The position numbers and the translations under genes were made by a program. From Hyphomicrobiales bacterium (lineage in GTDB: Bacteria > Pseudomonadota > Alphaproteobacteria > Parvibaculales > Parvibaculaceae): a DNA stretch of 64,000 nucleotides. How positions within the stretch are numbered: position 1 is the first letter of the stretch; the number at the start of each line of letters is the position of its first letter. The DNA is taken from positions 186,001 through 250,000 of the forward strand of contig WGND01000003.1 of NCBI GenBank assembly GCA_016124805.1. The letters are read 5' to 3'. Positions 1 through 64,000 of the stretch are shown piece by piece. The notes below the pieces were generated by a model. That model searched no databases, was not told the origin of the DNA, and worked only from the letters and a program-made list of their open reading frames with translations.

Positions 1-294
1 CAGCTGCTCGAACAGGGTCGCAGTGTGCGCGAAGCGGTGATTGAGGCCGCAGGGCTTCGTCTGCGTCCGATCCTGATGACAACCGGTGCGATGGTGCTGG
101 GCTCGATGCCGCTGGCGCTTGCCTCGGGGGCGGGTGCCGAGGCGCGCAAGTCCATCGGCATCGTTGTGGTGGGCGGCATGAGCTTTGGCACGCTGCTGAC
201 GCTTTTTGTCGTGCCGACCGTCTATCTGATGGTTGTGTCCTGGCGTGCCGGGCGTGAGGCGCGGGCGGAGGCAGCCGCCGCACCTGCCGAATAG
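1..294 (+). CDS. RND-family efflux pump inner-membrane subunit, C-terminal end (partial)
   Basis: The reading frame is open from base 1, so only the last 97 residues are present. They match the end of an AcrB/HAE-1 type proton-driven exporter: the RPILMTT stretch followed by a helix ending GSMPLAL, a polar AEARKS loop, a Gly-rich helix, the last helix with LFVVPTVYL, and an Ala/Glu-rich cytoplasmic tail. These pumps work as trimers in the inner membrane and export drugs, lipids or solvents together with a periplasmic adaptor and an outer-membrane channel. The substrate cannot be judged from this end. The next gene is convergent, so this gene closes its own operon. Confidence 0.9.
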   Translation, partial: QLLEQGRSVREAVIEAAGLRLRPILMTTGAMVLGSMPLALASGAGAEARKSIGIVVVGGMSFGTLLTLFVVPTVYLMVVSWRAGREARAEAAAAPAE

Positions 295-297
295 AGC

Positions 298-1530
298 CTA
301 GAAATAGCGCGCGAGCCGGAGCTGGATATAGTCGTCATCGGCAATATTGCTGACGACATCCTTTGCGGGCACGTTCTGGAAGACATAGGCTTCGAGCGAG
401 AGCCTGTAATCCTCATCCAGTCGCCGCTGCCCCTTGAAACGGAAGGCGAGCGCGCCGGTCTCGGCATCAATGTCCACGCCGCCCAAGAGACTGGTGGAGG
501 CGGTGTCATTGGCCGCCCAGCGCAGGGCGAGGAAACCATCATTCTGATAGGGATTGCGTGGATTGATGCCGCGCGTGTCGATGGCATATTCGGCGACCAG
601 CCCGAGATCGGAGTCGCTGCCGCCGATGCCATAAAATGTGTATTCGATACCGCCGGTTGCGGCCTGATAATTGTCACCGAGCTCATGGCGGGTATAGCCC
701 TCAAGCTTGTAGAGCCAGGCCCCCTTTGTGGCCTGCAGATCGAGCGAGACCTGTTTCATCTGCGTGTAATACGGCGCAAGGACAAGGTCGCCATCACGGC
801 TGAGGGCCGGTTGCAGGAGGGGCGTGCGGTTGGTGCCGTCAAAATAGGCAAGCCCCATATCCACAATGCCGAAGCTGTTTGAATAGCGCAGCGCATAATC
901 GATGTGACGGGCATCCTTGCTGCTCTCATAACGGGTCAGGCTTTGATCGACAGGGAGGTCGGTGGCGGGGCGTCCGTCGGGCCCGGTGTAGTTGAGCTCG
1001 CGGAATCCCGGCAGGAGGAAGGCTTCAAAGGTGCCAAAATCCTGCCTTGTGCGCAGGCGAAGCATGGCCAGGCCGAGCTTTGCTTCCTGTTTGACAGGGT
1101 CTTCGATCCAGTCGGTCTGGTTGATGACATCGACGAGATGGACGGCTTCGGTGACCCCCCAGAAGACCTTGTCGATGCCCAGGCCCAGTTCCCAGTTGCC
1201 GCGATAGAGATTGTAGCGCGCCTCCCGCATGTCCCAGTGACTGCGATGATTGTCGCGTGTGGCGATCCGCGCAAATGGCGTGACGATGAGGGACTGGTCA
1301 TTATTGTCCCAGAAATATTTGATCGTGACCTCGCCGGCGATGGAGGCATCGACATCGCGCTGTCGGGTCTGCGAGGCATTGGCCGTGAAGAGGCGCAGCT
1401 CCGGCTCGACATAGCCCGACATTTCGAAATCCTCGCCGGCATGGGCCGGCATGGCCGAAAGGCCAAGCGTCAATACACCATAGAGGGCGCTAAAGACGGC
1501 GAGCGTGAGAAGATGTGAAGGGATATGCAT
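298..1530 (-). CDS. Outer-membrane beta-barrel protein (DUF1302-like)
   Basis: A 410-residue protein with an N-terminal signal peptide ending at about residue 31 (AHAGED). The rest alternates polar and aromatic strands and ends LRLARYF, with the C-terminal Phe used by the BAM machinery to recognise barrels. The layout resembles the large DUF1302-like family often found beside LolA-like and RND proteins; I infer that family from overall character, not from a decisive motif. It lies 8 bases downstream of the LolA-like gene and is probably co-transcribed with it. A role in lipid or hydrophobic-compound traffic at the outer membrane is inference. Confidence 0.7.
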   Translation of the reverse strand: MHIPSHLLTLAVFSALYGVLTLGLSAMPAHAGEDFEMSGYVEPELRLFTANASQTRQRDVDASIAGEVTIKYFWDNNDQSLIVTPFARIATRDNHRSHWDMREARYNLYRGNWELGLGIDKVFWGVTEAVHLVDVINQTDWIEDPVKQEAKLGLAMLRLRTRQDFGTFEAFLLPGFRELNYTGPDGRPATDLPVDQSLTRYESSKDARHIDYALRYSNSFGIVDMGLAYFDGTNRTPLLQPALSRDGDLVLAPYYTQMKQVSLDLQATKGAWLYKLEGYTRHELGDNYQAATGGIEYTFYGIGGSDSDLGLVAEYAIDTRGINPRNPYQNDGFLALRWAANDTASTSLLGGVDIDAETGALAFRFKGQRRLDEDYRLSLEAYVFQNVPAKDVVSNIADDDYIQLRLARYF

Positions 1531-1538
1531 CAGACCGG

Positions 1539-2381
1539 TCAGCGCGCGCGCTCAAGGCTGGAGGTGGTGAAGTCGTTTTCGGTGAGTCCGCTCTGGAACA
1601 TATAGGACTCCCAGATCAGTTCCGTGCTCTTGCCATTTTCGTGATTGACCATGGCGAGTTTGGACGGGCGCCAGAACTTCGCGTTATAGAGCGCATAATC
1701 CTCGTAAGTCAGCGTTTTGAGCAGGGCGTTCTTGCGGTCGTAATATTCGATCTTGCGCTCTTTGTAGTTTGTCGTGTCCGTCCAGACAATCTGGCGCGTG
1801 TAGCCGGAATTCTCGTAAGCCGGACGGCGCTCGACGACATGGCAAGTGAGGGCGCCGCAGGGTTCATCACGCAGCCATTCATAGGTGAATTTGCCGACTT
1901 CCTGCGTGGCGAGATCCTCAAAGGCAAATTCGCTGCCGACGAAGGGTCCGGATTTATTGGCCGAGGAAATGCGCTTCACACGCTTGATGGCAGGCAGATA
2001 GAGCCATTGCTCGTCGGGTTCCTTGACATGGGCATAGGTGAGGAGGGCGGTGCCCGAGATATCGCGCGGCTTGGAAAAGACCATCAGGCTCCAGTCGCCT
2101 TCATCCGGTTTGGTGATTTCCAGCATCAGAAAGCGCAATTCACGCTCGCTGGTTTCGCCATTGGCATTTTTGAGGATCATTTTCATGTCGGCCGAGGCGT
2201 CATGCCAGCCGGCATCCATTTCGTCGGCGAGCCTGGCAATGGCAAGGCCGCGCGCGGCCGGATCGCTCGGTGGCGGCAGGTCTGCGGCACCTGCCACGTC
2301 GCAAAGTCCCGCCATGGCAAAGCCAACGACAAGGGCCAGACGGGCATGGCGTTTTGCCGACAGATTATTGAACATAAACAC
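1539..2381 (-). CDS. Outer membrane lipoprotein-sorting (LolA-like) periplasmic protein
   Basis: 280 residues with a Sec signal peptide (hydrophobic segment about residues 13-32, cleavage after AGAA). The mature part matches the LolA-like family called outer membrane lipoprotein-sorting protein: a segment with EQWLYLPAIKRVKRISS, then SGPFVGSEFAFEDL and a later YDRKNALLKTL segment. These proteins have a half-barrel fold that binds acyl chains in the periplasm, and they usually accompany an MMPL/RND exporter. Here the partner immediately downstream is an outer-membrane barrel. A GGAGG lies 11 bases before the chosen ATG; a second ATG two codons in is possible. Confidence 0.8.
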   Translation of the reverse strand: MFMFNNLSAKRHARLALVVGFAMAGLCDVAGAADLPPPSDPAARGLAIARLADEMDAGWHDASADMKMILKNANGETSERELRFLMLEITKPDEGDWSLMVFSKPRDISGTALLTYAHVKEPDEQWLYLPAIKRVKRISSANKSGPFVGSEFAFEDLATQEVGKFTYEWLRDEPCGALTCHVVERRPAYENSGYTRQIVWTDTTNYKERKIEYYDRKNALLKTLTYEDYALYNAKFWRPSKLAMVNHENGKSTELIWESYMFQSGLTENDFTTSSLERAR

Positions 2382-2461
2382 GAATTAGCCTCCCCGGATC
2401 GACTCGTCGCAGCGATGATGCATGGGGGAGCGGCGTGTTCCAACCAAAATGAACGAAAATT

Positions 2462-3514
2462 TCAGGATGCGAGGTGTTGCAGGCGTTTGCGGCGCATTTC
2501 CTCAACCACCGGTCCCAGTAATTCTTCATGGAAACGGTCACAGCCAATGCAGAGGTTGGCGTAGTCATTGCCTTTTGGCGTGACGGTTTTTGAGGCTTGG
2601 CGGAATTTTTCCTCGTTCCAGCCCATGGTCTCGCCCATGCGCCACGGCTCGCCCTGATTCATGGCCTCGAAAACAGGGTGGCCTTTCAGACTTTCCAGAA
2701 TATCGACGAGTTTTTCCTCGGCAAGATTACCGATGGGCAGTTTGGTTTTCAGGCAGCAAGGAAAAACATCGCCGTTGGGCTCGATGGCAACTTCTGAACC
2801 GGCCCAGCCGTGATTGAGAAAATTGCGTGCACCAGATTGGCGAGCGCAGAAATTGGTTTCCATATTGGCGGTGGAAAGTTCGTTCGACCATGCCCGCCCG
2901 CGCGGCCATAATTCCCCTATCCATTGCTCAGGCTGCGCTCCAAAGAAAAAATGGAATGGCCCATCCTCAGTCAAATGATCGCGGCCTGATTTGGGCGATG
3001 GCACGGCTTCTATGCCTGCTGCCTCGAACATGCGGCTAAGTTTTTCCATCAGGGGCAGGCGCTTGTCACCTTCCATCCCGACATGGAAATCATCCATGCC
3101 GGATATGGCAATCATCCAGACATTCCGCTCCAGCATTTCATCAATGATTTTCGGTGTGACGAGATCGCCGGTCGTCTGAATGGAGAGGCGCGCGCCACGG
3201 GGGCCATATTTTTCATTCACGGCATCAAGCACCGGATAGAAGAGGGTTTCGCGCATGCCCTCAATCAAGACTTCGCCGCCGGCCAGAATGATGCGTCCGA
3301 TGCGCTCGCGCGGCTTGCCGTTCGCGTCCAGGTGTCGCGGGTCGCGATAGATCATGCTGTCAGGGAGGTTGTTGATGATCCGCTGATAATGCGTGACGCC
3401 TTCGTTCACGACGGTCTTCAACGCGTCGCGGACATAGGGCCTGAAGCGGTCATCATAGCAATGGGTGCATTTGCGATGACAGGCCCATGAGATGACGTAG
3501 TAAATCGATTCCAT
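2462..3514 (-). CDS. Radical SAM / SPASM-like protein of unknown function
   Basis: 350 residues. C12-x3-C16-x2-C19 near the N-terminus is the radical SAM cluster-binding motif, followed by the family's Gly-rich region (ILAGGE at about residue 77). The C-terminal third carries further cysteines (a CC pair after GDVFP and CIGC near the end), which suggests a SPASM or twitch domain with an auxiliary Fe-S cluster. GGAGGAG lies six bases before the ATG. SPASM enzymes often modify peptides or proteins. No precursor peptide is recognisable in the short gaps on either side, so the substrate is unknown. It runs in the same direction as the LolA-like gene downstream. Confidence 0.85.
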   Translation of the reverse strand: MESIYYVISWACHRKCTHCYDDRFRPYVRDALKTVVNEGVTHYQRIINNLPDSMIYRDPRHLDANGKPRERIGRIILAGGEVLIEGMRETLFYPVLDAVNEKYGPRGARLSIQTTGDLVTPKIIDEMLERNVWMIAISGMDDFHVGMEGDKRLPLMEKLSRMFEAAGIEAVPSPKSGRDHLTEDGPFHFFFGAQPEQWIGELWPRGRAWSNELSTANMETNFCARQSGARNFLNHGWAGSEVAIEPNGDVFPCCLKTKLPIGNLAEEKLVDILESLKGHPVFEAMNQGEPWRMGETMGWNEEKFRQASKTVTPKGNDYANLCIGCDRFHEELLGPVVEEMRRKRLQHLAS

Positions 3515-3595
3515 GAATGGCTCCTCCAGCTTCAGACAAGATAATATAGCTGTCGTGGCTGGAGGCCGTGTTCACATCTGCGCGAGCAGACGGGC

Positions 3596-4204
3596 TCAGG
3601 TGGTCGCCTTCTTGAAGCCCGGGCGCGCCGAAAGGCGCTCGAAATAGGCTTTGGTGTTCGGCAGATTGTCACCCAGCATGCCGAACATATTGGCGAGCAG
3701 GAGGTCATAGCCCAGCATGATGTCGGCGGCGGTGAAGTCGTTGCCGGTTATGTAGTCTTTTCCCGGCAGGGCCTTTTCGATCAGACCGAGAATTTTCGTA
3801 CCCTTCTCCTGAGCTTCCGCGAGGACCTGTGGAATGCGATCTGCTTCCGGGCGGATGTAGGCATGTTGAGCAATGGCGCCAATTGACGGCATGAAGCCGG
3901 CTTCGGCAAAATGGAACCAATAGAGATAATTGGCATGCTCGCGTGTGCCTGGTTTGGGTTCGAGACGGCCTTTGCCTTCTTTGGCGAGGAGATACTGGCT
4001 GATGGCGCCTGACTCGGTCATGATGAGACCTTCAATATCAACCGTTGGCACCTGCCCCAGCGGATTGAGGGCGAGATATTCATCTGACAGCAGATCCTTG
4101 GGATTGAACTCCATGGCCTTGATTTCGTATGGCAGGCCGAGTTCTTCGGCGAGCCAGACAATGCGCACCGACCGGGTGTTGGGCGCGTGATAGATTTTCA
4201 GCAT
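3596..4204 (-). CDS. Glutathione S-transferase family protein
   Basis: 202 residues with the usual two-domain GST layout. The N-terminal thioredoxin-like domain (about 1-78) shows the TRSVR segment that supplies the active-site Ser or Thr, a PLGQVPT cis-Pro segment and a TESGAI glutathione-binding segment. The helical C-terminal domain ends with the N-capping FTAADIMLGYDL motif and ARPGF. It catalyses glutathione conjugation or a related thiol reaction in the cytosol; the substrate is unknown. It lies 20 bases after the nitroreductase and is probably co-transcribed with it, suggesting a small detoxification unit. The ATG has a good GAGGA ribosome site. Confidence 0.93.
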   Translation of the reverse strand: MLKIYHAPNTRSVRIVWLAEELGLPYEIKAMEFNPKDLLSDEYLALNPLGQVPTVDIEGLIMTESGAISQYLLAKEGKGRLEPKPGTREHANYLYWFHFAEAGFMPSIGAIAQHAYIRPEADRIPQVLAEAQEKGTKILGLIEKALPGKDYITGNDFTAADIMLGYDLLLANMFGMLGDNLPNTKAYFERLSARPGFKKATT

Positions 4205-4224
4205 CCTGTTTCCTCTTCTTCTTT

Positions 4225-4899
4225 TTATTGGTCGAAGCCGTGAAATGTGGCGATTTCCGAGAGTGGTTCACGTTCGGAGATCATATCGTTGACGGGATGG
4301 TCCGGGTCAGCATAGCCCATGGACATGCCGACAATGATATATTGGTCATCGGGAACATTCAGTATACGGCGTGTGACGGTATGAAAATTGTTCCACGCGC
4401 CCTGTGCGCAGGTATCGAGCCCGCGTGATTTAGCCGCCAGCATGATGGACTGCATGAAAATGCCGACATCCAGAAAGCTCATGGAGTCGAGATCCTTGTC
4501 GAGCGTGAAAATCAAGCCGACCGGCGCATCGAAAAATTCATAATTGCGACCCCATTGGCGCCAATTGGCGGCCTGGTCGCCTTTGGGAATGCCGAGAATG
4601 CCATACATCTGCTTGCCTAATGTGCGCATGCGCGTGATGTAGGGTTCCTTGCGCTTGGCGCTGCGGGGAAACTCGGCATGATTGTCTTCGGGACCGGTTT
4701 CGCGATGGGCGAGGACCTCGGCCACAAGCCTGTCGCGCGTTTCGCCGGTGACGACATGGACTTTCCAGGGCTGGATGTTGGTGCCGGAGGGCGACCGGAT
4801 CGCTATTTCCAGAATTTCGGTGATCAGCGCCAGCGGCACGGGATCGGGTTTAAAGACACGCACGGATTTGCGCGCCAGAAGCACGTCGTCGAAAAGCAT
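4225..4899 (-). CDS. Nitroreductase family FMN oxidoreductase
   Basis: 224 residues. The N-terminal RKSVRVF segment and the RSPSGTNIQPWKVHVVTG segment are the FMN-binding signature of the nitroreductase family; the later part has the LAAKSRGLDTCAQGAW segment also typical of it. These flavoproteins act as dimers and reduce nitro compounds, quinones or flavins with NAD(P)H; the true substrate here is unknown. AAGGA precedes the ATG. It is the first gene of a probable two-gene unit with the downstream glutathione transferase. The gene upstream is divergent, so the promoter must lie in 4900-5047. Confidence 0.93.
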   Translation of the reverse strand: MLFDDVLLARKSVRVFKPDPVPLALITEILEIAIRSPSGTNIQPWKVHVVTGETRDRLVAEVLAHRETGPEDNHAEFPRSAKRKEPYITRMRTLGKQMYGILGIPKGDQAANWRQWGRNYEFFDAPVGLIFTLDKDLDSMSFLDVGIFMQSIMLAAKSRGLDTCAQGAWNNFHTVTRRILNVPDDQYIIVGMSMGYADPDHPVNDMISEREPLSEIATFHGFDQ

Positions 4900-5047
4900 G
4901 GACTATCCTTAAGTGGTCTGAATGACGATGTCTTCACTCTAGGCCTGCTGCTGCGCTCCGGCAATGCGCCCCTGTCGGGTGTGCGGAAAGCATCTCGCCT
5001 TCACGCTGAGGCTGGGTTAGCTTTGCCTGTCAGAGAGGGAGCCGCAT

Positions 5048-6133
5048 TTGTCAGAGAAGCTCAAGCCTATTCACGGAGACAGTTGGGATTTTGCCCTGGT
5101 GGTGGCGCTGGGCGGGAATCCGCTGCGTGTTGCGGTGCTGATTTTCGTGCTGTTGCTCCTGAGCTTCTTCCTGCCTGCCCTGTTTATCGACGGCTACCAT
5201 ATTGGTGGTCTTGATTCTGAAAATGGCGGCCAGCTTTTCGGCCTTGACCCTTTTGCGGGTGCGGCCATCGTAACGGCGCTGCTGGTCAGCTATGTGATCT
5301 GTATCGCCCCTTTTGCCGTTTTCAGCGATATGCAGGATTTTGAGCGGCTGCTGCCGAGTCTCAAAAACGGATATGAACTGCTTGAATCATGGGCGCAGAA
5401 TGCGAAGACGTATATGCCCTATGCGCGGCTGAGCGGGCTTGTCGGGATGGCCTTCGGTCTCGTCTTTATGATTTTTCTTGTGCCCGGGGCTGCCAGTGTG
5501 ATCGGCCTGGCGGCGGGTGATGAGCCCTTTTACGTGATTGCCGCGGCCATCTGGTTTCTGGTCATGGGGCTTTTGATTTTCTACCTGATAGGCAAGGGGC
5601 TGTTTTACACGATTTCGGAATCCATTTTCATCAAATGGCAGCGCGATGAGAATCTGACGGTTGATCTTCTCAATATCGAGGCGCTGACCCCTTTGACCCG
5701 CATTGCGATGCGCCGCTCATTTGTGTGGATTCTCGGCAGCAGCATTTCCTCTCTCTATTTTTTCACTAATACAATCGATTCCATCGTTCTCCTGCCGCTG
5801 TTTGGCGGCATTATTCTCACCGCCCTGAGTGTGTTGCTCGCTCCACTCTATTCGCTGCACAAGATCATTCATGCCAAGAAAACGCAGGAATTGGGCCGCG
5901 TACGCGATGCCATCAAGGCAGCGGTGGCTTTGATCGGCAGTGGTGATGTGGCCGAAACCACTGCGCTGCAGCGCCTGCCGGGCCTGCTGGCGCTGGAGGC
6001 GCGCATTGATTCAACGCGCGAATGGACCATCGACTTTGGCACGGCCAGCCGCTTTGTCTTCTATCTCGGCATCCCCGTCTTTTCATGGATCGGCGGCGCG
6101 CTGGTCGAGAAGGTTGTCGACAGCTTGATCTGA
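5048..6133 (+). CDS. Polytopic inner-membrane protein of unknown function (TTG start)
   Basis: I do not recognise the family. The 361 residues contain several clear hydrophobic helices, roughly at 25-50, 72-95, 132-155, 160-185, 225-245, 250-270 and a last one near 340-355. Between the last two is a cytoplasmic-looking stretch, and then the segment LEARIDSTREWTIDFG followed by IPVFSWIGGALVEK, a pattern that recurs in uncharacterised bacterial and archaeal membrane proteins. TTG is chosen as start because GAGAGGGAG sits just upstream and no ATG or GTG gives a better start. It is divergent from the nitroreductase and convergent with the acyl-CoA dehydrogenase, so context gives no function. Confidence 0.75.
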   Translation: MSEKLKPIHGDSWDFALVVALGGNPLRVAVLIFVLLLLSFFLPALFIDGYHIGGLDSENGGQLFGLDPFAGAAIVTALLVSYVICIAPFAVFSDMQDFERLLPSLKNGYELLESWAQNAKTYMPYARLSGLVGMAFGLVFMIFLVPGAASVIGLAAGDEPFYVIAAAIWFLVMGLLIFYLIGKGLFYTISESIFIKWQRDENLTVDLLNIEALTPLTRIAMRRSFVWILGSSISSLYFFTNTIDSIVLLPLFGGIILTALSVLLAPLYSLHKIIHAKKTQELGRVRDAIKAAVALIGSGDVAETTALQRLPGLLALEARIDSTREWTIDFGTASRFVFYLGIPVFSWIGGALVEKVVDSLI

Positions 6134-6136
6134 GAC

Positions 6137-7372
6137 CTAGAGGCCGAGCACAGCCTTGGCCATGATGTTGCGCTGAATCTCATTGGTGCCGGCATAGATC
6201 GAGCCTGCACGGTCGTTGAGATATTTGGCCATGACCGGGGCGGCGTAATCCGGCCCCACGGGCGCCTGATTGCCGCCAAGCGGCTGATAGCCGGGGACAG
6301 GCCCGCCGGGTGATGTGGCCTCCGGCTGGAAGGGCATCACATAATAGGCCACGGCCTCAATGGCGAGTTCCGTCAGGCGCTGGCTGAGTTCGGTGCCGCG
6401 TGTTTTGAGGAGCGAGGATTCTGCACCAGGTGCATCGCCATGCGATAGTTTGGACATGATGCGGTGTTCGGTAAATTCGAGGCCGGTAATTTCGACGGCG
6501 GCGTCGGCAAGCCTGGCGGCGAAGGCCGGATCATGGATAAGCGCTTTGCCATCCGCGCCGCCTTCAGCTTTGGCCATGTCGCGAATGCGCGCAAGCCGGG
6601 TGTGGAGCGACGGGGCATAGGCATGGCCGCCGCGCTCGAACTGCATGAGATATTTTGCGACCGTCCAGCCGTCGCCGACGCGGCCCACGACATTTTCCTT
6701 GGGCACTTTGACATCGGTGAAGAAGACCTGGTTCTGGATATGCTCGCCCGACAGCATGACCAGCGGCTCGACAGCCACGCCCGGTGTTTCCATGTCGATC
6801 AGCAGGAAGGTGATGCCACGCTGGGGGATGTCTTCTTTCGAGGTGCGCACAAGGCAGAAGATGCGGTTGGCGTAATTGGCATGGGTTGTCCAGATCTTCA
6901 GGCCATTGCAGAGAAAATGATCGCCCTTGTCGATGGCGCTCATTTGCAGGCTGGCCAGATCAGAGCCGGAGCCCGGTTCGGAATAGCCCTGACACCAGAA
7001 ATCATCGCCACGCAGCATGCGCGGCAAATAAAAGTCTTTCTGTTCGGGGCTGCCATGGCCGATCAGCACCGGGCCGCACATGCCGATGCCCATGGGCGAC
7101 AAGGGCGGGGCGCTGACAGCCGAGAGTTCGCTCGAAAAAATATAATGCTGGATGACGGACCAGTCGCAGCCGCCATATTCAACGGGCCATGCGGGCGCGG
7201 CCCAGCCCTTGTCATTGAGAATCCTGTGCCAGGCCATGGTGATTTCATAGTCGGCATAGACGCTGGTCATGCGCTTGCCATAGGCGCGCATCTCCGGTGT
7301 GAGCTTGTCGTCGAGAAAACTGCGCACCTCATCGCGGAAAAGTGAATCTTCCCTGCCCCATGTCATATCCAT
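6137..7372 (-). CDS. Acyl-CoA dehydrogenase
   Basis: 411 residues, the usual length. The three domains are visible: an N-terminal helical domain, a central beta domain with QGYSEPGSGSDLASL and an ICxVRT-like FAD-binding stretch, and a C-terminal helical domain ending GTNEIQRNIMAKAVLGL. The enzyme oxidises acyl-CoA to enoyl-CoA and passes electrons through ETF. At the position where medium-chain enzymes carry the catalytic Glu (YEGT) this protein has YAGT. In some families the base lies elsewhere, and in heteromeric FadE enzymes one subunit lacks it; no partner subunit gene is adjacent. GGGAGA precedes the ATG. Confidence 0.95.
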   Translation of the reverse strand: MDMTWGREDSLFRDEVRSFLDDKLTPEMRAYGKRMTSVYADYEITMAWHRILNDKGWAAPAWPVEYGGCDWSVIQHYIFSSELSAVSAPPLSPMGIGMCGPVLIGHGSPEQKDFYLPRMLRGDDFWCQGYSEPGSGSDLASLQMSAIDKGDHFLCNGLKIWTTHANYANRIFCLVRTSKEDIPQRGITFLLIDMETPGVAVEPLVMLSGEHIQNQVFFTDVKVPKENVVGRVGDGWTVAKYLMQFERGGHAYAPSLHTRLARIRDMAKAEGGADGKALIHDPAFAARLADAAVEITGLEFTEHRIMSKLSHGDAPGAESSLLKTRGTELSQRLTELAIEAVAYYVMPFQPEATSPGGPVPGYQPLGGNQAPVGPDYAAPVMAKYLNDRAGSIYAGTNEIQRNIMAKAVLGL

Positions 7373-7626
7373 GAATCGTCTCCCTGCCTGTCAAATTTCT
7401 TTGCCGGGAGCCTAGGCGTTCATTTTGTCTTTTCCTAGCGCCGGAAATGCGGCTTGAAAGGGTGACGTATGGTCCGCCTCGCCAGTATGGGGGCAGGGGT
7501 GCACAGGATTTTGACGATTGACCCCCGATACGCCATTGGCGGCGTCATGATATTGCCGTAAATGGATGGGAAAGCGCCCCGCCAGAGAGGCGCACCGCCG
7601 GTGAGGCGATTTTGTGAGGACTTTCC

Positions 7627-8934
7627 ATGACCCAGGACCAGAAGCTGCCCGATGCGGAGAGTGATCGCGCACGCGTGACAACACCGCAGGAGCGCAAGCG
7701 GGCCTTTGCGGTGCTCTTTATCTGCCAGCTGGCCGTGGGCATGGGGCAGACGCTGGTCTTTGCCGTGCTGCCGCCGATTGCGCGCGATCTGGGCATGGGC
7801 GAGTTTGAAACAACGATGATCTATTCGCTCTCGGCGCTGCTCTGGGTGCTGACGAGCGCCTTCTGGGGACGGCGCAGCGATGTGATGGGCCGCAAGCCCG
7901 TCATCCTGATTGGTCTGCTGGGTTTTGCGACCTCCACCCTGCTTTTCGCGCTGGTGGTGCTGGCGGGCATGCAGGGGTGGGTGTCGCTGACGCTCATGTT
8001 CCCGCTGCTGATGCTGGCACGTGCGATTTTCGGTACCTTCGGCTCGGGCAATCCACCTGCCGCTCAGGCCTATGTGGCTGACCGCACAACACGAACTGAA
8101 CGCGCCTCGGGTGTGGCCTCGATTGGGGCCGCTTTCGGTATCGGCACGGTGCTGGGGCCGGGCGTGGCGGCCGCTTTTTCAGAGTTGCATGTGCTGGCGC
8201 CCTTCTTTGCAGTGTCGCTGCTCGCTTTTGTGAGTGCCGGGATGATCTATTTCTTCCTGCCGGAGCGCACGCGCCCGAAACTGATGCTGACCGAGAAGCA
8301 CAAGAAGAGCCAGCTCACCTGGCGTCACCCCAAAGTGCTGCCATGGATTGCCGTGGGCGTGCTGTTGAGCCTGAGCCAGTCCACGACCATGCAGCTTGTC
8401 GCCTTTTATTTCATGGACACGATGCATGTGGCGGGTGAAAACGCGACGCAGATGATTTCTGTGGGTCTGATGGCGATGGCGATTTCCACCATCTTTGCCC
8501 AGATCGGCCTGATCCAGCGGTTTGATCTGTCGACCCAGTTTCTGCTGCGCTGGGGGTCAGGCATCATGATCGTCGCTTTTATCATGATGGTCTTTGCCAG
8601 CTCCTATGGCCTGCTGGTGACATCGCTGACGCTTGCCGGTCTTGGCTGGGGCTTTATCCGTCCGGGCTTGCAGGCGGGTGCTTCACTGTCTGTGTCGCCG
8701 CGTGAACAGGGCGCTGTGGCGGGCTATATCGGATCGACCGGCGCAACAGGGCATATCATCAATCCCTTTATCGGCATTCCGCTATATCACTGGCATCCGC
8801 AGACGCCGTTCATCATGTGTATTTTCCTGATGATCGCCATTTTTGCCTTCGCCGTTTTTCATCCGGCCATGAAAAATCTCGACCAGCCGGCCGAGGATTT
8901 CGAGGATGAAGAAGAAGGTATCGGCTATCGCTGA
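7627..8934 (+). CDS. MFS transporter (TCR/Tet-like drug exporter family)
   Basis: 435 residues with twelve hydrophobic segments in two halves and a long central loop (about residues 215-240, ERTRPKLMLTEKHKKS). The loop between helices 2 and 3 has GRRSDVMGRKPV, the MFS motif A; helix 5 shows GTVLGPGVAAAFS, like motif C of proton antiporters. This points to a 12-helix exporter of the TCR type. The C-terminus is acidic. The substrate is unknown. The gene stands alone; the 254-base region upstream has no other gene. It ends directly against the small convergent gene at 8935-9153. Confidence 0.93.
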   Translation: MTQDQKLPDAESDRARVTTPQERKRAFAVLFICQLAVGMGQTLVFAVLPPIARDLGMGEFETTMIYSLSALLWVLTSAFWGRRSDVMGRKPVILIGLLGFATSTLLFALVVLAGMQGWVSLTLMFPLLMLARAIFGTFGSGNPPAAQAYVADRTTRTERASGVASIGAAFGIGTVLGPGVAAAFSELHVLAPFFAVSLLAFVSAGMIYFFLPERTRPKLMLTEKHKKSQLTWRHPKVLPWIAVGVLLSLSQSTTMQLVAFYFMDTMHVAGENATQMISVGLMAMAISTIFAQIGLIQRFDLSTQFLLRWGSGIMIVAFIMMVFASSYGLLVTSLTLAGLGWGFIRPGLQAGASLSVSPREQGAVAGYIGSTGATGHIINPFIGIPLYHWHPQTPFIMCIFLMIAIFAFAVFHPAMKNLDQPAEDFEDEEEGIGYR

Positions 8935-9153
8935 CTAGTGGCGGCGCAGCGGGCCGCCATTGAGCACGGTCAGGATGTGGATCAGCATGACAATGGCCGT
9001 GATGACGAAGATCATCAGCAGTGGCGTGGTGGGGATCATGCGCACCTGGCCGATTTCGCGTGGGCGCCGTTCGCGCCGAACCAGCAGAACGATGACGACC
9101 AGACATGCCACAAAGAGGCCAATGGTGACGGGTAGCGGCATGATTTGATGCAT
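8935..9153 (-). CDS. Small two-helix membrane protein, hypothetical
   Basis: 72 residues with two hydrophobic helices (about 5-24 and 40-64) joined by a basic loop with RRERRPREIGQ, followed by a short basic tail. An AAGGA ribosome site precedes the ATG. I do not recognise a named family; the positive-inside rule places the loop in the cytoplasm. It lies 31 bases downstream of the alpha/beta hydrolase on the same strand and may share its transcript. No function can be inferred. It is kept as a real gene because of its membrane-protein character, its good ribosome site and its tight fit between neighbours. Confidence 0.65.
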   Translation of the reverse strand: MHQIMPLPVTIGLFVACLVVIVLLVRRERRPREIGQVRMIPTTPLLMIFVITAIVMLIHILTVLNGGPLRRH

Positions 9154-9184
9154 GGTCTTGTCCTTGAGCGATTACCCCTGCTGG

Positions 9185-10207
9185 TCAGGCGAGCGCGCCT
9201 TCCGATTCCCACTGCGCCATGACACTGGCAACCGCAGCAGCAAAGGCATGGGGCTGGTCCAGCATAATGTGATGCTGCGCGCCTGCAATGGCAAAGGCGG
9301 GTTTTTCAGGCGCGAGTTTGCGCATGTAGTTCATGCGGTCGTGACTGAAGTCGCGGCTTTCCAGGCCGAACATGGCCGCGCCCCTGCAGGCCAGATCGCG
9401 CCAGATTTCGTGATGATCATCACCCATACGCAAGCCGTTGAAGGCGGGGCCGTCGAACTTCCATGTCCAGCCGGCCTCGGTGGAGGGGGCACGACCCGGA
9501 TTGTCGCCGATCTTCACTTCGCGCAGGCTTAGGCCCGCGATGTAATCGATGATGAAACCATTGACGCATGGCTGCATGGGCGCGAGGCGGAAACGGGCCT
9601 TGGCGGTTTCAAAATCGCGGTAGATGCGTGTCGGGCGTCGCACAGGGTCACCCAGAAACCATTCATGGGCGTCTTCTGGTGGCTGCACGGAAAAATCACA
9701 GAGCAGAATGCCGCCGAGCTTTTCGCCATAGAGCTTGCCCGTGATGAGCGTGACGAAGCCGCCAAAAGAATGGCCGACAATGACAGGGCGGGGGCCGAGT
9801 TCGGCGGCGAGCGCCACCTCGCCCACGGCGCGGGCAAAGACCTCGCGATCATAATCTGCGCGCCAGTCGCTGTCGCCCATGCCGACGAGATCAACCGAGG
9901 CGACATTATAGCGGTCGATCAGGAGCGGCGCGATGAAGGAGAACCAGTAGGCATGGGCCCCATTGCCATGCACGAAGAGCAGGCCCGGGCGCTTGGGGTC
10001 ATGATTGCCCCAGCGCAGATAATGGATGCGGGCGCCATCGACCGTCAGATAATGGCTCTCATAGGGCGCATCGAGCGCTTCGCGGAACCATTGGGGGCGG
10101 TGGTGGATGATGTCTTCGTCAGGAATCGTGCGCACGGCCACCGTGAAGTCCGGCTTTTCCTTGGCCGTCTTGCTGGCAGGGCTCTCTGGGGTTGCGCATA
10201 TGCTCAT
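9185..10207 (-). CDS. Alpha/beta hydrolase (paralogue of 29709-30692)
   Basis: 340 residues. The fold's landmarks are visible: HGNGAHA oxyanion-hole loop, [12 protein letters not shown] after strand 4, the nucleophile elbow GHSFGG, and a late AGAQHH segment supplying the catalytic His. The region between strands 6 and 7 is a long lid. The substrate is unknown. The protein is clearly paralogous to the hydrolase at 29709-30692, sharing the [15 protein letters not shown] and GHSFGGFVT blocks and the DFETAK...FRLAP lid segment. The start chosen is the ATG at 10207; an overlapping GTG one codon earlier is possible. Confidence 0.92.
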   Translation of the reverse strand: MSICATPESPASKTAKEKPDFTVAVRTIPDEDIIHHRPQWFREALDAPYESHYLTVDGARIHYLRWGNHDPKRPGLLFVHGNGAHAYWFSFIAPLLIDRYNVASVDLVGMGDSDWRADYDREVFARAVGEVALAAELGPRPVIVGHSFGGFVTLITGKLYGEKLGGILLCDFSVQPPEDAHEWFLGDPVRRPTRIYRDFETAKARFRLAPMQPCVNGFIIDYIAGLSLREVKIGDNPGRAPSTEAGWTWKFDGPAFNGLRMGDDHHEIWRDLACRGAAMFGLESRDFSHDRMNYMRKLAPEKPAFAIAGAQHHIMLDQPHAFAAAVASVMAQWESEGALA

Positions 10208-10373
10208 CACGAACTCACTTATCCGACAAAATGGGAGAAAAATGGCGAAGGCGTCATTTTTATGCGCACAGGTCTAGCCCGAAATCGATTGGGCGAAAAC
10301 CCCCTGCAGGCGAGCAGAAGGTTCAGATATTGATGAGCGCCCAAAAAGCGCGCCGAAAGGCTGGTTTTGACGG

Positions 10374-10402
10374 TTGACAGGGCATGGTCGCCCGCATAGG
10401 TT
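10374..10402 (+). promoter_or_regulatory. Probable sigma-70 promoter of rpmJ
   Basis: TTGACA at 10374-10379 and TAGGTT at 10397-10402, separated by 17 bases, lie upstream of rpmJ with no gene between. The implied leader is about 80 bases and holds a GCCCT / AGGGC hairpin with a TTAA-containing loop near 10405-10430. The -35 is perfect and the -10 is moderate. No other element this good is visible in the 10208-10489 gap. Confidence 0.6.
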
Positions 10403-10489
10403 CCGCCCTCAAGTTAACAAGGGCAGACCGGCATCGGCCGGGGCGGGGCTACTGGCACCGTTGCGTGACGCCCGTTCCGAGGTTTTGCC

Positions 10490-10615
10490 ATGAAGATCCG
10501 TAACTCTTTGAGATCGCTCCGGAATCGGCACCGTGACAATCGTCTCGTGCGCCGTAAGGGCCGTATCTACATTATCAATAAGACAAATCCCCGCTTCAAG
10601 GCGCGTCAGGGCTGA
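10490..10615 (+). CDS. rpmJ: 50S ribosomal protein L36 (zinc-free type)
   Basis: A 41-residue gene, [18 protein letters not shown] at the start and [12 protein letters not shown] at the end, which is the standard ending of the cysteine-free L36. The Cys/His zinc ligands of the other L36 type are absent. L36 is a tiny basic protein of the large subunit, bound near the peptidyl-transferase region of 23S rRNA. It is monocistronic, with its own promoter at 10374-10402 and a strong terminator at 10664. Many alphaproteobacteria have this type as their only L36, away from the large ribosomal operons. Confidence 0.97.
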
Positions 10616-10663
10616 TTGCCCGGTCTGACGGCACCCCTCAAGGTGCGCAGGGTATGTTTTAAG

Positions 10664-10697
10664 AAGGCCGCGTCTCCCGATGCGGCCTTTTTGTTTT
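10664..10697 (+). terminator. Intrinsic terminator after rpmJ
   Basis: AAGGCCGC at 10664-10671 pairs with GCGGCCTT at 10682-10689 around a 10-base loop, followed by a T-rich run. It sits 48 bases after the rpmJ stop and before the HAD gene. Confidence 0.85.
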
Positions 10698-10722
10698 TGG
10701 ACTTCAATTCAGGGGCCATTCG

Positions 10723-11361
10723 ATGCCAGCGCGCGCCGTCATTTTCGACATGGGAAATGTGCTGATCGATTGGGATCCACACAAGCCCTATCGCCAGCAC
10801 CTGCCTGACGTTGGTGATCGGCTGGCCTTTCTGAACCAGTTTTTCCGCGTGATGTATGACGCCGTGCATGATGATCCACGTTCCATGGGCGACTGTCTGA
10901 TACCGCTGAAGGAAGCCCATCCCGACAAGCGCCATTTGATCGAAGTCTATGAAAAGGAATGGCACCTGTTTCTGGGCGGGCCCATGCCGGAGAGCATTGC
11001 CATCGTCGATGCGTTGCATGCCCGCAATGTGCCGCTCTACGGGCTCACCAACTGGCCACATCAGGTCTGGCCGCCTCATGAGGTGGACGGTGTTGAAGCG
11101 CCTGAGGGCTATGCCTTTCTCGAAAAATTTCGTGATGTGCTGGTGTCGGGGCGGGAACGTATGCGCAAGCCTGAGGCCCGCATCTATGAACTTGCCCTGT
11201 CGCGGTTCGGCTTGCAGGCGGATGAAGCCGTGTTTGTCGATGATTTGGTTGAAAATGTCGAAGCCGCCAGAGCCTGTGGCATGTATGGTGTCCACTTCAC
11301 TGGCGCATTGGCGCTGGAACGCGAATTGATGGAACTGGGCCTGCTACCTGCCACGGATTGA
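10723..11361 (+). CDS. HAD superfamily (subfamily IA, YihX-like) phosphatase
   Basis: 212 residues. HAD motif I is FDMGNVLIDWD (nucleophile Asp in FDM), motif II is in LYGLTNW, a Lys after GRERMRKPEARIYE fits motif III, and motif IV is VFVDDLVENVEAA. The FDxGNV form of motif I and the DDLxENVxAA form of motif IV resemble YihX-type sugar phosphatases rather than haloacid dehalogenases. The reaction is most likely hydrolysis of a small phosphate ester in the cytosol; the substrate is unknown. The helical cap lies between motifs I and II. It follows the rpmJ terminator and so has its own promoter. Confidence 0.9.
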   Translation: MPARAVIFDMGNVLIDWDPHKPYRQHLPDVGDRLAFLNQFFRVMYDAVHDDPRSMGDCLIPLKEAHPDKRHLIEVYEKEWHLFLGGPMPESIAIVDALHARNVPLYGLTNWPHQVWPPHEVDGVEAPEGYAFLEKFRDVLVSGRERMRKPEARIYELALSRFGLQADEAVFVDDLVENVEAARACGMYGVHFTGALALERELMELGLLPATD

Positions 11362-11422
11362 TCTGTGTAGGCTGGGCGATCAGGTTTCTTATGAATTTTG
11401 AAGACGACTGAAAGGCTGTGAG

Positions 11423-12478
11423 ATGAGTGACCGGTTTATGATTTATGGTGCGACCGGATATACCGGCAAGCTGGTCATCCGAACGGCCAAGGCGTTGGGC
11501 ATGGCGCCGCTGATTGCCGGACGCACCGAGGCACGGCTTAAATCGCTCGCGGCCCAGCATGGCTTGCAATATCAGGCGATTTCGCTGGAAGACCCGACCG
11601 CGCTTGACGCCGCCCTTTCTCAGGTTGATGTGGTTCTGCATCTTGCAGGCCCCTTCTCTGCCACCTCCAAGCCGATGCTGGATGCCTGTCTGCGGACAGG
11701 CACGCATTATCTCGACATTACGGGCGAGATTGATGTCTTTGAGGCGTGCGCGGCGCGCGATGCCGACGCCAAGGCCGCCGGTATCATGGTGCTGCCCGGC
11801 TGCGGTTTCGATGTCGTGCCGAGCGACTGTCTGGCAGCGCATATGAAAAAGCGCCTGCCCGATGCGACCTCGCTTTCGCTTTTCATTGCGGGTCTTGGCG
11901 GCGTGTCGCAGGGCACGGCCAAGTCCGGCATCGAAGGCGTTGGCAAGGGCATTCGCGTGCGCCGCGACGGCAAGATTGTGCGCGCCAAAACCGTTCCGCG
12001 GCGGGAGCTTGATTTGGGGGAAGGCCCCAAGCCTTTCGTCGCCATGCCCTGGGGTGATGTGGCCACGGCCTATCATTCGACACAGATTCCAGACATCACC
12101 GTTTATTTCCAGTCCAATCCGCAAATGGAGCGGATGGCCGGTCTCGGCATGTTCGGGCGCTGGTTTGCCAGCCGCGGTTTCATGCAGCGTCGCCTGAAGC
12201 GGCAGGCGGAAATGGGGCCTGAAGGTCCCAATGAAGCCGCGCGCCGCGCCTCCTACAGCGTTTTGATGGGTGAGGCGACGAATGCTGCCGGTGACAAGGT
12301 TGTCTCGCGCCTGCGCACACCGGAAGGCTATACGCTGACCGCCATGACGACGCTGGAAATTGTCTCGCGTGTGCTGGCCGGTGAGCTCAAGCCCGGTTTC
12401 CAGACGCCGTCATCGGTTTATGGTGCCGATTTCATCACTGAATTTGATGGTTGCCAGCTTGAGGACCTCAATAGCTGA
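11423..12478 (+). CDS. Saccharopine dehydrogenase-like NAD(P)-binding oxidoreductase
   Basis: 351 residues. The N-terminus has the dinucleotide-binding loop GATGYTG after a hydrophobic strand, then AGRTEARL and VVLHLAGPFS, which are features of the saccharopine dehydrogenase / trans-acting enoyl reductase family. A second signature, TGTHYLDITGE with GCGFDVVPSD, follows and the C-terminal half is the catalytic domain. The family includes enoyl reductases acting on lipid or polyketide intermediates and many uncharacterised members; the substrate here is unknown. It lies 61 bases after the HAD gene and just before a TPR gene. Confidence 0.88.
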   Translation: MSDRFMIYGATGYTGKLVIRTAKALGMAPLIAGRTEARLKSLAAQHGLQYQAISLEDPTALDAALSQVDVVLHLAGPFSATSKPMLDACLRTGTHYLDITGEIDVFEACAARDADAKAAGIMVLPGCGFDVVPSDCLAAHMKKRLPDATSLSLFIAGLGGVSQGTAKSGIEGVGKGIRVRRDGKIVRAKTVPRRELDLGEGPKPFVAMPWGDVATAYHSTQIPDITVYFQSNPQMERMAGLGMFGRWFASRGFMQRRLKRQAEMGPEGPNEAARRASYSVLMGEATNAAGDKVVSRLRTPEGYTLTAMTTLEIVSRVLAGELKPGFQTPSSVYGADFITEFDGCQLEDLNS

Positions 12479-12533
12479 GCGCCTGCGAGATGATCCCTTG
12501 GCGGACCAAACCGGGGGCCCTATCCTGATCGCC

Positions 12534-13133
12534 ATGAGCCATTTGCGCGCCTGTGCCGTTCTGGTCTGTCTGCTTCTCTTCGGGGCCGGCGCTGCCATGG
12601 CGGCTGGTGATGCGGGCACCAAGGCGGCTGCGCCGAATGCGACCTCTTCCCGTGATGACGCCATTGACCTCCTTTATGCCGAGCTTGCCGTTGCCCGTAA
12701 CAAGCAGACGGCGGAGGCGCTGGAAAAAGCGTTGCAGAACGAGTTTCTCCGCTCCGGCAGTCCGAGCATTGACCTTTTGATGCAGCGGGGCCTTGATGCT
12801 TTCAAGGCCGCCCGTTTTGATCGCGCCTTTTTCTATTTCGACGAGGTTGTGACGCTTGCGCCGGAATATGCCGAAGGGTGGAACAAGCGGGCGACGATTT
12901 ACTATCTCCGTAATGACTATACCCATGCCCTGCGTGATCTTGAGCATGTGCTAAGGCTGGAGCCGCGCCATTACGAAGCCATGGTCGGGCTTGCCGTGAT
13001 GCTGCAAGACCTGGGGGACAACAAGGGCGCGCTTGATCTCTATCGCCGTGCCAAATCCATCAATCCCTGGCTTGAAGGTGCTGATGCGGCCATCAAAACA
13101 CTTCAGCTTGAAGTTGAAGGCCAAGGCATCTAG
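12534..13133 (+). CDS. TPR-repeat periplasmic protein
   Basis: 199 residues from the ATG at 12534. This start is chosen because it gives a clean signal peptide (MSHLRACAVLVCLLLFGAG, cleavage near AMAA), although the frame is open further upstream. The mature part has three or four tetratricopeptide repeats at about residues 75-185: the FDRAFFYFDEVVTLAPEYAE and YTHALRDLEHVLRLEPRHYE blocks show the small-large residue pattern. TPR proteins act as scaffolds for protein contacts; the partner is unknown. It begins 55 bases after the reductase gene. Confidence 0.85.
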   Translation: MSHLRACAVLVCLLLFGAGAAMAAGDAGTKAAAPNATSSRDDAIDLLYAELAVARNKQTAEALEKALQNEFLRSGSPSIDLLMQRGLDAFKAARFDRAFFYFDEVVTLAPEYAEGWNKRATIYYLRNDYTHALRDLEHVLRLEPRHYEAMVGLAVMLQDLGDNKGALDLYRRAKSINPWLEGADAAIKTLQLEVEGQGI

Positions 13134-13187
13134 AGGCTAGCCTGCCCAGAGGTGATCTGGTGCAAGGGTGGCAACGTAAGAAACATC

Positions 13188-14186
13188 ATGCGCAAAATCC
13201 TGATCTCCCTTCCCATTCTCCTCCTGGTTCTCGTCTTTGGCGGGTTGGCGGTAAATTCTATGGCTTACACAAAGCAGGTTGAGGCGGCTTTCCCGCCACT
13301 TGGTGAATTCATCACGGTTGATGGCGGGCGCATTCACTATGTCTCGGAAGGTGAGGCGCCGGATGGGGTGGCAACAATTGTTCTCATTCATGGCGCGAGC
13401 GGCAATCTGCGCGACATGACGCAAACGCTGGTACCCGCGCTTGCCCCGGCAACGCGGGTCATTGCGTTTGATCGTCCGGGACATGGCTGGAGCGAGCGCA
13501 CGATGCTTGCCGATATTCCCAATCCGGCGGTGCAGGCGCGCGTCATCCATGATGCGCTGGCGGCGATGGGCGTGACAAAGCCTGTCATTCTCGGCCATAG
13601 CTGGGGCGGGGCCGTTGCGACGGCCTATGCGCTTGAATTTCCCGATGAGATATCCGGCCTGCTCGTCATGTCGGGTGCGACCCATCCCTGGCCGGGTGGC
13701 GTGGCCTGGTATCACGGTGTTGTTCAGACGCCGGTGATCGGGTCGTTTTTCCTGCACACATTGCTGGTGCCAATCGGCAAGCCGATGCTGGAGCCCGGAG
13801 TTGTTGGTAATTTCAAACCCAATGTTCCGCCTGCAGACTATGTGAACAAGATCGGCCTGCCGCTGCTCTTGCGGCCTGCGGAATTTGCCGCCAACAGCGC
13901 CGACACATCCAATCTCAAAACCTATCTGGCCGCGCAGAGCCAGCGCTATGGCGAGATCACGACGCCGACCATCATCATCACGGGGAATGCGGACCATACG
14001 GTGTCCCCGAAGATCCATTCCTATGCGCTGCATCAGCAGATCGCGGGATCAGAGCTCATCAAGCTGAAAGGCGTGGGGCACATGCCGCATTATGCCGATA
14101 CGCCGGTGGTGGTGGATGCCCTGATGCGTCTGGCACGCGGTGAGGCCGTCAAGAGCGGCGAGACTGTTATTGCTGCCACGCCCTGA
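13188..14186 (+). CDS. Alpha/beta hydrolase, membrane-anchored or exported
   Basis: 332 residues from the ATG at 13188; the N-terminus (MRKILISLPILLLVLVFGG) is a signal anchor or signal peptide, so the enzyme probably faces the periplasm. Domain landmarks are IHGASGNLRD (oxyanion loop), DRPGHGWSE, nucleophile elbow GHSWGG, an Asp in GNADHTVSP and the catalytic His in GHMPHYAD. The order fits a haloperoxidase/esterase-type hydrolase; the substrate is unknown. An in-frame start 12 codons earlier exists but would place a polar extension before the signal sequence. It ends three bases from the convergent pyruvate kinase gene. Confidence 0.9.
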   Translation: MRKILISLPILLLVLVFGGLAVNSMAYTKQVEAAFPPLGEFITVDGGRIHYVSEGEAPDGVATIVLIHGASGNLRDMTQTLVPALAPATRVIAFDRPGHGWSERTMLADIPNPAVQARVIHDALAAMGVTKPVILGHSWGGAVATAYALEFPDEISGLLVMSGATHPWPGGVAWYHGVVQTPVIGSFFLHTLLVPIGKPMLEPGVVGNFKPNVPPADYVNKIGLPLLLRPAEFAANSADTSNLKTYLAAQSQRYGEITTPTIIITGNADHTVSPKIHSYALHQQIAGSELIKLKGVGHMPHYADTPVVVDALMRLARGEAVKSGETVIAATP

Positions 14187-14189
14187 TCA

Positions 14190-15629
14190 TTAGCCGAGTT
14201 GTTCTTCCCGCCGACCGACATAGGCTACGCGCAGCATGTTGGTGGCACCGGGTGTGCCAAGCGGCACGCCTGCGGTGACCACGATGCGCTGACCGGGCTG
14301 GGCAAAGCCCTCGCTATAGGCAATGCGACAGGCGCGATCGACGAGATCATCGAGATCGCGGGCGTCATCCGTCAGGACGCAATGCAGGCCCCAGACAAGG
14401 GCGAGGCGGCGCGCGGTGGCGATGATCGGTGTGAGCACGATGATTGGAAAATTCGGCCGTTCGCGCGCGGCACGCAGGCCGGTGGAACCGGAATTTGTCC
14501 AGCAGACAATGGCGGCGGCATTCAGCGTGTCGGCAACGGTATGGGCAGCAGCACTGATCGCGTCCGCGCCTGTGGCTTCGGGCTCGTTGCGCTGGGCATA
14601 AATGATGCCGGGATAGGTCGGGTCGGACTCCACCGAACGCGCCACGCGGCTCATCATGCTGACCGCCTCGATGGGGAAGTCGCCTGCAGCGGATTCAGCC
14701 GACAGCATGATGGCGTCGGCACCTTCAAAGACGGCTGTTGCGACATCGGAGACTTCGGCGCGGGTGGGCACCGGCGAATTGATCATCGATTCCAGCATCT
14801 GGGTCGCCACGACAACGGGTTTGCCAGTGCGGCGCGCGGCACGGGTGAGGCGCTTCTGCCAGCCGGGGACCTGTTCCAGCGGCAGTTCCACGCCGAGATC
14901 GCCGCGGGCCACCATGATGGCGTCCGAGATTTCGAGAATTTCATCAATATGCGCGAGGGCCTGAGGCTTTTCGATCTTGGCAAGGATGGCGGCGCGGCCA
15001 CGGGCAATCTTCCGGGCCTCGGCCACGTCGTCCGGGCGCTGGATGAAAGAGAGAGCGATCCAGTCGACGCCAAGTTCGAGAGCGGCATCCAGATCGCGCA
15101 GGTCTTTTTCTGTGAGCGCTTTCAGCGGCAGCATGGCATCGGGCACATTGACGCCCTTGCGATCGGTCAGATGGCCCCCGACAATGATTTCGGTCTCGGC
15201 ATGGTCTTCCGTCGCCTTGTTGACGCGCAGGCGGATCTTGCCATCGTCGAGCAGGAGCGACTGGCCCTCGCTGAGGGCGGCAAAAATTTCAGGATGGGGC
15301 ATGGGTGCGCGATGCGCATCGCCGGGCTTTTTGACATCGAGATCGAGACGGAAGGCCTGACCATTGACGAGATCGGCGCCGCCCTCCTTCATCTTGCCGA
15401 TGCGCAGCTTCGGCCCCTGAAGATCGGCAAGGATGCCGATGGGACGACCGACTTCGGTTTCAACCTGACGCACCATGGCATGGACGCGCTTCAAGCCCGG
15501 ATGATCAAGATGGCTCATATTCAGTCGAAAGACATCGGCGCCTGCTTCAAAAAGAGCGCGGATCATCTCGGGCGTTGTGGAAGAGGGGCCGAGGGTGGCG
15601 ATGACTTTGACGTTACGGCGACGAATCAC
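14190..15629 (-). CDS. pyk: Pyruvate kinase
   Basis: 479 residues from GTG at 15629, chosen because AGGAG lies nine bases before it; in-frame ATGs at 15656 and 15662 would overlap the upstream gene more. Motifs: RNVKVIATLGPSS, RLNMSH, LADLQGPKLR, ALSFIQRPDD, the IEKPQAL catalytic Lys, ARGDLGVE and VVATQMLESM; the C-terminal allosteric domain ends with VTAGVPLG. It makes pyruvate and ATP from phosphoenolpyruvate and ADP. It follows and overlaps glycerate kinase by 17 bases, so the pair converts glycerate toward pyruvate with only enolase (and mutase, if 3-phosphoglycerate is formed) encoded elsewhere. Confidence 0.97.
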   Translation of the reverse strand: MIRRRNVKVIATLGPSSTTPEMIRALFEAGADVFRLNMSHLDHPGLKRVHAMVRQVETEVGRPIGILADLQGPKLRIGKMKEGGADLVNGQAFRLDLDVKKPGDAHRAPMPHPEIFAALSEGQSLLLDDGKIRLRVNKATEDHAETEIIVGGHLTDRKGVNVPDAMLPLKALTEKDLRDLDAALELGVDWIALSFIQRPDDVAEARKIARGRAAILAKIEKPQALAHIDEILEISDAIMVARGDLGVELPLEQVPGWQKRLTRAARRTGKPVVVATQMLESMINSPVPTRAEVSDVATAVFEGADAIMLSAESAAGDFPIEAVSMMSRVARSVESDPTYPGIIYAQRNEPEATGADAISAAAHTVADTLNAAAIVCWTNSGSTGLRAARERPNFPIIVLTPIIATARRLALVWGLHCVLTDDARDLDDLVDRACRIAYSEGFAQPGQRIVVTAGVPLGTPGATNMLRVAYVGRREEQLG

Positions 15630-16938
15630 GGGGGGTTCTCCTGAGGGCTTTCTCATTCTCAACCAAGATGACCCTAAAATCGTTCACATTCGTGAAGCTG
15701 GGGCCGGTTTGAACAAGATCACCTATATTTCTGAAGAAAGTGCCTGAATCATGGCACTTCAGTGCTGTTTCAGCCGATATTTTGGCCGCCTCGGCGCGCA
15801 TCAGCGTGTCGGGAAAGATCATGGCCCCTGCCGGATCGTCCGTGCGGCCTGAGCCGCCATCAATGCCGTCGGTATCAGCGGCGAGTGCTGAAATGCCTTC
15901 AGCACCCTGAAGCGCCATGGCCAGGGCAAGTGCATATTCCTGATTGGGGCCACCCTCACCAACGGTCTTCTTATCCTTGAATGTCACGCCTGCTTCACCG
16001 CCCGAAAGAATGGCGGCCCGCCTGCCTTTAGCTTTCAGTTGCCGGGCGATGTCGGCATGCTGTTGCGCGAGATGGCGTGCTTCGCCTTCAAGCGCATCAC
16101 CGAGCATCAAAACCTCATAGCCTTCGTCTTGGGCGAGGGCGGCGGCGGCATTCAAGGCCATCTGGCCGCTGGCAGCGAGGCGGTAGCTGTTGCCTGCAAA
16201 ACATGGCGCTCCGCTTTTTGGTGTTTCCGGCGCGGCGATCAGAGCCGTGCGGATCGCCTCAAAAGGGCCATCCAGCCGGTCGAGCAGGGCAAGGGCGTCG
16301 GCCTTTGTTGTTGGATCGGGCATTGTGGGGCCTGAGGCGATGATGCTCGGATCGTCACCGGCGACATCGGATATGGCAATGGTGATGCAGCGGGCAGGGT
16401 GGATCGCTTCGGCAAGCCTGCCGCCCTTGATGCGCGAGAGATGTTTGCGCAGGCAGTTGATTTCGCCGATGGCGGCGCCGGAGGCCAGCAATGCGCGTGT
16501 GAGCTGCTGCTTTGCTTCAAGGCTGACGCCGTCGATGGGCAGCGTGGCAAGCGCCGAACCGCCGCCCGAGAGCAGCACAAGGGCGATGTCCCCTGCCTTG
16601 AGGGACCGGGCAAGCGTGATGATTTCCTCACTTGCGGCCATGCCGGCCTCGTCGGGTACGGGATGAGCCGCCTCTATGACGCGGATATGGCGGGTGGGCT
16701 GGCGATGGCCATAGCGGGTAAGCGCCAGCCCTGTCAGCTGTGTGTCCGGATGCTCGGCCTCGTAAAAATCTTCCGCCGCCGCTGCCATGCTGGCGGCTGC
16801 CTTGCCGATGGCGATGATGACCAGACGGCCCTCGGATGGTGCAGGCGGCGCGGGCAGATGAGCGGGAAGACAGGTCGCAGGGCTTGCCGCCCGGCGCGCC
16901 ACGTCGAAATATGCCAGCAGCTGTTTTCTTGTCGCCAT
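15613..16938 (-). CDS. Glycerate kinase type 2 (GckA/TtuD, MOFRL family)
   Basis: 441 residues. The N-terminal domain has IAIGKAAASMAAAA and LLSGGGSALATLPIDG, the glycerate kinase / hydroxypyruvate reductase-type signature; the C-terminal MOFRL domain has ILSGGEAGVTF and GGPNQEYALALA, and ends near DTDGIDGGSG. The enzyme phosphorylates D-glycerate to 2-phosphoglycerate, which fits the pyruvate kinase gene directly downstream (17-base overlap, translational coupling likely). Some members were named hydroxypyruvate reductase, but the kinase role is better supported for the family. It is divergent from the amidohydrolase gene with about 20 bases between starts, so the two promoters must overlap. 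Confidence 0.93.
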   Translation of the reverse strand: MATRKQLLAYFDVARRAASPATCLPAHLPAPPAPSEGRLVIIAIGKAAASMAAAAEDFYEAEHPDTQLTGLALTRYGHRQPTRHIRVIEAAHPVPDEAGMAASEEIITLARSLKAGDIALVLLSGGGSALATLPIDGVSLEAKQQLTRALLASGAAIGEINCLRKHLSRIKGGRLAEAIHPARCITIAISDVAGDDPSIIASGPTMPDPTTKADALALLDRLDGPFEAIRTALIAAPETPKSGAPCFAGNSYRLAASGQMALNAAAALAQDEGYEVLMLGDALEGEARHLAQQHADIARQLKAKGRRAAILSGGEAGVTFKDKKTVGEGGPNQEYALALAMALQGAEGISALAADTDGIDGGSGRTDDPAGAMIFPDTLMRAEAAKISAETALKCHDSGTFFRNIGDLVQTGPSFTNVNDFRVILVENEKALRRTPRDSSP

Positions 16939-16957
16939 GCTTCTCTATACTCGCGCC

Positions 16958-17818
16958 ATGGATCAAATGTCACGGACCGCGACGGCATCTTCCGCCGACA
17001 AGCCCCCCTATGAAATTTACAACGCCAAAGGCAGCATGCGCTTTCTGGTGCTCTGCGACCATGCCTCGCCGGATTTGCCCGATGGCTATGGCACGCTCGG
17101 CCTGCCGCCGCGTGAATTTGAGCGGCATATTGCCTATGACATTGGTGCGGCAGACGTTGCGCGCGACCTTGCCGGGCATCTCGATTGCCCTGCTGTTCTC
17201 GGCGTCTATTCGCGACTCTTGATTGATCTCAATCGGGGCGAGGATGATCCAACCATCATCATGAAGCTCTCGGATGGCTCGATCATTGAGGGCAATCGAA
17301 TGGTTGATTTCTTTAACAACGCGGCAGAGTTTCGCCATCGGGTGACCGCCTATCACGCGCCTTATCATGCGCAGATCGCGAAGATGATTTCAGGTGCCAT
17401 GGCGGCGGGCGAAATCCCCGTGATTGTATCGGTGCACAGCTTCACGCCGAGCTGGCGTGGCGTGCCGCGGCCCTGGGAGACGGGGATTTTATGGGATCGC
17501 GATGACCGTCTGGCCCGCCCACTGATTGAGCGGTTCAGGGCTGAAGGCGTTTGTGTCGGAGATAATGAACCCTATACAGGTGCGCTGCAGGGCGACTGCA
17601 TGTTTGTGCATGGCACGATGAATGGCCTGCCGCATGTGCTTGTCGAAATCCGGCAGGACCTGATCGGTCATCCGGCGGGTGCGTCTGTCTGGGCGGCGCG
17701 CTACAGCGACATGCTACAGGAGATTGCCAGAGGTGAAGGTGTGCGGGCCCAGCGTTTTTATGGCTCGCAAGTTGATGCCAGCCTGCCTATATCGGCTGAA
17801 GCAGCAGAACCGGCCTGA
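16958..17818 (+). CDS. N-formylglutamate amidohydrolase family protein
   Basis: 286 residues from ATG at 16958. Family signatures are LVLCDHASPDLP near the N-terminus (metal ligand His), DLNRGEDDPT, and SVHSFTPSW in the middle, followed by a region with VEIRQDLIG near the C-terminus. The family hydrolyses N-formyl-L-glutamate at the end of one histidine-degradation route, but many members stand apart from hut genes as here, so the substrate is not certain. Two upstream in-frame codons and a downstream ATG (16970) are alternatives. The promoter must overlap the start region of the divergent glycerate kinase. Confidence 0.9.
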   Translation: MDQMSRTATASSADKPPYEIYNAKGSMRFLVLCDHASPDLPDGYGTLGLPPREFERHIAYDIGAADVARDLAGHLDCPAVLGVYSRLLIDLNRGEDDPTIIMKLSDGSIIEGNRMVDFFNNAAEFRHRVTAYHAPYHAQIAKMISGAMAAGEIPVIVSVHSFTPSWRGVPRPWETGILWDRDDRLARPLIERFRAEGVCVGDNEPYTGALQGDCMFVHGTMNGLPHVLVEIRQDLIGHPAGASVWAARYSDMLQEIARGEGVRAQRFYGSQVDASLPISAEAAEPA

Positions 17819-17851
17819 GAATGCCGGTTTGTAAAGGAAAGTGAGCATGTG

Positions 17852-18151
17852 ATGGACAAAGCGACACAGACCGAACTTGAAGCGGCCGCCTTTCGCCGGC
17901 TTCTGGCCCATCTTGATGCGCGCAAGGATGTGCAAAATATCGATCTCATGATCCATGGCGGCTTTTGTCGCAACTGTCTGGCGGACTGGTATCGCGAGGC
18001 GGCTGAAGCGCAGGGCATCGAGATGAGCAAGGATGACGCGCGGACCCATATTTATGGCGAACCCTTTGCGTCATGGAAGGCCAAGCATCAGAAAGAAGCC
18101 ACGCCTGAGCAGGTGGTGGCTTTCGAGGCGGCCCAGAAAAAGCACGGCTGA
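17852..18151 (+). CDS. DUF1244 domain protein
   Basis: 99 residues from ATG at 17852 with AAAGGAAAG upstream. The whole length matches the DUF1244 family, recognised by the conserved MIHGGFCRNCLADWYREAA core with two Cys and by DARTHIYGEPFASWK. The family is widespread in alpha- and gammaproteobacteria; its function is not known to me. The conserved Cys pair (C-x2-C) could bind a metal, which is inference. It begins 33 bases after the amidohydrolase and may share its transcript. Confidence 0.92.
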   Translation: MDKATQTELEAAAFRRLLAHLDARKDVQNIDLMIHGGFCRNCLADWYREAAEAQGIEMSKDDARTHIYGEPFASWKAKHQKEATPEQVVAFEAAQKKHG

Positions 18152-18289
18152 AAGCCCGGGAATTATCAGGACTTCGCGGTGAGGCGCGCGATATCCACAG
18201 AATTCTCCGCGCGGCCTGTTGTGGTGCGTGGGGCGGAGGGTTAACCTGCGCTCTCCCACATTCAAGATTAGAGATTGGAGCGAGGCAAT

Positions 18290-18556
18290 ATGGCCGATGG
18301 CAACACGCCTGTGAACACTGGTGGGATCGCGCATGATCAATTGCGCTCCGTGGTGGAACGCATTGAACGGCTTGAAGAAGAAAAAGCCGCGCTCGCCAAT
18401 GACATCAAGGAAGTCTATGCCGAAGCCAAGGGCAATGGCTTCGACACGAAAATTCTGCGCACCGTCATTCGTCTGCGCAAGCAGGACAAGGCAGAGCGTC
18501 AGGAACAGGAAGCCATTCTTGATCTTTATCTGCATGCGCTTGGCATGGCTGAATAG
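18290..18556 (+). CDS. gapR: GapR family nucleoid-associated DNA-binding protein (DUF2312)
   Basis: 88 residues from ATG at 18290; GGAGCGAGG precedes it. The conserved core ([42 protein letters not shown] and a final helical [14 protein letters not shown]) is the DUF2312/GapR family. In Caulobacter GapR is a small, helical, tetrameric protein that clamps overtwisted AT-rich DNA ahead of polymerases and is needed for normal chromosome replication and cell-cycle progress. Upstream, at 18191-18199, is a near-consensus DnaA box, which would be a fitting but unproven link to replication. Confidence 0.95.
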
Positions 18557-18592
18557 ACCCGTCTCTGGCAGGTCAATCTGAAGGAACGCGCG

Positions 18593-18958
18593 ATGAAGAT
18601 TCCCGGTCCTGACCACCCCATTACCGTGACGAAAAATCCCGCGCGCATTGTCGTACGTCTGGGCGATGAGGTGATCGGGGAAACACGCGCGGCGTTGACC
18701 TTGCGCGAAGCAAGCTATCCGCCGGTTCTTTATCTGCCGCGCGACACGCTCGACATGAGCCGTCTGGAACGCAGCACGCATTCGACCCATTGCCCCTATA
18801 AGGGCGATGCGTCCTATTTCAGCCTGCCAGAGGCAGGTGCGCAGGGGACGAACATGATCTGGACCTATGAGGCGCCCTATGAGGCCGTTGCCGCGATCAA
18901 GGACCATCTGGCTTTTTATGCCGGGCGCGGTGTAACGCTCAGCGAAGAAAGCAACTGA
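18593..18958 (+). CDS. DUF427 domain protein
   Basis: 121 residues that match the DUF427 family over their length: an N-terminal PGPDHPITVTKNPARIVVR strand, VIGETRAALTLRE, the PPVLYLPRDTLDM core and HCPYKGDASYFS, which is the family's best-conserved block, then WTYEAPYEAV. The family is a small beta-barrel fold of unknown biochemical role, common in soil and marine bacteria. It lies 36 bases after gapR and is likely co-transcribed. The gene downstream is convergent. Confidence 0.93.
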   Translation: MKIPGPDHPITVTKNPARIVVRLGDEVIGETRAALTLREASYPPVLYLPRDTLDMSRLERSTHSTHCPYKGDASYFSLPEAGAQGTNMIWTYEAPYEAVAAIKDHLAFYAGRGVTLSEESN

Positions 18959-18972
18959 CGCCAGCCTTGGTG

Positions 18973-19848
18973 TCAGGCTTTGGCTGTGACGATCCAGACA
19001 GCACCCGACATGACCACGCCCTGAGGGGTCACATAATCCAGCAGGGCCTCGCGCACGGCTGTGCGGGCCGTCTGGCGAATGTCATCGGGCTGCTTGGCAA
19101 GCATGCGGCTAAGAGGGCCGATTTCCATGGCCTGTACCAGCGCGTCATCCACGGCGTCGCCATTGGCTGACGTGCCCATGGTGAGCCCTTCATCATGGGC
19201 TTCAATCCTGATTGATCTGAAGCCGGCTTCGCTCAGAATGCCGTTGAGGCGGTCCCTGTCGGCAAAGGCGAAGGGGCCGGGCGCCCCGGGCTCCGTTTTT
19301 TCCATGGGTGGCAGAAAGGGCATGGCGGCCTTGAGGGGGGCGCCGAGCCAGTCATTTTCCGGCATGCTGCGCCAGCAGACAAAGGCCATGCGGCCTGTTG
19401 CCTTCAGGCTTGCGCGGATATTGGCGAATGCAGCCGGGGGATTGTCAAAGAACATGACGCCGAAGCGCGAAATCATTGCGTCAAACTGCGCTGCCTTGAA
19501 ATGATATGTGGCCGCGTCGGCCACATTGAAAGTGGCGTCGATCTTGGCTGCAGTGGCGCGCTCGCGGGCGCGCTTCACCATCGGGTCGGAAATATCAACG
19601 CCGGTGACGTGCCCATTGGGACCGAGAATTCTGGCCGCTTCCAGCGTGGTTGCGCCGCAGCCGCAACCGATGTCGAGCACCTGTTCACCTGATTTCAGGG
19701 CCGCTGCTGAAAGCACTGCCGCGCTCATGGGCGCCAGCATGCGGTCGAGCCTGTCCTGATGCAAAACCCAGCGTTCACCGACGCGTCCGTTCCACTCCTC
19801 GATCTGCTGGGCATTGGGCTGGTCTGGTGAGGTGCTCGCGCTGGTCAT
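18973..19848 (-). CDS. Class I SAM-dependent methyltransferase
   Basis: 291 residues from ATG at 19848, chosen for its AGGGAAAA ribosome site; the frame is open 46 codons further without family support. Motif I is VLDIGCGCGATTLEAARILG, followed by VTGVDISDPMVKRA and FDAMISRFGVMFFDNP, the standard SAM-binding order for UbiE/arsM-like small-molecule methyltransferases. The substrate is unknown; the C-terminal part (IEAHDEGLTMG) does not identify it. It is convergent with DUF427 and 156 bases downstream of the outer-membrane protein gene, which ends in its own terminator. Confidence 0.9.
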   Translation of the reverse strand: MTSASTSPDQPNAQQIEEWNGRVGERWVLHQDRLDRMLAPMSAAVLSAAALKSGEQVLDIGCGCGATTLEAARILGPNGHVTGVDISDPMVKRARERATAAKIDATFNVADAATYHFKAAQFDAMISRFGVMFFDNPPAAFANIRASLKATGRMAFVCWRSMPENDWLGAPLKAAMPFLPPMEKTEPGAPGPFAFADRDRLNGILSEAGFRSIRIEAHDEGLTMGTSANGDAVDDALVQAMEIGPLSRMLAKQPDDIRQTARTAVREALLDYVTPQGVVMSGAVWIVTAKA

Positions 19849-19926
19849 GTCTTTTCCCTGACGTCTCTGTTTTGCCAAGAGAGTGACCCAGCCCGGCGTA
19901 GGCGGCAAGGGCTTCATGCCCCAACC

Positions 19927-19963
19927 ACAAAAGCAAACGGCGCAGACATGGGTCCGCGCCGTT
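19927..19963 (-). terminator. Intrinsic terminator of the outer-membrane protein gene
   Basis: AACGGCGC (19936-19943) pairs with GCGCCGTT (19956-19963). Read on the minus strand the stem is followed by a T-rich TTTGCTTTT stretch. It lies 42 bases after the stop of the gene at 20005-21321. Confidence 0.7.
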
Positions 19964-20004
19964 CGGGCAATCGTTTCAGGTGTCAAATCCTGATGACCTT
20001 CCGG

Positions 20005-21321
20005 TCAAAACCGGATGACGGCGCCTATGGACCCGACCACGGCATTCGCCGATTCAAGTTTCAGTGTTGTCGGGTTGGTGCCGTCTCGCGAGATTTTCGG
20101 CACGTTGCCCGCATGGATCCATGAAAGATCCAGAGACAGCTTGAAAGGCGAGGCATCGTTTCCGAAGCTGACACCAGCCCAGGCGCGGCCACTGATCGTT
20201 GCATCGTTGTTGCTCAGATCGACACGGCTGTCTGCGACACCTGTGAAGGCGAGGCTGTCATGGCCGCTCGTGTCGTTGATATCGACAGCGAGCAAACCAC
20301 CTGCATGAAGATTGAAACGCTGGAATTTGCGTTCCACGTCGACCCCAATCATGGGACTGTATGAATTGGTGCGCAGGCTGGTGCTGTAGGCAAAATCACG
20401 CGCATAGCCGGGGATGGAGCCGTCGAAATGGGCGTCAAATTCGGCGCGCGTATAGGCAAGGCCACCGAAAGGCAGGAAACTGAATTCGTCGCACGCAAAG
20501 GGATATCCCATTTTTGCGTAAGCCGTGTTCCAAGCATAATCAGACGAGAAATTGGCCGTGGTTACAACATTGAGACCACCAGCCGTGGGCAGGGCAAAAC
20601 CGGAGGCACCACCAAGGGGGCCAGGAATAAGAAGTGTATCACCTGCCGGGTCAATATTTGTGTAGTCGCTTCGCATGCTCGTGGCGCTGCGCGAAAGACC
20701 GAATCCGAAAAGGAGATTTGAATTGGGCTCAAAGACAGAGCCTGAAAAATCAGCACCCGTCACCGTGCCCTTGTCCTCGCCTTTGACGATGCTCAAAACC
20801 TGAATGAGGGTGAGAGTCTGCTCGAGGCCAAGATAGGCCAAGGCAGGTACGTTGATGCGGCCTGCATGAAAACCACCGCCCGCCAGGATGGCGCGTCTGC
20901 CATTATCGGCGAGATTACGGCTTTCGCATGCTTTCCAACGCTGGTTATAATTTTCAATCAACCCATTGATGGTGGCTTCGTCTTCTGCTTCAGCGTCCCG
21001 GTTCACGACGATGGTAAAGCTTTTGGCCCTATCGCCTGAGCGTGAACGCAGGGTCTGTAGTATGTTTTCGGCTCGCCGATACCCAGCACTGTCGCATCTG
21101 CGGATTGCTGTTTCCATGGTGGATACGGCCGTCCCTGCTTCTTCGGCAAATACCGAATTGTGCAGCATGTAATCCGTGCCCTTGACATTGTTCTGCGGCA
21201 AGGCGGGGTTGTGACTATTGTCGGGCGGTGTGGCGTGGACCGCTGTCGCAAAACCTGCGATGGTGAGGAACGCCAATCCCATAAACGCCGTTGTGAGATG
21301 GCCGGTGATTTTACTTGTCAT
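20005..21321 (-). CDS. Exported outer-membrane beta-barrel protein, family unassigned
   Basis: 438 residues from ATG at 21321. A signal peptide runs to about residue 30 (VHATPP). The first half of the mature protein is partly helical with basic and acidic residues (ENILQTLRSRSGDRAKS), and the second half is rich in beta strands with alternating polar residues and ends GSIGAVIRF, a C-terminal Phe typical of barrels. I do not recognise the family; the combination suggests a periplasmic domain followed by an 8- to 12-strand barrel. It is divergent from the hydrolase/LuxR pair across a 166-base region that holds a perfect inverted repeat. Confidence 0.75.
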   Translation of the reverse strand: MTSKITGHLTTAFMGLAFLTIAGFATAVHATPPDNSHNPALPQNNVKGTDYMLHNSVFAEEAGTAVSTMETAIRRCDSAGYRRAENILQTLRSRSGDRAKSFTIVVNRDAEAEDEATINGLIENYNQRWKACESRNLADNGRRAILAGGGFHAGRINVPALAYLGLEQTLTLIQVLSIVKGEDKGTVTGADFSGSVFEPNSNLLFGFGLSRSATSMRSDYTNIDPAGDTLLIPGPLGGASGFALPTAGGLNVVTTANFSSDYAWNTAYAKMGYPFACDEFSFLPFGGLAYTRAEFDAHFDGSIPGYARDFAYSTSLRTNSYSPMIGVDVERKFQRFNLHAGGLLAVDINDTSGHDSLAFTGVADSRVDLSNNDATISGRAWAGVSFGNDASPFKLSLDLSWIHAGNVPKISRDGTNPTTLKLESANAVVGSIGAVIRF

Positions 21322-21395
21322 GCCGTGATCCCCTGTTGAAGTGCCCTTTGCACGATTTGATAGGGAAAAACTAGGGGCGCGGATTTTCCAATTCG

Positions 21396-21411
21396 TCATA
21401 CAATCGTATGA
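21396..21411. promoter_or_regulatory. Perfect inverted repeat in a divergent promoter region (candidate operator)
   Basis: TCATAC-AATC-GTATGA lies between the divergent outer-membrane protein gene and the hydrolase/LuxR-type regulator pair. A second repeat, CGCACC-GATT-GGGTGCG (21455-21471), lies 50 bases further on, just before the hydrolase start. Either could be an operator for the regulator at 22510; that link is inference. Confidence 0.4.
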
Positions 21412-21487
21412 GGCAGGCTGTTATTACCTCGGAATATGCTGAAGCCAGATCATTCGCACCGATTGGGTGCGGGGTTGCGGGGTGTTG

Positions 21488-22513
21488 ATGAGCGAGGTTC
21501 TTGGACGTCAAATTGATGCGGCAGTGACTAGCTGGCGGGTCCCGCGTTCGGAGGCAAGCTGGCGTGCGCGACTGTTTGTTGCCGTGCTTAATCTCGTCAA
21601 TGCTGCTCTTCGGCGATCTGTCGGTGTGGGATCATCAAAGGCTTTTGATGTCGTATCCGCCCGCAAAAGGGCGAAGTTTCTCGAGAACATCATCGCCATG
21701 GTGCCGCCTCACACGCATTTTGATGTTGCGCAAAATGCGCCTGTTTCCGGCGAGTGGGTTTCCGTTGCCAAAAGTCCTGCAGCAGATCGCACGCTGCTTT
21801 ATGTGCATGGTGGTTCGTTCATTCTCGAACGCTCCGATGTTCACAACGCGCTGATTGCGCGCATCTGCAAGGAAACAGGCGCACGGGCTTTTATTCTCGA
21901 TTATCGCCTTGCACCCGAGCACCCTTTTCCCGCGGGTATTGAAGATGTGAAGGCAGCCTATCGTTGGCTCATGAAAGAGGGGGTGGACCCCTCGCGGCTT
22001 GGCATTGTGGCGGATTCTGCGGGCGGCGGTTTGGCCCTTGCTGCGCTGACGTCGCTTCGTGATGACGCTGTGCCGATGCCTGCCGCCATGGCGCTGCTTG
22101 GTCCATGGGTCGATCTCACGCTTTCGGGCGATTCAATCCTGAGCAATATGCAGAATGAAGCAATGGTCAGCACGCTGGAGGGTGTGAATATCTGCAAGCG
22201 ACTTTATCTGCAGGGACATGAGGCGGTCGATCCTCTCGCCTCGCCGCTTTTTGCCGATCTTTCCCATCTGCCGCCGACCCTTATTCATGTTGGCGCGCCG
22301 GAGATGTTGCGCGATGACTCCACACGTTTGGCGCAACGCATGCGCGATGCCGGCGGGCAGGCCTGGTGTGACGTCTATCCCCGTATGCCGCATGTCTGGC
22401 ACAGGCTGGGGCCCCTGTTGCCCGAGACGCGCTGTTCGATCATCGAGATTGCTGAGTTTATCTGCGAGATGATTCCCGAGCCGCATAGGCTGCAAAAATC
22501 CGGAACGGGATGA
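21488..22513 (+). CDS. Alpha/beta hydrolase, hormone-sensitive lipase (HSL) family
   Basis: 341 residues from ATG at 21488. The HSL-family HGG oxyanion motif (YVHGGSF), LDYRLAPEHPFPAG, the elbow VADSAGGG (GDSAGG with the first Gly replaced by Ala), an Asp in GAPEMLRDDS and the catalytic His in MPHVWH are all in order, so the enzyme should be active on short or medium acyl esters. The N-terminal cap (about 1-95) is longer than the core. It overlaps the next gene by four bases (ATGA), so hydrolase and regulator are made together. Confidence 0.93.
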   Translation: MSEVLGRQIDAAVTSWRVPRSEASWRARLFVAVLNLVNAALRRSVGVGSSKAFDVVSARKRAKFLENIIAMVPPHTHFDVAQNAPVSGEWVSVAKSPAADRTLLYVHGGSFILERSDVHNALIARICKETGARAFILDYRLAPEHPFPAGIEDVKAAYRWLMKEGVDPSRLGIVADSAGGGLALAALTSLRDDAVPMPAAMALLGPWVDLTLSGDSILSNMQNEAMVSTLEGVNICKRLYLQGHEAVDPLASPLFADLSHLPPTLIHVGAPEMLRDDSTRLAQRMRDAGGQAWCDVYPRMPHVWHRLGPLLPETRCSIIEIAEFICEMIPEPHRLQKSGTG

Positions 22514-22944
22514 TGAACAAGCGTCGAGGCAATCATCGTCTGGATGCGCGGGTCTGGCCTGACATTCTGGAGCGACTCGTGCCGGCGACGGATAAGCGTC
22601 TTGCAGAAATCATGGACTGGGCGCGGGCCAATGATCAGCAGTGGCTGTTCAGTTTTCTTGATGCCCGTGCGGCGGCCCTCCTGGCTCGCGAGCAGGGTCT
22701 TGCGCCACGGGCCATACCGCCGGTTGACTATCTGGCCACACGGTTTGGCTTGACCGCTGCGCAAGCGCGCGTGTTGAGCGCATTTCTGGGCGGTCAGAGT
22801 CTTAAGGAAATCGCCCAGATGCAGGGCGTGTCGATTACAACAATACGGACCCATTTTGTGCAGATCCGGTCCAAGCTCGGTGCCCGCGATCAGGTGGATG
22901 TCGTGCGCATTGCCTTGCTTGGGGGCGATCCGGACGCCTCATAG
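22510..22944 (+). CDS. LuxR-type helix-turn-helix regulator without sensor domain
   Basis: 144 residues. The C-terminal part, about 78-140, is a LuxR/NarL helix-turn-helix: LTAAQARVLSAFLGGQSLKE with the recognition helix in ITTIRTHFVQIRSKLGA. The N-terminal 75 residues are helical, not a receiver or an autoinducer-binding domain, and I do not recognise them. It starts at ATG 22510 inside the hydrolase stop (ATGA overlap); an ATG one codon later is possible. Coupled synthesis suggests the protein regulates the hydrolase or the divergent outer-membrane protein. A terminator follows at 22971. Confidence 0.85.
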   Translation: MMNKRRGNHRLDARVWPDILERLVPATDKRLAEIMDWARANDQQWLFSFLDARAAALLAREQGLAPRAIPPVDYLATRFGLTAAQARVLSAFLGGQSLKEIAQMQGVSITTIRTHFVQIRSKLGARDQVDVVRIALLGGDPDAS

Positions 22945-22970
22945 GCGCTTCATTCGAGGGTGCCAAGAAA

Positions 22971-23006
22971 AACGGCGCAGACCGAAGTCTGCGCCGTTGC
23001 TGTTTC
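22971..23006 (+). terminator. Bidirectional intrinsic terminator
   Basis: AACGGCGCAGAC (22971-22982) pairs perfectly with GTCTGCGCCGTT (22987-22998) around a CGAA tetraloop, followed by a T-rich stretch on the plus strand. The minus strand also has a T run after the stem, so it can serve both convergent genes. Confidence 0.85.
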
Positions 23007-23020
23007 TATTGTATTGCTGA

Positions 23021-24592
23021 TCAGCTCTCGCGGACTTCCAGTCCCAGTTCGCGGACCTTGCGGTAGAGCGTGGAGCGCCCGATACCCAGTCGGCGGGCGA
23101 CTTCGGTCATATGCCCCTTATATTTCTCAATGGCGAGACGGATCATTTCCGCTTCAATGTCTTCAAGTTTGCGAACATTGCCTGCAGAATCCGTAACCGA
23201 GATGCCGTCCGAGAAATTGGAGCGGGCAAAATCGGCCAGTGTGTTTCTCTGTTCCCTTGCCACGTGGCCGACATAGGCCGGTGTTGTGGCCGGCAGACCG
23301 ATGAGTGACTCATAGTCTTCCGTGTCCGGGTTGTTTTCCATTGGCGCTGTTGCGGCGGCAGGTTCGCTTGCGGCATGGGCGCGCGGCATGACGGCCTGGG
23401 CATAGCCATCGACCATGCTGGCGATCTGTGGAAAATCGGAAGGTTCGAGCAGGTCGCCGTCGCAAAGCACGATGGCGCGGAAAACGGCGTTTTCGATCTG
23501 GCGCACATTGCCCGGCCAGTCATAGGCGCAAAGCATGTTGAGGGCTTCGGTGCTGATACCGACAACGGGTTTGTTTTCTTCGGCCGCCAGACGGCGGATG
23601 AAATGGGCCACGAGATCGGGAATATCTTCCTTGCGCTCGCGCACCGGCGGGATGTGCATGGGGAAGACATTGAGGCGGTAATAAAGATCTTCGCGGAAGC
23701 GGCCTTCCTTCACCATCTGCAGCAGATCGCGATTGGTGGCCGAGATGAGGCGGATATCAACCTTGACCGGTTTTTTGGAGCCGATGGGATCGACCTCACC
23801 TTCCTGCAGGGCGCGGAGCAGCTTCACCTGAATGTCGAGCGGCAATTCGCCGATCTCGTCAAGGAAGAGGGTACCGCCACTGGCCTCCTGGAATTTGCCT
23901 GCATGTTTGTCGCTGGCACCGGTGAAGGCCCCTTTTTCATGGCCGAAAAGGATGCTCTCGACCAGATTTTCCGGGATTGCGCCGCAATTGACTGTGATGA
24001 AGGGTTTGCCGGCGCGGTCGCCTTCGCCCTGAATGGCGGCGGCGATGAGTTCCTTGCCGACGCCGGATTCACCTTCAATGAGAATGGGAATGTTGGACTG
24101 TCCTGCGCGCGTGCCCAGGCTCATGACCTGCTTCATGACGGCGCTGCGGGCGATGATATCCTTGAAGGTGAGCTTGCCGCGCTGCTTTTTCTGCAGGCGC
24201 GAGATTTCCCCTGTCAGGGCATTGACCTTGAGGGCATTGCGGATCGAGACATGCAGCCGTTCCGGGCTCACGGGCTTGACCACAAAATCGGTGGCGCCTT
24301 CGCGCATGACATTGACGACGGTTTCGATGCCGCCATGGGCGGTCAGGACGATGACCGGCAGGTTGGGGCGATGGGGGTGGAGCTGCTTGAGCACCGCCAT
24401 GCCATCCATCTGCGGCATCACCAGATCGAGAATCATGAGCGAAATTTCGCTGCCCGAGGGGCCATCCAGATAGGCGAGGGCTTCCTTGCCACCTTCCACG
24501 GGAATGGCGCGGTAGCCATCGCGGTTGACGACCTCTTCCAGAATTCTGCGCTGGGCGGGATCGTCATCGACGATCAGGATCGCTTGGGTCAT
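23021..24592 (-). CDS. NtrC-family sigma-54-dependent response regulator, orphan
   Basis: 523 residues. A receiver domain (1-120) has acidic residues DDD at 9-11, phospho-acceptor Asp56 and Lys106. The AAA+ domain (about 145-385) has Walker A GESGVGKE (174-181) and the sigma-54 contact loop GAFTGA (221-226), so it should activate RpoN promoters. A long unconserved linker (about 395-465) leads to a Fis-type helix-turn-helix at the C-terminus (AIEKYKGHMTEVARRLGIGR). No histidine kinase gene is adjacent, so its sensor is encoded elsewhere. Its targets cannot be read from the sequence. Confidence 0.95.
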   Translation of the reverse strand: MTQAILIVDDDPAQRRILEEVVNRDGYRAIPVEGGKEALAYLDGPSGSEISLMILDLVMPQMDGMAVLKQLHPHRPNLPVIVLTAHGGIETVVNVMREGATDFVVKPVSPERLHVSIRNALKVNALTGEISRLQKKQRGKLTFKDIIARSAVMKQVMSLGTRAGQSNIPILIEGESGVGKELIAAAIQGEGDRAGKPFITVNCGAIPENLVESILFGHEKGAFTGASDKHAGKFQEASGGTLFLDEIGELPLDIQVKLLRALQEGEVDPIGSKKPVKVDIRLISATNRDLLQMVKEGRFREDLYYRLNVFPMHIPPVRERKEDIPDLVAHFIRRLAAEENKPVVGISTEALNMLCAYDWPGNVRQIENAVFRAIVLCDGDLLEPSDFPQIASMVDGYAQAVMPRAHAASEPAAATAPMENNPDTEDYESLIGLPATTPAYVGHVAREQRNTLADFARSNFSDGISVTDSAGNVRKLEDIEAEMIRLAIEKYKGHMTEVARRLGIGRSTLYRKVRELGLEVRES

Positions 24593-24960
24593 GCCATGCC
24601 TCGGTTCAGAGCCAATTTCAGGGCGGACGGGCTTGCACCCTCCGTTTGCGCCATAATGAGAAGCATTGGTAAAAGTCGTCTTAAGGATTTGGCTCTCAGT
24701 ATCGTCATTATGGTTAATTTATCGAGTTTGTTCCCTTGCACTCGAAATTTCAGTCCTGAGGGAGGTTTTTTGCGGGAAATCGAGGGCTTCCGAACTGTTG
24801 CGATCATGTGACGGAGCGTGCCGAAGTGTGACATCGAAGCCGATAGAGGTTGTAGGTTGCATAGGTTCCATGCGTAACTTAGCTCATGAGGGCTTTCTTT
24901 GGGGTCCGGGCTACTTGCTATTTCTGGCGGTGGCTGTGCGAAATAACGACGGAGATTGGG
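24593..24960. other. 368-base gene-free region between divergent response regulator and OmpA lipoprotein
   Basis: No convincing gene. It holds a perfect 9-base inverted repeat, CCATAATGA (24651-24659) and TCATTATGG (24705-24713), 45 bases apart, and must contain the promoters of both flanking genes. I cannot point to a convincing -35/-10 pair for either; the strong codon bias of the lipoprotein gene implies a strong promoter here. Confidence 0.5.
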
Positions 24961-25800
24961 ATGAAAATGGTATCCCGGCTTTTTGCGTTGGGTTCTTTCC
25001 TTGTGCTTGCAGGTTGCGGTACGTGGACTGCTGAATCATATCTTCACGAAGATATTCAGGGTGACACCTTCAACGCTTGCCTGGCACGCGAATATCAAGA
25101 CAGAGCGACTTCGGAAGCTTATGTCGATTGCAACTGGGTCGATACGGCCCGCATCGTTGAAAAAGGTCGCGCTGCTGCGGCCGGCGAAACGGTGCTTCCT
25201 TACGAGCCCGCCTCAATGGGCGTGCTCCCTGCAGATCTGCCTGAACTTCAGGATGCCCGTTCCAAGCTGATGGCTGCCCTCGATAATGGTGGTCGTTCGG
25301 ATCGTGGTTGCGCATGCGCCAAGGCCCAGCGTTATTATGACGGTTGGGTTGAACAGGCCAGCGACAACAAGCTTGGCGACAATGGCTCCTGGCTCGGTGG
25401 CGAAGGCGGCCCGGTTCAGCCTGAACGTGTTGCTGCTGAAAAGGCTGCTTTCTATGAAGCTCTGACAGCTTGCGAACTGAATGCTGCTGGTCCCTGGACC
25501 ATCTATTTCGGCTTCGACAAGTACAACCTGACACCTGAAGCCCAGGCTGTGGTTGATCAGATCGTTTCTGAAACCTCTGGCTCGCTCGCCGTTGTCGGTC
25601 ACACCGATACATCGGGCTCCAGTGCTTACAACCAGGCTCTCGGCCAGCGCCGTGCCGGTTCGGTTGAAAGTGCTCTGACAGCTGGTGGCAAGACACTTTG
25701 CTCGGCCACTTCGGCTGGTGAAACAGATCTCGCCGTACCCACCAATGACGGTGTACGTGAGCCTCTGAACCGCCGTGCGGTTGTCACAACCTGCCCGTAA
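24961..25800 (+). CDS. OmpA-family outer-membrane lipoprotein
   Basis: 279 residues. A lipoprotein signal peptide ends in LAGC (Cys19, residues after it non-acidic at +2: Gly), so it is likely an outer-membrane lipoprotein. The C-terminal domain (about 175-279) is OmpA-like: IYFGFDKYNLTPEA, VVGHTDTSGS, QALGQRRAGSV and NRRAVV, giving the Asp and Arg that hold diaminopimelate of peptidoglycan. The middle has a conserved-looking CACAKAQRYYDGW block. It should tether outer membrane to cell wall. Codon use is strongly biased (CGT, GGT, GCT, GAA), unlike its neighbours, which indicates high expression. A terminator follows. Confidence 0.93.
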   Translation: MKMVSRLFALGSFLVLAGCGTWTAESYLHEDIQGDTFNACLAREYQDRATSEAYVDCNWVDTARIVEKGRAAAAGETVLPYEPASMGVLPADLPELQDARSKLMAALDNGGRSDRGCACAKAQRYYDGWVEQASDNKLGDNGSWLGGEGGPVQPERVAAEKAAFYEALTACELNAAGPWTIYFGFDKYNLTPEAQAVVDQIVSETSGSLAVVGHTDTSGSSAYNQALGQRRAGSVESALTAGGKTLCSATSAGETDLAVPTNDGVREPLNRRAVVTTCP

Positions 25801-25821
25801 GGCACGTTGAACTCCATTGAT

Positions 25822-25858
25822 CGGGGCCTCGGCAGCAATGCCGGGGCCCTTTTCTTTT
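25822..25858 (+). terminator. Intrinsic terminator after the OmpA lipoprotein
   Basis: GGGCC-T-CGGCA pairs with TGCCG-G-GGCCC around GCAA, followed by TTTTCTTTT. It is 22 bases past the stop. Confidence 0.85.
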
Positions 25859-26029
25859 GCAGGCTCCCGGCGTGCCAGACCGCGCGTTCTGGAATATTTC
25901 GCCGAGAATTCACGGAAGTTCCGATCAAATTGCGTGATGACGCGTTGAATGCAGGCGATGGCAGGCCGATATTGAAGAGAAGGCCTCCTGCCTTTGTTCT
26001 TCCTCTGACCTGCGCGATCTGGAGTTCCG

Positions 26030-27853
26030 ATGACGACCCATGTTTCTGCTGCCCATCCTGCTGCTGCAAATGACGAATTGGGGGAGTTGCCGGTCTGGAA
26101 TCTTGCTGATCTCTATGCCGCGCCCGATTCGCCCGAGGTGAAGCGCGATCTGGAGCGCGCCAGCAAGGCAGCCAAGGCATTTGCCGAAGAGCTGCGCGGG
26201 CAGGTGGCCGACATGGCCGCGGCGGCTGATGGCGGCAAGGCGCTGGCCGAAGCGATTGCAACCTATGAAGCGATTGAAGAGCTGCTGGGGCGTTTGATGT
26301 CCTATGCGGGTCTGCTCTATGCCGCCGATACGCAAAACCCGGCGCATGCAAAATTCTATGGCGACATGCAGGGCTCTATCACGGCGATCTCGACCGATCT
26401 GCTGTTTTTCACGCTGGAACTCAACCGCATTGATGACGCGGTGCTGGCGCGCGCGCTGGAAACACCCAAGCTTGCCCATTACGGGCCATGGCTGCGTGAT
26501 CTGCGTACCATGCGTCCCTATCAGCTTTCAGACGAGCTTGAGACATTGCTGCATGAGAAGAGCGTGACAGGTCATTCGGCCTGGAACCGCCTTTTTGACG
26601 ACACTGTCGCGCGCATGCGCTTCGACATAGAGGGTCGTTCGCTGACGATTGAAGCCGCCCTCAACAAATTTTCAAGTCAGGATGGTGCACAGCGCAAGGT
26701 CGCCGCTGACGCCATGGCCAAAACCTTCCAGGAGAATATCGGTCTCTTCACGCTGGTGATGAATACGCTGGTGAAGGACAAGGAAATTGAGGATCGCTGG
26801 CGCGGTCTGAAGGGCAGTGCCGATTCCCGTCATCTGGCCAATTGCGTCGAGCCTGAAGTTGTTGATGCGCTGGCCTCTGCCGTGCGGGCCTCGCATGGCT
26901 CGCTGTCGCATCGCTATTACGCGATGAAGGCCAAATGGCTGGGTCTGGAGCGCCTTGAATATTGGGACCGCAATGCGCCGTTACCGATGTCGGATGAGGC
27001 GCTGATCACATGGGATGAGGCGCGCGAAACCGTGCTCGGTGCCTATGGCGACTTCACACCTTCCATGGCCGAGATTGCCGGGCGCTTCTTTGACTCAGGC
27101 TGGATCGACGCACCGTTGCGACCGGGCAAGGCCACGGGTGCCTTTGCGCATTCGACGGTGCCCAGCGTCCATCCCTATGTGCTGGTCAATTATCAGGGCA
27201 AGACTCGCGATGTGATGACACTTGCCCATGAGCTGGGTCACGGTGTGCATCAGGTGCTGGCCGGCAAGCAGGGCGCGCTGATGTCGAACACGCCGCTGAC
27301 GCTTGCCGAAACGGCCAGTGTCTTTGGCGAAATGCTGACCTTCCGCAAATTGCTGAATGAGACAAAGTCGCCGGCTCAGCGTAAAGCGATGCTGGCTTCC
27401 AAAGTCGAGGACATGATCAACACCGTTGTCCGCCAGACAGCTTTCTATACCTTCGAGCAGCGCATCCATGCCGCCCGTCGTGACGGTGAATTGACGGCGG
27501 AAGATATCGGGCGCATCTGGATGGACGTGCAGGGTGAAAGCCTCGGGCCCTCGATCCATCTGGGTGAGGGCTATGAAACCTACTGGTGCTATATTTCGCA
27601 TTTCATTCATGCGCCTTTCTATGTCTATGCTTATGCCTTTGGTGATTGTCTGGTGAACTCGCTTTACGCGGTTTACGAGCAGAGCGCCGATGGCTTTGCC
27701 GAGCGCTATCTCGATATGCTTGCAGCAGGCGGCACCAAACGGCATCAGGAATTGCTGGCACCCTTTGGGCTTGACGCCAGCGACCCGGCTTTCTGGGACA
27801 GGGGGCTCTCCGTCATCCGTTCACTGATTGACGAGCTTGAGGCCATGGATTGA
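26030..27853 (+). CDS. pepF: M3-family oligoendopeptidase F
   Basis: 607 residues, normal for PepF. The zinc site AHELGHGVHQ (HExxH) lies at about residue 402, with a third ligand expected in the TLAETASVFGEM segment just after it; the N-terminal half is helical. It cleaves short peptides in the cytosol. The start is the ATG at 26030 after a GGAGTTCCG leader. The stop overlaps the start of the UbiB-like gene by one base (TGATG), so the two are coupled in translation. There is no signal peptide. Confidence 0.95.
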   Translation: MTTHVSAAHPAAANDELGELPVWNLADLYAAPDSPEVKRDLERASKAAKAFAEELRGQVADMAAAADGGKALAEAIATYEAIEELLGRLMSYAGLLYAADTQNPAHAKFYGDMQGSITAISTDLLFFTLELNRIDDAVLARALETPKLAHYGPWLRDLRTMRPYQLSDELETLLHEKSVTGHSAWNRLFDDTVARMRFDIEGRSLTIEAALNKFSSQDGAQRKVAADAMAKTFQENIGLFTLVMNTLVKDKEIEDRWRGLKGSADSRHLANCVEPEVVDALASAVRASHGSLSHRYYAMKAKWLGLERLEYWDRNAPLPMSDEALITWDEARETVLGAYGDFTPSMAEIAGRFFDSGWIDAPLRPGKATGAFAHSTVPSVHPYVLVNYQGKTRDVMTLAHELGHGVHQVLAGKQGALMSNTPLTLAETASVFGEMLTFRKLLNETKSPAQRKAMLASKVEDMINTVVRQTAFYTFEQRIHAARRDGELTAEDIGRIWMDVQGESLGPSIHLGEGYETYWCYISHFIHAPFYVYAYAFGDCLVNSLYAVYEQSADGFAERYLDMLAAGGTKRHQELLAPFGLDASDPAFWDRGLSVIRSLIDELEAMD

Positions 27854-29235
27854 TGGCAGACGGGCCCAAAAAGCCGCCCAAGGACAAGGAAGGCAATAAT
27901 CTGGGGCGTCGCGTGCAGCGCTATGCCAAGGTTGGCGCGGGCATGGGCGGCGTGGCCGCGCGTATGGCGGGCAATCGCCTGCTTGGCCGCGAGATGGATG
28001 ACAGCAAGACTGCCCGCGATCTGAAGGCGGCGCTTGGTGGCCTCAAGGGGCCGATCATGAAGGTTGCCCAGATGGTGGCGACCATTCCCGAAGCGGTGCC
28101 GGCGGATTTTGCGCTGGAGCTTGCCGAGTTGCAATCAGCAGCGCCGCCCATGGGCTGGCCCTTCGTCAAGCGCCGCATGAAGGCAGAGCTGGGTGCGGGC
28201 TGGGAGGCAAAGTTCAAAGCCTTTGAGCGTGAAGCCGCTGCCGCCGCCTCGCTGGGGCAGGTGCATCGCGCGGTGGCGCTTGACGGGCGCAAGCTTGCCG
28301 TGAAGCTGCAATATCCCGACATGCAGTCAGCCGTTGATGCTGATCTCAATCAGTTGGGCGTTGTTTTTTCCATTCATCGTCGACTCGACAAGGCCTTTGA
28401 TACGCGCGAAATCTACGCGGAAATTGGTGAGCGTCTGCGGGAGGAACTCGACTACAAGCGCGAGGCCGCGCATATACGTCTCTATGCGCAAATTTTTGCC
28501 GATGAGCCCCGCATTGATGTGCCGGAGACATTGCCTGACCTTTCGACCGGACGGCTGCTGACCATGACATGGCTGGACGGGACACCGCTTCTGGCCTATC
28601 GCGACCATCCGCTGGCGCAACGCAATGCCATTGCCCAGACGATGTTTTCAGCCTGGTGGCATCCCCTCAGCCGCTATGGCGTCATTCACGGCGATCCGCA
28701 TCTGGGCAACTATGCGGTGCGTGAAAGCGGCAATGATCTCGGGATCAATCTTCTCGACTATGGCTGCATACGTATTTTTCCGGCCACATTTGTTGAGGGT
28801 GTGGTGGAGCTCTATCGCGCGCTGGAATCAGATGATCGTGATCGTGCCGCCCATGCCTATGAGATCTGGGGCTTCAAATCGCTGACGCATGAGCTCGTCG
28901 AGGCGCTGAATATGTGGGCGAAGTTTATTTACGGGCCGATGCTGGATGATCGTGTGCGATCCATCGCCGATGGGGTGAGCCCGGCTGAATATGGCCGCAA
29001 GGAAGCCTTTACGGTGCATCAGCGGCTTCGCGAGTTGGGGCCGGTGACGCCACCGCGCGAATTTGTTTTCATGGACCGCGCCGCCATCGGCCTTGGCGGT
29101 GTTTTCCTGCATCTGGGTGCGGAATTGAATTTTTATCGGCTCTTTAACGAGACGATTGAGGCCTTTGACCGGGCGCAGCTTGAAAAGCGGCAGGCGTCCG
29201 CGCTAAAGAAGGCGGGCGTACCGGGGCCCCTCTAG
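27853..29235 (+). CDS. AarF/ABC1/UbiB-family atypical kinase
   Basis: 460 residues from the ATG that overlaps the pepF stop. The UbiB fold shows the Ala-rich nucleotide loop (AAAAASLGQVHRA), the catalytic LAVKLQYP Lys, the HGDPHLGNYA loop and LLDYGC metal site. The usual N-terminal KxGQ motif is K70-V-A-Q73, with Ala for Gly. It lacks the C-terminal transmembrane helices of classical UbiB, so it is a soluble or peripheral member of the ADCK/COQ8 group. Such kinases or ATPases support quinone or lipid metabolism; the target here is unknown. Coupling to pepF is notable. Confidence 0.93.
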   Translation: MADGPKKPPKDKEGNNLGRRVQRYAKVGAGMGGVAARMAGNRLLGREMDDSKTARDLKAALGGLKGPIMKVAQMVATIPEAVPADFALELAELQSAAPPMGWPFVKRRMKAELGAGWEAKFKAFEREAAAAASLGQVHRAVALDGRKLAVKLQYPDMQSAVDADLNQLGVVFSIHRRLDKAFDTREIYAEIGERLREELDYKREAAHIRLYAQIFADEPRIDVPETLPDLSTGRLLTMTWLDGTPLLAYRDHPLAQRNAIAQTMFSAWWHPLSRYGVIHGDPHLGNYAVRESGNDLGINLLDYGCIRIFPATFVEGVVELYRALESDDRDRAAHAYEIWGFKSLTHELVEALNMWAKFIYGPMLDDRVRSIADGVSPAEYGRKEAFTVHQRLRELGPVTPPREFVFMDRAAIGLGGVFLHLGAELNFYRLFNETIEAFDRAQLEKRQASALKKAGVPGPL

Positions 29236-29268
29236 CCTTCCTCTCTGCGCCCCGAGAAAGGCACTCCC

Positions 29269-29712
29269 ATGACCGATGACCTGCTTGAAGAACATGACAT
29301 GCCGATCCCGGAGGGCTATCAGCAGCTCAACTGGCTGCGTGGTTTCGGTCGCCAGATCGGTCCGCTCTATGAAAAAATCGACACCGAGGGTGCCTATGTC
29401 CGTGCCTTTCTGGTGGAAGAACATCACACCAACGGGATGGGCAATTGCCATGGCGGCATGCTGATGTCCTTTGCCGATATGGCCTTTGGCCATGCTGTCA
29501 GCATCAGGCTGCATCGCTACTGGGTGACGGTGCGGCTGCTGACCGATTTTGTTTCCGGTGCCAAGCTCGGTGAATGGGTCGAGGGCACCGGTGTCATTGT
29601 GGGTGAGGAAGATGATTTCATCACCGTACAGGGACGCATCTGGTGCGGGGATCGCACGATCATGAGCGGGACGGGTGTCTTCAAGGCGCTTGGCGAGAGG
29701 CCGGCCAAGTGA
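29269..29712 (+). CDS. PaaI-type hot-dog thioesterase
   Basis: 147 residues with a single hot-dog domain: [20 protein letters not shown] is the family's active-site segment (HGG with a following Asp), and [21 protein letters not shown] and FKALGE complete the fold. It hydrolyses acyl-CoA thioesters in the cytosol; the chain length is unknown. It lies 33 bases after the UbiB-like gene and overlaps the next hydrolase by four bases (GTGA), forming one operon with it. Confidence 0.93.
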
Positions 29713-30692
29713 GCAACAAATTCGAGCTGATGCCGGGCGATGAAGAAGGTCCGGCCATCACGGAGCCGCCCCACTGGTTCACCAATGCCATCAATGTGGA
29801 ACCGGAAAGCCGCCGCATCGACGTGCGTGGTGCCTCCATTCACTATCTGCGCTGGGGCGCGCGAGACAAGCCCGGCCTGCTGCTGGTGCATGGCAATGGC
29901 GCGCATGCCCGCTGGTGGTCCTTTGTGGCGCCGTTTCTGGCGCGCGAATATTCGGTTGCCGCGATTGATATTTCCGGCATGGGTGACAGCGACTGGCGCG
30001 AGGAATATTCGCTTGAAGTTTTCGCCGAGGAACAGATGGCCGTCTGCGAAGATGCCGGCTTCTTTGCGCATAGCGAACCGCCGGTCATCGTCGGGCATTC
30101 TTTCGGTGGTTTTGTCACCATTCTGACGGGCTCGCTTTATGGCGACCGGTTGGCGGGCACGGTGATTGTCGACAGTCCCGTCAATCCGCCCGACAAGCCG
30201 CGCCCGGGGCCGAGCAGCCGCGGACTGGCGCACAAAATCTATCCTGATTTTGAAACCGCCAAAGGCCGCTTCCGGCTGGCGCCGCCCCAGCCTTGCGAAA
30301 ATCTCTATATTGTCGATTATATCGCCCGTCATTCGCTGCGCGAGGTCGAGAGACCGGAAGGCGGCACGGGCTGGAGCTGGAAATTTGATCCCTCCATCTG
30401 GCGGCGATTCGAACTCGGCGATATTGGCGCCAAGCTGGCCGCGACACGCTGCCGGATTGCGATCATGCGCGGTGAACACTCGATTTTGCTGCCGCCTGAA
30501 GTCGGCGAATATATGTTCGGGCTTCTGGGGCGGGCAGCCCCGGTGATCGAGGTGCCCCAGGCGCGTCATCATGTGATGCTCGACCAGCCTCTGGCCTTTG
30601 TGGCGGCGCTTCGGGCCCTGCTGGCGGACTGGAACCATTCCGATCCGTTGCGGCGCATTGTGGGGGCGGGCGCACCGCCCAAAAGCCTTTAA
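29709..30692 (+). CDS. Alpha/beta hydrolase (paralogue of 9185-10207)
   Basis: 327 residues from GTG at 29709, which overlaps the thioesterase stop (GTGA). Motifs are [20 protein letters not shown], nucleophile elbow GHSFGG, and a late RHHVMLDQ segment for the catalytic His. A long insertion with [17 protein letters not shown] forms the lid. These blocks are shared nearly word for word with the hydrolase 20 kb away, so the two are paralogues by a fairly old duplication. An upstream frame extension exists but has no family support. The substrate is unknown; the thioesterase neighbour suggests acyl compounds. Confidence 0.93.
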
Positions 30693-30752
30693 AACGGATT
30701 TTTTGTGTACAAGTTCTGTTTGATCCTGCACAGGGGCGCTTGACCGGAATGC

Positions 30753-30780
30753 TTGCCCCTGTCAGACCTTTTGCTATAGT
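30753..30780 (+). promoter_or_regulatory. Possible promoter of the cytochrome oxidase subunit IV gene
   Basis: TTGCCC (30753-30758) and TATAGT (30775-30780) are separated by 16 bases, followed by a hairpin CCGCCCTG / CAGGGCGGG and a GGAGG ribosome site. The spacing is slightly short, so this is tentative. Confidence 0.4.
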
Positions 30781-30830
30781 CCGCCCTGCTCTGTGCGCAG
30801 GGCGGGCCGGTGTTCAGGAGGCAGGATATT

Positions 30831-30980
30831 ATGACAGCAGAAAAATCAGATTCCGGTTGGAGCCCAACCATGAATAGCCAGGAGCATCTCTCCACCTATG
30901 AGAGCTTCATCTCGATGTCCAAGTTTGGCATTGTCGCCATTGCGGCCATCCTTGTCTTGATGGCAATTTTCCTCCTCTGA
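30831..30980 (+). CDS. aa3-type cytochrome c oxidase subunit IV (small peptide)
   Basis: A 49-residue peptide: a polar N-terminus, then HLSTYESFISMSKFG leading into a single hydrophobic helix (IVAIAAILVLMAIFLL). This is the aa3-type oxidase subunit IV family, whose one helix packs against the core of the terminal oxidase in the inner membrane of alphaproteobacteria. AGGAGGCAGG precedes the ATG. As in relatives, it lies apart from the other cox genes and just ahead of the pnt operon. It is shorter than the usual ORF cut-off and is easily missed. Confidence 0.92.
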   Translation: MTAEKSDSGWSPTMNSQEHLSTYESFISMSKFGIVAIAAILVLMAIFLL

Positions 30981-31153
30981 CTATAGGCTTTACGTCTGAC
31001 CTGTCGTGGCCTTGGGCTGGCAGGCATTGTATCCGCGTAAATCCGTATCAAGACCGGCGCATGCTAAAACATGGGCCGCCCAGGAACAGCAGGCTTGGAG
31101 CGCATGGGTTGCTGACCCGTGTGACCTTTCATCGCTAAACAGGCAATACGCAC

Positions 31154-32287
31154 ATGAAACTTGCGATCACCAAAGAGCGGCTCGACGGTGAGACCCGCGT
31201 TGCGGCTTCCGTTGAAACCGTGAAAAAGCTGTCAGCGCTGGGCTTCGACGTGATTGTCGAATCCGGCGCAGGCGCGCATGCCAGCATTTCCGATGCGCTT
31301 TATCAGGAAGCCGGGGCGACGATTGCGTCCACCGAAGCCGATGCGCTGAAAGATGCCGACATCGTTTTCAAGGTGCGTGCACCAGGCGCCGATGAGGTGA
31401 CCCTGATGAAGCGCGGGGCGATGGTTGTTGCCATCATGAACCCTTATGACGACAAGACCCGCATCCAGTCCTATGCCACGGCGGGGCTGAATGCCTTTGC
31501 CATGGAATTCATGCCGCGCATCACGCGCGCCCAGTCGATGGACGTTCTGTCCTCCCAGTCCAATCTGGCTGGCTACAAAGCCGTCATCAATGCAGCTGCC
31601 GCCTTTACCCGCGCCATGCCGATGATGATGACAGCGGCGGGCACCATTGCACCGGCCCGTGCCTTTATCATGGGCGTGGGTGTGGCAGGCCTTCAGGCTA
31701 TTGCCACGGCCAAGCGTCTGGGCTGCATCGTGACGGCGACGGACGTGCGCGCGACAACCAAGGAACAGGTCGAAAGCCTTGGCGGCACCTTCATCATGGT
31801 CGAGTCCGACGAGACCGGCGATGGCGGCGGCGGCTATGCCAAGGAAATGAGCGACGACTACAAGCGCCGTCAGGCCGAACTTGTGGCCGAGCATCTCAAG
31901 AAGCAGGACCTTGTGATCACGACGGCGCTGATCCCCGGTCGTCCCGCGCCTGTGCTTGTGACCGAAGAAATGGTCAAGAGCATGAAGCCCGGCTCGATTA
32001 TCGTCGATCTGGCCGCCGAGCGTGGTGGCAACTGCCCGCTCACAGAAGCCGGCAAGACTGTTGTGAAGCATGGTGTGACCATTATCGGCGAGTTGAATGT
32101 CGCTGGTCAGCTGGCGGTCGACGCCTCGGCGCTTTACGCAAAAAATCTACTCAACTTCATCACACCGCTGATCGACAAGGAGACGAAGTCTCTGGCGATC
32201 AACTGGGAAGATGAAATCATTACTGGCACGGCTTTGACGAAGGACGGGGCTATCATCCACCCGTCGCTTCGCGAGGGAGGCAACTGA
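31154..32287 (+). CDS. pntAA: NAD(P) transhydrogenase subunit alpha part 1 (dI domain)
   Basis: 377 residues covering the NAD(H)-binding dI domain. Markers are MKLAITKERLDGETRVAA at the start, ALGFDVIVESGAGAHAS, AYKAVINAAA-like NLAGYKAVINAAA, the GVGVAGLQAIATAKRLG dinucleotide loop and ATDVRATTKEQVESLGG. The transmembrane part is encoded separately by pntAB, the split form found in many alphaproteobacteria. The complex couples proton entry to hydride transfer from NADH to NADP+. Stop and the next start overlap by one base (TGATG). Confidence 0.97.
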   Translation: MKLAITKERLDGETRVAASVETVKKLSALGFDVIVESGAGAHASISDALYQEAGATIASTEADALKDADIVFKVRAPGADEVTLMKRGAMVVAIMNPYDDKTRIQSYATAGLNAFAMEFMPRITRAQSMDVLSSQSNLAGYKAVINAAAAFTRAMPMMMTAAGTIAPARAFIMGVGVAGLQAIATAKRLGCIVTATDVRATTKEQVESLGGTFIMVESDETGDGGGGYAKEMSDDYKRRQAELVAEHLKKQDLVITTALIPGRPAPVLVTEEMVKSMKPGSIIVDLAAERGGNCPLTEAGKTVVKHGVTIIGELNVAGQLAVDASALYAKNLLNFITPLIDKETKSLAINWEDEIITGTALTKDGAIIHPSLREGGN

Positions 32288-32604
32288 TGGAAGCGGCAGT
32301 CATCGATCCTTTCGTCTTTCGACTCGCGATCTTCGTTCTCGCGATTTTCGTTGGATATTACGTGGTGTGGAGCGTTACGCCTGCACTTCACACACCGCTC
32401 ATGTCGGTCACCAACGCCATCTCGTCCGTCATCATCGTGGGTGCACTGATTGCGGTGGGCGTTGATCTTGATCAGGCAGGTGAAGCCGGTTGGCTTTCCA
32501 AGGGCTTTGGCTTCGTTGCGGTGATCCTTGCCGCCGTCAATATTTTCGGCGGCTTCCTGGTCACGCAGCGCATGCTTGCCATGTACAAGAAAAAAGAACG
32601 CTGA
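32287..32604 (+). CDS. pntAB: NAD(P) transhydrogenase subunit alpha part 2 (membrane domain)
   Basis: 105 residues with three to four hydrophobic helices. The segment VVWSVTPALHTPLMSVTNAI is the family's most conserved block, followed by VGALIAVG and a helix near the end. It is the alpha part of the proton channel (dII) of the membrane-bound transhydrogenase. It starts inside the pntAA stop codon and is followed by pntB 12 bases later, so all three are made from one transcript. Confidence 0.96.
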   Translation: MEAAVIDPFVFRLAIFVLAIFVGYYVVWSVTPALHTPLMSVTNAISSVIIVGALIAVGVDLDQAGEAGWLSKGFGFVAVILAAVNIFGGFLVTQRMLAMYKKKER

Positions 32605-32616
32605 GGGGGCGGAACC

Positions 32617-34014
32617 ATGTCCATCAATCTGGCTGCCCTACTTTATCTGGCATCGGGCGTGCTGTTCATTCTGGCCCTGCGCGGCCTCTCGTCACCTGAG
32701 ACGGCGCGCAGCGGCAACCGCTTCGGCATGATCGGTATGGTCATTGCCATCGTCACGACTTTCGCCGTGCTTCAGGCACAGAACACGATCACCTGGACGC
32801 TTATTGTGGTGGCCCTGGTGATCGGCGGCGGTATCGGTGCGGTGATTGCCCGTCGCATTGCCATGACATCCATGCCGCAGCTTGTGGCGGCCTTCCATTC
32901 GCTGGTTGGTCTGGCAGCTGTGCTTGTTGCCTGGGGCGCTTTCTTTTCGCCTGCCGCTTATGGCATCGGCGAGCCGGGAGCGATCCATGGCGGCAATATT
33001 GTTGAAATGGCGCTGGGTGTGGCGATCGGTGCGATCACCTTCTCGGGCTCGCTCATTGCCTTTGCCAAGCTCAATGGCAACATGTCGGGGGCTTCGATCA
33101 TGCTGCCCGGTCGGCATGTGATCAATGCAGCGCTGGCGGCCGCGATTGTGGGCGGCGTCATCTATATGGTGGTCGACCAGTCGGTTGAGCTTTTTGTCGT
33201 GATCACGATCCTGTCCTTCATTCTGGGCTTCCTGATCATCATCCCGATTGGCGGCGCCGACATGCCGGTTGTGGTGTCGATGCTGAATTCCTATTCGGGT
33301 TGGGCAGCGGCCGGTATCGGCTTCACGCTGGGCAATCTGGCGCTCATCATCACTGGTGCGCTGGTGGGTTCCTCGGGCGCCATTCTCAGCTACATCATGT
33401 GCAAGGGCATGAACCGCTCTTTCATCAGTGTCATCCTTGGCGGCTTTGGGGCGGATGCGGCGGCGGCTGGCGACGGCCATGTGGAGACACGTCCCGTCAA
33501 AATCGGTTCGGCGGATGATGCCGCCTTCATCATGAAGAATGCCGGTTCGGTCATCATCGTGCCGGGTTACGGCATGGCGGTGGCGCAGGCGCAGCATTCG
33601 CTGAAGGAAATGACGGACATTCTGAAGAAGGAAGGCGTGAAGATTTCCTACGCCATCCATCCTGTTGCCGGTCGTATGCCGGGCCACATGAATGTGTTGC
33701 TGGCCGAAGCCAATGTGCCCTATGACGAAGTGTTCGAGCTGGAAGACATCAACAACCAGTTCAGCCAGGCCGATGTGGCCTTTGTGATCGGCGCCAATGA
33801 CGTGACCAATCCGTCGGCAAAGACCGATCCGTCGAGCCCGATTTTCGGCATGCCTATCCTCGATGTCGAAAAGGCTCGTACGGTGCTTTTCGTCAAGCGC
33901 GGTATGGGTTCAGGCTATGCCGGTGTGGAGAACGAGCTTTTCTTCCGCGACAACACCATGATGCTTTTTGGCGATGCCAAGAAGATGGTCGAGGAAATCA
34001 TCAAGTCTCTCTGA
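32617..34014 (+). CDS. pntB: NAD(P) transhydrogenase subunit beta
   Basis: 465 residues: about nine hydrophobic helices (1-260), then the NADP(H)-binding dIII domain with IIVPGYGMAVAQAQ, HPVAGRMPGHMNVLLAEA and IGANDVTNPSAKTDP, which define the family. It completes the proton-translocating transhydrogenase, which supplies NADPH for biosynthesis and glutathione. GGGGGCGGAACC precedes the ATG. The operon ends in a terminator at 34045. No other gene belongs to it except perhaps the oxidase peptide upstream. Confidence 0.97.
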   Translation: MSINLAALLYLASGVLFILALRGLSSPETARSGNRFGMIGMVIAIVTTFAVLQAQNTITWTLIVVALVIGGGIGAVIARRIAMTSMPQLVAAFHSLVGLAAVLVAWGAFFSPAAYGIGEPGAIHGGNIVEMALGVAIGAITFSGSLIAFAKLNGNMSGASIMLPGRHVINAALAAAIVGGVIYMVVDQSVELFVVITILSFILGFLIIIPIGGADMPVVVSMLNSYSGWAAAGIGFTLGNLALIITGALVGSSGAILSYIMCKGMNRSFISVILGGFGADAAAAGDGHVETRPVKIGSADDAAFIMKNAGSVIIVPGYGMAVAQAQHSLKEMTDILKKEGVKISYAIHPVAGRMPGHMNVLLAEANVPYDEVFELEDINNQFSQADVAFVIGANDVTNPSAKTDPSSPIFGMPILDVEKARTVLFVKRGMGSGYAGVENELFFRDNTMMLFGDAKKMVEEIIKSL

Positions 34015-34044
34015 GCTTTGCCAGCCATTTGAAATCACCACTGA

Positions 34045-34075
34045 CAGGCGGCTCCCTCAAGAGCCGCCTGTTTTG
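34045..34075 (+). terminator. Intrinsic terminator of the pnt operon
   Basis: CAGGCGGCTC (34045-34054) pairs perfectly with GAGCCGCCTG (34061-34070) around CCTCAA, followed by TTTTG. Confidence 0.9.
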
Positions 34076-34139
34076 TATTGCGTCTTGGCTTGTTCATGTG
34101 AAACTTGTTTTCTGAACAGATGTTCGACGGGACAGGACG

Positions 34140-34490
34140 ATGGATATTTATCACGGCTGGTGCGACCTCAAGCCCGGCATCCGCGACATGGAATTTGTGG
34201 AGGCCTTCACCCAGTATATGGAAATGCTGGAGCAGGAAGGCGTGATTGCGGGCTGGCGCCTGATGCGCAAGAAGCTGGGGCTGGCACCGAAGCATCTGGG
34301 CGAATTTCATTTCATGATTGAGGTGACCGACCTGACCCAGCTCGACAGCGCCTTTGACTGGGTGGCGACGCGGGCCGACCCTGTTGAGATAGAGCATTTC
34401 AGCGTCAATTCGCTGGTCGAGAATATTACTTTTGCGCTTTACCGGGATTTCCCGGATCCGGTGCGAGAGCGCGGCGAGGAACGGTTCTGA
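34140..34490 (+). CDS. Small conserved protein (DUF6614-like)
   Basis: 116 residues with a compact alpha/beta pattern. It starts MDIYHGWCDLKPGIRDMEFV and contains RLMRKKLGLAPKHLGEFHFM and VNSLVENITFALYRDFPDP. I believe this is the family named DUF6614, an alphaproteobacterial protein that looks like a dimeric ferredoxin-like fold, but the name is from memory. The function is unknown. The next gene, an acetyltransferase, starts one base after its stop, so they are almost certainly co-transcribed. Confidence 0.8.
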   Translation: MDIYHGWCDLKPGIRDMEFVEAFTQYMEMLEQEGVIAGWRLMRKKLGLAPKHLGEFHFMIEVTDLTQLDSAFDWVATRADPVEIEHFSVNSLVENITFALYRDFPDPVRERGEERF

Positions 34491-34491
34491 T

Positions 34492-34974
34492 ATGAATGAT
34501 GTTGTGATCCGGCTGGCTAAGCCCGCCGACCGTGCCACCCTGATTTCGCTCATGGGTGAATTGCATGACGCCGAGACGCTGCTTGAAAGCAATCGCGCGA
34601 CGGGTGCTGAGTCGGCCGAGAGCCATCACGACTATATCGAGTCTGAAATCGCCAAGCTTGGCGGGACGACATTTGTGGCCGAAGAGGGCGGACAGGTAGT
34701 CGGGTTTCTCGCTTATACGATTGAGGAAGACCCCGGCACCTTTGTACGGCCCGAGAGGCGGCGTCACGGCATGATCTGGGATATCAGTGTCAGCGCTGCC
34801 ATGCGGGGGCGTGGGCTTGGCAGAGAGCTTGTGAGCGCTGCCGAGGCCGATCTGGCGACCAAGGGTGTCAACGAGATGCGGCTTTATGTGCTGGCCAATA
34901 ACAAGCGGGCACAGGCGCTCTACCGCGAGCTCGGCTATGGTGAATATGAATACATCATGGCCAAGCGGTTCTGA
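34492..34974 (+). CDS. GNAT-family N-acetyltransferase
   Basis: 160 residues from ATG at 34492. The GNAT fold is complete: an N-terminal VIRLAKPADRATLI, a central WDISVSAAMRGRGLGRELVSAAE with the acetyl-CoA pyrophosphate loop R-G-x-G-x-G/A (GRGLGR), and a final LYVLANNKRAQALYRELGY motif B. The substrate is unknown. An earlier in-frame start at 34432 would run into the previous gene and lacks support. A terminator lies 23 bases downstream. Confidence 0.92.
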   Translation: MNDVVIRLAKPADRATLISLMGELHDAETLLESNRATGAESAESHHDYIESEIAKLGGTTFVAEEGGQVVGFLAYTIEEDPGTFVRPERRRHGMIWDISVSAAMRGRGLGRELVSAAEADLATKGVNEMRLYVLANNKRAQALYRELGYGEYEYIMAKRF

Positions 34975-34996
34975 GTCACGCTTGAGTGGTCAACAC

Positions 34997-35026
34997 AAAA
35001 ACGCCCCCTGAAAAGGGGGCGTTTTG
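34997..35026. terminator. Bidirectional intrinsic terminator
   Basis: AAAACGCCCCC pairs with GGGGGCGTTTT around TGAAAA. T runs flank both sides, so it can stop the acetyltransferase (+) and rpsU (-) transcripts, which converge here. Confidence 0.88.
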
Positions 35027-35065
35027 TCGTTTCAGAGACCGGTCAGCTTGTGACCTGTTTGAAAA

Positions 35066-35296
35066 TCAGGGCCGCGAAGGCTTGGGCGCCGGGATGCCGG
35101 ATTCGCGCTGGGCGCGCTTGCGGGCCAGCTTGCGGGCGCGGCGAATGGCTTCAGCCTTTTCGCGGGCGCGCTTCTCGGAGGGCTTCTCGTAGAAATTGCG
35201 CAGCTTCATTTCGCGGAAGACACCTTCGCGCTGAAGCTTCTTTTTCAGTGCCTTCATGGCCTGATCGACATTGTTATCGCGGACGAGTACCTGCAC
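35066..35296 (-). CDS. rpsU: 30S ribosomal protein S21
   Basis: 76 residues from GTG at 35296: [20 protein letters not shown], then [20 protein letters not shown] and a long basic C-terminal helix, the hallmark of S21. GTG is chosen because S21 proteins start here and GCAGGAA lies just before it; the frame is open further upstream. S21 binds near the mRNA exit site of the 30S subunit and helps base pairing with mRNA. It is divergent from def and has its own promoter at 35365-35393. Confidence 0.95.
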
Positions 35297-35364
35297 GAGA
35301 AATTCCTGCTTTGGCTTCAATAAGTTAGCTTTGGGCACCTTTGGAGGCACCCGAGCGAGCCGCC

Positions 35365-35393
35365 TATCTATCAAAGGAATCGGGGCTTGTCCA
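35365..35393 (-). promoter_or_regulatory. Probable sigma-70 promoter of rpsU
   Basis: On the minus strand TGGACA (35388-35393) and TAGATA (35365-35370) are 17 bases apart and about 70 bases before the rpsU GTG. The leader holds a near-direct repeat of GGTGCC, which could fold, with no recognised motif. Confidence 0.5.
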
Positions 35394-35475
35394 CTCCCGG
35401 GCGGAAAAAGGCCTGAAAATAGGTCATTTTCCCTCTCATATTGCCCTGATGGGTCCCGCCCGCCATATTCCCCTC

Positions 35476-36063
35476 ATGGCCATTCGAAAAATTGCCCGCA
35501 TGGGGCACCCCGTTCTCGACCGTATCGCTGCGATGGTGCCGGATCCCCGTCAGCCATGGGTGCGCACCCTTGTCGATGACATGATCGAGACCATGATTGA
35601 TGCCAATGGGGCCGGGCTGGCCGCCCCCCAGGTCCATGAGCCCTGGCGGATCGTCATTTTTCAGGCACCGGCCACCCGAGCGCCCGACGGGCTCGACATG
35701 GAAGAGGTCTATGACCACACAGCTGAACTGACGGTGCTGATCAATCCGGAGATCGAAGTCCAGTCTGAAGGCCGGGAAGCGGGCTGGGAGGGCTGTCTCT
35801 CGGTGCCGGGCCTGCGTGGTCTGGTGTCACGCCCGGACGATATCATCTATCGGGGAATGAATCTTGACGGCGAGCTCGTCGAGCGGCGTGCCAGGGGCTT
35901 TCATGCCCGTGTGGTGCAGCATGAGTGCGACCATCTGGACGGTATCCTTTATCCCCAGCGTATGGATGATCTGTCCAAGCTGATTTTTGAGAGCGAGTGG
36001 CCCCACAGGGTGTCTGCCGCTGCGGCGCCTGCACAGGCAGCTGAGGAGACTGGCGATGAGTGA
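35476..36063 (+). CDS. def: Peptide deformylase
   Basis: 195 residues from ATG at 35476, followed by IRKIARMGHPVLDRIA as in the family. The three motifs are GAGLAAPQ, EGCLSVPG with the metal Cys, and HECDHLDG with the HExxH-type metal site (HECDH). It removes the formyl group from nascent proteins at the ribosome. The frame is open upstream and an alternate ATG at 35449 exists; no clear ribosome site fixes the choice. It overlaps the COQ9-family gene by eight bases, so the two are coupled. The length is a little above the 170 residues of short deformylases. Confidence 0.96.
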   Translation: MAIRKIARMGHPVLDRIAAMVPDPRQPWVRTLVDDMIETMIDANGAGLAAPQVHEPWRIVIFQAPATRAPDGLDMEEVYDHTAELTVLINPEIEVQSEGREAGWEGCLSVPGLRGLVSRPDDIIYRGMNLDGELVERRARGFHARVVQHECDHLDGILYPQRMDDLSKLIFESEWPHRVSAAAAPAQAAEETGDE

Positions 36064-36751
36064 TGCAAAGAAGAATCCCCGTCCGGGACGTCGCAGGACG
36101 GATGCCCCGGACCATCTTGCCGACATCAAGGCGCGCGTGCTGGCCGAAGCCCTGCCCAATGCGGGTTTTGATGGCTGGAGTGCCCGGCTGATGCAGGAAT
36201 CCGCCAAGGCCGCAGGCGTTTCGCATGGCGACATGCGGCTCGCCTTCCCGAAAGGTGCGCTTGATCTTGTCGATTATTTTCTCAGTCAGGGTGACCGCCA
36301 GATGGAAGAGGCGCTGGCCAGGGTTGATCTGGCGGCCATGAAAATCCGTGAACGGATTACGCTGGCGGTGCGTCTGCGACTTGAAGCCGATATGCCTTAT
36401 CGGGAGGCGTTGCGCCGCGCCATCACCACGGCGGCGCTGCCCACTTCGGGCGGGCTTGGCCCGCGCACGCTCTATCGGACCGTTGACGCGATCTGGCGCG
36501 CGGTGGGTGACACCTCGACGGATTTCAATTTCTACAGCAAGCGGGCCGTGCTCGCCGGGGTCTATTCCTCGACGGTGCTGCACTGGTTTTCAGATGAGAC
36601 AGAAGACTTCAGCGACACATGGGCGTTTCTTGATCGCCGCATCGAGAATGTGATGCAGTTTGAAAAAGCCAAGGCGGGTGTGAAGAAGATCGGGGCGATG
36701 TTGCCCGACCCCATCGGCCTGATCGCCAGACTGCGCTATCGCCGCGGCTGA
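36056..36751 (+). CDS. COQ9 family protein
   Basis: 231 residues. An N-terminal segment rich in Arg and Pro leads to the COQ9-type helical fold, with the lipid-binding, TetR-like pattern in LNAGFDGWS-like NAGFDGWSARLMQESAKAAG and the central GPRTLYRTVDAIWRAVGDTSTDFNFYSKRAVL, the family's best-conserved block. In mitochondria COQ9 presents ubiquinone intermediates to COQ7. Bacterial members are thought to help ubiquinone synthesis too. It overlaps def by eight bases and is convergent with purK. Confidence 0.93.
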   Translation: MSDAKKNPRPGRRRTDAPDHLADIKARVLAEALPNAGFDGWSARLMQESAKAAGVSHGDMRLAFPKGALDLVDYFLSQGDRQMEEALARVDLAAMKIRERITLAVRLRLEADMPYREALRRAITTAALPTSGGLGPRTLYRTVDAIWRAVGDTSTDFNFYSKRAVLAGVYSSTVLHWFSDETEDFSDTWAFLDRRIENVMQFEKAKAGVKKIGAMLPDPIGLIARLRYRRG

Positions 36752-36760
36752 TATTTCGCT

Positions 36761-37876
36761 TCAGGGCCGCTTGCCGAGCGGAAAGAGCTCGTTGACGTGA
36801 CCCATCTTGCGGCCGTCGCGCGCTTCGGATTTGCCATAGAGATGCACGGACAGGCCGGGGCGGCTGGCAAGCGCCAGCCAGTCATTGGCCTCCGCTCCGA
36901 TGAGATTGGTCATCACGGCGTCGGAATGGCGGGCCGGGTCACCGAGCGGCCAGCCGCAAATGGCGCGGATATGCTGTTCGAACTGGCTGACGGCACAGGC
37001 ATCCATCGTCCAGTGACCTGAATTATGCACCCGGGGGGCAATCTCGTTGACGAGCAGGCGAGAGGTTTTGGCGCTCTCGGGCAGCAGGAACATTTCCACG
37101 CCCATGACGCCGACATAATCGAGTTCGATCACGATTTTCGTGGCGATGGCGCGTGCCTCGCCTGCAAGCGCTGCCGGGATGAAGGCCGGTGCGAAGCTGC
37201 GGTCCAGAATATGGTTCTTGTGGACATTCTCGACTGGATCAAAGGCAGCCACGGCGCCATCAAGGCCACGCGCGACAACGACCGAAATTTCCAGCTCAAA
37301 AGGAATGAAGCCTTCCAGCACACAGGGGACTTTGCCCAGGCTTGAGAAGGCGCTTTCACTTTCGCCCGCCTCATCGAGCTTGATCTGGCCTTTGCCGTCA
37401 TAGCCCATGCGCCGTGTCTTGAGGATGGCCGGTGCACCGATGCGGCCCATGGCGGCGGTCAGGTCATTCACACCCGTGATGTCGGCAAAGGGGGCAATCG
37501 GAATGCCGCAGCTTGTCAGAAAATTTTTCTCCAGCAACCGGTCCTGCGCCGTGGCAAGGGCGCGCACGCCGGGGCGGATCGGGGCGTGTTCGGCCAGAAT
37601 ACGTGCGGTTTCGGCCGGGACATTTTCAAATTCATAGGTGACGACATCGACACTGTCGGCAAAGCGGGCAAGTGCTTCGGCATCGTCATAGCCTGCGCGC
37701 GTGCTGCGGGAGGCGGTGTCCATGGCCGGGGCATCAAGGTCGGGGCAATAGACATGCGTGCGCAGCCCGAGTTCAGCGGCTGACATGGCGAGCATGCGGC
37801 CGAGCTGGCCACCACCGAGAATGCCGATGCGGCCGCCCGGTGCGATGCGGGAGATTGTTGCGGTCAGGTCGCTCAA
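36761..37876 (-). CDS. purK: 5-(carboxyamino)imidazole ribonucleotide synthase
   Basis: 371 residues with an ATP-grasp fold. GILGGGQLGRMLAMSA opens the protein, DVVTYEFENVPAE follows, and the ATP site has ILKTRRMGYDGKGQ; NEIAPRVHNSGHWT is the family C-terminal motif. It uses ATP and bicarbonate to make N5-CAIR from AIR in purine synthesis. It starts six bases after purE, in the standard purEK order, so the two are one operon. Confidence 0.97.
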   Translation of the reverse strand: MSDLTATISRIAPGGRIGILGGGQLGRMLAMSAAELGLRTHVYCPDLDAPAMDTASRSTRAGYDDAEALARFADSVDVVTYEFENVPAETARILAEHAPIRPGVRALATAQDRLLEKNFLTSCGIPIAPFADITGVNDLTAAMGRIGAPAILKTRRMGYDGKGQIKLDEAGESESAFSSLGKVPCVLEGFIPFELEISVVVARGLDGAVAAFDPVENVHKNHILDRSFAPAFIPAALAGEARAIATKIVIELDYVGVMGVEMFLLPESAKTSRLLVNEIAPRVHNSGHWTMDACAVSQFEQHIRAICGWPLGDPARHSDAVMTNLIGAEANDWLALASRPGLSVHLYGKSEARDGRKMGHVNELFPLGKRP

Positions 37877-37882
37877 GAGCCT

Positions 37883-38377
37883 TCAGCTTTCCTTGGGAAT
37901 GTCGGCAACGCTGTCTGTCTGCGCCGCACGATAGGCGTCCAGCCGGTCGGCAAGGGTCTTATCGCTGAGCGCCAGCACGGCAGCCGCCAGAAGGCCCGCA
38001 TTCTTGGCACCGGCTTCGCCGATGGCGAGGGTGCCGACAGGAATGCCGCCCGGCATCTGCACGATGGAGAGCAGGCTGTCCTGACCGCTCAGCGCCTTGG
38101 ACTGCACCGGCACGCCGAAAACCGGCAGGGGGGTGAGGGCGGCGGCCATGCCGGGCAGATGGGCCGCACCGCCCGCGCCGGCGATAATGACCTTCAGCCC
38201 ACGCTCGCGCGCCGTCAGGGCATAATCATAGAGACGTTTGGGGGTGCGATGGGCCGACACAATACGGGCTTCATACGCGATGCCCAGTGCATCCAGCGCA
38301 TCGGCGGCATGTTTCATGGTGGGCCAGTCAGACTGGCTGCCCATGATGATTCCGACCGTGGCCTTGCTGTCCGCCAT
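37883..38377 (-). CDS. purE: 5-(carboxyamino)imidazole ribonucleotide mutase
   Basis: 164 residues from ATG at 38377 ([21 protein letters not shown]); the frame is open much further upstream but class I PurE begins here. GSQSDWPTM is the substrate-binding motif, [12 protein letters not shown] the next, and [11 protein letters not shown] the third. It moves the carboxylate of N5-CAIR to C4, giving CAIR. Its product-supplier PurK is encoded next to it. The 243-base gap upstream must hold its promoter, shared divergently with the diguanylate cyclase. Confidence 0.97.
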
Positions 38378-38575
38378 TTGCCGTCCCGTCTTCTGCAACG
38401 CCCCAAAATCAGGGGGCGAATTCGGAAAGCGTCGGAGTATAGGCATGGGCCGCTGAATGGCAAGGCGGGCCTTCAGGGGTGTTTTGGAGGTATTTTGGCG
38501 CATTTTTGGGCATTTGGCGGCTATCCATAATGGCGTCAGGCGGCGAAGAGTGGCATTTTTCTTGTCAGGCGATTC

Positions 38576-38597
38576 GGAACGGCGATATGGCCGTTCC
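38576..38597 (+). repeat. Perfect hairpin in the leader of the GGDEF gene
   Basis: GGAACGGC (38576-38583) and GCCGTTCC (38590-38597) flank GATATG, ending 23 bases before the ATG. An outer GTCAGG (38564-38569) and CCTGAC (38596-38601) give an alternative pairing sharing two bases. No T run follows, so it is not a terminator. It could be a translational control element or an operator. Confidence 0.45.
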
Positions 38598-38620
38598 TGA
38601 CGCAAGGGTTTGATGGGGAT

Positions 38621-39235
38621 ATGGCGGTAAAGAGCGGCACAATGGCGGATAGCCATAAAATGGTTCTGGAAGCACAGGATGCACTCAGGACCCTCCAGGC
38701 GGAGGCGGCGCGCTTGCGGGCGGAAGTTGCCTCGCTGGAAGACAAGCTGCGCTCGGCCCAGGCGCTTGCCGATCACGATCCGTTTTTACCGGTTCTCAAT
38801 CGCCGGGCCTTCCTGCGCGAGATGTCGCGCGAGATCGCCTATATGCGGCGCTATCAGGAACATGCCGGACTCATCTATTTCGATATTGATGACTTCAAGC
38901 AGATCAATGACACGCATGGGCATCAGGCCGGTGACATGGTGCTTGAATATCTTGCCCATCTCATTCTGGAGAATGTGCGCGAAACAGACATTGTGGGTCG
39001 CATCGGGGGCGATGAATTCGCGATCATGCTGGTCCGGGCCGATGAGGCGACAACAAAAAGCAAAGCAAACACGCTGGCACATATCGTGTCGCATGAACCT
39101 TTGGTGATTGCAGGCGAGGAAATGAGGCTGTCGATATCGACCGGCGCGGTTGCCCTTATGGGTGATGATGAGCCGGATGCGGCGCTGTCGCGGGCAGATG
39201 CCGCCATGTATGCGGCAAAACGCGCACGCAAATAG
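38621..39235 (+). CDS. Diguanylate cyclase (GGDEF protein with coiled-coil N-terminus)
   Basis: 204 residues. Residues 10-50 form a charged helix ([20 protein letters not shown], coiled coil), then one GGDEF domain. The active site GGDEF is at 129-133, and the RETD inhibitory I-site (120-123) sits exactly five residues before it, so the enzyme should make cyclic di-GMP and be product-inhibited. The usual DxLTGLxNRR start is the variant [12 protein letters not shown]. There is no input domain other than the coiled coil, no transmembrane helix, and no adjacent partner gene. It is divergent from purE. Confidence 0.95.
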
Positions 39236-39442
39236 TCAGGCGGTAATGTCGGGAGTCAGGATATCGTCCAGTTCCTGAATACGGTCCCGCAGAAAGAGCT
39301 TGCGTTTTTTCAGGCGTTTGATCTGGAGATGGTCTGGCGTGGATGACTGTTCGAGCGCATGAATGGCAGCGTCAAGGTCGCGATGCTCCACCTTGAGTTC
39401 GGCCCGCTCCTGCCTGTGCTGCAGTTCTTCCTGTTCTGTCAT
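39236..39442 (-). CDS. YdcH family (DUF465) small coiled-coil protein
   Basis: 68 residues from ATG at 39442 (MTEQEELQHRQERAELKVEH). The protein is one long charged helical hairpin with a central TPDHLQIKRLKKRKLFLRDRIQEL, as in YdcH/DUF465. An upstream GTG at 39484 is a possible longer start. The function of the family is not established. A second member of the family lies at 40841-41017. It ends one base from the convergent diguanylate cyclase. Confidence 0.88.
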   Translation of the reverse strand: MTEQEELQHRQERAELKVEHRDLDAAIHALEQSSTPDHLQIKRLKKRKLFLRDRIQELDDILTPDITA

Positions 39443-39545
39443 CTCCGCCCGATCCCGGTGGTGTCGGGTAAAAAGATACCCCACGACTGAGCGGTTCTAG
39501 CCCGAGCAAGGTTATGGGGGCAAGAGCGCGCTTCTGGAGGCTAAC

Positions 39546-40049
39546 ATGTCCGCTATCGAGACGAGATCTTTCTGGGATTATTCGCTGGCGCTATATGATC
39601 ATGAGCCGGTGCGTGAGGCGCTGCTGGCGCTGCAGGATGCGCATGGGCTGGAGATCAATCTCCTGCTGCTCTGTGTCTATGCGGCAGCCTGCGGCGAGGA
39701 CCCCTTCAGCGAAGCGGAGATGGAGGGCCTTGTCCGGATTGGTACGAAATGGGGGCGCGAGGTTGTCGCGCCGCTGCGTCTATCGCGTCGGGCGTTGAAG
39801 GCCATGGCGGATGACGCAGATGTGGCTGATCTCATCGCTCATATCAAGGCACTGGAGCTTGAGGCAGAGAAAGCCATGCAGATCGCGCTTGTCAGCGAAT
39901 GCGGTCAACGCGCGGCCTATGTCAATGAGACGAGCGCCCGGCGTCTTTCGGCCCAGGGCAGTTTTACCGCCTATCTCGCCGTGGCGGGCAAGCCGCTCAC
40001 CCCGGATTGCGAGGAGACCTTTGCCGACGTGCTGGATGTGGCTTTCTAG
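39546..40049 (+). CDS. TIGR02444 family protein
   Basis: 167 residues matching the TIGR02444/DUF2390 family: an opening SFWDYSLALYDHEPVREALLALQDAHGLEIN split over several conserved helices, NLLLLCVYAA and VVAPLRLSRRALK. It is a helical protein without known function, widely kept in proteobacteria. CTGGAGG lies upstream of the ATG. It is convergent with ubiX, with three bases between stops. Confidence 0.9.
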   Translation: MSAIETRSFWDYSLALYDHEPVREALLALQDAHGLEINLLLLCVYAAACGEDPFSEAEMEGLVRIGTKWGREVVAPLRLSRRALKAMADDADVADLIAHIKALELEAEKAMQIALVSECGQRAAYVNETSARRLSAQGSFTAYLAVAGKPLTPDCEETFADVLDVAF

Positions 40050-40052
40050 GCA

Positions 40053-40679
40053 TCAGCTTTTGGTCGGTTTACGGACCGGTGATCGCTTGCCACCCTTGAT
40101 GTTTTCGCCCCAGCGGCGTGCCTCGGGCGCATCCAGTCCGAAAAGGTCGAGCACGCGGCAAACGGAATGGGTGACGATATCATCGACCGTCTTGGGTTCG
40201 GCATAAAAACCGGGCACGGGCGGGGCGATGATGGCGCCCATTTCCGAAAGCTGCGTCATGCTGCGCAGATGGCCCGTGTGAAGTGGGGTTTCGCGTAGCA
40301 TCAAAACCAGTCGCCGACGTTCTTTAAGCACGACATCGGCGGCGCGCGTGAGCAGACCGGATGTGACGCCTGTCGCGATCTCGGACATGGAGCGGATGGA
40401 ACAGGGGGCCACCACCATGCCCAGCGTCTTGAAGGAGCCGCTGGAAATGGCCGCGCCGATATCTTCGGCCCTGTATCTTGTGTGTGCGAGGGCTTCGACA
40501 TCCTTGGCGCTGTAGCCTGTCTCATAACCCAGCGTCATCTCGGCTGCCCTGGTCATCACCAGATGGCTTTCAACGCCCATGGCAGCCGTGATTTCCAGCA
40601 TGCGCACGCCATAAATGACGCCCGAGGCGCCTGAAATTCCAATAATCAGCCGCTCGGGCCCGGGGGTCTTTTTGCTCAT
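40053..40679 (-). CDS. ubiX: Flavin prenyltransferase UbiX
   Basis: 208 residues from ATG at 40679 (MSKKTPGPERLIIGISGASG). GISGASGVIYGVRMLE is the UbiX nucleotide loop, VVAPCSIRSMSEIATG the second, and MRETPLHTGHLRSM the third conserved motif. It attaches dimethylallyl phosphate to FMN, giving the prenyl-FMN cofactor needed by the UbiD decarboxylase in ubiquinone synthesis. No ubiD gene is adjacent. The last 25 residues are a basic tail. Confidence 0.96.
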   Translation of the reverse strand: MSKKTPGPERLIIGISGASGVIYGVRMLEITAAMGVESHLVMTRAAEMTLGYETGYSAKDVEALAHTRYRAEDIGAAISSGSFKTLGMVVAPCSIRSMSEIATGVTSGLLTRAADVVLKERRRLVLMLRETPLHTGHLRSMTQLSEMGAIIAPPVPGFYAEPKTVDDIVTHSVCRVLDLFGLDAPEARRWGENIKGGKRSPVRKPTKS

Positions 40680-40840
40680 GGCACTAGATTTACATCTCAT
40701 TTTCTATATTGGCGAGCGGGGTTCGACAGCGCGTCAAAAAAGAGTCATGCTTGTTAACCCTGCTCTCGAGTGGGACCCGCGAGAAGGCCTTGGCCCCATC
40801 CGACCCATGAGAGGGCGTTTACTCGAGGAAAGGTAGGTTG

Positions 40841-41017
40841 ATGATGGCTTTGGAGTCGCATATTGCCGAGCTTCGCGAACGTCACCAGGCACTGGAACAG
40901 GAAGTAGAGCGCGAACGCCTGCATCCCAGCAGTGATGACCTGCATATCGCCGAACTGAAAAAACAGAAGCTGCATCTCAAGGAAGAAATCGAGCGATTTA
41001 CCGGCCAGACGCATTAG
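40841..41017 (+). CDS. YdcH family (DUF465) small coiled-coil protein, second copy
   Basis: 58 residues, ATG at 40841 (or 40844) after GAGGAAAGG. It starts MMALESHIAELRERHQALEQ and ends LKEEIERFTGQTH, a helical hairpin with the SSDDLHIAELKKQK turn typical of YdcH/DUF465. It is shorter than the usual ORF cut-off. A perfect terminator follows at 41053, so it is monocistronic. The high-quality ribosome site suggests good expression. Confidence 0.9.
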   Translation: MMALESHIAELRERHQALEQEVERERLHPSSDDLHIAELKKQKLHLKEEIERFTGQTH

Positions 41018-41052
41018 GCGATCTGGTTTGCAGGTTACCCCCCAAATGTTCC

Positions 41053-41085
41053 AGAGCCGGGCAAATTCGCCCGGCTCTTTGTATT
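41053..41085 (+). terminator. Intrinsic terminator after the second YdcH gene
   Basis: AGAGCCGGGC (41053-41062) pairs perfectly with GCCCGGCTCT (41069-41078) around AAATTC, followed by TTGTATTTT. Confidence 0.9.
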
Positions 41086-41169
41086 TTGGACGCCTGCACC
41101 GCTGCGGTCTTGCATTGGCGCCCGGCTGTTGAAAGAGTCACCTCAAGAAAAAGACACATGGAGAGAATC

Positions 41170-43092
41170 ATGGCGGGCTACAGGGACATCTATCAGCGCT
41201 GGCAGCATCAACCGGTGGCGTTTTGGGCAGAGGCTGCCCGCGAGATTGACTGGATTACCCCGCCGCGTGACGTGCTTGCCGAGAGCGACGGGCTGACGCG
41301 CTGGTTTGAAGGGGCAACCTGCAATACCTGCTGGAATGCCCTTGACCGTCATGTTGCGGCGGGTCATGGCGACCGGTTGGCGCTGATTTATGATTCAGCC
41401 ATGACCGGCAAGGTGAAGACATTTACCTATGCTGAACTGACGGAGAAGGTTGCGCTTTTTGCCGGTGTGCTTCAGCGGCATGGCGTTGGCAAGGGCGACC
41501 GTGTTGTCATCTACATGCCCATGGTGCCGCAGGCTGTTGTCGCCATGTTGGCCTGTGCGCGCATTGGCGCCATTCACTCTGTTGTCTTTGGTGGCTTTGC
41601 AGCCAAGGAGCTGGCCACGCGCATTGATGATGCCACCCCGAAGATGATTGTCTCGGCATCATGTGGGCTCGAGCCCGGTCGGGTGATTGCCTACAAACCG
41701 CTGCTCGACAAGGCCATTGATCTGGCGAGCCACAAGCCTTCGGCCTGCATCCTGTTTCAGCGCAGCGAGCTTGCGGCCGAGATGGTTGAGGGACGTGATT
41801 TCGACTGGAAGGCGGAGATGGATCAGGCGCGGGCCGAAGACCGCAAGCCTGACTGCGTGCCCGTTGCGGCAACCGATCCGCTCTATATTCTTTACACCTC
41901 CGGCACCACGGGAAAGCCCAAGGGTGTGGTGCGCGACAATGGCGGCCACATGGTGGCGCTCAAATGGTCGATGAAAAACATCTATGATGTTGATCCGGGC
42001 GATGTCTATTGGGCCGCTTCCGATGTCGGCTGGGTCGTGGGGCATTCCTATATTGTTTATGGCCCGCTGCTGCATGGCTGCACGAGCATTCTCTTCGAGG
42101 GTAAGCCGGTGGGCACGCCTGATGCAGGCACCTTCTGGCGCGTCATTGCCGACCACAAGGTCAAGGTGCTTTTCACCGCGCCGACGGCTTTCCGCGCGAT
42201 CCGCAAAGAAGACCCGCAGGGCAACCGCCTGCATGACTATGATCTTTCGACATTGAAGGCGCTCTATCTCGCGGGCGAACGGGCTGATCCCGACACGATC
42301 GAATGGGCTGAAGCCATGCTGAAGCTGCCGGTGATCGATCATTGGTGGCAGACGGAAACCGGCTGGGCAATTGCCGCCAATCCGATGGGCATTGAACCCC
42401 TGCCGGTGAAATATGGCTCTCCGACCGTGGCGATGCCGGGCTATGACGTGCATGTGGTTGATGAATCCGGCAAGCAGGTGGAGGCAGGCGCGACAGGCGC
42501 GATTGTCATCAAGCTACCGCTGCCGCCGGGCTGCCTGCCGACGCTCTGGCATAATGATGCAGGCTTTCGTGAAGCCTATCTGCAGGATTATCCCGGCTAT
42601 TACAAAACGGCCGACGCCGGATATATCGACAGCGACGGCTATCTCTACATCATGAGCCGCACGGACGACATCATCAACGTGGCCGGCCACCGGTTGTCGA
42701 CAGGTGCAATGGAGGAAGTGCTGGCGGCCCATCCTGATGTTGCCGAATGCGCCGTCATCGGTATTGCCGATGCGCTCAAAGGTCAGGCGCCGGTCGGCTT
42801 TCTGGTTTTGAATGCCGGTGTCACGCGACCGCTCAGCGAGATTGAGGCGGAAGCGGTGGCCCTGATCCGCGACAAGATCGGTCCGGTCGCTGCGTTCAAG
42901 AAAGCGATGGTTGTGCAGCGTCTGCCCAAGACGCGTTCGGGCAAGGTCCTGCGCGGGACCATGCGCAAGATCGCCGATGGCCAGGCATGGACAAGCCCTG
43001 CGACCATCGAAGACCCAGCGGTGCTGGATGAAATTTCAGCGGTGCTTTCGAGCGCGGGCCTGAAACGGGCCGTAGCGTCAAAGGCCGAATGA
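41170..43092 (+). CDS. prpE: Propionyl-CoA/acyl-CoA synthetase (PrpE-like)
   Basis: 640 residues from ATG at 41170, chosen because GGAGAG lies just before it. The adenylate-forming fold shows LYILYTSGTTGKPKGVVRDNGG (P-loop), DVGWVVGHSYIVYGPLLHG, DHWWQTETGW, the YKTADAGYIDSDGY hinge region and the catalytic Lys in TRSGKVLRGTMRK. The VVRDNGGHM signature and the overall layout fit the propionyl-CoA synthetase branch of the acetyl-CoA synthetase family, though acetate or butyrate cannot be excluded. It activates short fatty acids with ATP and CoA. No methylcitrate genes are adjacent. Confidence 0.92.
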   Translation: MAGYRDIYQRWQHQPVAFWAEAAREIDWITPPRDVLAESDGLTRWFEGATCNTCWNALDRHVAAGHGDRLALIYDSAMTGKVKTFTYAELTEKVALFAGVLQRHGVGKGDRVVIYMPMVPQAVVAMLACARIGAIHSVVFGGFAAKELATRIDDATPKMIVSASCGLEPGRVIAYKPLLDKAIDLASHKPSACILFQRSELAAEMVEGRDFDWKAEMDQARAEDRKPDCVPVAATDPLYILYTSGTTGKPKGVVRDNGGHMVALKWSMKNIYDVDPGDVYWAASDVGWVVGHSYIVYGPLLHGCTSILFEGKPVGTPDAGTFWRVIADHKVKVLFTAPTAFRAIRKEDPQGNRLHDYDLSTLKALYLAGERADPDTIEWAEAMLKLPVIDHWWQTETGWAIAANPMGIEPLPVKYGSPTVAMPGYDVHVVDESGKQVEAGATGAIVIKLPLPPGCLPTLWHNDAGFREAYLQDYPGYYKTADAGYIDSDGYLYIMSRTDDIINVAGHRLSTGAMEEVLAAHPDVAECAVIGIADALKGQAPVGFLVLNAGVTRPLSEIEAEAVALIRDKIGPVAAFKKAMVVQRLPKTRSGKVLRGTMRKIADGQAWTSPATIEDPAVLDEISAVLSSAGLKRAVASKAE

Positions 43093-43111
43093 TGTCGGGT
43101 GGCGAGGATGT

Positions 43112-43867
43112 TTATTCCTCGTCATCCCCTTCGACTTTCACATCCTTGAGCTTGGCAAAAACGCTGTCGGCATCGTAGCGCTTTTCGCCTTCTTCTGCGC
43201 CGTGGCGGCTTTGCTCATGCTTGACGTCAGGGCTTGCAATTGTTGCATGCAGCGGTTCGGCGGGCGCGCCGGCGGTCTCGCTTGCGGGCAGCAATGTCTC
43301 GACAATCGTGCCGTCCTTGATGCCCTTGCGGCGCTCGCGCTCCAGGCGACGGGCGGCTTTCTGCACGGCGGCATCGAGTTCGATCTGAGTGCAGAGGCCG
43401 AGCGTCACGGGATCGACCGGCTTGATATTGGCCGAATTCCAGTGTGAACGATCGCGCACGCTCTGGATGGTGGGCTTGGTTGTGCCGACGAGCTTGGAAA
43501 CCTGCGCATCGGTCAGTTCAGGATGATTGCGCAGCAGCCAGGCCACGGCATCGGGACGGTCCTGACGGCGGGAGACGGGTGTGTAGCGGGGCCCCTTGCG
43601 CGGTGCGACGGGCGGCAGCTTGTATTTGCTTTCAGCAACCTTCAGGCGCGTGGACGGATCGTCCTGACAGCGCTCGATTTCGGCGCGGCTGAGCTGGCCC
43701 GAAGCGACAGGGTCCATGCCCTTGATGCCCTGGGCGACGTCGCCATCGGCGATGCCTTTGACTTCGAGCACATGCAGGCCGCAGAAATCTGCGATCTGGT
43801 CGAAGGAGAGGGCCGTGTTTTCAACCAGCCAGACGGCGGTTGCTTTGGGCATGAGGGGCTGAGTCAT
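43112..43867 (-). CDS. trcR: Cell cycle transcriptional regulator TrcR (DUF1013)
   Basis: 251 residues of the DUF1013 family. The N-terminus (KATAVWLVENTALSFDQIAD, GLHVLEVKGIADGD) looks like a helix-turn-helix; the middle has RPDAVAWLLRNHPELTDAQV, KLVGTTKPTIQSVRDRSHWN, a second such motif. The C-terminal 70 residues are acidic and variable. In Caulobacter the homologue, TrcR, associates with RNA polymerase and affects ctrA expression. GAGGAAATC precedes the ATG. It is a single-gene unit, convergent with the synthetase gene. Confidence 0.93.
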   Translation of the reverse strand: MTQPLMPKATAVWLVENTALSFDQIADFCGLHVLEVKGIADGDVAQGIKGMDPVASGQLSRAEIERCQDDPSTRLKVAESKYKLPPVAPRKGPRYTPVSRRQDRPDAVAWLLRNHPELTDAQVSKLVGTTKPTIQSVRDRSHWNSANIKPVDPVTLGLCTQIELDAAVQKAARRLERERRKGIKDGTIVETLLPASETAGAPAEPLHATIASPDVKHEQSRHGAEEGEKRYDADSVFAKLKDVKVEGDDEE

Positions 43868-44002
43868 GTGATTTCCTCTGATCCACCCGGCGGCTCCGCC
43901 TGAGTGAACCCTTTTCTCGGCTGCGAGATGAATGGGTATGCGGACTATATAGGGTGAAATGTGACGAATTGGAAGCGGGAAGCGCGTCGCCTGACCTTCT
44001 GA

Positions 44003-45001
44003 TCAGGGAGTGAGCAGGATTTTCCCGATATGTGAGCTTTTTTCCATAAGTTCATGGGCCTTTCCCGCCTCTTTCATGGGGAAAATGCTGTCGACAGGCT
44101 GGCGGATGCGCCCCAGATCGATCAGGGGCCATATCTGGTCATGCACCGCCTTGGTGAGGGCCGCCTTTTCCTCAATGCTGCGCCCGCGCAGGGTTGAGCC
44201 TGTGAGGGTCAGCTTTTTCAGCATGATGGGGAGAAGGTTGAGCTCCAGCTTGAAGCCGTTCATGAAGGCGATATTGACGATCCGGCCATTTTCGGCGGCT
44301 GCCGCCATATTGCGTTGGACATAGTCGCCGCCGACCATATCCAGAATGACATCGGCACCATGGCCTTCCGTGATTTTCTGAACTTCCTCAACGAAATCCT
44401 GCCCGCGATAATTGATGGCTGCATTTGCACCGAGTTTGAGGCAGGCCGCGCATTTATCGGCTGAACCGGCTGTGGCGATGACGCGGGCGCCAAATGAGAC
44501 ACCGAGCTGGATGGCGGCTGTGCCGATGCCGCTTGTGCCGCCATGGATGAGGAAAGTCTCGCCTGGGGCGAGGCGACCGCGCTCAAAGACATTGGTCCAG
44601 ACGGTCATCAGGGCTTCGGGCAATGCGGCTGCTTCAACGAGGCTGACCCCAACGGGCACCGGCAGCACATGGGATTCATGGACTGTGCAATATTCGGCAT
44701 AGCCACCACCTGCCATGAGGGCACAGACCTCGTCGCCGACCTTCCAGAGGGTCACGCCCTCGCCGAGTGCTGCGATGGTGCCGGAGGCCTCCAGACCCAT
44801 GATGGGCGAAGCGCCCTTGGGCGGCGGATAGAAGCCGATGCGCTGCATGCAGTCGCCACGGTTCACACCGGCGCCTGCGATCTTGATCAGCACTTCGCCA
44901 TGGCCGGGGCGGGGCATCTCCACATCGCTCCATTCGAGCATCTCGGGCCCGCCCGGCTCGCGAATGGTGACGGCTTTCATGATGCTTGGCAGATTGGACA
45001 T
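44003..45001 (-). CDS. NAD(P)H-quinone oxidoreductase, zinc-free MDR family
   Basis: 332 residues from ATG at 45001, selected by a strong GAGGAGG ribosome site; the frame is open 103 codons further, into the divergent DUF1192 gene. It is of the zeta-crystallin / PIG3 type: MKAVTIREPGGPEMLEW, GHGEVLIKIAGAGVNRGD, the Rossmann loop IHGGTSGIGTAAIQLG, and KLTLTGSTLRGRS near the end. The structural zinc cysteines of alcohol dehydrogenases are missing. It reduces quinones with NADPH, one or two electrons. It is divergent from DUF1192, as in many alphaproteobacteria. Confidence 0.94.
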   Translation of the reverse strand: MSNLPSIMKAVTIREPGGPEMLEWSDVEMPRPGHGEVLIKIAGAGVNRGDCMQRIGFYPPPKGASPIMGLEASGTIAALGEGVTLWKVGDEVCALMAGGGYAEYCTVHESHVLPVPVGVSLVEAAALPEALMTVWTNVFERGRLAPGETFLIHGGTSGIGTAAIQLGVSFGARVIATAGSADKCAACLKLGANAAINYRGQDFVEEVQKITEGHGADVILDMVGGDYVQRNMAAAAENGRIVNIAFMNGFKLELNLLPIMLKKLTLTGSTLRGRSIEEKAALTKAVHDQIWPLIDLGRIRQPVDSIFPMKEAGKAHELMEKSSHIGKILLTP

Positions 45002-45085
45002 GGGGGCCTCCTCTTCACAGGATCTGGCTTGCAGGTCTAGCGGCTCGCCCGCACACTGGCAACTGGCTGGAGAGGAGACAGAACC

Positions 45086-45286
45086 ATGGATACAGATGAT
45101 CTGGAGCCCCGCAAAAGGCGCGGAGAAGCCCTTGCAGCGCTTGCCAGGGAGGATCTGGGCTTGCTGGGTGTGGCAGAGCTGGAGGACCGAATCAGCGCGC
45201 TGGAGGCCGAAATGGCCCGCATCAGGGTTGAGTTGGAGAAAAAGCAGGGTACGCGGAATGCCGCAGAGGCTCTTTTTCGAAAATAG
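45086..45286 (+). CDS. DUF1192 family protein
   Basis: 66 residues: MDTDDLEPRKRR, then LAREDLGLLGVAELEDRISALEAEMARIR split over the conserved core, a charged helix and the ending KKQGTRNAAEALFRK. This is the alphaproteobacterial DUF1192 family, always small, helical, of unknown function. GGAGAGG lies before the ATG. It is divergent from the quinone oxidoreductase, the arrangement seen across the class. No gene follows for 341 bases; that stretch carries the candidate small RNA. Confidence 0.9.
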   Translation: MDTDDLEPRKRRGEALAALAREDLGLLGVAELEDRISALEAEMARIRVELEKKQGTRNAAEALFRK

Positions 45287-45410
45287 TTTGTGGCGCGCCG
45301 GTGAGGCCAAGGGATTCTAACTAAAGGGATTTTTCCATTTCTCAGCTGTGAATTATCCCGATATGGAACATTTGGAGGTCAGGATGGCGCTTTTGAGGTT
45401 TGTAGTGAGA

Positions 45411-45429
45411 TTAACTTTTCGTTAGATTC
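45411..45429 (+). promoter_or_regulatory. CtrA-like box with overlapping GANTC site
   Basis: TTAA (45411-45414)-N7-TTAG (45422-45425) differs by one base from the CtrA consensus TTAA-N7-TTAA. GATTC (45425-45429), a CcrM methylation site, overlaps its end. A weak -10-like TAGTGT lies at 45438-45443, which matches the placement of CtrA boxes over the -35 region of activated promoters. The candidate small RNA starts just after it. Confidence 0.45.
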
Positions 45430-45445
45430 GGTCTTGCTAGTGTGT

Positions 45446-45544
45446 TCTTCGCGTTATCCATCCTCTGGATCGAGTGGCTCTTGCCACTTTTATGACGCCT
45501 CCCTGTTAGAACTGAGCCGCGGATCTTCCCGCGGCTCCTTTTTT
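45446..45544 (+). ncRNA. Candidate small RNA with anti-Shine-Dalgarno segments
   Basis: In the 341-base gap after DUF1192, three hairpins follow each other. Hairpin 1 is ATCCA-TCCTC-TGGAT (45456-45470) with loop UCCUC. Hairpin 2 is AGTGGC-TCTT-GCCACT (45473-45488). A single-stranded segment with CCTCCC (45498-45503) follows, then a strong terminator hairpin (45514-45537) with a T run. The UCCUC loop and CCUCCC segment are complementary to ribosome-binding sites, as in sRNAs that block translation. The promoter-like CtrA box at 45411 lies just upstream. The start point is a guess; the gene and its function are inference. Confidence 0.5.
45514..45544 (+). terminator. Intrinsic terminator of the candidate small RNA
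   Basis: GAGCCGCGG (45514-45522) pairs perfectly with CCGCGGCTC (45529-45537) around ATCTTC, followed by CTTTTTT. It lies 84 bases before the DUF1465 start and well after DUF1192, so it ends a transcript that begins between the two genes or reads through from DUF1192. Confidence 0.88.
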
Positions 45545-45627
45545 GATGCACAGGCTTGGCTGTATCATTAAAGCTGGCACGATAGTTGATCCCTGACTGT
45601 CATGTGTGTGCCGCAAGGGGACAGGGA

Positions 45628-46224
45628 ATGAACGATCAAGACATAAGCCAGATGAATGATGTGGGGTTTGCTGACGCTGATTGCGTTTCGCTGGCTCAAT
45701 TCATGGCCTCGGGGCTGTTTCAGCGAACCTATGATGAAGGCATGCGGCTGGTTGAGGAAACCTCGGCCTATCTGGATGGGCCCGGTCGTGAGGCCTCGCG
45801 CGGCCTGAGCCGTGAAGCCTCCCTTGCCTATGCCAGCGAGAGCATGCGCCTGACGACCCGCCTGATGCAGGTGGCGGCATGGCTTCTGGTGCGCAAGGCG
45901 CTGCATGAAGGCGAAATCACCGATGATGAGGCAGGGGCTGAGAAATACCGTCTGGCCACCAAGGATATTGCGCGCGCGCCGCGCCATGTGAGCGCTGACG
46001 AGTTGCCTGCGCAGCTGATGGACCTCATCAGCCGTTCCGAGCGTCTCTATGCGCGTGTGGAGCGGCTCGATACGGAACTGAGGGTGCATGTGTCGTCAGC
46101 GACGCCCTCGACCCATCCCATGGCCAACCAGCTGCAGCGTGTGGAGGCTTTCTATCGTGAGACGATGGAAGGCGATCTGGCACCCCGGGCTCATTTCGGG
46201 CGACGCAGCCAGCGGCCTGAGTGA
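45628..46224 (+). CDS. DUF1465 family protein
   Basis: 198 residues from ATG at 45628 with AGGGGACAGGG upstream. The protein is helical, with the conserved core LYDEGMRLVEETSAYLDGPGR-like TYDEGMRLVEETSAYLDG, ESMRLTTRLMQVAAWLL and DLISRSERLYARVERLD. It is a DUF1465 member, restricted mainly to alphaproteobacteria, with no settled function to my knowledge; its place near TrcR and a CtrA box suggests it may have a cell-cycle link, which is inference. A terminator follows 22 bases after the stop. Confidence 0.9.
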   Translation: MNDQDISQMNDVGFADADCVSLAQFMASGLFQRTYDEGMRLVEETSAYLDGPGREASRGLSREASLAYASESMRLTTRLMQVAAWLLVRKALHEGEITDDEAGAEKYRLATKDIARAPRHVSADELPAQLMDLISRSERLYARVERLDTELRVHVSSATPSTHPMANQLQRVEAFYRETMEGDLAPRAHFGRRSQRPE

Positions 46225-46246
46225 GAGCTCACAAGACAACAGACAC

Positions 46247-46275
46247 AAAAAAGCCCCGCATTGCGGGGCTTTTTC
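46247..46275. terminator. Bidirectional intrinsic terminator
   Basis: AAAAAGCCCCGCA pairs perfectly with TGCGGGGCTTTTT around one to four loop bases, flanked by A and T runs on both sides. It separates the convergent DUF1465 and rpmE genes. Confidence 0.9.
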
Positions 46276-46297
46276 AATATATGGCCTGATCGCGGGC

Positions 46298-46522
46298 TTA
46301 TTTGCTGCCGAGATTGCCGAATTTCTGCTTGAAGCGGCTGACACGGCCACCACGGTCCAGCAGCTGCTGGTTGCCGCCGGTCCAGGCCGGATGCGTTGTG
46401 GGGTCGATATCAAGCGTCATCGTGTCGCCTTCAGCACCCCAGGTTGAGCGTGTCTGATAGGTGGTGCCGTCATTCATGACCACGTTGATCATGTGATAGT
46501 CGGGATGAACGTCTTTTTTCAT
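46298..46522 (-). CDS. rpmE: 50S ribosomal protein L31 (zinc-free type)
   Basis: 74 residues: [41 protein letters not shown] and [14 protein letters not shown]. The zinc-binding Cys motif of the other L31 type is missing, as in many alphaproteobacteria. L31 bridges the large and small subunits at the central protuberance. The promoter and a leader hairpin lie upstream (46575-46640), and the gene ends at a bidirectional terminator. Confidence 0.97.
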
Positions 46523-46574
46523 GGCTCAGCGCTTTCCGCAGCAGCTTGTCGATAATCGGGTCAAATCATTTGGC

Positions 46575-46640
46575 GCGCCCTATCCACCGGATAGGCGCTG
46601 CCGAAGGGGGGCTTATAGCGAAGACCCGGCAGGCTGGCAA
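46575..46640 (-). promoter_or_regulatory. rpmE promoter and 5' leader hairpin
   Basis: On the minus strand TTGCCA (46635-46640) and TATAAG (46612-46617) are 17 bases apart. The expected start near 46605 is followed at once by a stable stem, plus-strand GCGC-C-CTATCC (46575-46585) against GGATAGGCGC (46589-46598), with an ACC loop, within an 80-base leader. Ribosomal-protein leaders often carry autogenous control; that role here is inference. Confidence 0.55.
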
Positions 46641-46820
46641 GGGGGGCTCTTTCGGGCTTTTGCCATATTTTGCGATCACATGCCGCAGGAAAGCCGGGAT
46701 GTGCAACATTGTTGTTGGCGGCTGCCATTGCTATATGACGGGGAGGGTTATCCCTGAACTTGCGGCTGTGCGTGATTTGGCAGCGGCACGCCCCTCTTTC
46801 CCCAGAATATGGCGGAGCAT

Positions 46821-48683
46821 ATGAGCGACGCAAACAATCCCGTGGTCGAAGCCATCGAAGCCGAAGCCGTTCGGCGCAAGCCTTCCAAAGCGGTCAAGCC
46901 GATTGCGGGTCTGATCCCCTTTGTCATGCGCTACAAGATGATGGTGAGCCTTGCCTTTGTGGCGCTCGTCATGGCGACTGCCTCAACGCTGGTGCTGCCC
47001 ACGGCTGCCAGACGGCTGCTTGATCAGGGCTTTTCCAAAGCGAGCGCCGGTTTCATTGACCAGTATTTTCTCGCCTTGATCGGTGTGGCGCTGGTGCTGG
47101 GCATTTCGAGCGCCTCGCGTTTCTATTTCGTGAGCTGGATTGGCGAGCGCGTCGTTTCCGATCTGCGTGAGGCGGTCTATTCCCATGTGATGAAGCTGTC
47201 GCCTGCCTTTTTCGAGGTGACGCGCACAGGTGAAGTGCTTTCGCGCCTGACGGCGGACACGACATTGATCAAGACTGTTGTCGGCTCGTCCGCTTCCATC
47301 GCGCTGCGTAACAGCTTTCTGTTCATTGGCGCTGCTTCGATGATGGTCGTCACGAGCGCGCGCCTTTCCGGCCTCGTGCTGGCCGCGATCCCGATCATCA
47401 TTCTGCCGCTTGTCGCGCTGGGGCGCTGGGTGCGTCTGCTGTCACGCAGCAGCCAGGACCGGCTCGCCGATACGAGCGCCATGGGCATGGAAACGCTGAA
47501 TGCGATCCAGACCGTGCAGGCCTTTACCCATGAAACGATCGACACAGCGCGGTATGCCGACGCGGTTGAAAGCGCATTTGCGACCTCCATTCGGCGCGTG
47601 ACGGCTCGTTCGATCCTGACCGCGCTGATCATGTTTCTTGGCATGGCCTCGGTTGTGGGCGTGTTGTGGTTTGGTGCCAAAGCCGTCATTGCCGATGAGA
47701 TGACGGGTGGCGCGCTGGTGCAGTTTATTCTCTATGCCGTCTTTGCCGCTGGCGCCCTTGCTGCCCTTTCGGAAGTCTGGGGCGACATGCAGATGGCGGC
47801 GGGTGCCACCGAGCGCCTGATTGAGCTTCTGGAAGTGAAGCCTGAAATTGCCGCGCCCGCCAATCCGGTTGTGATGCCTGAACCGCGTGGCGATATCCAG
47901 TTTGACGATGTGACATTTGCCTATCCGTCACGGCCTGGCCGCTCGGCCCTGCATAATTATTCACTGACGGTTTCGCCGGGTGAAACCGTGGCGCTGGTTG
48001 GTCCTTCCGGTGCCGGCAAGAGCACGGTTTTCCAGTTGCTGATGCGTTTCTTTGATCCGCAGTCGGGCGAGGTTCGTGTTGATGGTGTGGCGCTGCCCAG
48101 GGCTGAGCCGCGCGATGTGCGCGCGCGCTATGCTCTGGTGCCGCAGGAGACGGTTGTTTTTGGCATGAGCGTTGAAGAAAATGTCCGCTATGGCCGTCCG
48201 GATGCGAGCGCTGAAGATGTCCGCGCCGCCGCGACAGCAGCGCGCATTCATGATTTCATTCTGACATTGCCGCAGGGTTATGAAACGCAGGTCGGCGAGC
48301 GCGGTGTGACGCTTTCCGGCGGCCAGCGGCAACGCATCGCGATTGCGCGTGCCATTCTCCGTGATGCGCCTGTGCTTCTGCTGGACGAGGCCACCAGCGC
48401 GCTGGATGCTGAATCCGAGAAACTTGTTCAGGTTGCGCTGGAAGAGCTGATGCAGGGCCGCACGACAATCGTGATTGCCCACCGTCTGGCGACCGTGTTG
48501 AAAGCTGACCGTATTGTGGTGATGGATGAGGGGCGCATTGTTGCCATGGGCACCCATGACGAGCTGGTCAAGCAGGGTGGCCTTTATGCCCGGCTTGCGC
48601 GCCTGCAATTTGCTGGTGACCTGGTTTTGAACGCGCGGGCGGACGATATAAAGGACCAGATCGCAACAGCGGCTGGCGAATAA
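46821..48683 (+). CDS. ABC exporter, fused permease and ATPase
   Basis: 620 residues from ATG at 46821 (GGCGGAG upstream; ATG at 46809 also possible). Six hydrophobic segments form the permease (about 30-310). The ATPase domain has Walker [10 protein letters not shown], the signature [16 protein letters not shown], Walker [14 protein letters not shown] and the H-loop in VIAHRL. It is a half-transporter that must dimerise, resembling MsbA- and multidrug-type exporters. The substrate is unknown. It is followed 16 bases later by the paraoxonase-like gene and may share its transcript. Confidence 0.94.
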
Positions 48684-48699
48684 TCATTCGGGGAATTCG

Positions 48700-49809
48700 A
48701 TGCCAAAATATGTGAAAGTTGCAGGCTGGGTTTTGCTCGCACTGCTCTTTGTGGGTGGTGTGCTGGGATGGCGCTTCCTCTCGGCTGCGGGCTATTTCAC
48801 GGCCATCCGTCAGGAAGTCCCTGCCGACTGCCAGACGGTCGCGTCTGTCCCAGGCCCTGAAGATATTGTTGTCGATCGCAAGCATGACGTCGCCTTCGTC
48901 TCGGCGCTGGATCGCCGTGCGATCATGGCGACATCGGGCAAGGCTGGCGATGCCATTCGCGGCGGCATCTATGTGATTGATCTCAAGCAGCCTGTCGATC
49001 AATGGCAGCTTTCGCCCGTGACACCTGCCGAGCCTGCCGGACTTCGCCCGCATGGCATTGATCTTTATGAAGGCGCAGATGGCCTGCGCCGTCTCTTCAT
49101 CGTCAATCATGCGCCGGACGGCACAGAGTCCGTGTTGATCTATGATGTCGCTGACGACAACAGCCTGACTCTTGTGAAGAGCGTGACCGGCTCGCTTCTT
49201 GTGTCGCCCAATGATGTCGTGGCCGTCGGGCCGGAAAGCTTCTATGTCACCAATGATCACGGGGCAAAGCCCGGTTTCGGGCGGACACTGGAAGATTTTC
49301 TGCTGCTGCGTAGCGGCAATATCGTCTATTTCGATGGCAGCCGCATGAATATCGCGGCTGATCGTTTGAGCTATCCCAATGGCATTAATGTGAGCGCCGA
49401 TGGCCGGCACATCTATGTCGCTTCCACCCTTGGCATGTCGCTGCATGTTTATGATCGCGATGTCGTCAACGGGGCCATCAAGGCGGTGGACTATGCCCGT
49501 CTTGGCACCGGCGTTGACAATATTGATGTGCTGCCGGACGGATCATTGTTGATGGCGGCCCACCCCCATATCGTGGATTTTGTCAGTCACAGCATGGACC
49601 CGGACGCTCTGTCGCCGAGTCAGGTTGTACGTGTTGAGCTCAACGCCAATGGTGGCGGGGGCGAAGCCGGGACGATCTATCTCAATCGCGGCGAGCAGCT
49701 TTCCGGCATCTCCGTGGCCGCCGGCTACAAAGATCTGATGCTTCTCGGCAATGTGTTTTCGCCAAAAATTCTGGTCTGCCAGCAATCGACCGAGATTAAG
49801 GCCTATTAG
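48700..49809 (+). CDS. Paraoxonase-like/SMP-30 six-bladed propeller protein
   Basis: 369 residues with an N-terminal hydrophobic helix (7-25), so it is anchored in or exported across the inner membrane. The propeller shows PEDIVVDRKHDVAFVSA, LRPHGIDLY, VSPNDVVAVGPESFYVTNDHG (the Asn-Asp-His block of paraoxonases, a calcium and active-site region), LSYPNGINVSADGRHIYVAST and VDNIDVLPDG. Paraoxonases act as lactonases or arylesterases; the substrate here is unknown. It follows the ABC exporter by 16 bases and is convergent with the MotB-like gene. Confidence 0.88.
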   Translation: MPKYVKVAGWVLLALLFVGGVLGWRFLSAAGYFTAIRQEVPADCQTVASVPGPEDIVVDRKHDVAFVSALDRRAIMATSGKAGDAIRGGIYVIDLKQPVDQWQLSPVTPAEPAGLRPHGIDLYEGADGLRRLFIVNHAPDGTESVLIYDVADDNSLTLVKSVTGSLLVSPNDVVAVGPESFYVTNDHGAKPGFGRTLEDFLLLRSGNIVYFDGSRMNIAADRLSYPNGINVSADGRHIYVASTLGMSLHVYDRDVVNGAIKAVDYARLGTGVDNIDVLPDGSLLMAAHPHIVDFVSHSMDPDALSPSQVVRVELNANGGGGEAGTIYLNRGEQLSGISVAAGYKDLMLLGNVFSPKILVCQQSTEIKAY

Positions 49810-49811
49810 CC

Positions 49812-50822
49812 TCAACGCTCGGTCAGCTTGAATTCGATGCGGCGATTACGCTTGTCGTCCTTGGGATCAAGCGGCTGAAATTCACCAAAGCCTGCCGCCA
49901 CCAGATGCTCCGGCGACACGCCTTGCGCGATCATGAACTGTACCACTTCAATGGCGCGGGCGCTGGATAGATGCCAGTTGGACGGATATTGCGGTGTGTT
50001 GATCGGATTGGCGTCGGTATGGCCATCCACGCGCAGGACCCAGGGGATGTCTGGCGGGATTTCGCCTGCGATCTGTTTCACAGCCTTGGCGATTTTCTGC
50101 AGATCAGCGCGGCCTGCCGGATTGATGTCCGCCGAGCCTGAGTCAAAGAAGATTTCCGACTGCATGGCAAAACGGTCGCCGACAGTTTCAATATCAGGCC
50201 TGTCGCCGAGAATGGTCCGCAGCCGTCCGAAAAACTCGGACCGGTAACGGGCAAGTTCCTGCACCTTCTGGGCAAGCGCGGCATTGAGCCTGCGACCCAG
50301 ATCGGCAATCTGCGCCTGGCTTTCCTTGTCGCGCTGTTCAGATGCATTCAGCGCTTCTTCGAGCGATGACAGCTGCCGGCGCAGGGCGGCGATCTGCTGG
50401 TTCAGGATTTCGACCTGCGAGAGCGCCTGATCGGAAATTTCCTTCTGCTTTTGCAGTTCATCCTTCAGCGTGGCAACTTGCGTGCCGGCACCGGCATTCT
50501 CGCCAATGCGGCCAAGAAGGGCGTCTTTCTCGCTCATGGCCCCGGCAAGGGAGTCCTGCAAAGCGGCGATTGTTGTCTGCAGGTCAACCTTCTCCCGTTT
50601 TTCAAGCGCCAGCTGGCTCACAAGTTCGGCAATCTGGCTGCGCAGATTGTCGAGCACTGAATCCTTGTTGGTCACAAGCTGTGTCAGGAAAAACTGCGTG
50701 ATGACGAAAATCGTCAGCAGGAAAATCAGGACGAGCAGCAGGCTCGACAGGGCATCCACAAAACCCGGCCAGAAATCAACCGTGGGCGCGCCGCCCCTTA
50801 TGCGTCGTCTGCCAATGGCCAT
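49812..50822 (-). CDS. MotB/OmpA-like peptidoglycan-binding stator protein
   Basis: 336 residues. A single helix near the N-terminus (VDFWPGFVDALSSLLLVLIF) contains Asp23, the counterpart of the proton-carrying Asp of MotB. A long charged helix follows (about 55-190; coiled coil), and the C-terminal domain (about 215-336) is OmpA-like with FFDSGSADINPAG, RVDGHTDANP and NRRIEFKL. This is the MotB/TolR-like partner of the ExbB-like protein encoded three bases upstream. There are no flagellar or Tol genes nearby, so the process it powers is unknown. Confidence 0.9.
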   Translation of the reverse strand: MAIGRRRIRGGAPTVDFWPGFVDALSSLLLVLIFLLTIFVITQFFLTQLVTNKDSVLDNLRSQIAELVSQLALEKREKVDLQTTIAALQDSLAGAMSEKDALLGRIGENAGAGTQVATLKDELQKQKEISDQALSQVEILNQQIAALRRQLSSLEEALNASEQRDKESQAQIADLGRRLNAALAQKVQELARYRSEFFGRLRTILGDRPDIETVGDRFAMQSEIFFDSGSADINPAGRADLQKIAKAVKQIAGEIPPDIPWVLRVDGHTDANPINTPQYPSNWHLSSARAIEVVQFMIAQGVSPEHLVAAGFGEFQPLDPKDDKRNRRIEFKLTER

Positions 50823-50825
50823 GAC

Positions 50826-51797
50826 TTATCCTTGCCTGTCGATTTTTCGGGCGAGGTCTTCAAGGACGGGGCGCATGGCAAGTTGCTGCTCGGCGAGCTG
50901 GCGCACAAGCTGCTGTTCGCCGCGCATCTGCTCGGTGAGGCTCGTGACCTGTCCGACAAGCGCCATGAGTGCCTGATTATGTGCGCTGTCACCACCGCCA
51001 TGCGTGAGCGCTTCTTCGATGCGCTGCAGGCGGCGTGTGGCATCGCCCAGCATGCCGGGCGCGCCGGGCTCATCGGCACTCAGATTGGTGACAGTGGAGA
51101 GCCATTCTTCGAGCTCATTATAAAAACGGTTTTGCGCTTGACCGGCCTGCAGATCGAGGAAGCCGAGGACAAGTGATCCTGAAAGGCCGAAGAGTGACGA
51201 GGAAAAGGCTGTGCCCATGCCGGCGAGCGGGCCTTCGAGACCGGCCTTGAGATTGGCAAAGACGGTTGCGGGATCGGCGTCTTCCACATTCAGGGCATGG
51301 ATGGTCGTGCCGACGGAGGACACGGTGATGAGGAGACCCCAGAAGGTGCCGAGCAGGCCGAGGAAGATGAGGAGGCCGATGGCATAGCGGGAAATCTCGC
51401 GTTGTTCTTCCAGACGCGAGCCAATCGAATCGAGCAGCGATGACATGGAGAGGGCATTGAGCTGCATGCGTCCCTTGCGGTCGCCGAGCATGGTTGCCAT
51501 GGGGGCGAGCAGGCGGGGAGGGGGCGGTGTGGCAAGGCCCGGATCGGCGCGGCGGAAATCATTCACCCATTTCACTTCGGGGGTCAGGCTCATGACCTGC
51601 CGGAAGGCATAGAGAATGCCGATAACAAGCACGCCGACAATCAGACCGTTGAGGCCCGGATTATTGGCAAAGGCGCTCTGAATCTTGGGCAGCAGGATGA
51701 CGCCAATGACAGCGACCAGGGCCAGAAACAGCGCCATGCGGGTGATGTAGGGCCCCGGACGGGAGAGTGATCTGGCTTCATCGTAGCTTTTGGCCAT
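50826..51797 (-). CDS. MotA/TolQ/ExbB-like proton channel protein
   Basis: 323 residues with hydrophobic segments at about 18-36, 46-66, 140-165 and 190-215. LLGTFWGLLITVSSVG followed by LEGPLAGMGTAFSSSLFGLSGSLVLG is the MotA/TolQ/ExbB signature. The C-terminal 100 residues form a charged helical region. AAGGA precedes the ATG. Together with the next gene (three bases away) it forms a proton-driven stator-type complex. The gene upstream of it in the operon encodes another OmpA-like protein. Confidence 0.9.
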   Translation of the reverse strand: MAKSYDEARSLSRPGPYITRMALFLALVAVIGVILLPKIQSAFANNPGLNGLIVGVLVIGILYAFRQVMSLTPEVKWVNDFRRADPGLATPPPPRLLAPMATMLGDRKGRMQLNALSMSSLLDSIGSRLEEQREISRYAIGLLIFLGLLGTFWGLLITVSSVGTTIHALNVEDADPATVFANLKAGLEGPLAGMGTAFSSSLFGLSGSLVLGFLDLQAGQAQNRFYNELEEWLSTVTNLSADEPGAPGMLGDATRRLQRIEEALTHGGGDSAHNQALMALVGQVTSLTEQMRGEQQLVRQLAEQQLAMRPVLEDLARKIDRQG

Positions 51798-51830
51798 GGG
51801 TCTATCCTTGTTGGCTTTATGTCGTTCTGC

Positions 51831-52271
51831 CTAGCGGCTGGCATAGAGGATGTCGGCGCGATTGGTGTCGCCTGTGTCGGAGGGGGCGCCAAAGGCGCGC
51901 AGGATCAGGCGCTGGGTCGAGATGCCATGTGCGGCCAGATGGCTGCGGATGGCGAGTGCGCGTTTCAAGGCAATGCGGCGCGGCTTGGTATCGGTTCCAT
52001 TCTCGGTTGCGCCACCATAGGCGCGCACCTCGAAGATGCCGGAGCGGTTGCCATACTGGTTGGTAAAGCTGTCGAGCGCGGTGAGCGCGGCGGCGGAGAG
52101 ATCAGCGCTGCCCGCCGTAAAGAGGATGTGCGTCAGGGCGGGTTCAGGCGCTGGCAGGGTGTTCTCCGCATGCGCTTCTGCACACAGGGCAGAGAGCATG
52201 CCCAGCAGCATCAGGCTGATGAGGAAGCGCGAGGTTCTCGCAAGAGGGCGGAACGCGCGGCTGGCGATCAT
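51831..52271 (-). CDS. Short periplasmic OmpA-like protein
   Basis: 146 residues with a signal peptide (to about residue 36, AHAENT). The rest resembles an OmpA C-terminal domain: LFTAGSADLSAAALTALDSF, VRAYGGATENG and RRIALKRALAIRSHLAAHGI. The last part is short and loses the final NRR block, so peptidoglycan binding is uncertain. It is the first gene of the operon with the ExbB-like and MotB-like proteins (33-base gap), which suggests it works with that complex. Confidence 0.8.
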   Translation of the reverse strand: MIASRAFRPLARTSRFLISLMLLGMLSALCAEAHAENTLPAPEPALTHILFTAGSADLSAAALTALDSFTNQYGNRSGIFEVRAYGGATENGTDTKPRRIALKRALAIRSHLAAHGISTQRLILRAFGAPSDTGDTNRADILYASR

Positions 52272-52418
52272 TCTGTCATCCCGACGATGCGTGGCGGAGC
52301 CTTATTGCCCAAATAGTCTAGGCGGGAAAGGCCCCAAGGCATAGCCCAAGGCTGGTATCCCGCGTTTCTGCAGCGGGAGATTGTCGCGCGAATCAGGCGG
52401 AATTCTGGCTGTGAGGCG

Positions 52419-53222
52419 TCAGGCCGCCGTATGGCTGACTTTGATGGTGGCTGCGAGCTGCTTCATCAGTATTTCATTGCCCGCGAGAATGCCGCCGGTG
52501 CCAAGCATGTCTTCGCCGCCCTTGAGGTCGGCAATATAGCCACCGGCTTCGCGCACCATGATGATGCCTGCCGCCATGTCCCATGGGGCGAGATTGGCCT
52601 CCCAATAGGCATCAAAACGACCGGCCGCGACATAGGCCAGATCAAGCGAGGCCGCGCCCATGCGACGGACGCCGGCCACCTGCTTCATGACATGGCTCAG
52701 TTCGCCAAGAAAGCGCTCATGGCCAGGACGTCCGAGATCGGGAACGCCACAGGCGACGATTGACTGATTGAGTTCGCGGCGCGCGGCCACGCGGATGCGG
52801 CGGTCATTGAGATAAGCGCCGCCGCCCTTTTCCGCCGTGTAGAGTTCATCCGTGATGGGATTATAGATGACACCGGCAACAATCTGGCCTTCGCGTTCCA
52901 ACCCGATGGAAATGGCGAATTGAGGGATGGAATGGAGGAAGTTGGTCGTGCCATCCAGCGGATCAATGATCCAGCGATGCGACTTGTCGGCCCCTTCGAC
53001 CACACCACCTTCTTCCATCAGAAAGCCGTAGCCGGGGCGCGCCTTGTTCAATTCCTCAAACAGCGTCTTCTCGGCTTTCTTGTCGGCTGCCGAGACAAAA
53101 TTTGCCGGGCCTTTGACGGAGACCTGAAGATTTTCGACTTCGCCGAAATCGCGCTGCAGGCCGCGCGCCGCCTTGCGGGCAGCAGCGACCATGACGCTCA
53201 TGACTGGTGTGTGGCGGGCCAT
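52419..53222 (-). CDS. suhB: Inositol monophosphatase family protein (SuhB-like)
   Basis: 267 residues. The two metal-site motifs are present: the Glu in GFLMEEGG and IIDPLDGTTNFLH, and the second site WDMAAGIIMVREAGG near the C-terminus. The family dephosphorylates inositol phosphates; SuhB in E. coli also has a role in rRNA transcription antitermination. GAGAAAG precedes the ATG at 53222; another ATG six codons in is possible. It starts 21 bases after efp on the same strand and is probably co-transcribed. Confidence 0.94.
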   Translation of the reverse strand: MARHTPVMSVMVAAARKAARGLQRDFGEVENLQVSVKGPANFVSAADKKAEKTLFEELNKARPGYGFLMEEGGVVEGADKSHRWIIDPLDGTTNFLHSIPQFAISIGLEREGQIVAGVIYNPITDELYTAEKGGGAYLNDRRIRVAARRELNQSIVACGVPDLGRPGHERFLGELSHVMKQVAGVRRMGAASLDLAYVAAGRFDAYWEANLAPWDMAAGIIMVREAGGYIADLKGGEDMLGTGGILAGNEILMKQLAATIKVSHTAA

Positions 53223-53243
53223 ATGACTTTCTCGCGGGCGCTG

Positions 53244-53807
53244 TTAGTCAGCGCGACGCAGATAGGTGACTTCATTGGTGTCGACGACAATGCGTTCGCC
53301 GGTGCTGATGAAGGGGGGAACCATCACACGCACGCCGTTCTCAAGCACGGCTGGCTTGTAGGATGATGTGGCTGTCTGGCCTTTGAGGGCAGGTTCGGTT
53401 TCGGTGATTTCAAGCGTCACCTGATCGGGCAGTGAAATGCCGAGGGCCTTGCCTTCGTGGCTTTCCACCGTGACTTTCATGCCGTCCTGAAGAAAGGCCG
53501 CGCGGTCGCCAACCCAATCGGCGGCCAGCTCGATCTGTTCGTAGGTTTCATCGTCCATGAAGGTCAGCACGCCATCGACCTGATAGAGATACTGATAATC
53601 CTTCTGCTCAAGACGGATACGCTCCACCGTTTCAGCCGAACGGAAGCGTTCATTGAGCTTGCGGCCATCAACCAGATTTTTCAGTTCAACCTGGGCAAAA
53701 GCGCCGCCCTTGCCGGGTTTTACATGCTGCACTTTGACAGCTGCCCAGACACCACCTTGATGTTCAATCACGTTGCCGGGCCGGATTTCATTGCCATTGA
53801 TCTTCAT
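53244..53807 (-). CDS. efp: Elongation factor P
   Basis: 187 residues from ATG at 53807 ([16 protein letters not shown]). The KOW-type domain I has VKPGKGGAF with the modifiable Lys in the PGKGG loop; domains II and III follow with [21 protein letters not shown] and [15 protein letters not shown]. It enters stalled ribosomes and speeds Pro-Pro bond formation. The 5-gene neighbourhood with suhB is typical of the class. The frame is open upstream but family alignment sets this start. Confidence 0.97.
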
Positions 53808-53996
53808 GGAGCGCGTTCTCGAATGTTGTTCGCTTGTTTGTGCGGGTCTGGCCTTGCCTGTTTCAGGACAGCGTGCCGCCATGAGGGTGGGACGCACCAG
53901 ACAGGAGGCTGGACCAATGGGCGTCTGATAGCACCATGGGCCGCTCAGGCCAATTCATTTCGCGCAATCGGACGTATCTGAAGCCGAAAGAATGCC

Positions 53997-55112
53997 CTAT
54001 TTCGGGCTTTTTGGCGTCCGGAGAGAGCCGCCAGCGGCCAGAATTTTCAGTTCGGCATCAACCTTGGCCTGCATCGTCGGCGTCACCTCCGGCTCGATGA
54101 CGGTGCGCAGGGTCTTGTCCTCAAAACCGCTCTGTTCGGCAATCGACAGCCACAGCAGGGCTGCATAAACGTCGCGGGTCACGCCCTGGCCGAGATAGTA
54201 AAGGCGGGCAAGCTTGTCCTGTGCCAATGCATCGCCCCGCAGGGACGCCTCTGTGAACCATTTGGCGGCCAGCGTCTCGTCCTTGTCGAGGCCATTGCCA
54301 TCCATATAGGCAAAGCCGAGGGCCGTCTGGGCGGCCGGGAGGCCTGCCTTGGCAGCCTGAAGAAGCCGCTTTGCCGCCAGGGCAGGGTTTTTTTCAACAC
54401 CGGTCCCGTCCTGCAGCATCAGACCCAGCTGATAGGCAGCTTCCGTATGTCCCTGATCGGCGGCAAGGCCAAAGAGATAGGCGGCCTGCTTGAGGTCCTG
54501 CGTCTTGCCTTTGCCGGACGCGTAAAGCGATCCGAGATAATATTGTGCCCCGGCATTGCCGGACTTGGCGGCTTTCTCAAAAAGGCTTGCTGCCTCGTTG
54601 ATATCGGCGGGACCGCCACTGCCGGACAGATACATGAGGCCGAGCTCTGACTGCGCGGCAGGATGGTTCTGTGCTGCGGCCTTGGCAAAAAGGCGGCGGG
54701 CCTCGACCGGATCGGCTTTGTCCGGAATGCCGAGCATTGTCAGCATGCCCAAGGCATATTGCGCGCTCGCATTGCCGTTTTTGGCCGACATATCAAACCA
54801 TTTGGCCGCTTCGAGCGGATTGGCTTTGACGCCCTGCCCATTATTGTAGATGGACCCCAGCATAAGCTGCGCGCGGGCATCGCCCTTTTCAGCAAGCGGT
54901 TTGGCAAGCTTGATGGCTTCGGCAAATTTGTTCGCCCGGTAGGCTTCAAGGGCGGGTGCCATCGCACCTTCATCCGATGCCGCGCTTGATGTCGTACCTG
55001 TTGGCGTGGTGTCTGCCAGTGTGGGTGTAACCATCATTGTGGTTGCCAGCAGACCGATGCCGCAGAGCACGGACTTCAACGGATGCGACAGACCTGTCTG
55101 CAAATTCTTCAT
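53997..55112 (-). CDS. Sel1-repeat (TPR-like) periplasmic protein
   Basis: 371 residues with a signal peptide (to about residue 33, TLADTT). It has at least seven Sel1 repeats, with AQYALGMLTMLG, AQSELGLMYLSGSGG and AQYYLGSLYASGKGK as clear examples of the A-x2-LGxxY-x-G-x-G pattern. Such proteins are extracytoplasmic scaffolds, often linked to envelope or signalling functions. It overlaps thiE by four bases (ATGA), so it is coupled in translation to a gene with an unrelated role. Confidence 0.92.
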   Translation of the reverse strand: MKNLQTGLSHPLKSVLCGIGLLATTMMVTPTLADTTPTGTTSSAASDEGAMAPALEAYRANKFAEAIKLAKPLAEKGDARAQLMLGSIYNNGQGVKANPLEAAKWFDMSAKNGNASAQYALGMLTMLGIPDKADPVEARRLFAKAAAQNHPAAQSELGLMYLSGSGGPADINEAASLFEKAAKSGNAGAQYYLGSLYASGKGKTQDLKQAAYLFGLAADQGHTEAAYQLGLMLQDGTGVEKNPALAAKRLLQAAKAGLPAAQTALGFAYMDGNGLDKDETLAAKWFTEASLRGDALAQDKLARLYYLGQGVTRDVYAALLWLSIAEQSGFEDKTLRTVIEPEVTPTMQAKVDAELKILAAGGSLRTPKSPK

Positions 55113-55771
55113 GGCTTTCGGCTTCCTTCAGACATGATCTGGTTGAGGCGTCTCACGGCGGCGGCAGGTCCATCGGCATGACTCCAAACGCCGGATGAAA
55201 CAGCGAGGAAGTCAGCACCGGCATGGACGAGAGGGGCCGCGTTGTCAGGGGTGATGCCGCCAATGGCGACACAGGGGACCTCAAAGATTTCAGACCACCA
55301 CGTCAGTATTTCGGGTTCGGCCCTAGTCTTCGCTATTTTTGTGTCAGTATCGTAAAAAGCGCCAAAGGCGACATAATCCGCGCCCTGTTCGCCCGCCAGC
55401 ATGGCGTGATGACGATTGTTGTGACAGGTGACGCCGATGATCCTGTCCGGACCGAGCAGCGCGCGCGCATCGGCATAGGCCATGTCTTCCTGGCCGATAT
55501 GAACGCCATCCGCATCCATGTCAGCGGCGATGGCGACGGCATCATTAATGATGAAAGCGGCATCGTAGGACTGCACAAGCGGCATCAGCGCTTCGGTGGC
55601 GCAACGAATGGTATCGCCATCGGCCATCGCCTCGTTTTCGTCCTTCAGGCGCAGTTGGACGCAGGCGACATCGCCGGCATCAAGCGCTGCCTTCATGGTG
55701 TCGGCAAATGCGGATGCATTAAGCCGGGGTGGCGTGATCAGGTAAAGGCGGCATTTAAGTTCATCAGACAT
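55109..55771 (-). CDS. thiE: Thiamine phosphate synthase
   Basis: 220 residues from ATG at 55771 (MSDELKCRLYLITPPR). Motifs of the TIM-barrel enzyme are VQLRLKDE, IINDAVAIAADMDADGVHIGQED and AIGGITPDNA; the pyrophosphate-binding AVSSGVW is near the C-terminus. It joins the pyrimidine and thiazole phosphates to make thiamine phosphate. It lies after the fba terminator, so it is transcribed on its own promoter, perhaps with the Sel1 protein gene that overlaps it. Confidence 0.94.
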   Translation of the reverse strand: MSDELKCRLYLITPPRLNASAFADTMKAALDAGDVACVQLRLKDENEAMADGDTIRCATEALMPLVQSYDAAFIINDAVAIAADMDADGVHIGQEDMAYADARALLGPDRIIGVTCHNNRHHAMLAGEQGADYVAFGAFYDTDTKIAKTRAEPEILTWWSEIFEVPCVAIGGITPDNAAPLVHAGADFLAVSSGVWSHADGPAAAVRRLNQIMSEGSRKP

Positions 55772-55844
55772 GAGCGATGTTGTAGCGCGAAGAAGAGCCT
55801 TGCGCATCACCTTGCAAAAAAAATGGTTAAAGCGGCGCATATCA

Positions 55845-55874
55845 AAACGCCCCGGCCTGTGGCGCGGGGCGTTT
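55845..55874 (-). terminator. Intrinsic terminator of the tkt-gap-pgk-fba operon
   Basis: AAACGCCCCG (55845-55854) pairs with CGGGGCGTTT (55865-55874) around a 10-base loop. On the minus strand the stem is followed by a short T run. It lies 25 bases after the aldolase stop. Confidence 0.85.
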
Positions 55875-55898
55875 CATATGCTGTATTTGCGTGCCGGA

Positions 55899-56918
55899 TC
55901 AGGCGGGCTTTTCCATGGATGCCTGCCATTTGCCCATCGCGGCGAAGCTGTTCATCTTGGCGCGGTGCAGGAAGGCAGCCTGACCTGCAGCCTCGTTTTC
56001 GGCTTTGCCGCCCCAGGCTTTGAGGGGTGCCGCCTGAAGGGCGCGGCCATAGGAAAAGGACATTTTCCAGGGGAAGCCGCCCATTTCATTCATTGTATTG
56101 AGATTGGCTGTCGCATCGACATCCGACTGGCCGCCTGACAGATAGACGATGCCGGGAATCGCAGCAGGCACGGTGCGTTTGAAGACCGCGATGGTCTTGT
56201 CGGCGATTTCCGCGGTGCTCGCCTGTACGGGACATTTCTTACCAGCAATGACCATGTTGGGCTTCAGGATCGTGCCTTCCAGTTTCACGCGGTGCGCGGC
56301 AAGGCGGCTGAAAAGCGCACGCAATGTGGCCTCAGTCACCTCAGCGCAGCGATCAATATCATGGCCGCCATCCATGAGAACTTCAGGCTCCACGATCGGC
56401 ACGATCATGGCTTCCTGGCACAGGGCGGCATAGCGGGCGAGCGCTTCGACATTGGCTTCGATGCACCCAGCGGTGGGAATGCCATCGGCGATATCAATGA
56501 CCGCGCGCCATTTCGCGAAGCGGGCGCCGAGATCATAATATTCAGCGAGACGTTCACGCAGGCCATCAAGGCCTTCCGTCACGAGTTCGCCGGGATGGCC
56601 GGCCATCGGTTTCGCGCCAGCATCGACCTTGATGCCGGGAATGGAACCGGCCTGCTTGATCAGATCAACAAGCGATGTACCGTCCTTGGCTTTCTGGCGG
56701 ATTGTTTCATCATAAAGGATGACACCGGAAATGCAGTGCTGCATGGCTTCGGTCGTGCGGAACAGCATTTCGCGATAATCGCGGCGCGCGTTCTCGGTCG
56801 ACTCCAGATTGATTGTGTCAAAGCGCTTCTTGATTGTGCCGGAGCTTTCATCGGCAGCCAGAATGCCTTTGCCAGGTGCCACCATGGCTTGGGCAATGGA
56901 TTCAAGTGTTTCGGTCAT
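55899..56918 (-). CDS. Class I fructose-bisphosphate aldolase
   Basis: 339 residues. It is of the Schiff-base type: VAPGKGILAADESSGTIKKR opens, the Lys of KVDAGAKP and the Schiff-base Lys in LEGTILKPNMV follow, with IVEPEVLMDGGHDI, and LSGGQSDVDATANLN near the end. It splits or joins fructose-1,6-bisphosphate from glyceraldehyde phosphate and dihydroxyacetone phosphate. It is last in the tkt-gap-pgk-fba operon, 78 bases after pgk, with a terminator. This class is metal-independent. Confidence 0.96.
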   Translation of the reverse strand: MTETLESIAQAMVAPGKGILAADESSGTIKKRFDTINLESTENARRDYREMLFRTTEAMQHCISGVILYDETIRQKAKDGTSLVDLIKQAGSIPGIKVDAGAKPMAGHPGELVTEGLDGLRERLAEYYDLGARFAKWRAVIDIADGIPTAGCIEANVEALARYAALCQEAMIVPIVEPEVLMDGGHDIDRCAEVTEATLRALFSRLAAHRVKLEGTILKPNMVIAGKKCPVQASTAEIADKTIAVFKRTVPAAIPGIVYLSGGQSDVDATANLNTMNEMGGFPWKMSFSYGRALQAAPLKAWGGKAENEAAGQAAFLHRAKMNSFAAMGKWQASMEKPA

Positions 56919-56996
56919 CAGACATCCTCTGGATCAGCATCTATCGGTTTGCATCTTCAATATGACAAGTGGTGCATATGTCCATCTGTCATTCAT

Positions 56997-58205
<1,209 letters not shown>

Positions 58206-58232
58206 GGTCTTTCTCCGTCCCTTGTTTCGAGA

Positions 58233-59240
58233 TCAGAGAAGCTTGCCCATGGCGACAGCTGTGTCGCCCATCCGGTTGGAGAAGCCCCACTCATTGTCGT
58301 ACCAGGACAGGACGCGCACGAGCTTGCCGTCGATCACCTGTGTCTGGGTGAGATCGAATGTGGACGAGGCCGGATTGTGGTTGAAGTCGATCGAGACATT
58401 GGGCTCGTTGGTTGTGGCGAGAATGCCTTTCAGCGGGCCCTTGGACGCGGCGATGATCGCGGCGTTGACTTCCTCGGCGGTGACCTTCTTCTTCGAGGTG
58501 AAGACAAGGTCGATCACCGAGACGTTGGGGGTCGGCACGCGGATGGAGGTGCCATCGAGCTTGCCCTTGAGTTCGGGCAGCACGAGGCCTACGGCCTTGG
58601 CCGCACCTGTCGATGTCGGGATCATGGACACACCGGCAGCGCGCGCACGGCGCGGGTCGCTGTGGAGTGTGTCGACCGTGTTCTGGTCGCCGGTATAGGC
58701 ATGGATCGTGGTCATGTAGCCCTGCTCGATGCCGCAGGCCTTGTTGAGCACCTGTGCGACAGGGGCCAGGCAGTTGGTGGTGCAGGAGGCGTTGGACACA
58801 ATCTTGTGGGACTTTTTGAGGTCCTTGTGATTGACGCCATAAACAACTGTCAGATCGGCATCGGTGCCGGGGGCGGAAATGAGCACCTTTTTGGCGCCGG
58901 CTGTCAGATGCATCGCTGCCTTGTCACGCGCGGTGAAAAGGCCGGTGCATTCGAGCGCGATATCCACACCCAGATCAGCCCATGGCAGCTTGGAGGGATC
59001 GCGTTCGGCAATCACCTTGATGGGACCGCGGCCCAGATCCATGGAGGATTTGGTTGTCTTGATCTTGCCGGGGAAGGGACCATGCACGGAGTCATATTTC
59101 AGGAGCAGGGCGTTGGCATCAACCGATCCGAGATCGTTGATAGCGACAACTTCAATATCCTTGCGGCCTGATTCCGCAATGGCACGAAGCACAAGACGTC
59201 CAATACGACCGAAACCATTAATCGCAACCCGCACAGCCAT
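58233..59240 (-). CDS. gap: Glyceraldehyde-3-phosphate dehydrogenase
   Basis: 335 residues from ATG at 59240 ([20 protein letters not shown]) after a GAGGAGA ribosome site. The catalytic [12 protein letters not shown] has the active Cys, and [21 protein letters not shown] is the NAD-binding region with an Asp in place of the NADP pattern, so NAD use is likely. [11 protein letters not shown] closes the protein. Type I GAPDH. It follows tkt by 38 bases. Confidence 0.97.
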
Positions 59241-59278
59241 TCTGATCTTCTCCTCAGAGTCGTTTAGTGACCCACGCC

Positions 59279-61330
59279 TTATTTTGCCGCGAGGCAATCC
59301 TTGGCTGCCTGCACGGCGGCCTCTGGCGTGATGTTGAAATGCTTATAGAGATCCTTGGCCGGTGCACTGGCACCAAAGCCTGTCATGCCGACAAAGCCGC
59401 CTTCGGGGCCGATATAGCGGTCCCAGCCGAAACGAAGAGCAGCTTCAATGGCAACTTTCACCGTGCCCTTGCCAAGCATGCCTGCCCGATATTCGGCAGA
59501 CTGTTCGTCAAAGAGATCGGCGCAGGGGACGGATACGACGCGTGTACCGATACCGTCCTTTTCGAGAATTTTCTGTGCTTCCAGCGCGATTTCGACTTCG
59601 GAGCCTGTTGCGAGCAGCGTGACTTCAGCCTTGCGCGAGGCGGGGCTGAGTTCGTAGGCGCCACGTTCACAGAGATTTTCATCTGTGTGTTCGGTCCGCA
59701 CTGTCGGCAGGTTCTGGCGCGAGAGCGCGAGAATGGAGGGTGTTTCCTTGGCTTCAAGGGCAAGCTGCCAGCATTCAGCCGTCTCCACCGCATCGGCGGG
59801 ACGGAAGACATAGAGATTGGGCATGGCGCGCATCGCGGCCAGATGCTCAACAGGCTGATGGGTCGGGCCGTCTTCGCCCAGACCGATGGAGTCATGCGTC
59901 ATCACATAGATGACGCGCTGCTTCATAAGGGCTGAGAGGCGGATAGCCGGACGGCAATAGTCGGTGAAGACCATGAAGGTGCCGGAATAGGGGATCAGGC
60001 CTTTGTGCAGGGCCATGCCGTTCATGGCGGCGGCCATGCCGTGTTCCCGGATGCCATAATGGATAAAGCTGCCCGAGAAATCTTCGGGCGTGACAGCCTT
60101 TTGATCCTTGGAACGCGTATTGTTGGACCCGGTGAGGTCTGCGGAGCCGCCAATGGTTTCAGGCAGGACGGCATTGATGACGTTGAGCGTTTCTTCCGAA
60201 GACTTGCGCGTTGCCCAGGCGGGTTTTTCGCTGGAAAGCTTCTTCTTGAAGGCAAGAATGGCTTTCTCAAGCTCGGCGGGCAGGGTGCCTGCCTGGCAGC
60301 GATCAAAAAGGGCGCGCTTTTCAACGCTGAGTTCATTGTAGCGTTTTTCCCAGGCGGTACGCGTTTTGGCGTGACGCAGGCCGACAAGGCGCCAGGCATC
60401 CAGCGTTTCGTTGGGAATGACGAAGGGCTCGGCGCTCCAGCCGAGTTCGGCGCGTGTGAGCGCGATTTCTTCAACGCCAAGCGGCGAGCCATGTGACGAC
60501 GCCTTGCCATGCTTGTTGGGCGAGCCGTAACCGATGACGGTGCGGCAGGCGATCAGCGACGGTTTGTTGGACCGGCGGGCTGCTTCAAGTGCATCGGCAA
60601 TCGCTTCAGGATCATGGCCGTTGATGCGGACGGCATCCCAGCCCGCTGCTTCGAAGCGCTTCAGCGCATCGCCGGACTCAGAAAGGTTCAGCGGGCCGTC
60701 AATCGAGATTTCATTGTCATCATAGAGAACGATGAGCTTGGAAAGCTTCAGATGGCCGGCAAGGCTGATGGCCTCGTGGCTGATGCCTTCCATCAGGTCG
60801 CCATCCGAGGCGATCACATATGTGCGATGGTCGACAATTTCGCTGCCATAGCGCGCGCTGAGCAGACGCTCTGCCATGGCCATGCCGACGGCGGTCGAAA
60901 TCCCCTGACCGAGGGGCCCCGTTGTGGTTTCGATGCCGGAGGCGTGGCCATATTCGGGATGGCCGGCCGTGCGGGCGCCGAGCTGGCGGAAATTTTTCAG
61001 TTCTTCGATGGTCATGTCCTCATAGCCGAGGAGATAGTTCAGCGCATAAAGCAGCATGGAACCATGGCCGGCGGAGAGGACGAAGCGGTCGCGGTCTGCC
61101 CAGTCGGGGTGACGCGGGTCAATTTTCAGAAAACGGGTGAAGAGCACCGTGGCCATGTCGGCGGCGCCCATGGGCATGCCAGGATGGCCTGAATTGGCCG
61201 CCTGCACCGCATCCATGGCAAGCGCACGAATCGCATTGGCCATGGCGGCATGACTGGCGCCGGAAGGCTCATCGCCGGATGTGGAGGGGGCCGAAGCCTG
61301 TTCAGCGGAAGATTTATCAGTTGGCGTCAT
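59279..61330 (-). CDS. tkt: Transketolase
   Basis: 683 residues. Near the N-terminus [22 protein letters not shown] and [13 protein letters not shown] are the substrate motifs; the thiamine diphosphate site is [12 protein letters not shown]-like [39 protein letters not shown] is a third conserved block. It moves two-carbon units between sugar phosphates in the pentose phosphate pathway. It is first in the operon; the 411-base upstream region contains operator-like repeats. The first 28 residues are a low-complexity Ser/Ala-rich extension. Confidence 0.96.
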
Positions 61331-61741
61331 CTGTCACTCGTCAGGACACTTATGTCCAAGGCCGGGTCCCCGGTATTTGCCATGTTTTTTCAGGACATCT
61401 GGCGGGGTCGGGCGATAATTCACGCCTGAAACTGTCAGGCCCAAAACCGGGCAGTTCCAGACCGATTGCTCAGATCGGGCAGCTCATGTCGGGCCCTCCC
61501 GAGAGCGGCGCCACATTGACCACGCGTAACCACTTGAGTCAATGCCGGATTGGTGCAAATCATGGCGGGAATTGCGTGATTCAGGGCATTCTCGGGCGAT
61601 GATTGAGGCATTGGGCGCGGTGCGCCGGGTGCTGGCGTTGACCTTGTTTCCTGCCCGCGCCTATCTTGAACCACAAGAGATCGCCGCATTGTCCATGAGG
61701 GCAGTGAGTCGCGGAGCTGATTTCAACCCGGACACTGATCC
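61331..61741. other. 411-base region between tkt and DUF4164 with operator-like inverted repeats
   Basis: I see no convincing gene here. GCCTGA (61424-61429) and TCAGGC (61435-61440) form a perfect repeat with a 5-base spacer about 95 bases before tkt. CATTGAC (61514-61520) and GTCAATG (61538-61544) form a perfect 7-base repeat with a 17-base spacer, giving TTGAC -35-like boxes facing both ways. A short frame, 61599-61745, overlaps the DUF4164 start codon by ATGA but its codon use is not distinctive. Confidence 0.5.
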
Positions 61742-62008
61742 ATGAGCAAACTTGATACTGCCACCGACCGCTTCAATCAGGCGCTGGACCGGCTTGAGGC
61801 GAGCCTCAATCGCCAGGCCCTGAAGCTGCAATCGGCTGCCCGGGCACAGGCCGAGGTGGATCGCCTCAAAACGGACCGATCCGCCATGGCTGAAGAGCTT
61901 GATCAGGTGAAGTCGGATGCCAGACGCTTAAATGAGCTCAATGAGCGCGCCTCGGCAACGCTTTCCGAGGCGATTGAAGGCATCCGTGAGGTTTTGGCGC
62001 AAGAATGA
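61742..62008 (+). CDS. DUF4164 coiled-coil protein
   Basis: 88 residues forming one long charged helix: TATDRFNQALDRLEASLNRQ, a Lys/Glu/Arg-rich middle and the ending LSEAIEGIREVLAQE. This is DUF4164, a small alphaproteobacterial coiled-coil family, commonly encoded just before zapA. It lies 37 bases upstream of zapA, and the pair is likely co-transcribed. A role in cell division alongside ZapA is plausible from position only. Confidence 0.88.
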   Translation: MSKLDTATDRFNQALDRLEASLNRQALKLQSAARAQAEVDRLKTDRSAMAEELDQVKSDARRLNELNERASATLSEAIEGIREVLAQE

Positions 62009-62045
62009 GCCGTTATCGGGATCAATATAAAGAGGGAGCGACGAC

Positions 62046-62405
62046 ATGGGACAGGTAACCGTTTCGATCAATGACCGCTCCTATTCGGTTGCCTGCGGCG
62101 ACGGGGAGGAAGCCCATGTCAAGGAACTGGCGGGCTATATCTCCCGGCAGGTGACGGAGCTTGCCGCCGAAGTCGGTCAGGTCGGCGATGCCCGCCTCCT
62201 TCTGATGGCGGGGCTGATTGTCGCGGACGAGCTGTCGGAGTCGCTCCAGAAGATCAAGATGCTTGAAGGCGACATTGAACGCCTCTCCAATGCCAAATCG
62301 TCGGCAACGGAACGGACGCGGGAGGCTGAAAACGCCCTTGCGGATGTGCTGGATGGTGCCGCCAGACGGCTTGAAGAGCTGTCGCGGCGCATCGAGACCG
62401 TTTGA
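62046..62405 (+). CDS. zapA: Cell division protein ZapA
   Basis: 119 residues. MGQVTVSINDRSYSVACGDGEE is the ZapA N-terminal globular part, followed by HVKELAGYISRQVTELAAEVG and LLLMAGLIVADEL, and a long C-terminal helix that ends RLEELSRRIETV. ZapA tetramers crosslink FtsZ filaments at the division site. AGAGGGAG precedes the ATG. It is followed by 6S RNA and the formyltetrahydrofolate cyclo-ligase gene, the classical order. Confidence 0.95.
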   Translation: MGQVTVSINDRSYSVACGDGEEAHVKELAGYISRQVTELAAEVGQVGDARLLLMAGLIVADELSESLQKIKMLEGDIERLSNAKSSATERTREAENALADVLDGAARRLEELSRRIETV

Positions 62406-62421
62406 GCCCTCACGGTTTCGC

Positions 62422-62451
62422 TTGACCGCATGGCCTTCACAGGCCGATAGA
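62422..62451 (+). promoter_or_regulatory. Probable promoter of 6S RNA
   Basis: TTGACC (62422-62427) is followed 18 bases later by GATAGA (62446-62451), placing the start at about 62456 where the closing stem of the RNA begins. The -10 is weak. Confidence 0.45.
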
Positions 62452-62455
62452 AGAT

Positions 62456-62611
62456 GTGGGTTCTGCCTGTCTCGTTAGGAACAATCACGCTCGGGGCCTT
62501 ACGTTTCTCTAGGGAGCTGTCCCTGAGAAGGACCGTGGTCCTTCACACACGGCGCCCACCTACTTAGGTAGGTCTCCGAGGAACAGATTCCGACGGTCTA
62601 GGCGGGCCCAC
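62456..62611 (+). ncRNA. ssrS: 6S RNA
   Basis: It lies between zapA and the 5-formyltetrahydrofolate cyclo-ligase gene, the place of 6S RNA in proteobacteria. The ends pair: GTGGGTTC-GCCT (from 62456) with AGGC-GGGCCCAC (to 62611), with G-U pairs and one bulge. Inside are further long helices, for example TCTAGGGA / TCCCTGAGA and GGACC / GGTCC arms, consistent with a long hairpin containing a central bubble. 6S RNA binds housekeeping RNA polymerase by mimicking an open promoter. The 156-base span fits alphaproteobacterial examples. Exact ends are estimates. Confidence 0.8.
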
Positions 62612-62659
62612 TTTAAATTCCTTCTTCCTTCGCATCCTGCTTCGGGGGTTCTGGCTTCG

Positions 62660-63271
62660 ATGACCGCCCAAAATGATGCATCTGAGGTTCGCGACGCCAA
62701 GTCCCATTTGCGGGACGAGGCGCGCCTGGGGCGCGTGAAGGCGCAGGCCGATGCCGGGACCGGTAGCGCCATTCATTTTGCCGATCATTTTTTCGCAGGC
62801 TTCAAGCCCGATCCAGATCAGATTATTGCGGGCTATGTGCCCATCGGGACGGAGGCTGACCCCGGCGCTCTTCTGGCCCATGCTCATGACACCGGACATA
62901 GATGTGCCTTGCCGCGGATTGTGGCCAGGGGGGCCGTGCTTGCCTTTCATCGCTGGGCGCCGGGTGACACGCTTGTGGCAGGCGATCATGGCACGCGCGA
63001 ACCGGTGCTGACCCATGACCATCTGCGCCCTGACATCGTGATTGTGCCGCTGCTCGCCTTTGATGCGCAGGGCAACAGGCTTGGCTATGGTGGGGGCTAT
63101 TATGACAGGACGATTGCGGCCCTGCGTAGTGATGGGCGACCCATCAAAGTCATCGGGCTTGCCTTTTCGGCCCAGTCGTTCGATCTCCTGCCTGCGGGTC
63201 CTCATGACGAGCGGCTTGATGCAATTGTGACTGAAACTGGCGTGCTGCATTTTTCGGACCGCCCGGAGTGA
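62660..63271 (+). CDS. fthC: 5-formyltetrahydrofolate cyclo-ligase
   Basis: 203 residues. The conserved blocks are AGYVPIGTEADP in the middle, GHRCALPRIV, and the ATP-binding GNRLGYGGGYYDRT near residue 145, the family's signature. It converts 5-formyl-THF to 5,10-methenyl-THF with ATP in the cytosol. It lies downstream of 6S RNA (the ygfA position in E. coli), with the YmdB-like gene starting four bases after its stop. Confidence 0.94.
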   Translation: MTAQNDASEVRDAKSHLRDEARLGRVKAQADAGTGSAIHFADHFFAGFKPDPDQIIAGYVPIGTEADPGALLAHAHDTGHRCALPRIVARGAVLAFHRWAPGDTLVAGDHGTREPVLTHDHLRPDIVIVPLLAFDAQGNRLGYGGGYYDRTIAALRSDGRPIKVIGLAFSAQSFDLLPAGPHDERLDAIVTETGVLHFSDRPE

Positions 63272-63275
63272 TTTG

Positions 63276-64000
63276 ATGAGATTTCTGTTTCTTGGCGATC
63301 TGGTAGGGCGCGCGGCGCGCGATATTGTCGTGTCTGAAATGCCGACCCTGCGGCGTAAGCTCATGCTGGATTTCGTCATTGTAAATGGCGAGAACGCAGC
63401 GGGTGGTTTCGGAATCACGGCGGCCATCTGCGATGATTTGTTTGATGCCGGTGTTGATGCGATCACGCTTGGCAATCATTCCTGGGATCAGCGCGAGGCG
63501 CTTGTCCATATTGAGCGTGAACCGCGCCTGATCCGTCCGGTAAACTATCCCAAGGGGACACCGGGACGCGGGGCGAGCCTTCTGGAAACGGTCGATGGCA
63601 AACGCGTGCTGGTGATCAATGCCATGGGGCGGGTCTTCATGGATCCGCTGGATGATCCCTTTTCGGCCGTTGAGGCACAGATTGACGCCTGCCCGCTGGG
63701 CGAGATTGCCGATGCCATCGTGGTTGATTTTCATGGGGAGGCGACGTCTGAAAAAATGGCCATGGGTCATTTCTGTGACGGGCGGGCGAGCCTTGTCGTG
63801 GGCACGCACAGCCATGTGCCGACAGCTGACGCGCAGGTGCTGCCGGGTGGCACGGCCTATCAGACGGATGCGGGCATGTGCGGTGATTATAATTCTGTCA
63901 TCGGCATGGAGAAGGATGAGCCAATCCAGCGCTTCCTGACCAAGATTCCAAGTGGACGCTTTCAACCAGCGCTTGGACCTGCAACCATGTGTGGTGTGTT
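63276..64000 (+). CDS. ymdB: TIGR00282/YmdB-like metallophosphoesterase (partial, 3' end cut)
   Basis: At least 241 residues before the window ends. MRFLFLGDLVGRAARDIV gives the first metal-binding Asp, VNGENAAGGFGIT the Asn-Glu motif, GVDAITLGNHSWDQRE the Asn-His motif, DFHGEATSEKMAMGHF and GTHSHVPTADAQVLPGGTAY the later His ligands. The family includes B. subtilis YmdB, a 2',3'-cyclic nucleotide phosphodiesterase; the substrate here is not proved. It starts at ATG 63276, four bases after fthC, in the same operon. Confidence 0.94.
   Translation, partial: MRFLFLGDLVGRAARDIVVSEMPTLRRKLMLDFVIVNGENAAGGFGITAAICDDLFDAGVDAITLGNHSWDQREALVHIEREPRLIRPVNYPKGTPGRGASLLETVDGKRVLVINAMGRVFMDPLDDPFSAVEAQIDACPLGEIADAIVVDFHGEATSEKMAMGHFCDGRASLVVGTHSHVPTADAQVLPGGTAYQTDAGMCGDYNSVIGMEKDEPIQRFLTKIPSGRFQPALGPATMCGV

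Follow-up and report, generated by a model that had tools for sequence, protein, structure and literature searches.

We propose that the BjrC1505 RNAs, a family of bacterial small RNAs (sRNAs) that is known but so far has only a name and no function, are activated by CtrA, act in trans through a CU-rich core and usually lie beside rcdA. Judged on comparative sequence evidence, we consider this explanation as a whole likely. The CtrA network is a model for bacterial cell-cycle control and, to our knowledge, its known post-transcriptional arms (CcnA, EcpR1 and GspR) each come from one lineage or order. The source DNA is a 64-kb window, to which all coordinates below refer, of a 3.21-Mb genome in 20 contigs.

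A predicted sRNA of the BjrC1505 family lies upstream of rcdA

The candidate sRNA lies in a gap of 341 bases, between the stop of a DUF1192 gene (45086..45286, + strand; PF06698, 71.3 bits) at 45286 and the start of the next gene at 45628. The sequence-only reading had correctly named the neighbours as DUF1192 and DUF1465, but it missed that the second (45628..46224, + strand) is, by homology, rcdA, which encodes an adaptor for CtrA proteolysis. Its product scores 187.8 bits with the NCBIfam RcdA equivalog NF051867 (cut-off 170) and 185.1 bits with PF07323, and it matches PDB 3ctw, the solved RcdA structure, with an E-value of 1.6e-42. RcdA, with CpdR and PopA, is reported to stimulate CtrA degradation by ClpXP (PMC7200025). 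Both CtrA (83% identity to the query over 224 amino acids) and GcrA are encoded in the host genome. Near the same locus, 1.2 kb before DUF1192, a gene on the - strand (43112-43867) encodes a TrcR family protein (PF06242, transcriptional cell cycle regulator).

An Rfam search of the window returned two matches over the cut-off, a 6S RNA at 62457-62612 (+ strand; 58.8 bits, cut-off 46.4) and RF02356, BjrC1505, at 45405-45544. The latter is a full-length match (model positions 1-140 of 140; 60.8 bits, cut-off 50, E 6.1e-9). The window copy thus reaches the gathering score of the family and shares its core GACGCCUCCCUGUU and its GC-rich terminator, while its hairpin loops differ. The element in the gap is almost certainly an sRNA of this family. 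The covariance search suggested by the sequence-only reading was the right test, and the claim of an sRNA of about 95 nucleotides (nt) is backed by the RF02356 match, by covariation and by the placing of model R1, an sRNA model built without promoter sequence, whose match to the host copy (G000:C7:231450-231544) corresponds to window positions 45450-45544. The predicted transcript would start at 45450 and end at 45544 on the + strand, and these 95 nt fold with a z of -5.88 against dinucleotide shuffles (0/200 as good). The 5′ helices of the RF02356 consensus (about positions 1-45) could be aligned, with several non-standard pairs marked; by our reading, these model positions would fall on promoter DNA in the window copy.

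From 5′ to 3′ on the + strand, the predicted RNA comprises hairpin 1 (45456..45470; ATCCA-TCCTC-TGGAT, loop UCCUC in the window copy) and hairpin 2 (45473..45488; AGTGGC-TCTT-GCCACT, loop UCUU in the window copy), both drawn from alignment, covariation and fold, then the conserved core UGACGCCUCCCUGUU (45493..45507; alignment of relatives and fold), within which CCTCCC reads at 45498-45503, and an intrinsic terminator (45514..45544; terminator scan and fold), whose hairpin (45514-45537) is followed by a T run. The minimum-energy fold of the window copy leaves CCUCCCUGUU unpaired and joins the GACGC part of the core to the 5′ end; the frequency of this structure in the ensemble is 0.05. These elements, the box and GATTC site described below and the gap itself all lie where the sequence-only reading had placed them. 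A protein-coding reading of the frames 45411-45551 (-) and 45434-45571 (+) was rejected as unsupported, since relatives differ by single-base indels in the loops.

The terminator scan gave 1 site against 1.2 expected, and the sigma-70 scan gave 0 sites. With single sites at such chance levels, as is also true of the box and of GANTC (below), the case is carried by conservation in relatives.

The element is conserved in the Parvibaculaceae and its hairpins covary

In the host's family, the Parvibaculaceae, RF02356 matched 35 of 40 genomes, including 27 of the 27 good ones, with one copy in each; the window copy has the lowest score among the 27 genomes of its genus with a match. Using tblastn, DUF1192 was found in 34 of the 35 sRNA loci and DUF1465 likewise in 34, the misses being a stretch that starts too late (L035) and a flank without DUF1465 (L038). 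Conservation of the hairpins and the box between these two genes, which the sequence-only reading had proposed as a check, was examined, and both are kept in relatives. Across the Parvibaculaceae alignment a palindromic box stands at a constant distance from the sRNA, and the core GACGCCTCCCTGTT is unchanged in all rows except the misplaced L038 row; the true L038 copy reads GACGCCTCCCTATA.

The loop of hairpin 2 is CUCCUAU in most Parvibaculaceae relatives and UCUU in the window copy. The exposed UCCUC loop of hairpin 1, on which the sequence-only reading had drawn, is present, but it is a weak argument since it is peculiar to the window copy and relatives have other loops there. Within 45456-45488 the CU-rich loop is thus shifted in the window copy, hairpin 1 having gained UCCUC and hairpin 2 having lost CUCCUAU.

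Pairing in the three hairpins reaches 90.6% over 19 diverse copies and drops under every slide of the alignment. Compensatory change was found in 16 cells altered on both sides, a value reached in 0/500 shuffles; the count of pair types in the same 19 copies was not unusual (126/500 shuffles).

The sRNA usually precedes rcdA in the Hyphomicrobiales

Over 387 genomes of the class, RF02356 matched 45 at E <= 0.001, of which 19 were over the cut-off. R1 matched 135 at E <= 0.001, a number that is not usable as a family count because many of the weak matches are another CCTCCC sRNA. This second widespread sRNA-like element reads ACGTCTCCCAGACGTGAAGCCTCCCTGTT, followed by a terminator, and it is found without DUF1192/DUF1465 neighbours (L198, L201-L204, L206, L207, L209, L211, L214, L215, L218-L220, L222, L224, L227 and L228). 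L214 falls just below the SorX and SuhB cut-offs, and L203 matches no Rfam family at E <= 0.01. Separately, L221 carries a near-threshold match to the ROSE thermosensor at 763-863 (44.7 bits, cut-off 45).

Among named DUF1465 loci, R1 found the sRNA in 18 of 80 at E <= 1.4e-6 and in one more at 0.011. Four Microvirga loci are included, as are Nitrobacter, Breoghania, Methyloligella and Taklimakanibacter. At E <= 0.011, R1 found no sRNA in the named Caulobacter, Phenylobacterium and Brevundimonas loci, or in the named Hyphomonadaceae, Robiginitomaculum and Hellea loci.

An independent sample comprised 149 genomes of the Hyphomicrobiales, the order of G340, the genome whose RF02356 match is the best. 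PF07323 was present in 132 of them, and upstream stretches were taken from 130 PF07323 loci, which exclude G432, G450 and a second, weak match in G451. R1 placed the sRNA upstream of rcdA, on the same strand, in 122 of the 130 loci, although conservation counts of this kind overstate the number of independent cases because the sequences share ancestry. The eight loci without a match are L281, L298 (counted as a miss at E 0.042), L318, L319, L333, L355, L361 and L363. Across 113 loci, a median of 151 nt separates the sRNA from the first Met in frame. Two or more sRNA copies per genome occur in G354 (L062) and G215, and they are 200 nt apart in G354.

A candidate CtrA box accompanies the sRNA

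The window copy is preceded by a CtrA-type box, TTAA-N7-TTAG (TTAACTTTTCGTTAG, 7/8 matches), at 45411..45425 on the + strand, and by a probable -10 element, CTAGTGT, at 45437..45443 on the same strand, predicted from aligned relatives. Boxes with at least 7/8 matches occur three times in the 64-kb window, so that a single site says little alone. Perfect TTAA-N7-TTAA is not enriched in the host genome, where each strand has 24 sites and the reversed pattern has 23, and we set these counts aside as uninformative. The box is distinguished by its class-wide conservation and fixed distance.

Among 103 non-redundant rcdA-linked copies from the Hyphomicrobiales, a box with at least 7/8 matches is found in 98 and a perfect one in 45, while the remaining five fall short of 7 matches. 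The corresponding values are 8.7% and 0.6% in shuffled promoters, and 63/3741 and 11/3741 in control windows elsewhere in those loci. Of the 98 boxes, 85 begin 31-38 nt upstream of the R1 match. In 58 boxed loci from a sample other than the Hyphomicrobiales one, the promoter profile reads TTAAC..TTTGTTAA and shows a -10-like TA; it follows the box by about 12 nt and occupies positions 26-27 relative to the box start (T 0.71, A 0.72). A further count gave a box in 45 of 51 non-redundant loci, against 6.8 expected and 36/3859 control windows, but some of these loci came from searches with the Rfam model, part of which lies on the promoter; the R1-based count of 98/103 is consequently the clean test.

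The box was also compared between loci with and without the sRNA. Among named rcdA loci, it is present in 15 of the 17 that carry the sRNA (leaving out L107 and L134, in which no core was found, from the 19 with a match) against 2 of the 60 that do not (leaving out one of 61, which has too little upstream sequence). Where neither DUF1192 nor rcdA was detected as a neighbour, 13 of 34 non-redundant copies have the box; most of the other 21 are the different CCTCCC sRNA, in which the box is absent from 15 of 16 non-redundant copies (the exception being L192). Thus, the box tracks the sRNA with or without a detected rcdA neighbour, which indicates that it belongs to the sRNA. The sRNA and perfect boxes occur together in G477, G507, G530 and G400, which belong to one family of the Hyphomicrobiales sample. 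The CtrA-type promoter put forward in the sequence-only reading is supported by the 98 boxed copies, and CtrA very probably controls the sRNA promoter through this candidate box.

A GATTC (GANTC) site overlaps the box at 45425..45429 (+ strand). Promoter-zone counts suggest that it is not conserved and probably without meaning: in this zone GANTC occurs in 8 of 51 loci (non-redundant) and in 3 of 33 Parvibaculaceae loci, which is about the chance level estimated for four specified bases over some 55 positions. The window as a whole contains 110 GANTC sites. We therefore rejected control by GcrA/CcrM, the part of the sequence-only reading that did not hold.

The CU-rich core may act on ribosome-binding sites

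The CCUCCC core is almost invariant among copies. We lean towards an anti-Shine-Dalgarno action in trans of the near-invariant GACGCCUCCCUGUU core, the mode that the sequence-only reading had suggested; the core speaks for it, but no target stood out. In minimum-energy folds the core is about half unpaired (mean 0.52 over 93 copies, the 103 minus 10 without a recognisable core), so that its accessibility is not assured.

The full core complement was not found in the host genome outside the sRNA gene itself, and three genomes gave 5 matches in all. One relative has a perfect 14-nt core complement outside the sRNA gene (L232, G035:C1:52169-52182). Using RNAduplex, which ignores accessibility and was set against window genes only, ctrA ranked at the median of 51 window start regions for pairing with the sRNA, and gcrA fell unconvincingly within the best 14%. 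The rcdA start region of the window contains ACAGGGA, a 7-nt complement to the core UCCCUGU, but 13 of 49 window start regions pair with the sRNA as well as that of rcdA or better. Nor is this complement conserved, as runs of at least 7 occur in 9 of 96 loci (the usable ones among the 103 copies) against 3.9% of shuffled start regions. On these ranks and counts, none of ctrA, gcrA and rcdA is a convincing target.

Comparison with known sRNAs

CcnA of Caulobacter crescentus shares with the window sRNA a C-rich segment, which in CcnA is a loop that pairs with mRNAs, but it is described as 182 nt long, encoded at the replication origin, with a CCCC loop, and binding the ctrA and gcrA mRNAs (PMC8959179); the window sRNA is about 95 nt long, lies beside rcdA and carries CCUCCC. 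The C. vibrioides control genome gave no BjrC1505-type match at E <= 0.001. EcpR1 (SmelC291) of Sinorhizobium meliloti is reported as an sRNA that is conserved in alphaproteobacteria and linked to the cell cycle, but with a gene between divK-pleD and rpmG instead of DUF1192 and rcdA, two stem-loops and stringent-response control (PMC4414408), and the window had no Rfam match to EcpR1.

SmelC671/Sm84 of S. meliloti is described as about 100 nt (about 80 on Northern blots) and found across Rhizobiales, with a single-stranded CUCCCUGU between variable hairpins and a terminator, as here; its gene lies between SMc03988 and SMc03989 (PMC3927594, PMC2573895, PMC2873474). MmgR/SuhB, SorX and SorY have CUCCCUGUU and a terminator in common with the window sRNA, and their models stay below cut-off on the element (RF00519, 31.2 bits against 41; RF02784, 21.2 against 46.6; RF02651, 28.8 against 111). 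The AbcR sRNAs carry CU-rich anti-Shine-Dalgarno motifs of the type proposed here (PMC7143759), but they are tandem genes beside lsrB under other control.

Discussion

Our model suggests that phosphorylated CtrA most likely binds TTAA-N7-TTAG, which overlies the -35 region, and switches transcription on, with the sRNA expected to accumulate at high CtrA; both steps are suggested by conservation. The product would consist of two variable hairpins, a conserved core with CCUCCCUGUU predicted to be free, and a terminator. The CU-rich core would most likely pair with purine-rich ribosome-binding sites and lower the translation of several mRNAs, probably with the assistance of Hfq, a trans action suggested by the anatomy of the sRNA and by the CU-rich alphaproteobacterial sRNAs. 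As the sRNA usually lies just upstream of rcdA, CtrA may act there on the sRNA and not on rcdA itself.

The published CtrA data fit a CtrA-driven sRNA beside rcdA, without proving it. In S. meliloti, ChIP-seq gave a CtrA peak at the rcdA promoter region, and rcdA mRNA is reported as unchanged upon CtrA depletion (PMC4433202); a CtrA motif is reported upstream of an rcdA transcription start site (TSS; PMC3616915). An sRNA at this locus could explain CtrA occupancy without a change in rcdA mRNA. In Agrobacterium, rcdA is reported to be transcribed from several TSSs and to be preceded by a possible CtrA site (PMC10469942). Hyphomonas CtrA is reported not to regulate rcdA (PMC7200025), and R1 found no sRNA in the named Hyphomonadaceae loci.

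The tight linkage also suits another reading, in which the element is the CtrA-driven 5′ UTR of rcdA and its terminator an attenuator, or the source of a short RNA by-product. A cis leader would agree with the same-strand upstream position in 122 of 130 Hyphomicrobiales rcdA loci and with the median of 151 nt to the first in-frame Met, but 13 boxed non-redundant copies have neither rcdA nor DUF1192 in the examined flank. RcdA was absent in 16 of 18 HMM-scanned loci, although rcdA could lie further off (one of these loci, L053, has only about 200 bases downstream). Furthermore, G354 carries tandem sRNA copies, the terminator is intact and strong, and S. meliloti rcdA mRNA is reported not to follow CtrA (PMC4433202). 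We regard such a leader as unlikely.

Even less probable, in our view, is local feedback, in which a CtrA-driven sRNA would block rcdA translation and CtrA would thereby shield itself from degradation. The proximity of the two genes and the ACAGGGA complement invite this idea, which is weakened by the lack of conservation of the complement (9/96 loci against 3.9% shuffled) and by the 13 of 49 window start regions that pair at least as well. It is also quite unlikely that the sRNA is constitutive or of a stress type, with TTWAC-N5-GTWAA a mere lookalike of the CtrA box bound by another regulator with an AT-rich palindrome. Some Parvibaculaceae boxes are indeed GTTTAC-N5-GTAAAC palindromes that depart from TTAA-N7-TTAA, and Sm84, possibly an S. 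meliloti relative, was assigned a sigma-70 promoter (PMC2573895); against this stand the reported CtrA occupancy at S. meliloti rcdA (PMC4433202) and the perfect TTAA-N7-TTAA of 45 of the 103 non-redundant copies.

We thus return to BjrC1505 as a CtrA-activated sRNA acting in trans. Madhugiri 2012 is said to be the founding BjrC paper. Searches of the open-access literature, a scope outside which that paper lies, found no statement of a link of BjrC1505 to CtrA and rcdA; as far as these searches go, the link is new here and the family itself is known, the BjrC RNAs being credited to Madhugiri 2012 in PMC7143759.

Whether BjrC1505 represents an ancient post-transcriptional arm of the CtrA circuit that spans the class, with the rhizobial CtrA occupancy at rcdA belonging to the sRNA, is in our judgement evenly balanced. 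If our model is true, a CtrA-box sRNA beside rcdA across many alphaproteobacterial families would constitute a shared post-transcriptional arm, an Rfam family known so far by name alone would gain a function, and the presence of CtrA at S. meliloti rcdA without a change in rcdA mRNA would have a simple answer.
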